NCBI GenBank assembly: GCA_017408395.1
Contig: JAFQUQ010000026.1
Location: forward strand, 1 to 41,655
Reading direction: 5' to 3'
Length of the DNA stretch: 41,655 nt
From: Oscillospiraceae bacterium
Lineage (GTDB): Bacteria; Bacillota; Clostridia; Oscillospirales; Ruminococcaceae
Part shown: positions 1 to 41,655 of the stretch, in pieces
Numbering within the stretch: the stretch's first letter is position 1
Layout: every line of letters begins with the position of its first letter
Translations under genes and position numbers: made by a program
The notes under the pieces: model-generated
What the model was told of the DNA's origin: nothing
The model's input: the letters and a program-made list of their open reading frames with translations, nothing else
The model's database searches: none

Positions 1-48
1 CGCAGAGGGCGAAATTCCTTGCCTTAGAGGCGCTCCGCAAGGGGTGAA

Positions 49-187
49 TTCAAAAACAGTCCAGTGGACTGTTTTTGAAGAGGGGACGCCCTGCAAGAGA
101 GGGCGTCCCCTAAAGTTTCTGCATTATTACATATAGCTATATCTTTTTCGACAATCTGAAATGTCCCCTGTCTTTCAGACAGAGGAC
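49..187. repeat. Cluster of three intergenic palindromes
   Basis: Three inverted repeats lie downstream of the NCS2 permease gene. Arms 49-63 and 65-79 form a perfect 15-bp palindrome with a single central base. Arms 82-92 and 100-110 form a perfect 11-bp GC-rich stem (GGGGACGCCCT) with a 7-nt loop. Arms 163-173 and 177-187 form an 11-bp stem whose only imperfect pair is G-U when read as minus-strand RNA, so this one may belong to the permease transcript. Open frames across the region look like noise. The compact series of palindromes resembles a dispersed intergenic repeat or remnant of a small mobile element, but only one copy is visible in the window. Confidence 0.5.
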
Positions 188-195
188 TTTTGGAA

Positions 196-1560
196 TTATA
201 AGAAAATATATTTAAGTATGAACAGTACCGCAAGAACGTACATTACAGGGTTGATTTCCTTATATTTCTTGCATACAAGGTTAATTACAACATAAGAGAT
301 AACACCGATTGAAATTCCCTCGGAAATGCTGTAAAAGAGGGGCATTGCGATAATGCAGAGATACGCAGGGATCGCTGTGTTGTAGTTGCTTCCGTCAAGC
401 TTAAGCTCGGAAATGTTGCTGAACATAAGGAAGCCTACAACAATAAGTGCAGGAGCTGTTGCAAAGGACGGGATAGCTGTGAAAATAGGAGCAAAAAGCA
501 TTGAAATAAGAAACAGAACGGCTGTTGTAAGAGAAGTAAGACCTGTTCTGCCGCCTGCCGCAACGCCTGCTGAGGACTCTACAAATGTTGTTGTTGTAGA
601 TGTACCGAGGATAGCGCCTGAGCTTGTTGCGATAGCGTCTGCAAGAAGTGCGGGTCTGATTTTAGGAAGCTTGCCGTCCTTATCAAGCATACCTGCCTTT
701 GTGCTTACGCCGATAAGTGTGCCCAGTGTATCGAAAAGGTCAACAAAGAGAAATGAGAAAATTACAACGATAAAGTTAAAGATACCTACGTTGCTCAAAT
801 CAACATTGAAGCACTGACCAAAGGTTTCGCCAAGCTTTGAGAAGTCGGTCATTTCAAATGCAGGGAGAAGTGAATAATAACCGTTTGCAGCATCAGGTAC
901 ATAAATACCCGTAAGCTGGCAAATGATACCCATAACCCAGGTTCCTATAATGCCTATCAGAATTGCACCCTTGAAATTCTTGATATAAAGAATTGCTGTG
1001 ATAAACGTACCGATTACAGTAAGCAGAGCGCATATTCCTGCTGTGGAAAAGTTATCCGTAAAGCTTACAATGGAAACCAGAGTAGATGAATTTGCAACAA
1101 CAAGACCTGCGTTCTGAAGTCCGATAAACGCGATAAAAAGTCCGATACCTACCGAAACCGCATTTTTAAGAGGAAACGGAATGGAATTGAAAATTGCCTC
1201 TCGGATATTTGTAACGGAAAGAATAATAAAAATTATACCTTCAATAAAGACCGCCAGCAACGCCACCTGCCAGGTATAACCGAAGCCGAGAACAACGGTG
1301 TACGTAAGGAAAGCGTTAAGTCCCATACCTGCTGAAAGAGCAAAAGGCAGGTTTGCCATAAATGCCATACAGGCTGTACCGATAAAGGAGGCTATACAGG
1401 TTGCAAGAAGAACTGCTGTGGAGTCCATTCCTGCTTCGCTGAGGATACTCGGATTTACAGCAAGAATATACGCCATTGTCATAAATGTTGTGATACCTGC
1501 GGTAATTTCCGTTTTTACGTTGGTATTGTTTTCTTTGAGTTTAAACATCTTTTCAAGCAT
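196..1560 (-). CDS. NCS2-family purine (adenine/guanine/hypoxanthine) permease
   Basis: The 454-aa protein is strongly hydrophobic with about 12-14 membrane segments and matches the AzgA/PbuG branch of the NCS2 nucleobase transporters, which import hypoxanthine, guanine or adenine with protons. Family-typical stretches include TTFMTMAYILAVNP near the N terminus, GLNAFLTYTV, and DLFDTLGTLIGV followed by SSGAILGTSTTTTFVESSAG. The ATG at 1560 is chosen because it begins the conserved MLEKMFKLKE start and follows AAGGGTG. A longer frame upstream overlaps hpt and is not needed. The gene starts 1 nt after the hpt stop codon, so the two form a purine uptake and salvage operon. The exact base specificity cannot be read from sequence. 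Confidence 0.9.
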   Translation of the reverse strand: MLEKMFKLKENNTNVKTEITAGITTFMTMAYILAVNPSILSEAGMDSTAVLLATCIASFIGTACMAFMANLPFALSAGMGLNAFLTYTVVLGFGYTWQVALLAVFIEGIIFIILSVTNIREAIFNSIPFPLKNAVSVGIGLFIAFIGLQNAGLVVANSSTLVSIVSFTDNFSTAGICALLTVIGTFITAILYIKNFKGAILIGIIGTWVMGIICQLTGIYVPDAANGYYSLLPAFEMTDFSKLGETFGQCFNVDLSNVGIFNFIVVIFSFLFVDLFDTLGTLIGVSTKAGMLDKDGKLPKIRPALLADAIATSSGAILGTSTTTTFVESSAGVAAGGRTGLTSLTTAVLFLISMLFAPIFTAIPSFATAPALIVVGFLMFSNISELKLDGSNYNTAIPAYLCIIAMPLFYSISEGISIGVISYVVINLVCKKYKEINPVMYVLAVLFILKYIFL

Positions 1561-1561
1561 A

Positions 1562-2122
1562 TTATTCACCCTTTTCATCATATTCGGCAATATACGGCAG
1601 ATTGCGGTAATACTCGCCGCAGTCAAGTCCGTAGCCTATTACAAAATAATCGGGAATTGTAAACAGAGCCTTGTCAGCCTTGAAGTCAACCTTTCTTCTT
1701 GCAGGCTTGTCCAGCAAAGTTATAACCTTAAGAGAAATCGGGTTTCTTGCCTTAAGAAGTTTTACAACATCGCTCAGGGTCCTGCCCGTGTCGATAATAT
1801 CCTCGACAATAATAACGTGATACTTGCTTATGTCCTGTTCAAGGTCCATTGTAATTTTTACAGCGCCGCTTGAAACTGTACCGTTATAATAGCTTTTAGC
1901 ACACATAAAGCCTATCTCGCACGGTACGTTTATTTCACGGCAAAGGTCTGCCATAAACACAAATGCACCCTTTAATATACTGACAAGCAATATAGGTCTG
2001 CCGTCATAGGAATCGCTTATCTCTTTTCCTGTTTCCTTTACTGCCTGTCTTATTTCCTCTTCCGTAACAAGAACACGCTTTATTCTTCCTGCGAATTCCT
2101 CTTTGCTGTTTATAATACCCAT
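1562..2122 (-). CDS. hpt: Hypoxanthine(-guanine) phosphoribosyltransferase
   Basis: This cytoplasmic 186-aa enzyme converts hypoxanthine or guanine plus PRPP to IMP or GMP. The PRPP-binding motif VIIVEDIIDTGRTL sits at residues 103-116 with the expected acidic pair E107-D108. The upstream LVSILKGAFVFMADL segment and the flexible-loop region around residues 75-90 (AKSYYNGTVSSG) also match the family, and length is normal. ATG at 2122 follows AAGGAGT at good spacing. A promoter TTGAAG-17-TATAAT lies at 2165-2193. I see no purine riboswitch in the roughly 36-nt leader. The downstream permease almost abuts it, giving coordinated import and salvage. Confidence 0.95.
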   Translation of the reverse strand: MGIINSKEEFAGRIKRVLVTEEEIRQAVKETGKEISDSYDGRPILLVSILKGAFVFMADLCREINVPCEIGFMCAKSYYNGTVSSGAVKITMDLEQDISKYHVIIVEDIIDTGRTLSDVVKLLKARNPISLKVITLLDKPARRKVDFKADKALFTIPDYFVIGYGLDCGEYYRNLPYIAEYDEKGE

Positions 2123-2164
2123 ATCAATACTCCTTTATTATATGTAATGTACTCCATTTTCGCA

Positions 2165-2193
2165 ATTATAACATATTACAATCAAAACTTCAA
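2165..2193 (-). promoter_or_regulatory. Promoter for hpt-permease operon
   Basis: On the minus strand TTGAAG (2193-2188) is followed by a 17-nt spacer and TATAAT (2170-2165), predicting a start near 2158 and a leader of about 36 nt. It sits just beyond the terminator of the DUF6171 gene. Confidence 0.7.
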
Positions 2194-2215
2194 CCTTTTT
2201 TATTAAATATTAACA

Positions 2216-2252
2216 AAACTGCCTTTCGGATTTAAATTCCAAAAGGCAGTTT
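2216..2252 (-). terminator. Intrinsic terminator after DUF6171 gene
   Basis: Arms 2216-2226 and 2242-2252 form an 11-bp stem (AAACTGCCTTT), with a T-rich tail in the minus direction. It lies 8 nt past the stop at 2260. Confidence 0.7.
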
Positions 2253-2259
2253 GATTTTA

Positions 2260-2514
2260 TTACCAGTAATGCTTTTCGTGGGGACATCCCATATCAGACT
2301 TTGCCGCCCTGAGTTCAGCAAAGCAGCCGCATTTCATACATACACCCTCGTTTAAGCTTTCACAGGTGCCGCATATGTTAAGACGGCGGCGGTACTCGGT
2401 TTCATCGGCACGTTTTTCTTCGGGAAGTGCGTCTATCATTTCCCTTATGCTTCTGTAAACACCGTCGTAGTCGATCTCCTCAAGAAAGCATTTTTTACAG
2501 AACGGACGGCTCAT
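2260..2514 (-). CDS. Small cysteine-rich protein, DUF6171-like
   Basis: The 84-aa protein has eight cysteines, C6-x2-C9 near the N terminus, then C48-x2-C51, C59-x2-C62-x-C64 and C77. This implies two structural zinc (or possibly Fe-S) sites. It has no signal peptide or membrane segment. The pattern resembles the small DUF6171 family of Clostridia, whose function is unknown; the family name is from memory and unverified. Its ATG overlaps the stop of the upstream GH51 gene by 4 nt (ATGA), so translation is probably coupled. A redox or metal-sensing role, or metal storage, cannot be distinguished. Confidence 0.75.
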
Positions 2515-3986
2515 TCAAGAACTACCGATACAACAGAGCAAGGCGGTACTGTCATATTTAAGCTGCCGTTGTTTATGGAAACGCTGAACGGTGCAGGCTT
2601 TACCTTTTCGGGTGTGTCGAAATCGTTGAGGTCGTGGCAGTCACCGGTGAGGATCTCAGCGGAAGCGGAATTTACGTTCATACCTGCAATTTCACAGCTT
2701 ATCTCTGCTTCATCATCAATTGAGCAGTTTGCCATTGTAACGGTAAGCTTGCCGTCCTTTACGGAAGCTGAGCAGGAAACCATAGGCACCTTGTTGTTTT
2801 CACCTGCTTCACAGTTTTCAACGAAGCTGTAAACAGCGTCGCCGTCCTGATGTGACTTGAACAGGTCAAAAACGTGATATGTAGGTGTAAGCACCATCTT
2901 TTCGCCTTCAGTAAGCACAAGTGACTGAAGCACGTTTACTGCCTGTGCAAGATTTGCAATTTTAACACGCTTGCTGTGGGAGTTGAAAATGTTAAGGTTG
3001 CACGCCGCAACAATTGCGTCACGCATTGTATTCTGCTGATAAAGGAAGCCCGGGTTAGTACCCTCCTCAACATCATACCAGCAGCCCCATTCGTCAACGA
3101 TAAGGGCAATTTCGTTTTCGTAGTCGTAACGGTTCATAATTTCGCTGTGACGGGTGATAAGCTCGTCAATGTAAAGGGTCTTTGAAATTGTGGAGTAGTA
3201 CTCGTCGGAAGAGAAATCCCTTGCACTTCCTTTTTTGCTCCAGTCCCCTGTCGGAACTGTATAGTAATGAAGGGAAATGCCCCTTGTGTTCCACTTGTTC
3301 AGATTTTTCATAATTACCTCGGTCCAGTTGTAGTCGTTTGCATTCGGACCGCAGGCAATTTTAAACAGCTCGTTGCCGCTGAAATTCCTGCAGAAGGTCT
3401 GGTAGCGCTTGTATTCGTCAGCGTAATATTCGGGACGCATATTTCCGCCGCAGCCCCAGTTTTCGTTGCCGATACCGAGATATTTAAGCTTCCAGGGCTT
3501 TTCTCTGCCGTTTTCCTTTCTTAAATCTGCCATAGGAGATACACCGTCGAAGGTGCAGTATTCTACCCATTCCGCAAGCTCGCTTACAGTGCCGCTGCCT
3601 AAATTTCCCGCAAGATACGGCTCACAGCCTACCTGCTCGCAAAGGTCAAAGAATTCGTGTGTGCCGAAGGAGTTGTCCTCTGTAACGTGACCCCAGTTTG
3701 TGTTTATCATCTTCTTGCGCTTTGACTTATCGCCGATACCGTCCTTCCAGTGGTATTCGTCAGCAAAACAGCCGCCCGGCCAGCGGAGCACAGGCATTTT
3801 TATCTTTCTGAACGCTTCAACGATGTCCGTTCTGATACCTCTTACATTCGGAATTGAGGAGTCCTCTCCAACATAAATTCCGTTGTAGATACATCTGCCC
3901 AGATGCTCTGAAAAGTGTCCGTAAATTTCAGGGCTGATGTGTCCTTTTACATCTTTTGTGTTGATAAGTGCGCTGATTTTTTTCAT
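2511..3986 (-). CDS. Intracellular alpha-L-arabinofuranosidase, GH51
   Basis: This 491-aa enzyme removes terminal alpha-L-arabinofuranosyl units from arabino-oligosaccharides or arabinoxylan fragments. GH51 landmarks are visible: [19 protein letters not shown] near the N terminus, [14 protein letters not shown] at 67-80, the acid/base glutamate E175 in [11 protein letters not shown] and the nucleophile glutamate E299 in [13 protein letters not shown]-terminal beta domain follows. There is no signal peptide, so it acts on imported oligosaccharides. ATG 3986 is preceded by AGGAGAGG at ideal spacing; the open frame extends 19 codons further but lacks a ribosome site. It is 13 nt downstream of a membrane protein gene and overlaps the DUF6171 gene. 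The AraC-type regulator divergent from this group is a plausible control. Confidence 0.94.
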
Positions 3987-3999
3987 AGTACCTCTCCTT

Positions 4000-4701
4000 T
4001 TATAAATTGCTGTAAGTATATTGTCTTTTTTCCGCATACTCAATATATGTTATCATTCCGTTAAACTTTATAACGCAGACCTTGCTGCAGTTTTCCTGCT
4101 CTTTTTTTAGCACAAGTCTGCCATTGGGTGTATAAAAAACATAGTAATTATCGTAATAAACCCTGCCTCTTCCGTAAGATTTTACAGTGTAAATATGGTG
4201 CGATTTTAGTACGGTACATTCGGCAGTGCTGTCAATAGCTGACCATCTTTTACGCAGAAATGCGCTGACTCCAAGCCATATAAATATTGCCGCTGCAAAT
4301 GTTACAAACAGCATAAATGATGTCACAAGGTTCTTTGTTTTAATAAAGTATACCACAAAAAAAGTTGCTGCCAACACACACAATATTATAAAAACAATCC
4401 AATTAATTCTGTATTTGTCTTTTACCGCTTCATACATCCAATTGTCCAAGCTTTCCCAACAAAGTTCATCAGCTTCGGCTATAAGCTCTTTTTCCTCTGA
4501 ACTTATACGGTTAACAAACAAATACGCCAACATTTCAATCAGGATAAAGGGAATTATAACAAACGGCAGCAGGTAATCAACATTTTTTTCTGCAAACAGT
4601 ATTAGCATTCCAAGTGCCGTAAAAATTGATAAAATCATAGACACTATCGTAATTTTGAAGCCATAGCCTTTAAAGGGACATCTGAATTTTAATCTTTTCA
4701 A
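4000..4701 (-). CDS. Membrane protein of unknown function, TTG start
   Basis: The 233-aa product is not recognised. It has two predicted membrane hairpins: segments near residues 16-37 and 43-63, a soluble acidic stretch ([16 protein letters not shown]), then segments near 97-119 and 126-148. A C-terminal soluble domain of about 80 residues follows. This is tyrosine-rich ([12 protein letters not shown]) and predicted to be beta-rich and cytoplasmic. The start is TTG at 4701, since GGAGTGAG lies just upstream and no ATG fits. It is the first gene of a unit with the GH51 enzyme 13 nt downstream. No transporter signature is seen, so a link to arabinose use is only positional. Confidence 0.7.
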
Positions 4702-4745
4702 GCACTCACTCCCGATAAAATGATATTATAATTATATTTTACACC

Positions 4746-4774
4746 TTGCATAAAATTTTGCAATGATGTATAAT
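4746..4774 (+). promoter_or_regulatory. Promoter of the AraC-type regulator with inverted repeat
   Basis: TTGCAT (4746-4751), a 17-nt spacer and TATAAT (4769-4774) form a good promoter with a predicted start near 4781. An imperfect inverted repeat, TTGCA-N8-TGCAA, begins at the -35 box and could be an operator, since the divergent GH51 unit starts only about 45 nt away. Confidence 0.6.
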
Positions 4775-4805
4775 ACTTTTATAACTGATATATCCTACGA
4801 TTGGA

Positions 4806-5588
4806 GTGATAGAAACGAAACTTCACGCACTCGGTATCGACTACCGCTACGACAGCAGCTTTCTGATTGACCGTCCCAACGGATCGGGAGATAATCTGCT
4901 GATAATTTTCAAATCCGCCGCAAGGGTCGAAATCAACGGAGAATTTACATCTGTAAGCCCTGATACAGCCATTGTTTATGATAAATTTTCACTTCAGAAA
5001 TACGGTGCTGACGGTACTGATTATATCAACCACTGGGTACATTTCGACTGCTCTGATGATACCGCCTTTCTCAAACGTGTAAATCTCCCCTTTGAAACAC
5101 TGATAAATATAACTGATATATCCTCGGTTGAAGGCATACTTACACAGTTAAGCGTGGAGTCTGTTTCGGAAGATTACAACAAAGAGGAATGTACCGACCT
5201 GCTCCTTAAGCTTCTTATGGCAAAGTTAGGCGGCGGTGCAGATTTAAGTATCCGACACTCTCCCCATTACAACGCTTTATGCACATTAAGAGCTGACATT
5301 TACCGCAGTCCTGCGGAATACGGCAGCATAAGCGACTTTGCAAACAGGCTTTCCCTTAGTCCGTCACATTTTCAGACACTTTACAAAAGCGAATTCGGCG
5401 TAAGCTGCTTTGAGGACGTTATTACCGCAAGAATCGAAAAAGCCAAGTATTTTCTTCTCAATACCACCCTTTCCGTAAAAAAAATTTCCGAGCTGTGCGG
5501 CTATGAAAATGACGTACATTTCATCCGCCAATTCAGACAGCGCACCGGTATGACTTCGGGTGAATACAGAAAAATAAACCGTTTCTGA
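4806..5588 (+). CDS. AraC-family transcriptional regulator
   Basis: The roughly 260-aa protein has an N-terminal cupin-like ligand-binding half (residues 1-150) and a C-terminal double helix-turn-helix. The first helix-turn-helix covers SISDFANRLSLSPSHFQTLY and the second covers SVKKISELCGYENDVHFIRQ, ending in the family-typical TGMTSGEYRK. It is divergent from the membrane protein-GH51-DUF6171 group and probably senses arabinose or an arabino-oligosaccharide; that is inference. The start is uncertain. GTG at 4806 overlaps the only ribosome site (GGAGTG, 4803-4808), while correct spacing from that site points to ACG at 4815. There is no in-frame ATG in the leader. Confidence 0.88.
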   Translation: MIETKLHALGIDYRYDSSFLIDRPNGSGDNLLIIFKSAARVEINGEFTSVSPDTAIVYDKFSLQKYGADGTDYINHWVHFDCSDDTAFLKRVNLPFETLINITDISSVEGILTQLSVESVSEDYNKEECTDLLLKLLMAKLGGGADLSIRHSPHYNALCTLRADIYRSPAEYGSISDFANRLSLSPSHFQTLYKSEFGVSCFEDVITARIEKAKYFLLNTTLSVKKISELCGYENDVHFIRQFRQRTGMTSGEYRKINRF

Positions 5589-5617
5589 TTGATTTAAAGT
5601 GCGGTATGTGGTATAAT
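5589..5617 (+). promoter_or_regulatory. Promoter of the ktrB-like gene
   Basis: TTGATT (5589-5594), a 17-nt spacer and TATAAT (5612-5617) begin directly after the AraC-type stop codon, giving a predicted start near 5624 and a leader of about 26 nt. Confidence 0.65.
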
Positions 5618-5649
5618 AAATTAATCATTATTAAAACAGGAGCAGATTT

Positions 5650-7011
5650 ATGCCTTACGTTAAACAGAAAAAAAGGAACTTCAACTCAACCGCCATCATT
5701 TCTTTAAGCTTTCTGGCGGTCATTGCAGTTGGAACAATATTGCTTATGATGCCGTTTTCCTCTGCTGAGGGAAACTTCACCAACCCGGTTACTGCCTTTT
5801 TCACAGCCGTATCCGCTACCTGCGTTACAGGACTTGTGGATGTTGACACGGGAACCTACTGGACAACCTTCGGACAGCTTGTCATTCTTGCTATGATACA
5901 GGTCGGAGGACTCGGCCTGATTACATTCGCTTCATTTTTTGCGTTTATGCTTAATAAAAAGGTTGAGCTTCGCTCAATGCAGGTTGCCTCTGAATCGGTA
6001 AACACATCAGGATTTTACGATGTTAAATACCTTGTTAAATCCATTGTAAGCATATCCTTTGCCTGTGAACTGGCAGGTGCTATCCTTCTCATGACATCGT
6101 ATGTCCCAAAATTCGGTGCTAAAGGAATTTATATATCCTGCTATCTTGCCGTAACCGCATTCTGCAATGCAGGCTTTGACGTGCTTGGAATGGTTGATGT
6201 ACCTTTTTCAAGCGTTACCTCGCTTTCTGATGACCCAATAACGGTAATTGTTATACCTCTTCTGATAATTTCGGGAGGGCTTGGCTTTTTTGTCTGGAAC
6301 GATGTTATAAACTATAAAAAAAATAAACATCTTGCTCTTCAGACAAAAATAGTTTTGCTTTACACAGCTGTATTGATTGCAACAGGAACACTTTTTACTA
6401 TTATACTTGAATGGAATAATCCGTCAACCTTGGGAGGTCACAGCTTCCTTTACAAACTTGGCAACAGTTTCTTCAACTCTGTTACATTAAGAACCGCCGG
6501 CTTTAATTCCATTGATATTGCATCAATGACTCCCCTCACAAAACTCATATCAATTTTCTATATGTTTGTAGGTGTTGCCCCCGGCTCAACAGGCGGCGGT
6601 ATCAAAATCACAACCTTTGCAATTGTTATAATGACTGTTTTCAGCGTAATAACAAACAAGCAGGACACCATTATAATGAACAGAAAAATCGACAAGGAGC
6701 TTGTTTACAAATCCCTTGCAATCATTTTTATCTTTATTGTCATAATAATGGTTTCTTCAGTCGCAATTACATTTATGAATGAAAACGTGGCAGGACTTGA
6801 CGCTGCTTTTGAAATAACTTCCGCAATTTCAACCACAGGCTTAAGCACGGGAGTTACGGCTCAGTGCGGAACGTTTTCCAAGCTTCTGCTTTGTCTTATA
6901 ATGTTCATCGGACGTGTGGGACCTGTATCCTTTGCGCTTTCCCTTTCATTAAAAAATGCAAAGCAGGGTAAAAACGAGGTTTACCCCGAAGGCAGAATTA
7001 TGGTAGGTTAA
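5650..7011 (+). CDS. ktrB: Ktr/Trk-type potassium uptake membrane subunit
   Basis: The 453-aa integral membrane protein is the ion-conducting subunit of a Ktr-type K+ (Na+-linked) uptake system. The four pore-loop repeats can be seen: SATCVTGLVDVDTGTY near residues 55-70, TAFCNAGFDV, SVTLRTAGFNSIDI and ISTTGLSTGVT. The glycine-rich gating loop GVAPGSTGGGIKITTF is intact. ATG 5650 follows CAGGAG at good spacing. The cytoplasmic NAD/ATP-binding regulator KtrA, which normally pairs with this subunit, is not next to it. The following gene is a methyltransferase 29 nt downstream. The partner may be encoded elsewhere. Confidence 0.93.
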   Translation: MPYVKQKKRNFNSTAIISLSFLAVIAVGTILLMMPFSSAEGNFTNPVTAFFTAVSATCVTGLVDVDTGTYWTTFGQLVILAMIQVGGLGLITFASFFAFMLNKKVELRSMQVASESVNTSGFYDVKYLVKSIVSISFACELAGAILLMTSYVPKFGAKGIYISCYLAVTAFCNAGFDVLGMVDVPFSSVTSLSDDPITVIVIPLLIISGGLGFFVWNDVINYKKNKHLALQTKIVLLYTAVLIATGTLFTIILEWNNPSTLGGHSFLYKLGNSFFNSVTLRTAGFNSIDIASMTPLTKLISIFYMFVGVAPGSTGGGIKITTFAIVIMTVFSVITNKQDTIIMNRKIDKELVYKSLAIIFIFIVIIMVSSVAITFMNENVAGLDAAFEITSAISTTGLSTGVTAQCGTFSKLLLCLIMFIGRVGPVSFALSLSLKNAKQGKNEVYPEGRIMVG

Positions 7012-7040
7012 ATCAAACATCAAAGGAGTTAAGTTTACAG

Positions 7041-7757
7041 ATGTCGGAATTTTCATTTGAGCTTTTGGACAACAACATTGAAATATGCGTATCAAAGGAG
7101 CATAAATTCGGTACGGACGCTTTTCTGCTTGCTGATTTTGCAAAGCCCCGTCATAAGGACAAGGTCTGCGATTTAGGCACAGGCTGCGGCATAATTCCAA
7201 TGCTTATGCACATAAAATTTTCACCTAAGGAAATCTACGGCGTGGACATTCAGGAGCAGGCTATCGAACAGTTCAACATTTCCGTTGAAAAGAACAGCCT
7301 TGCAAGTCTGCACCCCGTCAGAGCAGATTTAAAGGAGCTGTGGGAAGACTGCCCCAAGGGTACATTTGACGTTGTAACCTGCAATCCGCCCTACAAAGCC
7401 GCAAACGCAGGCATTGAAAGCCTTGGAGAAGCACAGAAAATAGCCCGCCACGAAATTTTATGCAACATAAACGATGTGTGCAGGGCGGCGTCGAAGCTGC
7501 TTAAATTCGGCGGTAAGCTGTGCATCTGCAACCGTCCCGAAAGGCTTGCAGATGTAATCTGCGCAATGCGTGAAAACAACATCGAGCCGAAGCTTCTCCG
7601 CTTTGTAAGCAAGAGCGCTGACACGGCACCGTGGCTTTTCCTTATCGAAGGAAAGCTCGGAAGCAAGCCGTTTATGAAGGTTATGCCTCCCCTTTTCGTA
7701 AAGGACGGCGAAGGCTTTTCCGAAGAGCTTCTCTCTATTTACGGTCAGCATAATTAA
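7041..7757 (+). CDS. TrmN6-like tRNA1(Val) adenine-N6 methyltransferase
   Basis: The 238-aa protein is a class I SAM-dependent methyltransferase. SAM motif I is CDLGTGCG at residues 43-50, an acidic ribose-binding residue follows in YGVDIQEQA, and the N6-adenine catalytic motif NPPY is at 115-118. The family (TrmN6/YfiC) methylates A37 of tRNA1(Val) in Escherichia coli; assignment of the same target here is inference from the motif set and size. ATG 7041 follows AAGGAG. It may be co-transcribed with ktrB (29-nt gap) and ends at a strong bidirectional terminator. Confidence 0.85.
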   Translation: MSEFSFELLDNNIEICVSKEHKFGTDAFLLADFAKPRHKDKVCDLGTGCGIIPMLMHIKFSPKEIYGVDIQEQAIEQFNISVEKNSLASLHPVRADLKELWEDCPKGTFDVVTCNPPYKAANAGIESLGEAQKIARHEILCNINDVCRAASKLLKFGGKLCICNRPERLADVICAMRENNIEPKLLRFVSKSADTAPWLFLIEGKLGSKPFMKVMPPLFVKDGEGFSEELLSIYGQHN

Positions 7758-7765
7758 AAAATCAA

Positions 7766-7798
7766 AACAGGTGCAGTCCATATCGGATTGCACCTGTT
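7766..7798. terminator. Bidirectional terminator between convergent genes
   Basis: Arms 7766-7779 and 7785-7798 form a 14-bp stem with one G-U pair and a 5-nt loop, flanked by A-rich and T-rich runs on both sides. It serves the methyltransferase (plus) and the proB-proA operon (minus). Confidence 0.85.
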
Positions 7799-7802
7799 AT
7801 TT

Positions 7803-8756
7803 TTACAAGCCTATCGTATCCATTTTTTCGTGCTCAGGCTGACTTATTGCCATAAGTGTATACTCGTCCCCACGCTTCGAAACTACATACTCAACGTATT
7901 TTTCAGGTGTAGGCTCTTCCTCTGAGGTCAGTGAAAGCCACGCAGGCGACGGCGAAACGTAGCCTACCGTAAGGGTATATCTTTCACCTACACGCTCGAT
8001 ATTTTCAATATACGGCGAATATGTGAAATATCTCGGATTTGACGGGATACGGTATGAACTCTTATCCTCCTCATAGTAAAAACCTATTTCGGTATTTAAT
8101 ATGGATTGATGCTCAAAGCTTAAACCATCGCCGAAAAGCTTGGTAGCGTGCTTTTCAACGTCCACCTCCGGGATTATGAGATAGTCAAAGTCACGCTCAT
8201 ATTTTGATTTGTCCTCGTAAAGAATAATGTCCCACATTGCCGCTGTAATAAGGGTATCGCTTCTCAGCTTTACCGTCTGGTCAAATGGTGCGGGGTCGCA
8301 TATTACAATAGGGTAAATGAACTTTGCAAACTCATTTTTCTGCTGTGTATTATCCGCAAACGCCTTGATTTTATCAACGGAAAAGCTTAATGTGGAGATA
8401 ATGCCTATTACAGTAAAAATGCTTATCACTATACCGAGAATAAAGTATTTTTTAGAGCCGCTCATAGAAACCACAGGAATTTCGGGAGAAACCTCCTCGG
8501 TCACAAGCTCAGCCATTTCTGCGGCATTTTCACTTAATGCGTCATCAAACATCTTCTTGATGTTTTCTATGGACTCCCTGCCCTCTTCCTTTATTTTATC
8601 AAGAGTATCCTCTGCAATATGATTTTTCTCGGCTGCAGGAGATGTACTCTTTTTTTCGTTCTGTGCAGAACGGCTTTTTTTCTTGTTGTTTTTCTTTTTG
8701 CCCTTTGACTTTATGTAGCTGTCATAATCGAAAAAATCCTTGTTTTCGTTTTCCAT
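7803..8756 (-). CDS. Single-pass membrane protein of unknown function
   Basis: The 317-aa protein is not recognised. Residues 1-100 are highly charged: a Lys/Asn-rich block at 17-36 and then an acidic helical stretch. One membrane helix lies at about 104-126 (YFILGIVISIFTVIGIISTL). The remaining roughly 190 residues form an extracytoplasmic domain, which by orientation (Lys-rich inside) faces outward. It is the last gene of a minus-strand operon, 26 nt after proA, with AAGGAG before its ATG. Nothing in it suggests an enzyme, and no link to proline synthesis is visible beyond position. Confidence 0.75.
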   Translation of the reverse strand: MENENKDFFDYDSYIKSKGKKKNNKKKSRSAQNEKKSTSPAAEKNHIAEDTLDKIKEEGRESIENIKKMFDDALSENAAEMAELVTEEVSPEIPVVSMSGSKKYFILGIVISIFTVIGIISTLSFSVDKIKAFADNTQQKNEFAKFIYPIVICDPAPFDQTVKLRSDTLITAAMWDIILYEDKSKYERDFDYLIIPEVDVEKHATKLFGDGLSFEHQSILNTEIGFYYEEDKSSYRIPSNPRYFTYSPYIENIERVGERYTLTVGYVSPSPAWLSLTSEEEPTPEKYVEYVVSKRGDEYTLMAISQPEHEKMDTIGL

Positions 8757-8782
8757 AAACGCTCCTTTCCGATTAAACTCAG

Positions 8783-10033
8783 TCAGCTTCTTATCTGACC
8801 GTTACCTGAGATAAGATATTTCATTGATGTAAGCTCACGAAGTCCCATAGGTCCTCTTGCGTGAGTCTTCTGTGTGGAAATACCGATTTCTGCGCCGAAA
8901 CCGAACATACCTCCGTCTGTGAATGCAGTAGATACGTTTACATAAACTGCGGCAGAGTCGATTTCCTTTCTGAAACGCTCCGCATTGTCAAGGGAGTTTG
9001 TTACGATACATTCGGAATGATGTGTGGAGTAACGGTCTATATGAGCAATAGCCTCGTCAAGGTCTGCAACTACCTTTACCGAAATCTTATAATCAAGGAA
9101 TTCTGTTGCGTAATCCTCTTCTGTTGCAGGAACAACGCTGTCACCAAGGATAGCCGCTGTCTTTTCACAGCCCCTTATCTCAACATTCTTTTCATCAAGC
9201 TTAGCCTTGATAAGAGGGAGAATTTTATCTGCACATTTTTCGTTTACAAGAAGTGACTCAGCCGCATTGCATACGGAAACACGTCTTGTCTTTGCGTTGT
9301 TTACAATGCTTACAGCCATATCAGGGTCAGCTGTTTCATCAACGTAAATGTGGCAGTTGCCTACGCCCGTTTCAATTACAGGTACGGTTGCATTTTCCAT
9401 TACCGCACGGATAAGTCCTGCGCCGCCTCTTGGGATAAGCACGTCAATGTAGCCGCTGCACTTCATAAGCTGAGTTGAAACCTCTCTTGAAGTGTCGTCA
9501 ACAAACTGGATAACGTCCTCAGGAAGACCTGCCTTTGCAACAGCACCTCTCATAATCTCACACAGGCACTTGTTTGAGTGGTAAGCTTCCTTACCGCCTC
9601 TTAAAATTACAACGTTGCCTGATTTAAGGCAGAGTACGGCAGCGTCAACGGTAACGTTAGGACGGGACTCGAAAATTATTGCAATAGTACCGAGAGGCAC
9701 TCTTACCTTTGTAATTGTCATACCGTTGGGGCGTACAGTACCGCTGTCGATGTTGCCGATAGGGTCGTCAAGCTTGATAACGTCAGCAACGCCGTCGGCA
9801 ATGCCGTTTACACGCTCAGCTGTAAGACGTAATCTGTCCTGCATAGCTTCGGACATACCGTTTTCAGCAGCAGCCTTAAGGTCCTTTTCGTTTGCTTCAA
9901 GAATTGTATCAACGCCTGCTCTTAAAGCGGCTTCAATCTCTGCAAGAGCCTGATTTTTAAGCATAGTGGACGCATTTGCGGCAGCCTTTTCACAGGCTTT
10001 AGCCTTCTGTCCGAGGGTTTCTGCGTAATTCAT
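8783..10033 (-). CDS. proA: Gamma-glutamyl phosphate reductase
   Basis: The 416-aa cytoplasmic enzyme reduces gamma-glutamyl phosphate to glutamate 5-semialdehyde with NADPH, the second step of proline synthesis. The aldehyde-dehydrogenase-like fold shows the catalytic cysteine in RRVSVCNAAESLLV, the IIFESRPNVTVDAA segment, LRGGKEAYHSN, and the C-terminal STQKTHARGPMGLRELTS signature. Length is standard. It follows proB with a 17-nt gap and a GGAGGTACC ribosome site. No proC is present in this window, so the last step of the pathway must be encoded elsewhere. Confidence 0.96.
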   Translation of the reverse strand: MNYAETLGQKAKACEKAAANASTMLKNQALAEIEAALRAGVDTILEANEKDLKAAAENGMSEAMQDRLRLTAERVNGIADGVADVIKLDDPIGNIDSGTVRPNGMTITKVRVPLGTIAIIFESRPNVTVDAAVLCLKSGNVVILRGGKEAYHSNKCLCEIMRGAVAKAGLPEDVIQFVDDTSREVSTQLMKCSGYIDVLIPRGGAGLIRAVMENATVPVIETGVGNCHIYVDETADPDMAVSIVNNAKTRRVSVCNAAESLLVNEKCADKILPLIKAKLDEKNVEIRGCEKTAAILGDSVVPATEEDYATEFLDYKISVKVVADLDEAIAHIDRYSTHHSECIVTNSLDNAERFRKEIDSAAVYVNVSTAFTDGGMFGFGAEIGISTQKTHARGPMGLRELTSMKYLISGNGQIRS

Positions 10034-10050
10034 AACGGGTACCTCCTGTT

Positions 10051-10842
10051 TTATTTATCGTTTGTAAATACTGTGCCTGCTTCCTTGCCGTCGAAAAGGT
10101 CGTAAAGAATAGCAGGATTTCTGCCATTGAGAAGCGCCATATCAACGCCTTCCTTCATAACCATTTCTGCGGCATTGAGCTTTGTTATCATACCGCCTGT
10201 ACCCAGACCTGAAACAGCGTCGCCTGCAAGCTTTCTTACATCGTCGTTGATTTCATTTACAAGCGGAATAAGCTTCGCATCGGGGTCAAGCTTAGGATTT
10301 GCATTATAGAAGCCGTCAATGTCGGAAAGAATAATAAGCAGGTCGGCATTGCAAAGAAGTGCAACCTGTGCTGCAAGTGTATCATTTTCACCGAATTCAA
10401 GCTCAAGCTCATCAATTGCAACGGTGTCGTTTTCGTTTACAACAGGGATAACGTGATGCTGAACAAGCTCTTCAACGGTATTGATGATATTGTTCTTACG
10501 CGGTCCCTCGATAACATATTTTGTGAGAAGAAGCTGTGCAACGGTAAGGTTGTATTCACCGAAAAGCTTGTCGTATATGTACATAAGCTCACACTGTCCG
10601 ACAGCCGCACACGCCTGCTTAAGACGTGTTTCGGTAGGACGCTTCTGCATACCGAGCTTTGCCATACCAAGACCGATAGCACCCGATGATACGAGGATAA
10701 CCTCTCTGCCGCTGTTCTGAATATCGGCAATGACCTTTACCAGCTTTTCCATACGGCGGATGTTAAGACGGCCTGTCTTATGTGTTAAAGTAGATGTGCC
10801 GACTTTGATTACGACACGCTTTTTGTTTTCTATGTTGTACAT
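10051..10842 (-). CDS. proB: Glutamate 5-kinase, short form without PUA domain
   Basis: The 263-aa amino-acid kinase phosphorylates glutamate to gamma-glutamyl phosphate. The phosphate-binding VVIKVGTSTL is at residues 10-19, followed by LVSSGAIGLGM, the EFGENDTLAAQVALL substrate region and LSDIDGFYNANP. It stops at the end of the kinase domain, so it lacks the C-terminal PUA domain of the Escherichia coli enzyme; such short forms are known in Firmicutes. It is 13 nt downstream of a 2-hydroxyacid dehydrogenase and 17 nt upstream of proA. Feedback inhibition by proline is usual for the family but cannot be read here. Confidence 0.95.
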   Translation of the reverse strand: MYNIENKKRVVIKVGTSTLTHKTGRLNIRRMEKLVKVIADIQNSGREVILVSSGAIGLGMAKLGMQKRPTETRLKQACAAVGQCELMYIYDKLFGEYNLTVAQLLLTKYVIEGPRKNNIINTVEELVQHHVIPVVNENDTVAIDELELEFGENDTLAAQVALLCNADLLIILSDIDGFYNANPKLDPDAKLIPLVNEINDDVRKLAGDAVSGLGTGGMITKLNAAEMVMKEGVDMALLNGRNPAILYDLFDGKEAGTVFTNDK

Positions 10843-10855
10843 TTCAAAAATCTCC

Positions 10856-11803
10856 TTAATTAACAGTATTTATAGGTCTGCCCTGCTTATAAGCGGCAAG
10901 ATTGTCTGCAACGATTTTCATAAGGCGCTGTCTTGCTTCAAGAGGTGCCCACGCAACGTGAGGCGTGATTATGCAGTTGTCTGCATTGAGCAGAGGATTA
11001 TCCGCTGCCATCGGCTCCTGACAGAGAACGTCCAGCCCTGCACCTGCAATAATTCCGTTGTTTAAAGCATAAGCAAGGTCAGCTTCGTTTATAACTCCGC
11101 CCCTTGATGTGTTGATAAGCACAGCCGTCGGCTTGCACAGCTTAAGTGCATCAAGGTTGATAAGCTGTTCCGTTTCGGGCGTAAGAGGACAATGAAGCGT
11201 AATAAAGTCCGATTTCTGAAGCAGCTCCTTAAGGTCGGTAAACTTGACGGTGGAGTCCTGCTTTGCTGTACGGGTGTTTACGATAACGTTCATATTGAAG
11301 GCGTGGGCAATTTTTGCGACCGTGCGGCCTATTCTGCCGTAGCCTACGATACCGAGGGTCTTGCCTGCAAGCTCGGTTGTGGGGAACTCAAAGGCAGAGA
11401 AGGTTTCCGAGCGTACCCAGCCTCCGTCGTGAACAAAGCGGTTATACGCCGCCGTGCGGTTTGAGTAGCGTAAAATGTAGGAGAAAACCTGCTGTGCAAC
11501 GGATGAATCCGAATATGCGGGAACGTTGCAGACGGTTATTCCGAGACGGTTTGCGGCTTCAATGTCAACGTTGTTGTAGCCCGTAGCGCAAACGCCGATA
11601 TATTTAAGATTGGGACACTTTTCAAGCACCTCTGCCGTAAATGGTGTTTTATTGCAGAGAACAGCTTCAGCATCGCCGATATATTCAACTATCCTGTCAA
11701 CAGGGGTAAGGGGGTATTCAGTAACCTCGCCCAGCTTGTAGATTTCCTCAAAGGAAATATCATTTCTTGACACGGTAGAAGCTTCAAGCATTACAATTTT
11801 CAT
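10856..11803 (-). CDS. D-isomer-specific 2-hydroxyacid dehydrogenase
   Basis: The 315-aa NAD(P)-dependent enzyme interconverts 2-keto acids and D-2-hydroxy acids. The Rossmann motif GIVGYGRIGRTVAKIA is intact. The catalytic triad is visible as Arg in NTSRGGVINE, Glu in GLDVLCQEP and His in ITPHVAWAP. Among subfamilies it looks closest to hydroxypyruvate/glycerate dehydrogenases by length and by the absence of an ACT domain, but the substrate is uncertain. It is the first gene of the operon continuing into proB-proA, with a GGGAGTG ribosome site. Confidence 0.9.
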   Translation of the reverse strand: MKIVMLEASTVSRNDISFEEIYKLGEVTEYPLTPVDRIVEYIGDAEAVLCNKTPFTAEVLEKCPNLKYIGVCATGYNNVDIEAANRLGITVCNVPAYSDSSVAQQVFSYILRYSNRTAAYNRFVHDGGWVRSETFSAFEFPTTELAGKTLGIVGYGRIGRTVAKIAHAFNMNVIVNTRTAKQDSTVKFTDLKELLQKSDFITLHCPLTPETEQLINLDALKLCKPTAVLINTSRGGVINEADLAYALNNGIIAGAGLDVLCQEPMAADNPLLNADNCIITPHVAWAPLEARQRLMKIVADNLAAYKQGRPINTVN

Positions 11804-11835
11804 AAGAGCACTCCCGTAAAAAAATAATTAATGTT

Positions 11836-11864
11836 ATTATATCACAATCTGCACTTTAATTCAA
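11836..11864 (-). promoter_or_regulatory. Promoter of dehydrogenase-proB-proA operon
   Basis: On the minus strand TTGAAT (11864-11859), a 17-nt spacer and TATAAT (11841-11836) predict a start near 11829 and a leader of about 26 nt. No T-box or other leader structure fits in that space. Confidence 0.7.
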
Positions 11865-11929
11865 TAGTCTGCTGAATTTTTGACGTATATGCTATATTCT
11901 TAGCCGTTTACGCCGATTATTTTAAATAA

Positions 11930-11964
11930 AAAATCTTCTCTGCCGCAAAAACAGAGAAGATTTT
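11930..11964 (-). terminator. Terminator of the moxR-DUF58-transglutaminase operon
   Basis: Arms 11930-11942 and 11952-11964 form a 13-bp stem (AAAATCTTCTCTG) with a 9-nt loop. An AT-rich tail follows in the minus direction, and the stop at 11980 is 15 nt upstream. Confidence 0.8.
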
Positions 11965-11979
11965 CACGCAATACCGCCT

Positions 11980-14577
11980 TTATACGATACCGATTATATA
12001 TTCCGCTGTAAATCTGCGGAAGCGGTTAAGTCCCGAAAGATACTTCTTTACAGCCGTATTTACGGTGCGGTACATTTCCTTTACCTCTTCGCCGCTTAAG
12101 CTGTCGCCGCCGAATTCTGCCTTGAGTGCGGTGAAAATTATCCTTTCAGCGGCACCGTCTGCAAAAAGGCTGTTCCGTGACAGGATTTCAGCATATTCAC
12201 CGTAGTCCGTTCCATTACATTCGGGAAGTCCTGCGGCACGGACAAGCTTTCTGAAACGTCGGTAGATTTTCTTTACCGCATCTTTGCTTTCATAATCTCT
12301 TACGCTTCTGCTGCGTTTCACAAGCACCGCACGTCTTATGCATATAAATGCAACCGCAAAACACAGTACCGATAAAATTCCAAGCACAGCCGTAAGGTCA
12401 TAAACTACGCTGTATTTCTTTTCACTGTCCTCTGCTCCTCCGAAAAGGCTGAAGCCTACTCCGCCTGTTGCTTCGGTACGGGAGGTCTGCTGTTCGTTTG
12501 CAGGCTCCGTCTGTGCAGGTGCGGAGGTTACAGCAGGCTGTGCTTCTGTACTTTCCTGTGTGCCTGTTATAGTGGTTGCAATATTATCACCGCTTGCCGC
12601 CGTTTGTTGCTCTGTGTAAGTTTCAGCTTCTGTCACTTCGGTAAAAGTGCTTTCTTCCGTTTCGCTTTCGGTGATTTCTTCCGTAACAGGCTGTGTTGTT
12701 ACAGCTGTCATAATGTTTCCGTAGCCTGATGTAAACTCCATAGGGTACCAGCCGAAGCCGTCAACGAAAATCTCTGCCCAGGCGTGAGCTCTTGCGTCGG
12801 TAACATCGACCGTACAGGACGAGCCGAATGCCGCCTCAGGGTCAAAATCCGCAGGCTTTACAACATATCCTTCAACATAGCGTGCAGGAATTCCCGCATA
12901 TCTGCACAGAAGCACAGCCGCCGATGAAAAATGCGAGCAGGAGCCTTTTTTTGTTTCCGTTACAAAATAATCCGCAAAATCCCTTCCCGACGGAAGCTTG
13001 CCTGCGTTTAAGGAATACTGGCAGTTGTCACGCAGCCAGGAACGGATATAGTAAAGCTTTCTTCCGAAAACTACCGAGTCGGTAAGAGTACTCTTGCCCT
13101 CGCTTTCGGCTTCGGCAGTTATAAAGTCATAGTACCGTTCAGTAAACACCTCGTCTGCGGCTTTAAAATCATCTGGTATATCAAGATAGTTATCATAGAC
13201 AAAATTACGGTAGGAGCTGTAATCCTGTGAAAGAGTATAGTCGGGGATAAGCCACGCCGTATTTAAAAGCATACGGTAGCCGTAAAGGGAAGTCGGGTCA
13301 CTGTAACAGCGTCCGAACCAGCTTTCCGCACCGTCCGACGGAAATACGTCATCGGCTATTCTGTAACGTGAAACGCTTTCGGGTACAAGATTATAGGGCA
13401 TATAAAGATAGCTGTCATTTGCGGCGATATTCTTCACCGAGAAGGAGTGCTCCTTTAAGCCTGCCGATGTAAGTTTAAGATTGTAACTGCTTAAAAGAAG
13501 GCTGTTCATACCCTCGGTTTCAAAATTTCCGTTTATCTGTTCAAGCTCTCTCAGTTTGCTTTGAGGAAGCTGCTCCCAGCTGTCCCCCGTATAGACAGAC
13601 CCTACAAAACCACGCAGATAAACGGTTTCTGCCGTTTTAGGCATTGTTACCTCAAGGGCAGTTTCACCGCTGAAGGTTATGTTTCCGTTATCGCCCAGCT
13701 TGCCGTGGTTTATTGCGCTGTCACGCCTGATGATTTCGATGGTGCGTATTTCTTCGATGGCCTCTTCAAGGCCGCCCCCCTGAACGTAATCAACCACACG
13801 GTCGGTGATTTCGTTTACCTTGTCAGGTCGTGTATATCCGCTTAACTGCACAAAAAGCACGGCGCACATTCCGCATAAAAATACTGCGGCGGCGGCTGTC
13901 AGTCCGCATTGTGATGAAGCTTTACGATAAACTTTACTGTTGTCGGGAGTGCTTAAATCTGCCGCAAATACCGCAAACCAGCTTGCAATTACCGCAAAGA
14001 AAGCCGCATAATCAGGTGTCAGACCGAAGTACAGGCACAGCTCAACAGGCGGTACGGACACAGCCAGCACCGCAGGCAGACTGTTATGCCGTACAATTCC
14101 CCAGCAGTACACCGCACTCATAAAAATAACCGTCAGCGAAATAAACACGCCTGTATCTTCCGCCGCCGACTCAGGTGAAAGCAGTATCAGAAAATCCTTT
14201 TTCCTGAAAGAAGCGTCCACCCTTGCGGCATAAATATTCATCACATTTGCAAGACCGTTGCAGAAGCTGTATTTTAATCTGTAAACTGCGGCAATGTACA
14301 CCGCAAAAACGCCTGCTGTCGCAAATAACGCATACTTCCCTTTAAGAGTCATCGCCGTGCCGAAAAGAAAGCAGGAAAACACCGCAATAAGTATGGCAAG
14401 CCACATTTTTACACCTGTGTCGATACAGCTTAAAAAACAGCCTGCACTTCCTGCCGCACCTGCCGCCGCAACAAGCGTTTTTACTGCGGCAGGAATATTC
14501 AGTTTTTCGGACTTTCTGTCCGTATAAAGAAGCGCTTCAACGGAAATACCGTCTGCGCCTGCCGTCAGTTTCTTCAT
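11980..14577 (-). CDS. Membrane-anchored transglutaminase-like protein (TgpA type)
   Basis: The 865-aa protein has several N-terminal membrane helices, a large extracytoplasmic region with a transglutaminase-like cysteine protease fold, and one more helix before a cytoplasmic C-terminal DUF4129-like tail. The catalytic cysteine is in KKGSCSHFSSAAVLLCRYAG and the histidine in ARAHAWAEIF. The third position reads GWYPMEFTSG, with Glu where the classic triad has Asp. A Thr/Glu/Gln-rich linker of about 80 residues separates this domain from the last helix. ATG 14577 is chosen because AAAGAGG precedes it; a TTG at 14595 overlaps the upstream stop but lacks a ribosome site. It is the third gene of a MoxR-DUF58-transglutaminase set, a widespread trio of uncertain cell-envelope function. 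Confidence 0.88.
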   Translation of the reverse strand: MKKLTAGADGISVEALLYTDRKSEKLNIPAAVKTLVAAAGAAGSAGCFLSCIDTGVKMWLAILIAVFSCFLFGTAMTLKGKYALFATAGVFAVYIAAVYRLKYSFCNGLANVMNIYAARVDASFRKKDFLILLSPESAAEDTGVFISLTVIFMSAVYCWGIVRHNSLPAVLAVSVPPVELCLYFGLTPDYAAFFAVIASWFAVFAADLSTPDNSKVYRKASSQCGLTAAAAVFLCGMCAVLFVQLSGYTRPDKVNEITDRVVDYVQGGGLEEAIEEIRTIEIIRRDSAINHGKLGDNGNITFSGETALEVTMPKTAETVYLRGFVGSVYTGDSWEQLPQSKLRELEQINGNFETEGMNSLLLSSYNLKLTSAGLKEHSFSVKNIAANDSYLYMPYNLVPESVSRYRIADDVFPSDGAESWFGRCYSDPTSLYGYRMLLNTAWLIPDYTLSQDYSSYRNFVYDNYLDIPDDFKAADEVFTERYYDFITAEAESEGKSTLTDSVVFGRKLYYIRSWLRDNCQYSLNAGKLPSGRDFADYFVTETKKGSCSHFSSAAVLLCRYAGIPARYVEGYVVKPADFDPEAAFGSSCTVDVTDARAHAWAEIFVDGFGWYPMEFTSGYGNIMTAVTTQPVTEEITESETEESTFTEVTEAETYTEQQTAASGDNIATTITGTQESTEAQPAVTSAPAQTEPANEQQTSRTEATGGVGFSLFGGAEDSEKKYSVVYDLTAVLGILSVLCFAVAFICIRRAVLVKRSRSVRDYESKDAVKKIYRRFRKLVRAAGLPECNGTDYGEYAEILSRNSLFADGAAERIIFTALKAEFGGDSLSGEEVKEMYRTVNTAVKKYLSGLNRFRRFTAEYIIGIV

Positions 14578-14591
14578 TTTTACCTCTTTGT

Positions 14592-15743
14592 TCAAATAGT
14601 AAAGCTTTCGGGAATTTCAATTATGCCGTCCTTGTTTAACGTGTAAACAATAACGTCGGAATTTCTGTCCTCTTCAATTCCATTTCCCGTACAAAGGACG
14701 GTTATTCTTTCACTGCATCCGCTTTGCTCTATTTCCGAAAGAACAGGATGCATTTCGGACGGTGTGATTATGATTATATGGGAAAATCCATCTGCCGCAT
14801 AAGCCGCACACACCTCGGAAAATTCCGCTGCAAGGGAAATATCCTTTCCGTAGGGAAGCTTATCCTTAAGCATTTCCGAAATGTACAGACTAAAATCGTC
14901 CCTGCCGCCGATATGTCTGACAGGCAGCCCGTCCTCGCCGCAAAGTATCTCTGTTTCCGTTTCGTTTTCAGTAAGAAATTTAAGCATTGAGTAGAAAACG
15001 TCCATAACCGTATCAGCCTCCGAAGCGGTACGGCAGGCGTTTATATCGGGAATTACAAGTATTCTGCCGCTGTACGGCTCGGAAAGATTTTTCACTATAA
15101 GCTCATCGGTGCGGCTGCTTAATTTCCAATGTATACGGTTCATTCTGTCGCCGTCACGATATTCTCTCAGACCTGTGATTTCGGAAGGGTCATTTCCGCT
15201 TCCTGCATTTAAAAGCCCGTTTTCGTCCTTACGTGAAGGAAGCTGTTCGGGTGTTACACAGCAGGGCAGTTCTTTAGGCAGAACAGTAATGCTGCCGTTT
15301 AAATCAAGTTTGATCTTTTTCGAAAACAGCCCGATAAGGTCATAGACCCTCACTTTTTTTACGCTGTATTCGACAGTGCCGCAATGTTCGGGAGCAATGT
15401 TAAGGGCAACATTTTCCTCGGAACGTGCTTTAAGGGGCAGTACGGCTGTGTAGGTTTTAAACCTGCTGTCCCCTGCCATTCTGTAAACAAACGTTATCGT
15501 ACAGCTTGAAACGGGGATAAACATACGGTTTTTCACCTTGAATTTAAGCGCCGCCTTGTCACCTCTTACACAGCTCTGCGGAAAATTCTCCGCCTTTATC
15601 CTGATTTTTGCCGTAAGAAGCATTACAAGCATCATCACAGGGAAAATCAGCAGCGTAAGCAAAAGCACAAATGACAGGTCCCCTCTGAAAAGCAGGTAAA
15701 AAACCGCTGACATTATCAGAAAAATAAAGTACAGTATCTTCAT
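14592..15743 (-). CDS. DUF58 domain protein
   Basis: The 383-aa protein starts with two hydrophobic segments (residues 3-18 and 21-43) and then a beta-rich domain. The DUF58 hallmark follows: GLREYRDGDRMNRIHWKLSS at about 190-209. The C-terminal half resembles a von Willebrand A-like fold and includes a DINACRT segment, though a full metal site is not obvious. DUF58 proteins are usually encoded beside MoxR ATPases and are thought to be their partners; that is family knowledge. It begins 4 nt after moxR and ends at the start of the transglutaminase gene. Confidence 0.9.
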   Translation of the reverse strand: MKILYFIFLIMSAVFYLLFRGDLSFVLLLTLLIFPVMMLVMLLTAKIRIKAENFPQSCVRGDKAALKFKVKNRMFIPVSSCTITFVYRMAGDSRFKTYTAVLPLKARSEENVALNIAPEHCGTVEYSVKKVRVYDLIGLFSKKIKLDLNGSITVLPKELPCCVTPEQLPSRKDENGLLNAGSGNDPSEITGLREYRDGDRMNRIHWKLSSRTDELIVKNLSEPYSGRILVIPDINACRTASEADTVMDVFYSMLKFLTENETETEILCGEDGLPVRHIGGRDDFSLYISEMLKDKLPYGKDISLAAEFSEVCAAYAADGFSHIIIITPSEMHPVLSEIEQSGCSERITVLCTGNGIEEDRNSDVIVYTLNKDGIIEIPESFTI

Positions 15744-15747
15744 AAGC

Positions 15748-16704
15748 TTAAATCACAGGAGAGGGTACGCTTGAAATTATATCCGAAAGAACGCTTTTTA
15801 CAGTTTCGCCGCTTGCCTTTGCCTTTGCTGTAAGAATAATGCGGTGCTCCGCAACGTCACCGAAAATATAGCGTACATCATCGGGAATAGCATACATTCT
15901 TCCGTGAAGAAGTGCGGTAGCCTTTGTCATTGAAGCAAGAGCAACCGTACCTCTCGGACTTAAACCAAGCTTTATCATAGGATGATTTCTGGTTGCGGCG
16001 GAAAGTGAAGCAATATAATGATAGATTTTATCATCGGCAAAAACCTCGTCAGCCGCATTCTGAAGCATAATGATATCCTGCCTTGTGGCAACGGGAGTTA
16101 CTGCGTCTGTAACGCTTGACGCCGACTTGCTTTTTAAGATGGAAATTTCACTTTCAATGTCTGGATAGCCCATTGAAAGCTTGACGATAAAACGGTCAAG
16201 CTGTGATTCGGGAAGCATCTGCGTGCCGACCGAGCCGATAGGATTTTGTGTGGCAATTACAATAAAAGGCCGTGGCAGGACTCTCGTTACACCGTCAACT
16301 GTGACCGCACCCTCTTCCATAACTTCAAGCAGGGCACTCTGGGTCTTGCTGGATGTTCGGTTTATTTCGTCTGCAAGAAAAAGGCTGCACATTGCGGCAC
16401 CCTCTTTGAACTCAAACTGTGCCGTGTGCTTGTTGTAAATATTAAAGCCCGTCACATCGGCAGGCATAACATCGGGCGTAAACTGCATACGCTTGTAATC
16501 AAGTGACATTGCCTTTGAAAATGCAACCGCAAGAGTCGTTTTGCCGACTCCCGGAATATCGTCAAGCAGAATATGTCCCTTTGCGGCAATTGCAAGAAGC
16601 GTTTTTATAATTATATCATCCTTGCCGATAACGGCTTTTTTTACCTCATTTATTACGGCTTTAGCCTTGGGTATTATCTGGGTCTGGAGTCCCTGTTCGG
16701 TCAT
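15748..16704 (-). CDS. MoxR-family AAA+ ATPase
   Basis: The 318-aa cytoplasmic AAA+ ATPase carries Walker A GVGKTT at residues 52-57, Walker B with sensor in LFLADEINRTSSKTQSALLE, the VDGVTRVLPRPFIVIATQNP strand, and the LPESQLDRFIVKLSMGYP arginine-finger region. MoxR proteins act as chaperone-like ATPases that assemble or activate partner complexes. Here the partners are presumably the DUF58 and transglutaminase proteins encoded directly downstream. ATG 16704 follows GGGGGA at good spacing. A TTGAAT-17-TATTAT promoter lies at 16744-16772. Confidence 0.93.
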   Translation of the reverse strand: MTEQGLQTQIIPKAKAVINEVKKAVIGKDDIIIKTLLAIAAKGHILLDDIPGVGKTTLAVAFSKAMSLDYKRMQFTPDVMPADVTGFNIYNKHTAQFEFKEGAAMCSLFLADEINRTSSKTQSALLEVMEEGAVTVDGVTRVLPRPFIVIATQNPIGSVGTQMLPESQLDRFIVKLSMGYPDIESEISILKSKSASSVTDAVTPVATRQDIIMLQNAADEVFADDKIYHYIASLSAATRNHPMIKLGLSPRGTVALASMTKATALLHGRMYAIPDDVRYIFGDVAEHRIILTAKAKASGETVKSVLSDIISSVPSPVI

Positions 16705-16743
16705 TTTAAAATCCCCCGTAAATAAATTTTAACACATATATTT

Positions 16744-16772
16744 ATAATACCACATATTACTTCTTAATTCAA
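16744..16772 (-). promoter_or_regulatory. Promoter of the moxR operon
   Basis: On the minus strand TTGAAT (16772-16767), a 17-nt spacer and TATTAT (16749-16744) predict a start near 16737. Confidence 0.55.
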
Positions 16773-16814
16773 ATTACAATTCGGTTAAATTATGTTACAT
16801 TGTGTAATATTTGC

Positions 16815-16859
16815 AAAAATACCGCACATATGCCTGACTTGCATATATGCGGTATTTTT
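16815..16859 (-). terminator. Terminator after the DUF3795 gene
   Basis: Arms 16815-16833 and 16841-16859 form a 19-bp stem with one imperfect position, which is a G-U pair only in minus-strand RNA. The stem overlaps the stop codon at 16858 and includes the terminal T run. Confidence 0.8.
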
Positions 16860-17205
16860 ATACGCTATAAAGTGCGTCGTGCATTTCCTCTAGCCTGTCA
16901 CGGTGCTCACAGCCTTCGGGAACGTACTCTTCAATTTTACTGCAAGGGTACTCCGTACATTCGGCACAGATTTTTACCCTCTTTGCCTTACAGCACTTCC
17001 TTATCTCACAGCCCTTGCCGAATTTGTTATGGTCGGCAGAAACCGTATGACAGCCGTGACAGTTTATGTCCTTGGGATAAAAAACCGCACCGTCCTGTGT
17101 GTACTGCATTGCAAGATATTTTCTGATACTGTCGTCATCACGCTCAGTCGCTATGTAAACGGGACATTCGCTGCACATTATACCACAGCAGGAAACTATA
17201 TCCAT
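16858..17205 (-). CDS. Cysteine-rich DUF3795 protein
   Basis: The 115-aa protein has 13 cysteines, grouped as CCGIMCSEC at residues 6-14, CHGC at 49-52, C66, C71-C72 and C80-x2-C83-x4-C88. This pattern fits DUF3795 proteins, small presumed metal- or Fe-S-binding proteins of unknown function. There is no signal peptide or membrane helix. ATG 17205 follows AAGAGG and begins the conserved CCG-x-C-x2-C start; a GTG 45 nt upstream lies inside a hairpin and is less likely. It lies 50 nt after the AI-2E family gene, probably in the same transcript. Confidence 0.82.
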   Translation of the reverse strand: MDIVSCCGIMCSECPVYIATERDDDSIRKYLAMQYTQDGAVFYPKDINCHGCHTVSADHNKFGKGCEIRKCCKAKRVKICAECTEYPCSKIEEYVPEGCEHRDRLEEMHDALYSV

Positions 17206-17224
17206 ATTAAACCTCTTTTCATTA

Positions 17225-17252
17225 GGTGTGTGCCATAATTCAGGGCACACAC
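17225..17252 (-). other. Intergenic hairpin between AI-2E family and DUF3795 genes
   Basis: GTGTGTGCC and GGCACACAC arms form a 9-10-bp stem 3 nt after the stop at 17256. The T run is on the plus-direction side only, so in the transcribed minus direction this is at best a weak terminator or a processing/stability element. Confidence 0.45.
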
Positions 17253-17255
17253 TTT

Positions 17256-18533
17256 TTATCTTCTCTTTTTCTTCCTTGAAGCGTTTCTGTTTACAGCTGG
17301 CTTCGGCTGTTCAGCGGGAGCTTCTGTCTTTACTTCTTCAGGTGCAGGCTGTGCTTCCGACGGTGCCGCCGTTTCAGCCGCAGGCTTTTTAACCTTGGTA
17401 AAGAACATTTTCTGCACACGGACATCCTTGGTGCGGAGTCTGTTTACGATATATTCTCTGAACAGAGCATACAGCACAGATGTAAGCGGTATCATAACAA
17501 GCATACCGAGAGCGCCCATAAGCTTACCGCCTATGGTAACGCCTGCAAGCACCCATATAGCAGGGAGTCCCACAGAATTTCCTACTATCTTAGGATAAAT
17601 GAGATTGCCCTCTACCTGCTGTATCACGAGGAACATAATCACAAACCACAGCGCCTGCATTGGATTTTGCATAAATATAAGAAATGCACCTACACCGCAT
17701 CCGATAAACGCACCTACAACAGGAATAAGTGCTGTAAATGCAATAAGTACGCTGACAAGTGTAATATACGGCATACGGAATATTGCCATTGCAATTGCAA
17801 AAAGTACGCCGAGAATACACGCATCAAGGCACTGTCCCGAAATAAAGTTTGCAAACGTTCTTGATGACATTCCTGCAACATCTGTGATCTTGTCAGCCGC
17901 CTTTTCGGGGAAAATGCCGTAAACTATCATTCTTGCCTGTCTGCCGAAACGCTCCTTGTCAATAAGGATATACAGCGCAAAAATAAAGCCGATAACTGCG
18001 GAAACAAGTCCGCTTATTGCTGAGCCTACAACGTCAATCGTTGAAACCACGCCGTTTGAAAGCCAGCCCGTAACAGAGCTGATTATACCCTCCCAGTCAA
18101 TGTTTATGCTTAAAAACTGTTCCTGTAAGTTAGGGTATTTTGCAAGGAATTCCGTAATATACACCTTTGCCTTTTCCATATATTCAGGCACTCTTACAGC
18201 AAGTGTGCCGATAGTTTCGCCAAGCTGCGGAATTACGGCAAGACACACCAGCGCAATTACAAGCACCACCGCAAGCAGCGTTAGCACAAGCGCCGCAGGT
18301 CTTCTGACCTTATCCAGCTTTTTTACATTCGGGAAAAGATGCTTTTCTATCCCTCTCATCGGTACGTTTATAACAAACGCCAGTGCACCGCCCACAACAA
18401 ACGGGCTGATGTATGACGCCGCCGTTGCCACGCCTTCCTTTACCGCCGCTAAATTCTGCAGCGCACAGTAAAGCAGTACCGCAAAAGCAAGCAGACCCCC
18501 TATTTTCAACATATTCATTCTATCAAGCTTCAT
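17256..18533 (-). CDS. AI-2E family (PF01594-type) membrane transporter
   Basis: The 425-aa protein begins MKLDRMNMLKIGG, typical for this family, and has about eight membrane segments with a soluble stretch between residues 95 and 150. The conserved LIPVVGAFIG and GNSVGLPAIWVLAG segments are present. Family members include the TqsA autoinducer-2 exporter of Escherichia coli and Na+/H+ antiporter-like proteins; substrate cannot be inferred. The C-terminal 45 residues are Pro/Ala/Glu-rich and end in a basic KKKRR tail. ATG 18533 is preceded by an unusual arrangement: the GGGGAGGG site at 18560-18567 is separated from it by a 17-nt hairpin. GTG 18545 is the alternative start. Confidence 0.86.
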   Translation of the reverse strand: MKLDRMNMLKIGGLLAFAVLLYCALQNLAAVKEGVATAASYISPFVVGGALAFVINVPMRGIEKHLFPNVKKLDKVRRPAALVLTLLAVVLVIALVCLAVIPQLGETIGTLAVRVPEYMEKAKVYITEFLAKYPNLQEQFLSINIDWEGIISSVTGWLSNGVVSTIDVVGSAISGLVSAVIGFIFALYILIDKERFGRQARMIVYGIFPEKAADKITDVAGMSSRTFANFISGQCLDACILGVLFAIAMAIFRMPYITLVSVLIAFTALIPVVGAFIGCGVGAFLIFMQNPMQALWFVIMFLVIQQVEGNLIYPKIVGNSVGLPAIWVLAGVTIGGKLMGALGMLVMIPLTSVLYALFREYIVNRLRTKDVRVQKMFFTKVKKPAAETAAPSEAQPAPEEVKTEAPAEQPKPAVNRNASRKKKRR

Positions 18534-18542
18534 AAATTCACG

Positions 18543-18567
18543 CACTTGTAATCCAAGTGCCCTCCCC
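18543..18567 (-). promoter_or_regulatory. Ribosome binding site separated from start by a hairpin
   Basis: On the minus strand GGGGAGGG (18567-18560) is followed at once by CACTTG-gatta-CAAGTG (18559-18543), then 9 nt and ATG. Folding of the 6-bp hairpin would bring the ribosome site to a normal distance from ATG 18533. Confidence 0.5.
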
Positions 18568-18577
18568 TCATTTTATT

Positions 18578-20125
18578 TTACATTAGCGGCGCAAATATTC
18601 TCAGTATGCGTCCTGAAATTCTTTTTAAAATGTTGTATTTTCTGCAATCATCAAGAGTTATGAGCGTGCATTTTTTCATCGTTTCAATATAATCCTTCTC
18701 CGTCTCTATAACCGATGGTGTACAGTAGGTGTAAGCCGCACATTCAAAATGCAGGAACAGGCTTCTGTAATCAAGGTTTATCGAGCCTACCACCGCCCTC
18801 ATATCATCGCTTACGAAAACCTTAGCGTGAACAAAGCCCGGGGTATATTCGTAGATTTTAACTCCTGCCGCAATCAGCTCTGCGTAATATGTCCTCGCCA
18901 CAAGATACGCATACATTTTATCGGGCTTGTGCGGCATTATTATGCAGACCTCAACGCCTCTTTTTGCCGCATAGGTCAGTGCTGTTATCATCTCATCGTC
19001 AATTATGAGATAGGGCGTCATTATGTGAACATATCTTTCCGCACGGTACAGCATATCAATGTAGACATTCTCGCCCACGTTTTCCTTGTCAAGAGGACTG
19101 TCGCTGTAAGGAATGACGTAGCCGTCCGTGTCAAGCTGTGCAAGCTCTGGAAAATCCTCGCAGATATATCTGCCATAGTCGTCTTCCCTGGTTTCGTAGA
19201 TATTCCAGTTCTGTAAAAACATTATGGTGAAGCTTTTTACAGCCTCCCCTTTAAGCATTATTGCGGTATCCTTCCAGTGACCGAAACGCTCCTTTGCGTT
19301 GATGTATTCATCGGCAAGGTTTATCCCCCCCGTAAAGGCAGTTTTTCCGTCAATAACAAGGATTTTTCTGTGGTCACGGTTGTTCTGCACCGTTGAAAGC
19401 ACGGGTCTTATAGGTGAAAAAATCTTGCATTTTATACCGTACTTTGCAAGCTTTTTAGGGTAGCTTACAGGCAATAACGCAAAGGTACAGGTGCCATCAT
19501 ACATTACCCTGACCTCTACGCCCTCAGCCGCTTTTCTTTTAAGCAGCTCCAGTACCGTATCCCACATTTCGCCTTCTTCAACGATGAAATATTCAAGAAA
19601 AATAAACTTCTCCGCCTTTTCAAGCTCTTCAAGCATTGCCTTATACTTGTCCTCTCCCAGCGGAAAATATTTTGTATAGGTATTTTCATAAACAGGGTAA
19701 AAGGCGTAGTTATTCATATATTCCGCAAAATTACACTCGGCAGGGTCTTCTCTGCGGAGCCTGCATATAACTTCGGGATTCTGTTTGATCAGCGGCTTTG
19801 TCTTTTCAATCAGTTTAAGCAGCCTGCCGTTTACAAGCCTTGTTCCAAGCTCAAGCTTTACAAAAATGTACATCAGCGTACCGAAAACAGGCAGCGTCAG
19901 CACAGGAATTATCCACGCAAGCTTAAAGCTCGTGTTTACGTTATCATTGATAATATAAACCATCGATACCGCTGTCAGCACAAGGGTAGTTATATAAAAA
20001 TACTCGTAATATGCGCTCAGTTCCGTAACCGTTACAAACAGGATGATTATCTGAATCAGCAGAAAAAGCACCGCTATCATTGTTCTGCCGAATATTATCC
20101 TGAACAGATTTTTCGGTTTTTTCAT
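18578..20125 (-). CDS. cls: Cardiolipin synthase, phospholipase D type
   Basis: The 515-aa membrane enzyme makes cardiolipin from two phosphatidylglycerol molecules. It has two N-terminal membrane helices (residues 11-32 and 38-57), a short PLD nuclease N-like region, and two HKD motifs. The first is HRKILVIDGKTAFTGGINLA and the second HAKVFVSDDMRAVVGSINLD, both intact with downstream Gly-Ser/Gly-Gly and Asn-Leu residues. Length is typical of Firmicutes Cls. The ribosome site GGGAGG lies about 13 nt from ATG, a little far. The AI-2E family gene follows after 44 nt, so both probably share a transcript. Confidence 0.94.
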   Translation of the reverse strand: MKKPKNLFRIIFGRTMIAVLFLLIQIIILFVTVTELSAYYEYFYITTLVLTAVSMVYIINDNVNTSFKLAWIIPVLTLPVFGTLMYIFVKLELGTRLVNGRLLKLIEKTKPLIKQNPEVICRLRREDPAECNFAEYMNNYAFYPVYENTYTKYFPLGEDKYKAMLEELEKAEKFIFLEYFIVEEGEMWDTVLELLKRKAAEGVEVRVMYDGTCTFALLPVSYPKKLAKYGIKCKIFSPIRPVLSTVQNNRDHRKILVIDGKTAFTGGINLADEYINAKERFGHWKDTAIMLKGEAVKSFTIMFLQNWNIYETREDDYGRYICEDFPELAQLDTDGYVIPYSDSPLDKENVGENVYIDMLYRAERYVHIMTPYLIIDDEMITALTYAAKRGVEVCIIMPHKPDKMYAYLVARTYYAELIAAGVKIYEYTPGFVHAKVFVSDDMRAVVGSINLDYRSLFLHFECAAYTYCTPSVIETEKDYIETMKKCTLITLDDCRKYNILKRISGRILRIFAPLM

Positions 20126-20165
20126 CTGATAAACATAACCTCCCTGTAAAATTACTTATTCTTAT

Positions 20166-20194
20166 ATTTTACGTCATAACTTCATTATTGTCAA
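20166..20194 (-). promoter_or_regulatory. Promoter of cls
   Basis: On the minus strand TTGACA (20194-20189), a 17-nt spacer and TAAAAT (20171-20166) predict a start near 20159, giving a leader of about 33 nt. Confidence 0.65.
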
Positions 20195-20214
20195 TAAGCG
20201 TATTTAAATTCAAA

Positions 20215-20241
20215 GGCGGCACTGCCTTAAACAGTACCGCC
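20215..20241 (-). terminator. Terminator after the rrf2-type gene
   Basis: Arms 20215-20224 and 20232-20241 form a 10-bp stem (GGCGG-ACTG, one G-U in minus-strand RNA) with a 7-nt loop and an AT-rich tail. It ends the dgt-dnaG-rpoD-rrf2 transcript. Confidence 0.7.
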
Positions 20242-20252
20242 CCTTTTATGTA

Positions 20253-20648
20253 TCAGATAAACTTGTCAAAAGTATATTCTTCAAGCTTCTTTTCAACAAG
20301 AGTTGATATTTCGTTGAAAACGCACTGGTATCTGCATTTTCCCGACATCCCCCTGTTGCATTCGTAATCATCCGATAAGCATTTGCTCAAAACATACTTA
20401 CCCTCTACCGCCTCAATAACATCCTTAAGGGAAATTTCAGAAGGATCCCTTGCAATTTCGTAGCCGCCCTGAACCCCCTTGTAAGACCTGACAATTCCCG
20501 AAACCACAAGCTTACGCAGTATTTTAAGAGAAAATCTCAGCGTTACACAGGTCATATCGGAAATATTCTTTGCCTCAAGACGCTTTCTTTCCTTTGCAAG
20601 ACAGCCGACTATCCTGACTGCGTAATCCGACTCAAGCGTTATATGCAT
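20253..20648 (-). CDS. Rrf2-family transcriptional regulator with cysteine cluster
   Basis: The 131-aa protein has the Rrf2 winged helix in its first 75 residues (LESDYAVRIVGCLA, then FSLKILRKLVVSGIVRSYKG and the wing VQGGYEIARDP). Its C-terminal half has cysteines C90, C97, C105 and C109. In IscR, NsrR and related members a comparable cysteine group binds an Fe-S cluster, so this is probably an Fe-S, NO or redox-sensing regulator; cluster type is unknown. No iscS/iscU or cysteine genes are adjacent. It starts 20 nt after rpoD and is likely co-transcribed with it, which is unusual company. Confidence 0.88.
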   Translation of the reverse strand: MHITLESDYAVRIVGCLAKERKRLEAKNISDMTCVTLRFSLKILRKLVVSGIVRSYKGVQGGYEIARDPSEISLKDVIEAVEGKYVLSKCLSDDYECNRGMSGKCRYQCVFNEISTLVEKKLEEYTFDKFI

Positions 20649-20668
20649 AAATTTTAATCCTCTCCGTA

Positions 20669-21748
20669 TTAATCAAGGAAATCCTTGACCTTTTTGCTTC
20701 TGCTTGGGTGTCTGAGCTTACGCAGAGCCTTTGCTTCGATCTGTCTGATACGCTCACGTGTGACCTTGAATTCCTTGCCCACCTCTTCAAGAGTGCGTGA
20801 ACGTCCGTCTTCAAGTCCGAAACGTAAGCGGAGAACCTTTTCTTCACGCTCTGTAAGGGTTGAAAGCACCTCTCCAAGCTGTTCCTTAAGCAGAATAAGT
20901 GACGCTGCATCAGCAGGTGCGGGAGCGTCGTCGTCAGGAATAAAGTCGCCCAGATGGCTGTCCTCTTCCTCACCGATAGGTGTTTCAAGTGATACGGGAT
21001 CCTGCGCAATTCGCATGATCTCACGTACACGCTCAGGCTCCATCTCCAGCTCTTCCGCAATCTCCTCAGGAGAAGCGTCGTGGCCGTTCTTATGAAGGAG
21101 CATACTTGAAACCTTCTTTACCTTTGTGATGGTTTCCACCATATGCACAGGGATACGGATAGTTCTTGCCTGATCGGCAATGGCTCTTGTGATAGCCTGT
21201 CTTATCCACCATGTAGCGTAGGTAGAAAATTTAAAGCCCTTTGTATAGTCAAACTTTTCAACAGCCTTGATAAGACCCAGATTACCCTCCTGAATAAGAT
21301 CAAGGAACTGCATACCTCTGCCCACGTAACGCTTTGCAATAGATACAACAAGACGGAGGTTAGCTTCGGAAAGACGCTTCTTTGCTCTCTTGTCGCCGTT
21401 CTTCATACGTTCTGCAAGCTCGATTTCCTCTTCAGCGGAAAGCAGCGGAACACGTCCGATTTCCTTAAGGTAAATCTTTACAGGGTCGTCAATTGCAATA
21501 CCGTCTGTTGAAAGGGACATTTCAAGATCGTCCTGGTCTGTAAGCTCCAGAGGGAGAGAAAGATCCGTATCAATGGTAAAGTCTTCGATGATCTCGATGT
21601 TCATATTGGAGCAGCTTTCATAGAAGGTCTCCATCTGATCAACGTCGTATTCAAGGTCCTCCAGAACGTCGGTGATCTCCTTTGTGGAAAGCTTGCCGCT
21701 TATTCTGCCCTGTTCAATAAGGCTTTCAATGGTTCTTTTATCGCTCAT
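20669..21748 (-). CDS. rpoD: Primary sigma factor (sigma-70, SigA)
   Basis: The 359-aa housekeeping sigma factor has a short region 1.1-like N terminus, and region 1.2 [20 protein letters not shown]. Region 2 reads [20 protein letters not shown] followed by [20 protein letters not shown] for -10 recognition and melting. Region 3 comes next, and region 4 [20 protein letters not shown] for -35 binding. The length is that of Bacillota SigA, without the large insertion of Escherichia coli. GGAAG precedes the ATG. It is 33 nt after dnaG, the conserved order of the macromolecular synthesis operon. The many TTGACA-17-TATAAT promoters in the window agree with such a sigma factor. Confidence 0.97.
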
Positions 21749-21781
21749 AAAACGAACTTCCTTTCTTATGGATATGTGCGC

Positions 21782-23526
21782 TTACTTTGACTTGCGGATA
21801 TTCTCAAAATATTTGAGAAAATCGTCGTCGGAAAGCTCGCCCACATCAATATTCCTGCCGCTGTACTCAATGAGAATGTTTAAATAATCATCAAGAGCAC
21901 GGCTGTTTATATCAATACTGCGGCTGCTGACAATGATTTCGGTTATTCTGCCCATTTCGTCGGCAGAAAATTCACTTTGAAGTGACATTACATCAAATTC
22001 CGCAGTATTTTTAAGCTTTTCAAGCATTTTTTCATAAACTTTACGGTTAAAATCCGTAACAAAGCAGTCGGGAGTGATTTTCGTTTCTATGTAGGAAACG
22101 GAATCCGGGTTTGCCGCAAGATAAGCAAGGATACCCTTCTCTGCCTTGTATTCACGGGGATGAGCAACGGAATCGGGGTTTGTCCTTCGCTGTCTGCTGA
22201 AGGTCTCAATCTCACGCTTCTCATTTTTATTCGCTGTGTTTATATTTTTGCGTATCAGACCGTTGACCTGCTGAATAAGCGTTTCCCGCTTTATTTCCGT
22301 TTCCTTTGCAAGCTTTGAAATGTAAATTTCACGCTCGATAGGCGAGGAAATATCCGCCAGCACAGCCACACATCTTTTAAGATAATTTATCTTGCCCTGC
22401 TCGCTTTCAAGGTCAAGCCCGTTTGCACATTTACGCAGTTCAAAATCAATAGCGCCGTCTGAACGGTCAAGGAGCTGTTTAAATCTCAGCGCACCGAATT
22501 TTTTTATGAACTCGTCGGGGTCCTTTGCGCCCTCCATTTTGATAATGCGTGTTTCTGCGCCTGCTTCGGAAAGCAGATTTATCGCCTTGTGAGTGGCCGC
22601 TTGTCCTGCACCGTCAGAGTCGTATGCGATAATGATTTCATCGGCATACTGCTTCATAAGCCGTGCCTGTTCGGGAGTCAGCGCCGTTCCCAGCGTAGCC
22701 ACCACGTTTTCAAAGCCTGCCTGATTTATTGCGATAACGTCCATATAACCTTCCGCAAGTATCAGCCGCTTTTCCTCGGATTTTTTTGCAAAATTAAGAG
22801 AAAAAAGGTTGCGGCTCTTTTTAAACACGGGTGTATCCGCAGAGTTCAGGTACTTTGGTCCCGAACCATCAATGATACGTCCGCCGAAAGCAATTACGTT
22901 ACCCCTCAGATCAATTATCGGGAACATTACTCTGTCACGGAAAACGTCGTAAACGTTGCCCTTCTGGTTTCTTGCACAGAGATTTGCGGCAACAAGTTCA
23001 TCATCGCTGTACCCCTTCTCACGCATAAAATAATGCAGTCTGTGCCAGTCATCGGGAGCGTAGCCAAGACCATACTTTGTAAGCGTCTTGCTGCTGAGCT
23101 GACGTTCCGCAAAGTAACGCCGTCCCTTTTCCCTTCAGGGGATTTAGCCAGTATATCGTGAAAAAATCTCGCAGCGGTACGGTTTATTTCCAGCACCCTT
23201 GCTTTAAGACGTGAGGCATCGTTGTTCTGTGCCTCGTCAGGCATCTGCATACCTGCTCTCTCCGCAAGGAATTTTACCGCCTCGATATAGTCGAGATTTT
23301 CTATTTTCATTGCAAAGGTTATAGCGTCACCGCCTGCACCGCAGCCGTAGCAGTAAAAGCTCTGGCTTTCGGGATAAACCGTACAGGACGCTGTTTTCTC
23401 CGAATGAAAGGGGCAGAGACACACATAATTGTGTCCCCGCCTTATTAAATTTGTATATGAAGACATTAAGCTTTCAATGGGATTGTTAAGCTTAAGCTGA
23501 TAGAGAAAATTCTCAGGCAGTGCCAT
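21782..23526 (-). pseudogene. dnaG: DNA primase, interrupted by a 1-nt frameshift
   Basis: DnaG makes RNA primers at the replication fork. The first frame (from ATG 23526, after AAGGAGAG) encodes the zinc-binding CHC2 domain, with CPFHSEKT and CYGCGAGGD. It reads on through DILAKSPEGKR and then loses homology. The -1 frame continues with RRYFAERQLSSKTLTKYGLG, then the TOPRIM core with LILAEGYMDVIAINQAG and IIIAYDSDGAGQAA, and a C-terminal helicase-binding region to 21782. The junction falls in the purine run GGGAAAAGGG at 23124-23133; one added G restores a 581-aa protein. As the gene is essential, a sequencing or assembly indel is the likeliest cause, then recoding, then a true mutation. It lies between dgt (12 nt upstream) and rpoD (33 nt downstream). 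Confidence 0.92.
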
Positions 23527-23538
23527 CAATGCTCTCCT

Positions 23539-24540
23539 TTAAATATTTGTAATCTGCCAGCCCTTTGGAATAAACAGATCCTCATAAACGCTGACAGCAA
23601 AACTGTCGGTCATACCTGCAATATAATCGCATACGGCACGGTCAACATTGAAACGTGCCATAATTTTCTTGTATTCTTCGGGCAGCTTGTCAGGGTGCTT
23701 AAGGAAATAGGTATACAGCCTTTCAATAAGCATTTTCGCCTTTGCTTCCTCTGTCTTTGCGATGGAATTGCGGTAAATGTTATCATACATAAAATCATTC
23801 AGCACAGCAAAAGCCTTTTCGGTTTCCTCGTCCATACCGATGTTCTGTACGCCGTGATTTAAAATTGACGTTATCAGAGTTGTGATACGCTCGCTTTTTG
23901 AGTGTCCTAAAATATCCGTTGCGGATTTAGGCAGGTCGTTTTCCTTGATTATACCTGCTCTGATAGAGTCGTCAATGTCGTGATTGATAAAGGCAATTCT
24001 GTCTGCAAAACGCACGATATAGCCCTCTCTTGTGGAAGCTACCTTGTTTGTGTGGCAGACAATGCCGTTTTTTACTTCATATGTAAGATTAAGACCCCTG
24101 CCCTCTTTTTCGATGTAATCCACAACACGCACCGACTGGTGATAGTGTGTAAAGCCGCTGGGGCATATCTCGTTTAAAATAGACTCGCCTGCGTGACCGA
24201 AGGGGGTATGCCCTAAATCGTGTCCGAGAGCAACAGCTTCCGTAAGGTCCTCGTTGAGCTTGAATGCTCTTGCGATAGTACGTGCTATCTGGGCAACCTC
24301 AAGGGTGTGGGTAAGTCTTGTACGGTAATGGTCACCGAACGGATCAAGAAAAACCTGGGTCTTATGCTTTAATCTGCGGAAAGCGTTACTGTGGAGAATT
24401 CTGTCCCTGTCACGCTGGAATTCCGTTCTGATTGGGCACTTAGGCTCGCTTTTTACACGATAACCCGAATTTTTCGAGGTACAAGCTTCATCGCAAAGCG
24501 TACCAAGCTCCATAACTTCAATCTGTTCACGAATAGTCAT
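23539..24540 (-). CDS. dgt: Deoxyguanosinetriphosphate triphosphohydrolase-like HD protein
   Basis: The 333-aa cytoplasmic enzyme belongs to the dNTP triphosphohydrolase group, which splits dNTPs to nucleoside and triphosphate. The HD-domain metal ligands are visible: His in RTRLTHTLEVAQIARTI, the His-Asp pair in ALGHDLGHTPFGHAGE, and a later Asp in VRFADRIAFINHDIDD. The N-terminal FQRDRDRILHSNAFRRLKHK signature is also present. It is the short Bacillota form. A weak ribosome site (GGGTGG) precedes ATG 24540. It heads the dgt-dnaG-rpoD operon common in Clostridia, linking nucleotide pools with replication. Confidence 0.93.
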   Translation of the reverse strand: MTIREQIEVMELGTLCDEACTSKNSGYRVKSEPKCPIRTEFQRDRDRILHSNAFRRLKHKTQVFLDPFGDHYRTRLTHTLEVAQIARTIARAFKLNEDLTEAVALGHDLGHTPFGHAGESILNEICPSGFTHYHQSVRVVDYIEKEGRGLNLTYEVKNGIVCHTNKVASTREGYIVRFADRIAFINHDIDDSIRAGIIKENDLPKSATDILGHSKSERITTLITSILNHGVQNIGMDEETEKAFAVLNDFMYDNIYRNSIAKTEEAKAKMLIERLYTYFLKHPDKLPEEYKKIMARFNVDRAVCDYIAGMTDSFAVSVYEDLFIPKGWQITNI

Positions 24541-24642
24541 TTCCGCACCACCCTGTACAAAATTACTTTGTTGCTCAAAAAAACAACATTCTGCATATAT
24601 ATACTTTTTTACTCTTTTAAAACCCTTTTTTTATTTTAACTT

Positions 24643-24658
24643 TTGTACAGCTGTACAA
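24643..24658. promoter_or_regulatory. Perfect 16-bp palindrome upstream of dgt-dnaG-rpoD
   Basis: TTGTACAGCTGTACAA is a perfect palindrome about 103 nt upstream of the dgt start and 4 nt past the YigZ-family stop. A further half-site-like TTGTACAG (minus strand, 24560-24553) recurs just before dgt. It has no loop and no adjacent T run, so it looks more like an operator than a terminator. The binding protein is unknown. Confidence 0.5.
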
Positions 24659-24662
24659 TTAT

Positions 24663-25286
24663 TTAAGCAAAATCCTCAAAAACCTCATCACCTTGCACAA
24701 ACTCAAGTCTGCCGTTTGTGATGTCCACCATTTTTTCTCTAAGCTTATCGGCAAATGCCTTTTTAACAAGCAGGCTCACCGTAACATCCGTACCGTAATC
24801 GGTATCGGTGACTTTGACCTCAAATTCGGGGAGAACGTAAGTGATTTTACCGTAAAGGTCGTAGTCAACGGTGATTTTTACAGGATAGGCACTGCACATT
24901 ATCATTCTTTCCGCAGCGTCAACGGCAATTTTTGCAGAGTGGGAGTAAGCTCTCACAAGGCCGCCTCCTCCAAGCAGAATACCGCCGAAATATCTCGTAA
25001 CCACGCAGCAGACGTCGGTCAGCCCTTCCTTGCGTAAAACCTCCAGCACGGGAACACCTGCCGTACCCTGGGGCTCACCGTCGTCGGAATAGCGTGAAGT
25101 GTTGCCCTCACGGAGAATGTAGGCATAGACGTTATGCTTTGCCTTACGGTGTTCACTTCGTATTTTTTCAATGAAAGCTACCGCCTCCTCGTTGGTTTCA
25201 ACGGGAGCAATGTAGCCGATAAATTCCGATTTTTTCTCGATAAACGAGTCTGTGGCAAAATCCTTTATTGTTGAATAATCCTCCAT
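24663..25286 (-). CDS. YigZ/IMPACT family protein
   Basis: The 207-aa protein has the N-terminal IMPACT (UPF0029) domain with KKSEFIGYIAPV, EHRKAKHNVYAYIL, SDDGEPQGTAGVP and the glycine-rich RYFGGILLGGGGLVRAYS. A C-terminal DUF1949-like domain follows. The family is related to the eukaryotic translation regulator IMPACT; bacterial function is not settled. ATG 25286 follows AAGGAGG. It sits downstream of rpmE with the rpmE terminator between them, and no separate promoter is obvious. Confidence 0.9.
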   Translation of the reverse strand: MEDYSTIKDFATDSFIEKKSEFIGYIAPVETNEEAVAFIEKIRSEHRKAKHNVYAYILREGNTSRYSDDGEPQGTAGVPVLEVLRKEGLTDVCCVVTRYFGGILLGGGGLVRAYSHSAKIAVDAAERMIMCSAYPVKITVDYDLYGKITYVLPEFEVKVTDTDYGTDVTVSLLVKKAFADKLREKMVDITNGRLEFVQGDEVFEDFA

Positions 25287-25316
25287 AGCAGCCTCCTTAT
25301 ACGATTAAAAATAAAA

Positions 25317-25338
25317 GCCTGCGTAATCAAACGCAGGC
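25317..25338 (-). terminator. Terminator after rpmE
   Basis: Arms 25317-25324 and 25331-25338 form an 8-bp GC-rich stem (GCCTGCGT) with a 6-nt loop. In the minus direction it is followed by TTTTATTTTT. Confidence 0.85.
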
Positions 25339-25356
25339 CGAATAATTTCGCAGGAA

Positions 25357-25560
25357 TTACTTATCCATACCGAAACGCTTCTTAAATTTGTCGATACGTC
25401 CGCCTGTGTCAACAAGCTTCTGCTTACCTGTGTAGAAAGGATGACACTTGGAGCAGATTTCAACCTTGATATCCTTCTTTGTGGAACGTGTCTTGATAAC
25501 GTTGCCGCAAGCACAAGTGATAGTTGTTTCCTCGTAATTTGGGTGGATACCTTCTCTCAT
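25357..25560 (-). CDS. rpmE: Ribosomal protein bL31, zinc-binding form
   Basis: The 67-aa large-subunit protein starts [20 protein letters not shown] and carries the four zinc-ligand cysteines C16, C18, C36 and C39 ([13 protein letters not shown]). It is therefore the C+ zinc form of bL31. ATG 25560 is chosen because it begins the family's conserved start and follows GAGGTG. The predicted transcript has an untranslated leader of about 96 nt, long enough for autoregulation, although no specific protein-binding fold can be assigned. It is monocistronic by its terminator, with YigZ-family read-through possible. Confidence 0.97.
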
Positions 25561-25662
25561 TCTTAAACACCTCATCTCTTTTTAATATTATATGATTAGC
25601 ATAGCAGCCCATCACATAATACCGAGACAGTAGTGCTATTTTTTAATCACTTACAGAAAATT

Positions 25663-25691
25663 ATTATATCACAGTCAGCTTGCCTTGTCAA
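25663..25691 (-). promoter_or_regulatory. Consensus promoter of rpmE
   Basis: On the minus strand TTGACA (25691-25686), a 17-nt spacer and TATAAT (25668-25663) match the SigA consensus exactly. The start is near 25656. It is divergent from the toxin promoter at 25726. Confidence 0.85.
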
Positions 25692-25725
25692 GCTTTTTTA
25701 TAAAATTTCGCACATTTTGCTTTGT

Positions 25726-25754
25726 TTGACAAAATTTTCATATAATGCTGTAAT
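25726..25754 (+). promoter_or_regulatory. Promoter of the small toxin-like gene
   Basis: TTGACA (25726-25731), a 17-nt spacer and TGTAAT (25749-25754) predict a start near 25761. A TATAAT also occurs at 25741-25746, but its spacing from the -35 box is only 9 nt. Confidence 0.7.
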
Positions 25755-25796
25755 TAGTTTGCTGTCGACTCCGATTCGCTTAACTGTGGAAAGGAG

Positions 25797-25836
25797 GTGG
25801 TACAGTGGAACTCGGCACATTTTTATTTTCTTTTCT
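25797..25836 (+). repeat. Direct repeats, copy 1, over the toxin start region
   Basis: GTGGTACAGTGGA (25797-25809) spans the end of the ribosome site and the GTG start. ATTTTCTTTTCT (25825-25836) lies within codons 7-11. Both recur in the same order at 25979-26010, so the antisense RNA made there is complementary to this region. Confidence 0.75.
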
Positions 25837-25915
25837 TATCTCTGTTATAGCAGGAGTAACCGCTAATACGGTTTACGATTTAATCTGCAGATGGCTGAAC
25901 AGCAGAAAGAAGTAA
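25805..25915 (+). CDS. 36-aa hydrophobic peptide, putative Fst/par-like type I toxin
   Basis: GTG at 25805 follows a near-perfect ribosome site, AAAGGAGGTGG, at 6-7 nt spacing. The 36-codon product has one membrane span (about residues 5-24, FLFSFLISVIAGVTANTVYD) and a positively charged tail ending RWLNSRKK. A hydrophobic helix with a WL-x2-R type tail is characteristic of small type I toxins of the Fst kind. The gene has its own promoter and ends 21 nt before a shared 14-bp terminator. A consensus promoter facing it makes a short RNA. Direct repeats join that RNA to this gene's start region. Function as a membrane-acting toxin is inferred from this architecture and has not been shown. No ATG-started alternative exists. 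Confidence 0.78.
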   Translation: MELGTFLFSFLISVIAGVTANTVYDLICRWLNSRKK

Positions 25916-25936
25916 AAGACGGCAGCACAGTCAAAA

Positions 25937-25970
25937 AATCCCCCCTGAAGCGGCAACTTCAGGGGGGATT
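25937..25970. terminator. Shared bidirectional terminator of toxin and antisense RNA
   Basis: AATCCCCCCTGAAG (25937-25950) and its perfect complement (25957-25970) form a 14-bp stem with a 6-nt loop. The minus direction has a strong T run (TTTTTT), while the plus direction has a weaker ACTTTTG tail. Confidence 0.88.
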
Positions 25971-25978
25971 ACTTTTGC

Positions 25979-26010
25979 GTGGTCACAGTGGACACGGCAT
26001 TTTCTTTTCT
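25979..26010 (+). repeat. Direct repeats, copy 2, in the antisense RNA 5' region
   Basis: GTGGTCACAGTGGA (25979-25992) matches copy 1 except for one inserted C. CGGCA is shared next (25995-25999 and 25814-25818). ATTTTCTTTTCT (25999-26010) is identical to copy 1, which here lacks the 7-nt insertion present between the blocks in the gene. The predicted antisense start coincides with the last base. Confidence 0.75.
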
Positions 26011-26016
26011 GTGCAT

Positions 26017-26045
26017 ATTATAACACACTCATTTATTTTTGTCAA
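26017..26045 (-). promoter_or_regulatory. Consensus promoter of the antisense RNA
   Basis: On the minus strand TTGACA (26045-26040), a 17-nt spacer and TATAAT (26022-26017) match the SigA consensus exactly. It is stronger on paper than the toxin promoter, as expected for an antitoxin RNA. Confidence 0.85.
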
Positions 26046-26063
26046 GTATAACAAAATTATTCG

Positions 26064-26504
26064 TTATGTATCTATTCTTACCATATCAGTCAACGCTCTA
26101 TTTCGGTAAACCAAGTCATCCCGTTTTGTAAATCCGCTTTTTTCCCAGAAAGCATTTCCGTTTTCATTTCTTCCGAAAACAACAAGGGCAGTTTTGTTTA
26201 TTCCGCAGGCTTTTAATGCAGAAACAGCCTTTTCAACCAGAGCAGAAGCTATTCCCTGCCGTCTGTAATCGGGAGCTACCGCCGTGTGGTAAATATATCC
26301 CCTGCGCCCATCGTTTCCCGCTATAATTACACCTGCAATACAACCATTTATTTCAGCAACAAAACAGGTGTCAGGGTTTCTTTTTAAAAAGCGTTCTATG
26401 CCTTCCCTTGAGTCATCCAGGTCATTAAGCCCCATTCCCTTGCAGGACAGCCACAAAGCATAAACAGCGTCATAATCTTCAATTTTCATAAGTCTGATTT
26501 CCAT
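26064..26504 (-). CDS. GNAT-family N-acetyltransferase
   Basis: The 146-aa protein has the GNAT fold: an N-terminal MEIRLMKIEDYDAVYALW helix pair, the central CFVAEINGCIAGVIIAG strands, and the acetyl-CoA pyrophosphate loop VAPDYRRQGIASALVEKA (RRQGIA near 80-86). It ends with the FWEKSGFTKRDDLVYR segment. The acceptor is unknown; the look is that of general RimI/YpeA-like acetyltransferases. AGGAGGG precedes ATG 26504. No terminator is obvious after its stop, and the antisense RNA promoter begins 18 nt beyond it. Confidence 0.88.
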   Translation of the reverse strand: MEIRLMKIEDYDAVYALWLSCKGMGLNDLDDSREGIERFLKRNPDTCFVAEINGCIAGVIIAGNDGRRGYIYHTAVAPDYRRQGIASALVEKAVSALKACGINKTALVVFGRNENGNAFWEKSGFTKRDDLVYRNRALTDMVRIDT

Positions 26505-26520
26505 AAGCCCTCCTGTATAA

Positions 26521-26549
26521 ACAGCCGCCCTGCAAACAAGGACGGCTGT
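26521..26549 (-). terminator. Terminator after the phosphoglucomutase gene
   Basis: ACAGCCGCCC (26521-26530) and GGACGGCTGT (26540-26549) form a 10-bp stem with one G-U pair in minus-strand RNA and a 9-nt loop. The tail TTTATA is weak. Confidence 0.6.
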
Positions 26550-26563
26550 ATGTTTATTTTAAA

Positions 26564-28282
26564 TTAAAAACCGAGGATCTTCTTGAAATCGTCAGCAAGC
26601 TTAGCTTCGAGAGCGCAGGCTTCATCCTGAGTTGTGCCTGTTGTTGTATAGTAAGCCTTGATCTTAGGCTCAGTACCGGAAGGACGAATAACAACGGAAG
26701 CACCGTCTGTAAGTGTAAATACGAGAACATCAGACTTAGGAAGTGTCAGCATTGTCTTTGCGCCTGTAGCTGTTTCAACGGAAGTACCTGCAAGGTAATC
26801 GTCAAAGCGTGTTACCTTAAGACCGCCGATCTCAGCAGGTGTTTCGGAACGGAGAGAAGCCATAATTTCCTGCATTCTCTGCATACCTGTCACACCTTCG
26901 CAGGTGAAGGACTGCTGTGAGTGCTTGTAAACGCCGTACTTAGCGTACATATTCTCTCTTGCCTGAAGCAGGGAGATACCCTTTGTGCGGTAGAAAGCAG
27001 CCATTTCGCAGATGAGCATTGAAGCAACAACTGCGTCCTTATCTCTTACATAGGAACCTGCAAGGTAGCCGTAGCTTTCTTCAAAACCGAAGATATATCT
27101 GTTTTCTTCGCCCTTGTCTTCAAGGAAACCGATCTGTTCACCGATAAACTTGAAGCCTGTGAGAACGTCGATCATCTTTACGCCGTAAGCGTCAGCAATT
27201 TTCTTTGCAATATCAGTTGTAACGATAGTCTTTACTGCAACAGGGTCAGCAGGCATTGTGCCCAGCTTTGTTCTTTCTGCGCAGATGTATTCCATAAGCA
27301 TAGCACCTACTTCGTTACCGCTGAAAAGAACGTAGCCGTTATCGGAAGGTACAGCAATACCCACACGGTCACAGTCAGGGTCGGTAGCAAGAAGAAGGTC
27401 AGGCTTTTCTGTTTCGCAGAGCTTGAGGCCTCTGTCGAGAGCTTCCTTGATTTCAGGGTTAGGGAATGGGCAGGTTGTGAAGTTTCCGTCAGGATATTCC
27501 TGCTCAGGAACAACAACCACATCCTTGATGCCTATTCTGTCAAGGATAGCTCTTACAGGCTTATTGCCTGTGCCGTTGAGAGGAGTGTAAACCACCTTAA
27601 GACCGCTTGTTGCACAGAGGTCAGTATGGATGCCCTGCTCAGAAACCTTGTCGAGGTAGCTTTCGATAACGTCCTTACCGATATAATTAATAGTGCCGTC
27701 AGCAATGCCGTCTTCAAACTTAACAAGCTTTGCACCGCCGAACATAGGAACATTATTGATATTCTTAAGCACGATTTCAGCAGCACCCAGTGTAAGCTGG
27801 CAGCCGTCGGAGCCGTAAACCTTGTAGCCGTTGTACTTAGCAGGGTTGTGTGAAGCTGTAACCATAACGCCTGCGCTGCAGTTGAGCGCTCTTACAGCGT
27901 AGGAAAGCATAGGAGTAGGCATAAGCTCTGTATAAATGTAAGCCTTGATGCCGTTTGCAGCAAGAACCGCAGCTGTCTCCTTAGCGAAAACGTCAGACTT
28001 GATTCTGCTGTCGTATGAAATAGCTACGGATGGGTTTGTGGGGAAAGCTTCCTTTACATAATCAGCAAGACCCTGTGTAGCACGTCTGATTGTATAGATA
28101 TTCATTCTGTATGCGCCTGCGCCGATAACACCTCTCAGACCGCCTGTACCGAATTCAAGGTCACGGTAAAATCTGTCCTTGATAGCTTCTTCATCATCTG
28201 CAATAGATTTAAGCTCTGTCTGAAGGTCCGGATCGTCAACAGCCTTTTCGCACCAGAGAGCATAGAGTTCCTTCTCGTTCAT
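26564..28282 (-). CDS. Phosphoglucomutase/phosphomannomutase
   Basis: The 572-aa alpha-D-phosphohexomutase interconverts hexose 1- and 6-phosphates, linking glycolysis with cell-wall sugar supply. All four active-site elements are visible. These are the phosphoserine loop VMVTASHNPAKYNGYK, the Mg-binding loop LLATDPDCDRVGIA, the sugar-binding GFEESYGYLAGS, and the phosphate-binding VIRPSGTEPKIKAYY. Length fits the PgcA/YbbT-type bacterial enzymes. ATG 28282 follows GAGGTGA with good spacing, while a GTG 9 nt upstream overlaps that site. It is probably monocistronic. Confidence 0.95.
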   Translation of the reverse strand: MNEKELYALWCEKAVDDPDLQTELKSIADDEEAIKDRFYRDLEFGTGGLRGVIGAGAYRMNIYTIRRATQGLADYVKEAFPTNPSVAISYDSRIKSDVFAKETAAVLAANGIKAYIYTELMPTPMLSYAVRALNCSAGVMVTASHNPAKYNGYKVYGSDGCQLTLGAAEIVLKNINNVPMFGGAKLVKFEDGIADGTINYIGKDVIESYLDKVSEQGIHTDLCATSGLKVVYTPLNGTGNKPVRAILDRIGIKDVVVVPEQEYPDGNFTTCPFPNPEIKEALDRGLKLCETEKPDLLLATDPDCDRVGIAVPSDNGYVLFSGNEVGAMLMEYICAERTKLGTMPADPVAVKTIVTTDIAKKIADAYGVKMIDVLTGFKFIGEQIGFLEDKGEENRYIFGFEESYGYLAGSYVRDKDAVVASMLICEMAAFYRTKGISLLQARENMYAKYGVYKHSQQSFTCEGVTGMQRMQEIMASLRSETPAEIGGLKVTRFDDYLAGTSVETATGAKTMLTLPKSDVLVFTLTDGASVVIRPSGTEPKIKAYYTTTGTTQDEACALEAKLADDFKKILGF

Positions 28283-28423
28283 AATAGTCACCTCATAAAA
28301 TTAAGTTAGTTATAAACAATTCAGCTAACAGTATAGCACATTAAAGTACAAATGGAAATAGGTTTAATAATAATTTAACAACTGTTTAAACGAATTTCCT
28401 AAATAAAACGTTTTCGCACAGCG

Positions 28424-29950
28424 TTATTTTCCCCAGAATTGCCTGTCCAGAGTCCTGAACTGCACCGCCTGGGCAATATGGAGCTTCCCGATGACTTCTT
28501 CTGCGCTCATATCCGCAATGGTACGGGACAGCTTTAAAATGCGGCTGTAACCTCTTGCAGAGAGTCCCATACTGTCAAAAACGTTTCTTAAAGTATCCTT
28601 TGCTTCATCGGTAAGAGGACACACCTCGTTAAGTATGCTGTCCTCTATTCCTGCATTGCAGGTCGTAGCCGTGCCCCTGAAGCGTTCATTCTGTATTTCT
28701 CTCGCCCTCTGGACACGCTCTCTTATTCTTTCGGAGCTTTCCTCTTTTCTGTCTGAGGAAATGCTTGAAAAATCAACAGGGTTTATTCTGCAGTGAATAT
28801 CGAAGCGGTCAAGCATAGGCCCCGATATTCTCGAAAGGTAGGACGTAACCTGATTTTTTGTGCATCGGCACTCGTGGTTGGGGTTGCCGTAATAACCGCA
28901 GGGACAGGGATTCATTGCCGCAATAAGCATAAAAGTACAAGGATATGTAACCGTGCCGCTTGCTCTTGAGATCGTGACCTTCTTATCCTCTAAGGGCTGA
29001 CGCAGAATTTCAAGGGTGTTGCGTGAAAATTCCGCAAGCTCATCAAGAAAGAGCACGCCGTTGTGTGCAAGAGAAATCTCACCGGGATGCGGTATCGTAC
29101 CGCCGCCCGAAAGTCCTGCGGAAGAAATTGTATGATGAGGTGAACGGAAAGGCCGTCTTGTTACAAGAGGCTTGTCAGGGTTAAGCTGTCCGCAGATGGA
29201 ATGTATATTTGTGGTTTCTATGGACTCGTCAAAGGTCATTGCAGGAAGTATCGTGGTGATTCGCTTTGCAAGCATTGATTTACCAGAGCCCGGAGCACCT
29301 ATCATCAGAACATTATGACCGCCAGCTGCTGCGATTTCAAGCGCCTTTTTAGCCATAGGCTGACCCTTTACATCAGCAAAATCAAGTCTGTCAAAGTATT
29401 CCTCGGCCTTTACCTCGTACGCTTTTTCAGGTGCAATAGCACAGCTTCCCTCAAAATGCTTTATAAGGTCAGCGGTGTTTTTTACGCCGTAAATCTCAAC
29501 ACCATCAACAACGCTTGCTTCGTAAGCGTTTATGCTGGGAACAAACACTTTTTTAAAGCCTGCCTTCTTCGCCATGAGCACCATTGGCAGAACGCCGTTT
29601 ATCCCTCTTAAATCGCCGTTCAAGGACACCTCTCCCACAAAAGCCGTGTCAGAAATATCGGCCGTAACGTTGCCCGTTACGCAGAGAAGTGCAACGAAAA
29701 TCGCAAGGTCGTGGGCACTGCCTGTCTTCTTGGTGTCGGCAGGCGCAAGATTTACCACTATCTTTGCAAGCGGAAAGTTTATATATGACGCTCTCAGCGC
29801 CGCCCTTATACGCTCACGGCTTTCCTTTACAACAATGTCAGCCAGTCCGATTATGTCAAAGGATGGTGTGCCCTTGCTTGTTTCGATTTCAACGTCAACG
29901 GGAAAAGCATTCAGTCCGAACAGGCCCAGACTGTTTACCTTTGCATACAT
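28424..29950 (-). CDS. YifB/ComM-family Mg-chelatase-like AAA+ ATPase
   Basis: The 508-aa protein starts with the YifB domain (VDVEIETSKGTPSFDIIGLADIVVKESRERI, given here as its key region at residues 19-49) and has Walker A GAPGSGKSMLAKR. A Mg-chelatase-type AAA core follows, with HHTISSAGLSGGG and FLDELAEFSRNTLEILRQPL. The zinc-like NPCPCGYYG motif and a C-terminal helical domain come next. ComM is a helicase that extends heteroduplex during natural transformation in Vibrio; the family is also present in non-competent bacteria. Its ATG overlaps the stop of the hydrolase gene (TAATG), so translation is coupled. Confidence 0.93.
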   Translation of the reverse strand: MYAKVNSLGLFGLNAFPVDVEIETSKGTPSFDIIGLADIVVKESRERIRAALRASYINFPLAKIVVNLAPADTKKTGSAHDLAIFVALLCVTGNVTADISDTAFVGEVSLNGDLRGINGVLPMVLMAKKAGFKKVFVPSINAYEASVVDGVEIYGVKNTADLIKHFEGSCAIAPEKAYEVKAEEYFDRLDFADVKGQPMAKKALEIAAAGGHNVLMIGAPGSGKSMLAKRITTILPAMTFDESIETTNIHSICGQLNPDKPLVTRRPFRSPHHTISSAGLSGGGTIPHPGEISLAHNGVLFLDELAEFSRNTLEILRQPLEDKKVTISRASGTVTYPCTFMLIAAMNPCPCGYYGNPNHECRCTKNQVTSYLSRISGPMLDRFDIHCRINPVDFSSISSDRKEESSERIRERVQRAREIQNERFRGTATTCNAGIEDSILNEVCPLTDEAKDTLRNVFDSMGLSARGYSRILKLSRTIADMSAEEVIGKLHIAQAVQFRTLDRQFWGK

Positions 29951-30900
29951 TATTCCTCAATCCTTCCGCTTATATGATGCTCAAGCCATTCGGCAATGTC
30001 GCTGTAAACTTCTTCCTTGCCCTTTTCATTAAGCACCTCGTGGCGCATATTTTCGTAAATTTTAAGCTCAACATCATCGGAGCCTGCCGCTGTAAGTCTT
30101 TCAAAGACCTCTCTCGGCGCTTTTCCGTAAAGTCCCACAGGGTCCTCGCTTCCGCTTAAAACCAGCACGGGCAGGTCTGCGTCAAGCTTTGCCGCCCAGT
30201 CCTTTCGGGAAACGTATTTTATCATCATAACAAGGTCGTACATAGCCTGCACCGTAAAAATAAATGTACATTCAGGGTCCTCTGCATACTCTGCAACGAC
30301 CTTTTCATCAGAGCATATCCAGTCATACTGTGTCTTTGGATTTTTTATCCTTGCATTGGACATTCCGAACATAAGCCTGTCAATAAGCTTTGAACGGCTG
30401 CGTTTGCCCTGTGCCTTTCCGACGCTCTCAATAAGTGCAAGAATAGCGTCGGCACCGAAGTTTATGGATACGGTATCCATAATCACCGCACCGTCATACA
30501 TAAAGCTGTACTTTGCAAGTGCTGTTCTTAAAATAAGGGAGCCCATACTGTGACCGATGATATAGTAGGGCATATCGCCGCATTTTGCCTTCATTATTTC
30601 TGTAAGCTTCACCATATCGGAAACAAGGCATCTCCAGCCGTTCTTTTCGGCAAAGAAGCCAAGCTCATCCCTGCTGTTTACGGAAGCACCGTGTCCAAGA
30701 TGGTCGTTTCCGCAGACAAGGTAGCCCTTTCCGCAGAGAAAGTTTACAAAATCCTCGTAACGCTTGAAATACTCGCACATACCGTGTGCAAGCTGTACAA
30801 TTCCCTTTATTTCGCCGTTTACGGGAGTATATACATAATACGCAATATCGTTTATTCCGTTGGAGCTTTTAAAATAGCGTGTGCATTTTTCGTAATTCAT
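29950..30900 (-). CDS. Alpha/beta hydrolase, monoacylglycerol-lipase-like
   Basis: The 316-aa serine hydrolase has the oxyanion region VQLAHGMCEYFKRYEDFV, the GNDHLGHGASV loop, and the nucleophile elbow GHSMGS. The acid residue is in VLVLSGSEDPVG and the catalytic histidine in NMRHEVLNE. It looks like a lysophospholipase or monoacylglycerol lipase (PldB/Hydrolase_4 type). There is no signal peptide. ATG 30900 fits the GAGAGG site better than the TTG 6 nt upstream. It is transcribed with yifB from a TTGCTA-17-TATAAT promoter at 30934-30962. Confidence 0.88.
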   Translation of the reverse strand: MNYEKCTRYFKSSNGINDIAYYVYTPVNGEIKGIVQLAHGMCEYFKRYEDFVNFLCGKGYLVCGNDHLGHGASVNSRDELGFFAEKNGWRCLVSDMVKLTEIMKAKCGDMPYYIIGHSMGSLILRTALAKYSFMYDGAVIMDTVSINFGADAILALIESVGKAQGKRSRSKLIDRLMFGMSNARIKNPKTQYDWICSDEKVVAEYAEDPECTFIFTVQAMYDLVMMIKYVSRKDWAAKLDADLPVLVLSGSEDPVGLYGKAPREVFERLTAAGSDDVELKIYENMRHEVLNEKGKEEVYSDIAEWLEHHISGRIEE

Positions 30901-30933
30901 AGACAAATCCTCTCATTGGTTAAGATTATATCT

Positions 30934-30962
30934 ATTATACCACTCCTTTTCCAAAATAGCAA
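30934..30962 (-). promoter_or_regulatory. Promoter of hydrolase-yifB operon
   Basis: On the minus strand TTGCTA (30962-30957), a 17-nt spacer and TATAAT (30939-30934) predict a start near 30927. It is divergent from the enolase gene. Confidence 0.65.
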
Positions 30963-30995
30963 TGTTTTATTAACAAATATCACGGATTTTTATGA

Positions 30996-32300
<1,305 letters not shown>

Positions 32301-32304
32301 CCGT

Positions 32305-32670
32305 ATGGATGTTTTTATGGAATTTCTTAAAGCGTTTCTTGTGGGAGGTGCACTTTGCGCCATAGGAGAGGTGCTTATTGTCTATACTAAGCTTACGCCT
32401 GCACGTATACTGACCTGCTTTGTTGTGGCAGGGGTAATTCTTGGTGCTCTCGGATGGTACAGACCACTTATTGAATTTGCAGGCGCAGGTGCGTCGGTAC
32501 CCCTGACGGGCTTCGGGAATATTCTCGCCGAAGGTGTACGCAGGGCGGTCAACGAAAAGGGACTCATCGGCATTTTCACAGGCGGTCTTACAGGTGCGGC
32601 AGGAGGAATAACAGCCGCTATGATTTTTGCGCTGCTTTGTGCACTTCTGTTTAAATCAAAAGAAAAATAA
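32305..32670 (+). CDS. spoVAE: Stage V sporulation protein AE-like membrane protein
   Basis: The 121-aa protein has four membrane segments and matches SpoVAE/SpoVAEb: FLKAFLVGGALCAIGEVLI, KLTPARILTCFVVAGVILGA, the signature EFAGAGASVPLTGFGNILA, and GIFTGGLTGAAGGITAAM. SpoVA proteins form the channel that moves dipicolinic acid into the forespore and out during germination. Here it lacks adjacent spoVAC and spoVAD and instead starts 4 nt after eno. ATG 32305 is chosen from AAGAGG, which lies inside the eno end; MEFLKAF 12 nt downstream is an alternative. Whether this organism still sporulates cannot be decided. Confidence 0.9.
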   Translation: MDVFMEFLKAFLVGGALCAIGEVLIVYTKLTPARILTCFVVAGVILGALGWYRPLIEFAGAGASVPLTGFGNILAEGVRRAVNEKGLIGIFTGGLTGAAGGITAAMIFALLCALLFKSKEK

Positions 32671-32680
32671 ATATCACCCG

Positions 32681-32710
32681 TTGCAGACAGTTTAAAAATG
32701 CTGTCTGCAA
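32681..32710 (+). terminator. Terminator of eno-spoVAE
   Basis: TTGCAGACAG (32681-32690) and its complement (32701-32710) form a perfect 10-bp stem with a 10-nt loop, followed by TACTTTTGTTT. Confidence 0.8.
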
Positions 32711-32722
32711 TACTTTTGTTTA

Positions 32723-32751
32723 TTGACAAATCTTTCATTTAATCGTATAAT
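32723..32751 (+). promoter_or_regulatory. Consensus promoter of the GGDEF gene
   Basis: TTGACA (32723-32728), a 17-nt spacer and TATAAT (32746-32751) are an exact SigA match. The predicted start near 32758 leaves about 25 nt before the AGGTGA-spaced codon at 32783. Confidence 0.85.
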
Positions 32752-32782
32752 TATATTATTAATTTACGGCAGGTGATATTAT

Positions 32783-34435
32783 ATAAACACTGAACGCAAA
32801 AATCATATACTGTTTATTGTATATGTTGTTTTTCTGATAATTGCGCTGGCCACTGAAATAATCTCATTTTCCATCCCCGGAAACCGTAATTTTTCCGACC
32901 CCGACTATTTCAAATTCACATCGGGCTGGACGGATTCCGACGGAAATGAAGCTGTTTTTTCAGGCATAAGCGGAAAATACACCATAAAAAATACGATCCC
33001 TGAGCTATCGTCTGACAGGTTGCTTTTTATGCATATCAAAACAGCAAACATAAGCGTTGAAATCGACGGCAGTCCTGTATATGAGTCCGTTAAGTACGAT
33101 GAGAAATTCTTCGGAAAAACCGCAGGCTCCTATTTTGTAAAGATACCCGTCAGATTGTCAGACAGCGGAAAGGAAATCCGGATTACCGTCGATAATCCTT
33201 ACAACGACGGCGGCGGAAAAATCACAAAGATTTATCTCGGTGCCGCCGAGGACATCCTCTCCTCTGAAACTGGAGATATTCTCCCGGGCTTTCTTGTCTG
33301 CGTAACAATTACATTCCTGGGCGTGCTGTTCCTTGTAATGTTTATTCCTATGTGGAAAAACAAGGCAGTCGGAACGGAACTGCTGTACTTTGCGCTGTTT
33401 ACCATAAACATAGGCACGTTTATGCTTACAGACTGCAAATTCCTGCACATTTTATTTCCAAATGCACATTTCTACCATATGATCGCAGAAATACATATGA
33501 TGCTTATTGTAGTCCCTCTGTTCCTGTTCCTTAACAAAATGTACAGCACCTGTACGGAGCTTATGGTTTACTGCATCTGCATTATGGGCAGCTTTGACTT
33601 CGTTTCGGGCTACCTGCTCAATATTTCCTGCACGATGGACTATCATCAGTCCCTGTGGATAACCCACATTACCTACGGTATTGCAATTCTTTTTGCGCTT
33701 ATCGTTATTATCAAGGGTATATTCAAGGACCGCCGTGCACATATGTATCACAATATGGGCATTATCATTATGTGCGTTGCGGCAATAGTTGATATTGTAC
33801 TGATTAAATTCAGCAACGCCTTTGAAACCTCGTTCTTTACAAGAATAGGCGTACTTATTTACATCTGCCTTGAGGGCATACAGATTTTTATGGGCTTCTT
33901 CAAGCGTTACAGAGAAGGTATGAAGGCACAGCTTTTAAGCAATCTTGCATACCACGACGGTCTTACCGAGCTGCTTAACCGTACTTCGTTTATGGAAGAC
34001 ATAAACAACATCGAAAAGGCAATGAACTCGGAAATCATCGTTGCAATGTTTGACGTAAACGACCTGAAAAAAGCAAACGACAACTACGGCCACGCCGCAG
34101 GCGACAATATGATAAAGCTTGTTGCCGAAGAACTGAAAAACCATTTCGGTGATTACGGAAAATGCTACCGCATAGGCGGTGATGAATTTGTTTTCATTTC
34201 GGACGGCAAGCTTTCAGAGCAGCTGTTTACCGAAACTGCGGATAAATTAATGCAGACCCTTGCAGACGCTGAAAAGGACGAAAAATTCATATTCCCGATA
34301 ACCGTTGCTATGGGATATTCCGTAGCTGACCGTTCAACTATGGATATGTCGGGTGTTATTGATGATGCCGACGCTAAGATGTACGAAAACAAAAAGCTTA
34401 TCAAACAGAAAAAGCTCCTCGCTGAAAATGCATAG
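32783..34435 (+). CDS. Membrane-bound diguanylate cyclase (GGDEF)
   Basis: The 550-aa protein synthesises cyclic di-GMP. From the proposed start it has an N-terminal membrane helix (HILFIVYVVFLIIALATEII), an extracytoplasmic beta-rich sensor of about 130 residues, and about seven membrane helices (7TM-DISM-like). The GGDEF domain follows, with FDVNDLKKANDNYGHAAGD and the active GGDEF at about 465-469. The RxxD inhibitory site is absent. No ATG, GTG or TTG lies in frame before a TTG at 33020, which would remove the first helix and half the sensor. The ribosome site AGGTGA (32771-32776) instead points to ATA at 32783. Its promoter lies immediately upstream. Confidence 0.85.
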   Translation: MNTERKNHILFIVYVVFLIIALATEIISFSIPGNRNFSDPDYFKFTSGWTDSDGNEAVFSGISGKYTIKNTIPELSSDRLLFMHIKTANISVEIDGSPVYESVKYDEKFFGKTAGSYFVKIPVRLSDSGKEIRITVDNPYNDGGGKITKIYLGAAEDILSSETGDILPGFLVCVTITFLGVLFLVMFIPMWKNKAVGTELLYFALFTINIGTFMLTDCKFLHILFPNAHFYHMIAEIHMMLIVVPLFLFLNKMYSTCTELMVYCICIMGSFDFVSGYLLNISCTMDYHQSLWITHITYGIAILFALIVIIKGIFKDRRAHMYHNMGIIIMCVAAIVDIVLIKFSNAFETSFFTRIGVLIYICLEGIQIFMGFFKRYREGMKAQLLSNLAYHDGLTELLNRTSFMEDINNIEKAMNSEIIVAMFDVNDLKKANDNYGHAAGDNMIKLVAEELKNHFGDYGKCYRIGGDEFVFISDGKLSEQLFTETADKLMQTLADAEKDEKFIFPITVAMGYSVADRSTMDMSGVIDDADAKMYENKKLIKQKKLLAENA

Positions 34436-34461
34436 AAAATGCCGCTGAAAAGCGGCATTTT
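34436..34461. terminator. Terminator between GGDEF and ABC ATPase genes
   Basis: AAAATGCCGCT (34436-34446) and its complement (34451-34461) form an 11-bp stem with a GAAA tetraloop, with A and T runs on both sides, so it can serve both convergent genes. Confidence 0.88.
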
Positions 34462-34489
34462 TATTAGCCTGTCAGTTTATCCACAGACT

Positions 34490-35158
34490 TTATGATACCA
34501 GCTTACCGTCGCAGATACGCACTATACGCTGTGCGTTTGCGGCGATTTTTTCATCGTGGGTTATAATGATTACGGTCTTTCCCGAACTGTTAAGAGAATG
34601 GAGAATTTCCATAACCTCTCCGCCGCTTCTGCTGTCAAGACTGCCCGTAGGCTCATCGGCAAGAATTATAGGCGGCGATGAAGCTATCGCCCTTGCAATC
34701 GCTACCCTCTGCTGCTGTCCTCCCGACATTTCACAGGGACGATGCTCCATTCTGTGCAGCAGAGAAACCTTCTCCATTGCCTTCCTTACAAGCTCACGCC
34801 TTGTATTTTTAGACACGCCCCTGTAAATCAGCGGCAGCTCCACATTTTCCGCCGCTGTAAGTCCCGGTATAAGATTGAACCCCTGAAAAATAAATCCAAT
34901 CTCACGGCTTCTTATCCGTGAAAGCTTATTCTCATCAAGTCTTTTCACAGACCTGCCCTTTAAACGGTAATCCCCCTCGCTCTGCACGTCAAGACAGCCA
35001 AGCATATTCATAAGGGTGGATTTTCCCGACCCCGACGCACCTGCCACCGCAACAAATTCTCCGCTGTCCACGGTAAGGCTTATGTCGTCAAGGGCAAGCA
35101 CCCTGTTTTCTCCGCTGCCGTAAAATTTTACAATATGTTCAAGCTCAATAAGCGGCAT
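34490..35158 (-). CDS. ABC transporter ATPase, MacB/LolD-like, without partner
   Basis: The 222-aa nucleotide-binding protein has Walker [11 protein letters not shown] at 40-49, the Q-loop [20 protein letters not shown], signature [14 protein letters not shown], Walker B IILADEP and switch histidine IITHDE. The sequence is typical of MacB/LolD/FtsE-like ATPases, which power FtsX-fold permeases in peptide export or lipoprotein release. No permease gene is beside it; the gene stands alone between a terminator and a divergent membrane protein. AAGGAG precedes ATG 35158. Confidence 0.92.
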
Positions 35159-35207
35159 ATCATCACTCCTTTATCATTAGTATAAACAGCCCCTGTTTTT
35201 TTAAACA

Positions 35208-35236
35208 TTGACAGAAAGTTTAAAATAGTGTATGAT
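35208..35236 (+). promoter_or_regulatory. Promoter of the 240-aa membrane protein gene
   Basis: TTGACA (35208-35213), a 17-nt spacer and TATGAT (35231-35236) predict a start near 35243, only about 14 nt before the ATG. Confidence 0.65.
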
Positions 35237-35256
35237 TAAACTAAGGACGTGATATT

Positions 35257-35979
35257 ATGGAAAAGAGAAAATTATATGAAATTTTTACTGTAAAAAATGT
35301 ATTGCTGTATGTTTTAAAGGTGCTTGTACTTTTCTTTATAATGTACTTTTCATTTACCACTTCATTTGTGCTGATATTTATTTTAGGCTTTACGATACCT
35401 ATTTATGCGGCGGCTGTTTTCGGACTTGCATATCTCCTTTCAAAATTCCCGAAATCGGAGAATACAGAGGATAAGAATTTTTTTAAGCGTCATATTTTAA
35501 AGCCTCTGCTTCTGCTGGTTGGAGTCGGAGTTATGTTTTTGGGACTCATCGGTCTTAATCTTGCATTTGATAAGCTTAAAGAAGTTGAATTGAAATATTA
35601 TCTGAAAAACGCCGACCAAATAATCGAATACAACACAGCCACATATCACGTGGGCGGAATTATGGGTACGGATTATGAACACGACCTTATCATCATTGAC
35701 TATGACACTATGACCGTAGGTTTTCTCTATCACCCCTATGTTTCCGCAGAGCTGGTAAAATACAAGCTTAAAAATAACACTGCTATACAAAGCGAAAATA
35801 TACAATGTGAGTATGAACTTGATGCTCCGGGTGCAAAATTCAGAAGCTTCTTCCCTGACGAAAGCTCAAAACACCGTACCACCGCTATTGAAATTGAAAT
35901 GTCGGACGGCAGCTTCTATTCTCTTGAAGGAATGGTGGATAAAGACAGCGGCTATACAATGTTTCTGGGGTTGTGGTGA
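35257..35979 (+). CDS. Membrane protein of unknown function
   Basis: The 240-aa protein is not recognised. It has membrane segments near residues 15-35, 37-60 and 84-105, the last two joined by a charged loop (KFPKSENTEDKN). An extracytoplasmic domain of about 130 residues follows, rich in Tyr, Asp and Glu and predicted mostly beta. Its C terminus reads GYTMFLGLW. The ATG at 35257 follows AAGGACG. It has its own promoter and stands beside the divergent orphan ABC ATPase. Its stop codon lies 1 nt before the rnpB -35 box, and no terminator separates the two, so some read-through into rnpB is possible. Confidence 0.75.
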   Translation: MEKRKLYEIFTVKNVLLYVLKVLVLFFIMYFSFTTSFVLIFILGFTIPIYAAAVFGLAYLLSKFPKSENTEDKNFFKRHILKPLLLLVGVGVMFLGLIGLNLAFDKLKEVELKYYLKNADQIIEYNTATYHVGGIMGTDYEHDLIIIDYDTMTVGFLYHPYVSAELVKYKLKNNTAIQSENIQCEYELDAPGAKFRSFFPDESSKHRTTAIEIEMSDGSFYSLEGMVDKDSGYTMFLGLW

Positions 35980-35980
35980 G

Positions 35981-36009
35981 TTGACAGGATTTCAATTTGA
36001 TGATATAAT
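35981..36009 (+). promoter_or_regulatory. Consensus promoter of rnpB
   Basis: TTGACA (35981-35986), a 17-nt spacer and TATAAT (36004-36009) are an exact SigA match; transcription should begin near 36016, the first base of helix P1. Confidence 0.88.
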
Positions 36010-36015
36010 ATTTAT

Positions 36016-36357
36016 GCGAGTAAGCTATGCGGTTGAAAGCCTTTATCGGCTTTAGGAAAGTCCGGGCATCACAGAGCAGGGTAGCTGCTAACGGCAGCCG
36101 AGGGCGACCTTAGGGCAAGTGCAACAGAGATATACCGCTGAATTATATTCAGTAAGGGTGGAAAGGCGAGGTAAGAGCTCACCGGAGTACGGGAGACCGT
36201 ACTGCCATGTAAACCCTACCCGATGCAACGTCTAATTGGTACAATACGTTATTGTCTGCTCGGCAGGCGTATTGCAACGACGGCTAGAGTGTTTCGGCGA
36301 CGATTCACCGAGATAGATTTCCGCACACGACAAAACCCGGCTTATCGGCTTAGTCGC
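36016..36357 (+). ncRNA. rnpB: RNase P RNA, bacterial class A
   Basis: This is the catalytic RNA of RNase P, which removes 5' leaders from pre-tRNAs. Conserved blocks are in order: GGAAAGTCCGGGC near 36055-36067, AGGGCAAGTGCAACAGAGAT near 36113-36132, GGTAAGAGCTCACCGG near 36170-36185, and ACAAAACCCGGCTTAT at 36330-36345. The terminal helix P1 pairs GCGAGTAAGC (36016-36025) with GCTTAGTCGC (36348-36357), with one mismatch. The length of about 342 nt and the helix set fit the ancestral class A rather than the Bacillus class B form. The ends are set from P1, the promoter and the terminator directly after it. Confidence 0.95.
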
Positions 36358-36398
36358 ATACAAAAGGACTTTACGTTCTCCGTAAAGTCCTTTTGTAT
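36358..36398 (+). terminator. Terminator of rnpB
   Basis: Arms 36358-36375 and 36381-36398 form a perfect 18-bp stem with a 5-nt loop, followed by TTTTATTT. Confidence 0.92.
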
Positions 36399-36425
36399 TT
36401 TTATTTCCAAAACCCAAATAACAAA

Positions 36426-36447
36426 GGGCGGATAATTTAATCCGCCC
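36426..36447 (-). terminator. Probable terminator of the MBOAT-DHHW operon
   Basis: GGGCGGAT (36426-36433) and its complement (36440-36447) form an 8-bp GC-rich stem with a 6-nt loop, 24 nt past the stop at 36472. The T run that follows is interrupted. Confidence 0.6.
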
Positions 36448-36471
36448 CTACTGTTATTATTTTGCATTAAA

Positions 36472-38154
36472 TCAGGTTGCCGTTACAGTTGCAGGCTCAG
36501 GCTCTTCAGTCTTTGGAGCCTCGGTCTGTGCAGACTTTTTAGGCTTCTCGGTTGATTTGGTTTTTTCTGTTGTTTCATTCTTACCTGTTTTTTTAGTGGA
36601 AGCCTTCTTTGATGTTGTCACAGTATTTCCGTTTTCGTCCGTAACAGGCGGCTCAGTAACAGGAACGGTTGTTATTACAGTTCCCGTTTCAGACTGATAA
36701 AGACGCAGTATTCCGTCAACAAGCTTAGCCGTATTTGCGGCAAAGATATTGTTTATAAAGAGCACGTCCGTTGCGCCGATTTCCTTGATATAATCAACTG
36801 CATTCCTGCCGAAATAGCGTATGTCGATAACGTAAATTTCTTCAAAATTGCTTACAAGGTGCGGTACGAATGCGTTGCCGTAGGATTCCTTGAAAACAAC
36901 GATTTTTCTGCCGTTTGCGGCATCGGTCACAATTTTTGTGTGGATACCGTCCTTGCCCAAGAACATACCGTAGCAGTTTCCGCCTTCAACGTATTCGTGG
37001 AAAAGAACGGACTGTCCAAGAGGTGCAAGGTTGTCATACTGGTAATAGTATGTCGTATAATCAACATTCTGCGGCTTGAAATAGTGGAATTCTTCGGGGG
37101 CGTTCTTTAAGGTAACGTCGTTGGTGTAACCGTAAAGAGAGCCTACATAGTCATACTTGACCTTTTCCTCGTACTCGCTTATGTCGGGGTACTCCATTCC
37201 AAGGTCCTCGGCAAATGCGGCATAAGCATAATATGCACCAAGAGGACTCCAGTGGTGGTCGGTACGCAGATAGATATACTCATCGGTATGCTTTTCAATC
37301 ATTGAGTAAGCGTCCACAGTATTTATACTTGGATCAAGACAGCTGTAAATATGATTGATAGCGTCCTTTTCGGAGGATGAGTATTTGCTGAAACGCTTAG
37401 GAAGATAAAATTCAGCAGAGGTAGGCACTACAAGATTATGAATCTGCACACCTTCAAGTGCGGCAGCGTACATATTGATAATTTCGGCATAACGCTTGCC
37501 CTCAGGCTTGTTTCCGCCGAAAAGCATAATTCCTGCGTCCTCGCCGTACATTTTTACACCGTCTACAACAATACCGTTGTTGGAAAATTCAGCAATATCC
37601 TTTACTTCCTCTTCCTCGGTTGTGGTGGTGATTTCAGTCGTGGTAACGGGAGTTGTGGTTTCCTCCGTAACGATGGAGGTGTTGTTGTTCTCGTCAGTAA
37701 CCACGATGGTTGTAGTTTCCGACGGCACGGTCACGATTTCCGTAACAGGCGGCTCGGTTTCGATAGAACTTCCGTCATCATCAGCTACGATCTGAACGCT
37801 GCCGTAGAAAGTCGGTGAGCTTACGCCCCTGAGCTTTTTAAGCTGTGAGCTTAAATCAACAAGGCTTTCTCTGAAAGGAACGGTATCTGCAAAATAGACG
37901 GAAAAATTATCGGTATACTCTCCGCTGAAGAATGCTTCCACGGAAAATTCAGGGCGTTTTGCAAGCTCACGCTTTTCTATTTCCGATTTTTCGGGACGCT
38001 CAAAGAAAATCAGGACAGCCGTCACCGAAACAAGAATAACACCGAATATGATAAGACTTATCAAAGGATAATTCTTTGAATAGCGTTTATAATTCTTAAC
38101 TGCATTGATTGTTTTTTTTATGTCGGGATTAAAATATTCCTCGTTGTTTTCCAT
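36472..38154 (-). CDS. DHHW-family protein, MBOAT partner (AlgX/DltD-like role)
   Basis: The 560-aa protein has a cytoplasmic N terminus, one membrane helix at about 30-51 and a large extracytoplasmic SGNH/AlgX-like domain. The DHHW motif is at 299-302 (TDHHWSPLGAYYAYAAF). Two low-complexity inserts are notable: a Thr/Val/Glu-rich stretch at about 134-183 and a Lys/Thr/Glu-rich C-terminal tail of about 60 residues. Such proteins work with an MBOAT acyltransferase to O-acetylate cell-surface polysaccharides. The MBOAT gene is 12 nt upstream in the same operon. AAGGAGGTGG precedes ATG 38154. The polymer acetylated is unknown. Confidence 0.9.
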   Translation of the reverse strand: MENNEEYFNPDIKKTINAVKNYKRYSKNYPLISLIIFGVILVSVTAVLIFFERPEKSEIEKRELAKRPEFSVEAFFSGEYTDNFSVYFADTVPFRESLVDLSSQLKKLRGVSSPTFYGSVQIVADDDGSSIETEPPVTEIVTVPSETTTIVVTDENNNTSIVTEETTTPVTTTEITTTTEEEEVKDIAEFSNNGIVVDGVKMYGEDAGIMLFGGNKPEGKRYAEIINMYAAALEGVQIHNLVVPTSAEFYLPKRFSKYSSSEKDAINHIYSCLDPSINTVDAYSMIEKHTDEYIYLRTDHHWSPLGAYYAYAAFAEDLGMEYPDISEYEEKVKYDYVGSLYGYTNDVTLKNAPEEFHYFKPQNVDYTTYYYQYDNLAPLGQSVLFHEYVEGGNCYGMFLGKDGIHTKIVTDAANGRKIVVFKESYGNAFVPHLVSNFEEIYVIDIRYFGRNAVDYIKEIGATDVLFINNIFAANTAKLVDGILRLYQSETGTVITTVPVTEPPVTDENGNTVTTSKKASTKKTGKNETTEKTKSTEKPKKSAQTEAPKTEEPEPATVTAT

Positions 38155-38166
38155 TGAGCCACCTCC

Positions 38167-39597
38167 TTAAAATCTGAAATAAAGGAACGGGTTGTAGGTC
38201 TGACCTACAAGCATTACAGATGAAAGCGCAAGCAGCAGACAGGTAACAACAGTCTGCACCGTCTTTGATGCCACAAACGCACCCTTTGAATTCTTACCAA
38301 GCTTTTCTGCCTTTTCGGACACAAGCTTATACACAGGTATACAGAAAATAACCGCAATAACAATAAGATAAACATTATTGAGCATACCCGACTTTGCAAG
38401 CTCGTCCATAACAGGAGTACCGCCGAAGCCGAACATTGTTTTTAGGCAGGCTCCAAGCTGTGACATATCGGTAAAATAGAACATTGCCCAGCCTACAATT
38501 ACAATAAGCAGGGAGTAAATGTGTGAAATAAACCTCGGCAGCTTCTCCAGAGCTTTAAGCAGGAACAGCTTTTCTATCATGATTAGCACGCCGAAATAGC
38601 ATCCCCACAGTATAAAATTCCAGCTTGCACCGTGCCACAGACCTGTCAGGAACCAGGTTATTGCAAGGTTTAAATACAAATGCTTTCTGTTGCCGCCCAG
38701 CGGAATGTAAACATAGTCACGGAAGAATGAGCCGAGAGAAATATGCCACCTTCGCCAGAATTCCGTTGCTGAGCGTGAAATATAAGGATAGTTGAAGTTT
38801 TCGGGGAAATGGAAACCGAACATCATACCTAAACCGATAGCCATATCCGAGTAGCCCGAAAAGTCGTAGTAAATCTGGAGAGAGAACATTATTACACCAA
38901 ACCACGCTGCAAAAACTGACGAGGGTGTACCTTCAAATGTGAGTGCTGTGCCTGCAAGCTCACCCATACAGTTTGCAATGATTACCTTCTTTGCAAGACC
39001 GTAAACAAAGCGGATAAAGCCGCTGTTTATTTCTTCAAGGGAAGCCTTACGGCTGTTTATCTCATTTTCAACGCTTTCATAACGCACGATAGGTCCCGCT
39101 ACAAGCTGGAAGAACATTGAAACATACAGCAGGAAGTTTAAGAATGAATGCTGTACGCTTACTTTTTTTCTGTAAACATCCACCGAGTAGGTAATCGTCT
39201 GGAAGGTGTAGAATGAAATTCCGATAGGCAGCGCAAACTGCGGCACGGCAAGCTCTGCACCCGTCAGTGCGTTTATATTTTCAACAATGAAGCCGCTGTA
39301 TTTGAACACGCCAAGCAGGCCCAGATTGATTACGAGAGAGCTAATAACGCCTAAAACAGCAAGCTTTTCTCTTTTTGCGTCACCTTTTCTGCACCATCCC
39401 ATAAACAAACCGTTGCAGTAGTCAACAAGCGCACTGAATATCAGCAGCGTTACCCAGACGGGCTCGCCCCAAGCATAAAAAATCAGCGAAAATACTGCAA
39501 GTACCAGATTTCGGTAGGAACGGTTCTTTCCGACATAATACAGCAGCAGACAAAGGGGCAGAAATATATATATGAAAAACAAATCCGAAAATACCAT
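38167..39597 (-). CDS. MBOAT-family O-acyltransferase (AlgI/PatA-like)
   Basis: The 476-aa polytopic membrane enzyme has the MBOAT landmarks: VFKYSGFIVENINAL, LPIGISFYTFQTITYSVDVY at about 123-142, LVAGPIVRYE, YDFSGYSDMAIGLG, and EFWRRWHISLGSFFRDYVYI at about 279-298. The invariant histidine is H322 in TGLWHGASWNFILWG. It transfers acetyl groups from the cytoplasm to an extracytoplasmic acceptor, passing them to the DHHW protein encoded 12 nt downstream. GAAGGC precedes ATG 39597. Confidence 0.94.
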   Translation of the reverse strand: MVFSDLFFIYIFLPLCLLLYYVGKNRSYRNLVLAVFSLIFYAWGEPVWVTLLIFSALVDYCNGLFMGWCRKGDAKREKLAVLGVISSLVINLGLLGVFKYSGFIVENINALTGAELAVPQFALPIGISFYTFQTITYSVDVYRKKVSVQHSFLNFLLYVSMFFQLVAGPIVRYESVENEINSRKASLEEINSGFIRFVYGLAKKVIIANCMGELAGTALTFEGTPSSVFAAWFGVIMFSLQIYYDFSGYSDMAIGLGMMFGFHFPENFNYPYISRSATEFWRRWHISLGSFFRDYVYIPLGGNRKHLYLNLAITWFLTGLWHGASWNFILWGCYFGVLIMIEKLFLLKALEKLPRFISHIYSLLIVIVGWAMFYFTDMSQLGACLKTMFGFGGTPVMDELAKSGMLNNVYLIVIAVIFCIPVYKLVSEKAEKLGKNSKGAFVASKTVQTVVTCLLLALSSVMLVGQTYNPFLYFRF

Positions 39598-39633
39598 AAT
39601 TTTGCCTTCTTAAACATTAATTTTATGCAGAAA

Positions 39634-39670
39634 AATGAGAGGTCTGCAAGCCTTTTCAGGACCTCTCATT
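39634..39670 (-). terminator. Terminator after the signal-peptidase-like gene
   Basis: AATGAGAGGTC (39634-39644) and its complement (39660-39670) form an 11-bp stem. A TTTTTCTG tail follows in the minus direction. Confidence 0.75.
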
Positions 39671-39671
39671 A

Positions 39672-39715
39672 AGGAAATGCTGATTAAATTGCTTCGCATT
39701 AATCAGCATATTCCT
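39672..39715. repeat. Second intergenic palindrome
   Basis: Arms 39672-39687 and 39699-39715 pair over 16 positions with one bulged base around an 11-nt loop. It lies between the stop at 39738 and the terminator, so the transcript ends in tandem hairpins. Confidence 0.6.
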
Positions 39716-39737
39716 ATTTTCCCTTTTCTGACGCGGA

Positions 39738-41021
39738 TTATTTCTTTAACTTGCTTTCTTCTGCGTCGATGATGCTCATAAGCTCTTCAAGAGTACGGCT
39801 GCTCTTCTTCTTTCTGACAGGAGCAATATTTTCCTTAGGCACAACTGCCTTTTCGGGAATTGTTGAAACAGGCTCGGTTTCTGCTGCATATGCAGGCTGA
39901 ACAGGTGCTTCCTGCTTCGGTGTACTCTTTTCAAAGTATGATTTCACGCTGTCGTCAAAGCTGTGCTTTGTAACGGCGTCATTCTGTATATCGGCAACCT
40001 TTTCGGGTATAACATTGCTGATATGGGGTGTAAATACAACCTTGCCGCTTTCAGCTTCAGGCTGTAGCTGTACGGGTACTGTAAAATCGTCCTGCTGACG
40101 CGGCTCAATTCTTGTCGGACGGTTGATATAACGGTCATCCCTGCTTAATTCGGCAGGTGCACTTCTGACAGGTGAGCCGCCCTCAAAGGAATATGCAGGC
40201 TCTTTTACAGATGTATCACTGATACCGTAATCTGCTCTGCCTCTTGAGTCAACCGTAAGCTTTGCCTTAGGCTTTTCCTCGGCAGGCTCAAAGCCGGGGA
40301 TTGTCGTTACGGGACGTCTTACAACAGGAGACGGTGCAGGTGCAGGCTCCTCGACCTTTTCCTCAAATTTAGGCTGTGTAAAGGTCACAGCAGGAGGCTC
40401 TTCCTTTTTCTTTGAGATAATGAGGTCGTCTATATCGTCAATGGATGAGGCTTCACGTTCAAGCTCACGGATATTTCTGATTTTAACCACCTGGATAATT
40501 ATGATTATACCAAGCGGTACAACTATCGCAATGATAATTCCCGGCACGGACGTTGCAAAATCAAGGAACTTACCGAAGGATTCCAGCTGCCATACCGCCT
40601 TTGCGATAACTGCGTCCTTTTCAACACGGAAGGTTTCGGTTGCAGGAGAGGTATCAAACTTTACTATATAAAACTGCTGACCGTTTTCCTGCTGCATTTC
40701 CACAACCCTCGTAAGTGCGGAACGTTCACCGATATTGCACAGGATTACACTTCCCACATTGATATTTTCAATTTCGGATTTTTTTGCAACAACTACCGTA
40801 TTCACAGGAATTTTAGGTACCATATTTACAGCACGGGTCTTATAGAAGCTGTAACCGAAAACGCTGGTCGCCTCGTTGTCCTTACGGAAAACCACGTTGA
40901 AGGCAATCATTCCGATAATTGCAATAACCAGCAGAATTATCACTATAACCTCTATTACGGAAAAGGCGGAAACTTTTTTCTTGTCATCAAAATCATAATT
41001 GTAGTCAAAATCCTTAGCCAT
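39738..41021 (-). CDS. Signal peptidase I (S26/SipW)-like protein lacking catalytic residues
   Basis: The 427-aa protein has an acidic/Lys cytoplasmic N terminus, a membrane helix at about 21-44, an extracytoplasmic domain to about residue 155, a second helix near 156-179 and a 245-residue Pro/Glu/Lys-rich cytoplasmic tail ending in a predicted helix. The extracytoplasmic part follows the SipW-type layout: where active enzymes have Ser-Met-x-Pro it has NMVP at 66-69, and where SipW types have a Thr-His-Arg motif it has ALTRVVEM at 102-109, without His. It therefore appears to be a non-catalytic relative, perhaps a scaffold or binding protein; this is inference. GGAGGT precedes ATG 41021. Confidence 0.72.
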   Translation of the reverse strand: MAKDFDYNYDFDDKKKVSAFSVIEVIVIILLVIAIIGMIAFNVVFRKDNEATSVFGYSFYKTRAVNMVPKIPVNTVVVAKKSEIENINVGSVILCNIGERSALTRVVEMQQENGQQFYIVKFDTSPATETFRVEKDAVIAKAVWQLESFGKFLDFATSVPGIIIAIVVPLGIIIIIQVVKIRNIRELEREASSIDDIDDLIISKKKEEPPAVTFTQPKFEEKVEEPAPAPSPVVRRPVTTIPGFEPAEEKPKAKLTVDSRGRADYGISDTSVKEPAYSFEGGSPVRSAPAELSRDDRYINRPTRIEPRQQDDFTVPVQLQPEAESGKVVFTPHISNVIPEKVADIQNDAVTKHSFDDSVKSYFEKSTPKQEAPVQPAYAAETEPVSTIPEKAVVPKENIAPVRKKKSSRTLEELMSIIDAEESKLKK

Positions 41022-41146
41022 ATATGTAAAACCTCCGTTTATTTTTATTCAAAAAGCATACTTTATTATTATAACACATAATTCGATAAATTACAAACAA
41101 AAAATCGCATAAATCATTAATTTTTACCAAACTGTAATTATTGATA

Positions 41147-41175
41147 TTGACAATAAAACTGTCGGATGTTATACT
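41147..41175 (+). promoter_or_regulatory. Promoter of the binding-lipoprotein gene
   Basis: TTGACA (41147-41152), a 17-nt spacer and TATACT (41170-41175) predict a start near 41182. The leader of about 67 nt contains a small TGTCCG/CGGACA hairpin but is too short for a cobalamin riboswitch. Confidence 0.75.
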
Positions 41176-41248
41176 TTACAATGTCCGAGACTGCGGACAG
41201 ACACGTTCCGATTAATTTGTACTCTGCTTTTGAAGAAAGGACCGTCAG

Positions 41249-41655
41249 ATGAATAAATATAAATTCGCACCGCTTTTCCTTGCGTCCTGCATCGCTCTCA
41301 GCCTTACAGCCTGCGCAAATGACCACTACACCTCCGAGGGCGGCGAGATAACCACTTCCGTTATCACCGAGCCTGACCCGTCAGAGCTTAAGGAAGAAAG
41401 CGCTGTTGTCAAGGATGATATTGTGCCCGTCGAAACCGAGGTTTACGACAGAGAGGGCAACCCTGTCGTTATTCCCGATTCCCTCAATACCATAATTTCA
41501 GCGTCCCCCGATATTACCGAAATGCTGATAGGTCTGGGACTGGGTGACAAAATCATTGCCGCAGATATTGATTCTGCCGAAATTGAAGGCATCGACCCCG
41601 CAATCTGCACCATCGACATAGGAAGCTTTGACAATGAACCCCTTATTCAGCTTAG
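41249..41655 (+). CDS. Siderophore/cobalamin-type ABC substrate-binding lipoprotein, partial
   Basis: The frame is open to the window edge, with 135 codons visible. The protein begins with a lipoprotein signal, MNKYKFAPLFLASCIALSLT followed by A-C, giving lipobox LTAC and modified C22. An acidic Thr/Ser/Glu-rich linker of about 40 residues comes next. The periplasmic-binding fold then starts with VYDREGNPVVIPDSLNTIIS, ASPDITEMLIGLGLGDKIIA and ADIDSAEIEGI. This is typical of the BtuF/FhuD/FepB group (PF01497) that delivers Fe-siderophores or cobalamin to an ABC importer. AAAGGA precedes ATG 41249. Transporter genes probably follow outside the window. Confidence 0.88.
   Translation, partial: MNKYKFAPLFLASCIALSLTACANDHYTSEGGEITTSVITEPDPSELKEESAVVKDDIVPVETEVYDREGNPVVIPDSLNTIISASPDITEMLIGLGLGDKIIAADIDSAEIEGIDPAICTIDIGSFDNEPLIQL

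Follow-up and report, generated by a model that had tools for sequence, protein, structure and literature searches.

In the par (Fst) system of the Enterococcus faecalis plasmid pAD1, as two published accounts describe it, an mRNA (RNA I) for a small single-span toxin and an antitoxin RNA (RNA II) converge on one shared terminator, RNA II pairs with RNA I through direct repeats and blocks ribosome binding, and a 5′ stem-loop lies at the ribosome site (PMC4147584, PMC7472228). A review gives as the signature of the Fst/Ldr superfamily a tryptophan between the membrane span and the charged C-terminus together with P/D/S/TXXXG in the span of most members, and calls the role of chromosomal Fst loci obscure (PMC7472228). 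The fst-Sm/srSm pair of Streptococcus mutans is reported as chromosomal, with a bidirectional terminator and direct repeats overlapping the toxin start codon (PMC3543317). From the Clostridia, one source counts 13 potential type I modules in C. difficile, where a small hydrophobic toxin is paired with an antisense RNA (CD2517.1-RCd8 and others) and three pairs are described as convergent and overlapping; it describes these toxins of 34-59 aa as without sequence homology to the type I toxins of other bacteria, and mentions Fst-like sequences already reported from two Clostridium species (PMC6563280).

Here we describe a locus from an Oscillospiraceae bacterium that resembles these systems, found in a DNA stretch of 41,655 nucleotides that was analysed as a whole and is termed here the window (assembly GCA_017408395.1, contig JAFQUQ010000026.1). 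We read it, with a probability of about 0.9, as a chromosomal par/Fst-type type I toxin-antitoxin locus with the wiring of pAD1, whose toxicity and transcription are predicted. In window coordinates its features are the following.

25726-25754, plus strand: predicted toxin promoter, TTGACA-17-TGTAAT (TTGACA at 25726-25731, TGTAAT at 25749-25754, TGC directly before the -10), read directly from the sequence.
25761-25975, plus strand: predicted toxin mRNA (RNA I analogue), from promoter and terminator positions, fold z of -4.0 (25758-25975) and a match to Rfam SpF66.
25769-25796, plus strand: possible 5′ stem-loop, with CUCC pairing to GGAG of the ribosome site (predicted pairing).
25797-25836, plus strand: direct repeat, toxin copy, in two blocks over the end of the ribosome site, the start codon and the first codons (25797-25831 by alignment, 25797-25836 by duplex).
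25805-25915, plus strand: toxin-like peptide ORF with GTG start, 36 aa, one hydrophobic span, SVIAG (S13-G17), W30 and a basic tail.
25937-25970, both strands: shared bidirectional terminator stem-loop of 14-15 pairs, terminator-like on both strands, with an exact 14-nt inverted repeat.
25979-26010, plus strand: direct repeat, antitoxin copy, by alignment and duplex; the small RNA would begin with its complement.
26010 to about 25931, minus strand: predicted antitoxin small RNA (RNA II analogue) of about 80 nt, from promoter and terminator positions and fold z of -5.7.
26045-26017, minus strand: antitoxin promoter, TTGACA-17-TATAAT, 12/12 by consensus scan.

An initial annotation of this DNA had proposed a 36-codon gene with a strong ribosome site for a single-span hydrophobic peptide with a basic RWLNSRKK tail, a TTGACA-17-TGTAAT promoter of its own, an exact TTGACA-17-TATAAT promoter facing it and driving a 79-nt RNA, and one 14-bp bidirectional stem on which both transcripts end, and as far as sequence can speak all of these elements were found again. 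The gene starts with GTG behind the ribosome site AAAGGAGGTG and translates as MELGTFLFSFLISVIAGVTANTVYDLICRWLNSRKK, whose best 19-residue hydropathy value is 1.77, from residue 5. With W30 separating the span from the charged tail and S13-VIA-G17 within the span, the peptide bears the published Fst/Ldr signature. Its motif SVIAG differs from PXXXG, called the commonest form by the review, and its WLNSRKK tail is basic, whereas the tail of the pAD1 toxin is described as beginning with five negatively charged residues (PMC7472228). The locus further departs from pAD1 par, which we compared by its published description, in being chromosomal, in its GTG start and in its length of 36 aa. The chromosomal setting, the bidirectional terminator and the repeats over the start codon are shared with fst-Sm/srSm, but the latter is streptococcal and its motif is given as APUU(A/V)GUU (PMC3543317).

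The toxin promoter is absent from the list of our consensus scan because the scan demands A at position 2 of the -10. The facing promoter was returned by that scan, and a start about 7 nt downstream of its -10 places the predicted small-RNA 5′ end at 26010. Promoter-like sites are common (4 in 1,001 bases versus 3.0 in shuffles) and the mere presence of one says little; more weight falls on a facing site at this place with 12/12 positions. For the minus-strand RNA the terminator has a good T run (TTTTTTGACT); that of the plus-strand RNA (ACTTTTG) is weaker. Both predicted RNAs fold better than shuffles, an excess that is probably due in large part to the shared terminator stem. Together the positions of promoters and stem match the convergent layout with a shared terminator of pAD1 par, as the initial annotation had suggested.

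Between the terminator stem and the antitoxin promoter lies a repeat of the toxin start that was absent from that annotation. A gapped local alignment of the toxin start and the small-RNA region reads GTGGT-ACAGTGGAACTCGGCACATTTTTATTTTCT against GTGGTCACAGTGG-ACACGGCA---TTTTCTTTTCT, and its score of 40 was reached by 0 of 500 dinucleotide shuffles, by 0 of 8,086 placements of equal geometry elsewhere in the window and by 0 of 16,446 other 46-mers. The energy-based duplex joins 25797-25836 with 25979-26010 around an 8-nt bulge at -39.2 kcal/mol, compared to a shuffle mean of -19.8 (sd 3.8), with none of 5,000 shuffles as low, and the end of the antitoxin copy coincides with the predicted small-RNA start at 26010. 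An ungapped repeat finder, which returned only the 12-nt core ATTTTCTTTTCT (25825-25836 and 25999-26010), was dropped as a repeat detector after missing the gapped repeat. Because repeat and duplex match at the toxin start and reach the small-RNA 5′ end, the predicted RNA can cover the toxin start from the last bases of the ribosome site, across the start codon, to approximately the tenth codon. This repeat is the putative direct-repeat contact of pAD1 par, with the difference that pAD1 carries DRa and DRb and the window one repeat in two blocks.

A 5′ stem-loop sequestering the ribosome site is plausible. In 11 hand-picked leaders, 87.8% of cells were paired in this stem-loop versus 47.3-60.2% when it was slid by 1 to 3 columns, and no covariation above the shuffle control was found in the same 11. 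The ribosome site is more than 80% paired in 20 of 38 leaders (5 further leaders have no recognised ribosome site), and 20 of the 38 have at most 20 of 100 shuffles pairing the site equally well. In the window itself this pairing is not above shuffles, 43 of 100 being as high.

Relatives were searched with the peptide alone and with a profile (A1) of 14 rows from 11 genomes. The peptide alone matched 4 of 61 relatives' genomes at E<=0.1, which include its own genome and one chance-level match (L004), and 17 of 297 genomes of the family. The profile matched 36 of the 297 same-family genomes at E<=0.01 and 25 of these at E<=1e-6; 11 of the 25 had supplied rows to A1, so that their matches arise by construction, and 14 had supplied none. 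Six of the 24 places from the peptide search were not returned by the profile (L009, L010, L013, L014, L016, L019), and some weak profile matches, lying in long ORFs, are probably chance. Across the phylum the profile matched 8 of 299 genomes at E<=1e-5, its own genome included. A tblastn search of a phage collection gave no match at E<=10 and PADLOC none at E<=1.

The fetched loci contained 53 ORFs with start codons chosen by a script rule; after dropping four over 60 aa and two truncated downstream (L005, L066), 47 were tested, namely the window's own, three from plasmids and 43 from loci of other genomes, and plasmid locus L056, which has no A1 match, was tested apart. The toxin-start repeat was present at p<=0.01 in 37 of the 47. 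A facing promoter with 12/12 positions was found in 23/47 ORFs versus 0.0 in shuffles, and one with at least 10/12 in 34 ORFs (33 when a slightly different stretch was scanned), versus 3.0 in shuffles and 8 on the same strand; the bar of at least 9/12 (41/47) is weak and means little, because shuffles give 17.3/47. Homologues conserved without antisense promoter and repeats, named in the initial annotation as evidence to the contrary, are mostly not what these 47 ORFs are (repeat in 37/47, promoter of at least 10/12 in 34/47), although ten do lack the repeat. These comprise six at which a search for another antitoxin found none (L045, L046 with p=0.020, L048, L067, L068 with p=0.014, and L070), two that have a divergent antitoxin instead (L015 and L017), and the second ORFs of L008 and L049. 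Of 18 ORFs from the phylum loci, 15 carry the repeat at p<=0.01, among them the long ORF of L163, whose status as a gene is doubtful. The three that do not are those of L167 and L169 and one of four in L166.

Tryptophan occurs after residue 12 in 39 of the 43 peptides counted (window included), and the P/D/S/T-XXX-G motif is not universal in the branch, since its strict form is present in only 17 of the 43. Several relatives occur as adjacent copies: four ORFs in L166 and two each in L061, L008/L021 and L020/L023, with L020 and L023 encoding an identical peptide. In a genome of the same genus (L002:1396-1497), an insertion bounded by inverted repeats of 35 nt, which are 83% complementary, splits a toxin-like ORF directly behind its start.

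One may ask from such losses if the window holds a decayed or silent par locus, whose features persist although its peptide is no longer made or toxic. The locus is single-copy in its own genome, an assembly that is 71% complete, the same-genus ORF of L002 has been cut, and several relatives lack the repeat or the promoter. However, the window ORF, its ribosome site, the 12/12 antitoxin promoter, the terminator and the repeat are all intact and the predicted duplex is strong (-39.2 kcal/mol), and we regard decay as quite unlikely.

The par-type reading can be followed further by pairing across loci. From the 47 ORFs we took 37 with a promoter of at least 9/12 and at least 29 bits, including the window and two plasmid loci, and paired each antitoxin 5′ segment with every toxin start in this set. 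In 31 loci, window included, the cognate toxin start outranked the 36 others, and in L003 it came second; neither rank was reached by L002 (where the ORF is interrupted), the second L008 ORF, L065, L067 and L068, and the first rank of L017 carries no weight, being scored on the convergent segment and not on its likely antitoxin. The repeats vary between loci and match within each locus, the pattern expected if selection acts on the pairing. A recent duplication of the start region would look alike but leaves unexplained a match that persists amid sequence divergence.

The window peptide has no match at E<=10 to Pfam PF13955 or NCBIfam NF033608 and is not filed under them because it falls short of both models. 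Some relatives come closer, with L175, L172 and L171 scoring 19.8, 17.6 and 18.4 bits on NF033608 (cut-off 26 bits) and L175 scoring 21.1 bits on Ldr_toxin (cut-off 27), all below the cut-offs; other tested relatives had weaker scores on Ldr_toxin or no match to either model. One of the 299 phylum genomes encodes three peptides over the NF033608 cut-off (L160-L162; toxin-start repeat p=0.002, 0.002 and 0.024), and the same genome has a profile relative. A plasmid tblastn returned four records at E 3-7, weak alone, two of which are annotated as “type I toxin-antitoxin system Fst family toxin” (L055 from Megamonas, L056 from Staphylococcus nepalensis). The toxin-start repeat is present in all four plasmid loci (L055, L056, L057, L058; p=0.002 each), and the two annotated Fst loci have the same layout as the window's. 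The Megamonas funiformis toxin WP_208854436.1 (L055) is 37.9% identical to the window peptide over 29 residues; it differs in being plasmid-borne and over the NF033608 cut-off, the window peptide being below.

NF047374 (CD_typeI_toxin) is the one NCBIfam model that the window peptide matches, at 17.4 bits and E 0.0044, and C. difficile pairs have likewise been described as convergent (PMC6563280), which might suggest a type I pair of the C. difficile type, convergent but unrelated to par. We give this hardly any credence, given that the score is far under the 60-bit cut-off, that hydrophobic spans are expected to match each other, and that relatives bridge towards the Fst/Ldr models and the annotated Fst loci. 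Slightly less remote, but still very improbable, is a small membrane protein of non-toxic use, such as a signalling or membrane-modulating peptide, under a regulatory antisense RNA. Peptide identity alone does not prove toxicity, and chromosomal Fst loci are described as obscure in role (PMC7472228), but the Fst/Ldr signature, the par contact sites and the existence of relatives that are annotated as Fst or that occur in tandem or in several copies all point to toxin-antitoxin use.

At the RNA level, window positions 25767-25981 match the full length (1-239) of Rfam RF02442 SpF66 with 37.5 bits, below the gathering score of 42. The Megamonas locus scores 37.1 bits and the S. parasuis plasmid locus L057 127.5 bits, and five nearer relatives (L003, L007, L012, L015, L017) gave no match in an Rfam scan at E<=0.01. 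Because of its layout, SpF66, filed as a Streptococcus sRNA, may be the toxin mRNA of a par-type locus; a literature search on SpF66 found nothing. In L057:496-724 a start-codon repeat is accompanied by a 12/12 promoter facing the toxin, and the PLSDB gene table, which is incomplete, has no gene there. The window small RNA has no match to the Fst antitoxin family RF01797 (fstAT) at E<=1, nor at E<=5, and the Staphylococcus plasmid locus L056 scores 40.7 bits on it (gathering 72). Matches to rli38, bxd_6, NsiR1, snoU6-53, CC2171, ctRNA_p42d, Afu_514 and PyrR were rejected, all being below gathering and due to chance or drawn by the strong terminator stem.

The par/Fst-like reading proposed in the initial annotation is the best one because the locus has the same layout, the contact sites and the peptide signature, and because homologues mostly keep them. 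The expectation that a locus on a Clostridia chromosome would extend the family is weaker, since Fst-like Clostridium sequences and the convergent C. difficile pairs were already in print. A literature search on Fst with Ruminococcus and related terms found nothing on this branch among the papers listed, which is no proof of absence, and one on Fst/Ldr toxins brought up reviews and systems already described. The wiring is that known from an enterococcal plasmid, and the branch is unnamed by the protein-family models tried.

As to the genomic setting, the neighbouring phosphoglucomutase has its nearest named matches in assemblies of Ruminococcus and Oscillospiraceae, with 84-89% identity (best 6 of 80 kept), and none of the 80 kept match stretches holds a profile relative above chance level. 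In L083 the phosphoglucomutase and rpmE matches are about 145 nt apart without acetyltransferase or toxin, L115, L116, L119 and L120 have an apparent different ORF at the corresponding spot, and L156 has a short gap. The spot between phosphoglucomutase and rpmE is variable among related stretches, and toxin and acetyltransferase may have arrived there as a block. The acetyltransferase was rejected as a partner of the system: in genome G003, which the profile does not match, its 65% relative has different surroundings. A further TTGACA-17-TATAAT promoter, likewise perfect (25663-25691, minus strand), stands back to back with the toxin promoter and presumably serves rpmE. The rpmE leader (about 25590-25640, minus strand) contains a strongly conserved element common to the window and six relatives, in which an AUAGCA/UGCUAU stem can be seen by eye, with AUAGUA/UACUAU as its counterpart in L156. 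In the consensus fold from RNAalifold other bases are paired, and the covariation term is only -0.1. The element has no Rfam match, and an L31 leader has been described for Firmicutes (PMC7247131).

The loci L015 and L017 are natural REARRANGEMENT. Both fail the convergent repeat test; in each, a 12/12 promoter lies upstream of the toxin on the other strand, with the antitoxin start 112 nt (L015) and 150 nt (L017) before the toxin start, and the 5′ part of the predicted upstream RNA is complementary to the toxin start. In L017 the terminator hairpin of the divergent antitoxin is complementary to that of the toxin at 44 of 49 aligned positions, and in L015 the complementarity spans 34 alignment columns with gaps and mismatches, both figures being without shuffle control. 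Both par contact sites thus seem to be kept although the transcripts no longer overlap. We would place even odds on a broader view, in which the window locus is part of a widespread Fst/Ldr branch missed by present models, in some members of which (L015, L017) the antitoxin left the shared terminator for an upstream divergent site, keeping the start-codon repeat and the hairpin copies, so that selection keeps the two contact sites and not the overlap.

From an ORF, promoter-like sites, a terminator-like stem, a repeat and a complementarity kept within loci across relatives, we infer transcription, contact order, translation block, toxicity and the toxin-releasing condition as follows. RNA I, transcribed from the promoter at 25726-25754, would encode a 36-aa single-span membrane toxin of the Fst/Ldr superfamily, and RNA II, of about 80 nt, would start at 26010 on the other strand. 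Through the shared hairpin (25937-25970) the 3′ hairpins of the two RNAs would be mutually complementary, and the 5′ half of RNA II would be complementary to the toxin's translation start, from the last bases of the ribosome site through the start codon into the first codons. Contact would likely be made at the 3′ hairpins first and then zip up at the direct repeat, upon which ribosome binding would be blocked, and the 5′ stem-loop would perhaps help to silence free toxin mRNA. Should RNA II drop, the peptide would be made and inserted into the membrane, and growth would stop.

The locus puts the predicted pAD1 par wiring, a start-codon repeat together with a shared terminator, on a Ruminococcus-like chromosome, and by profile this extends to 36 of the 297 sampled genomes of the family. 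The divergent loci would separate the demand that the RNAs must pair at both ends from the demand that they must overlap on the DNA, and the many diverged, self-matched loci offer a comparative set for asking which bases of an antisense RNA and its target must pair.
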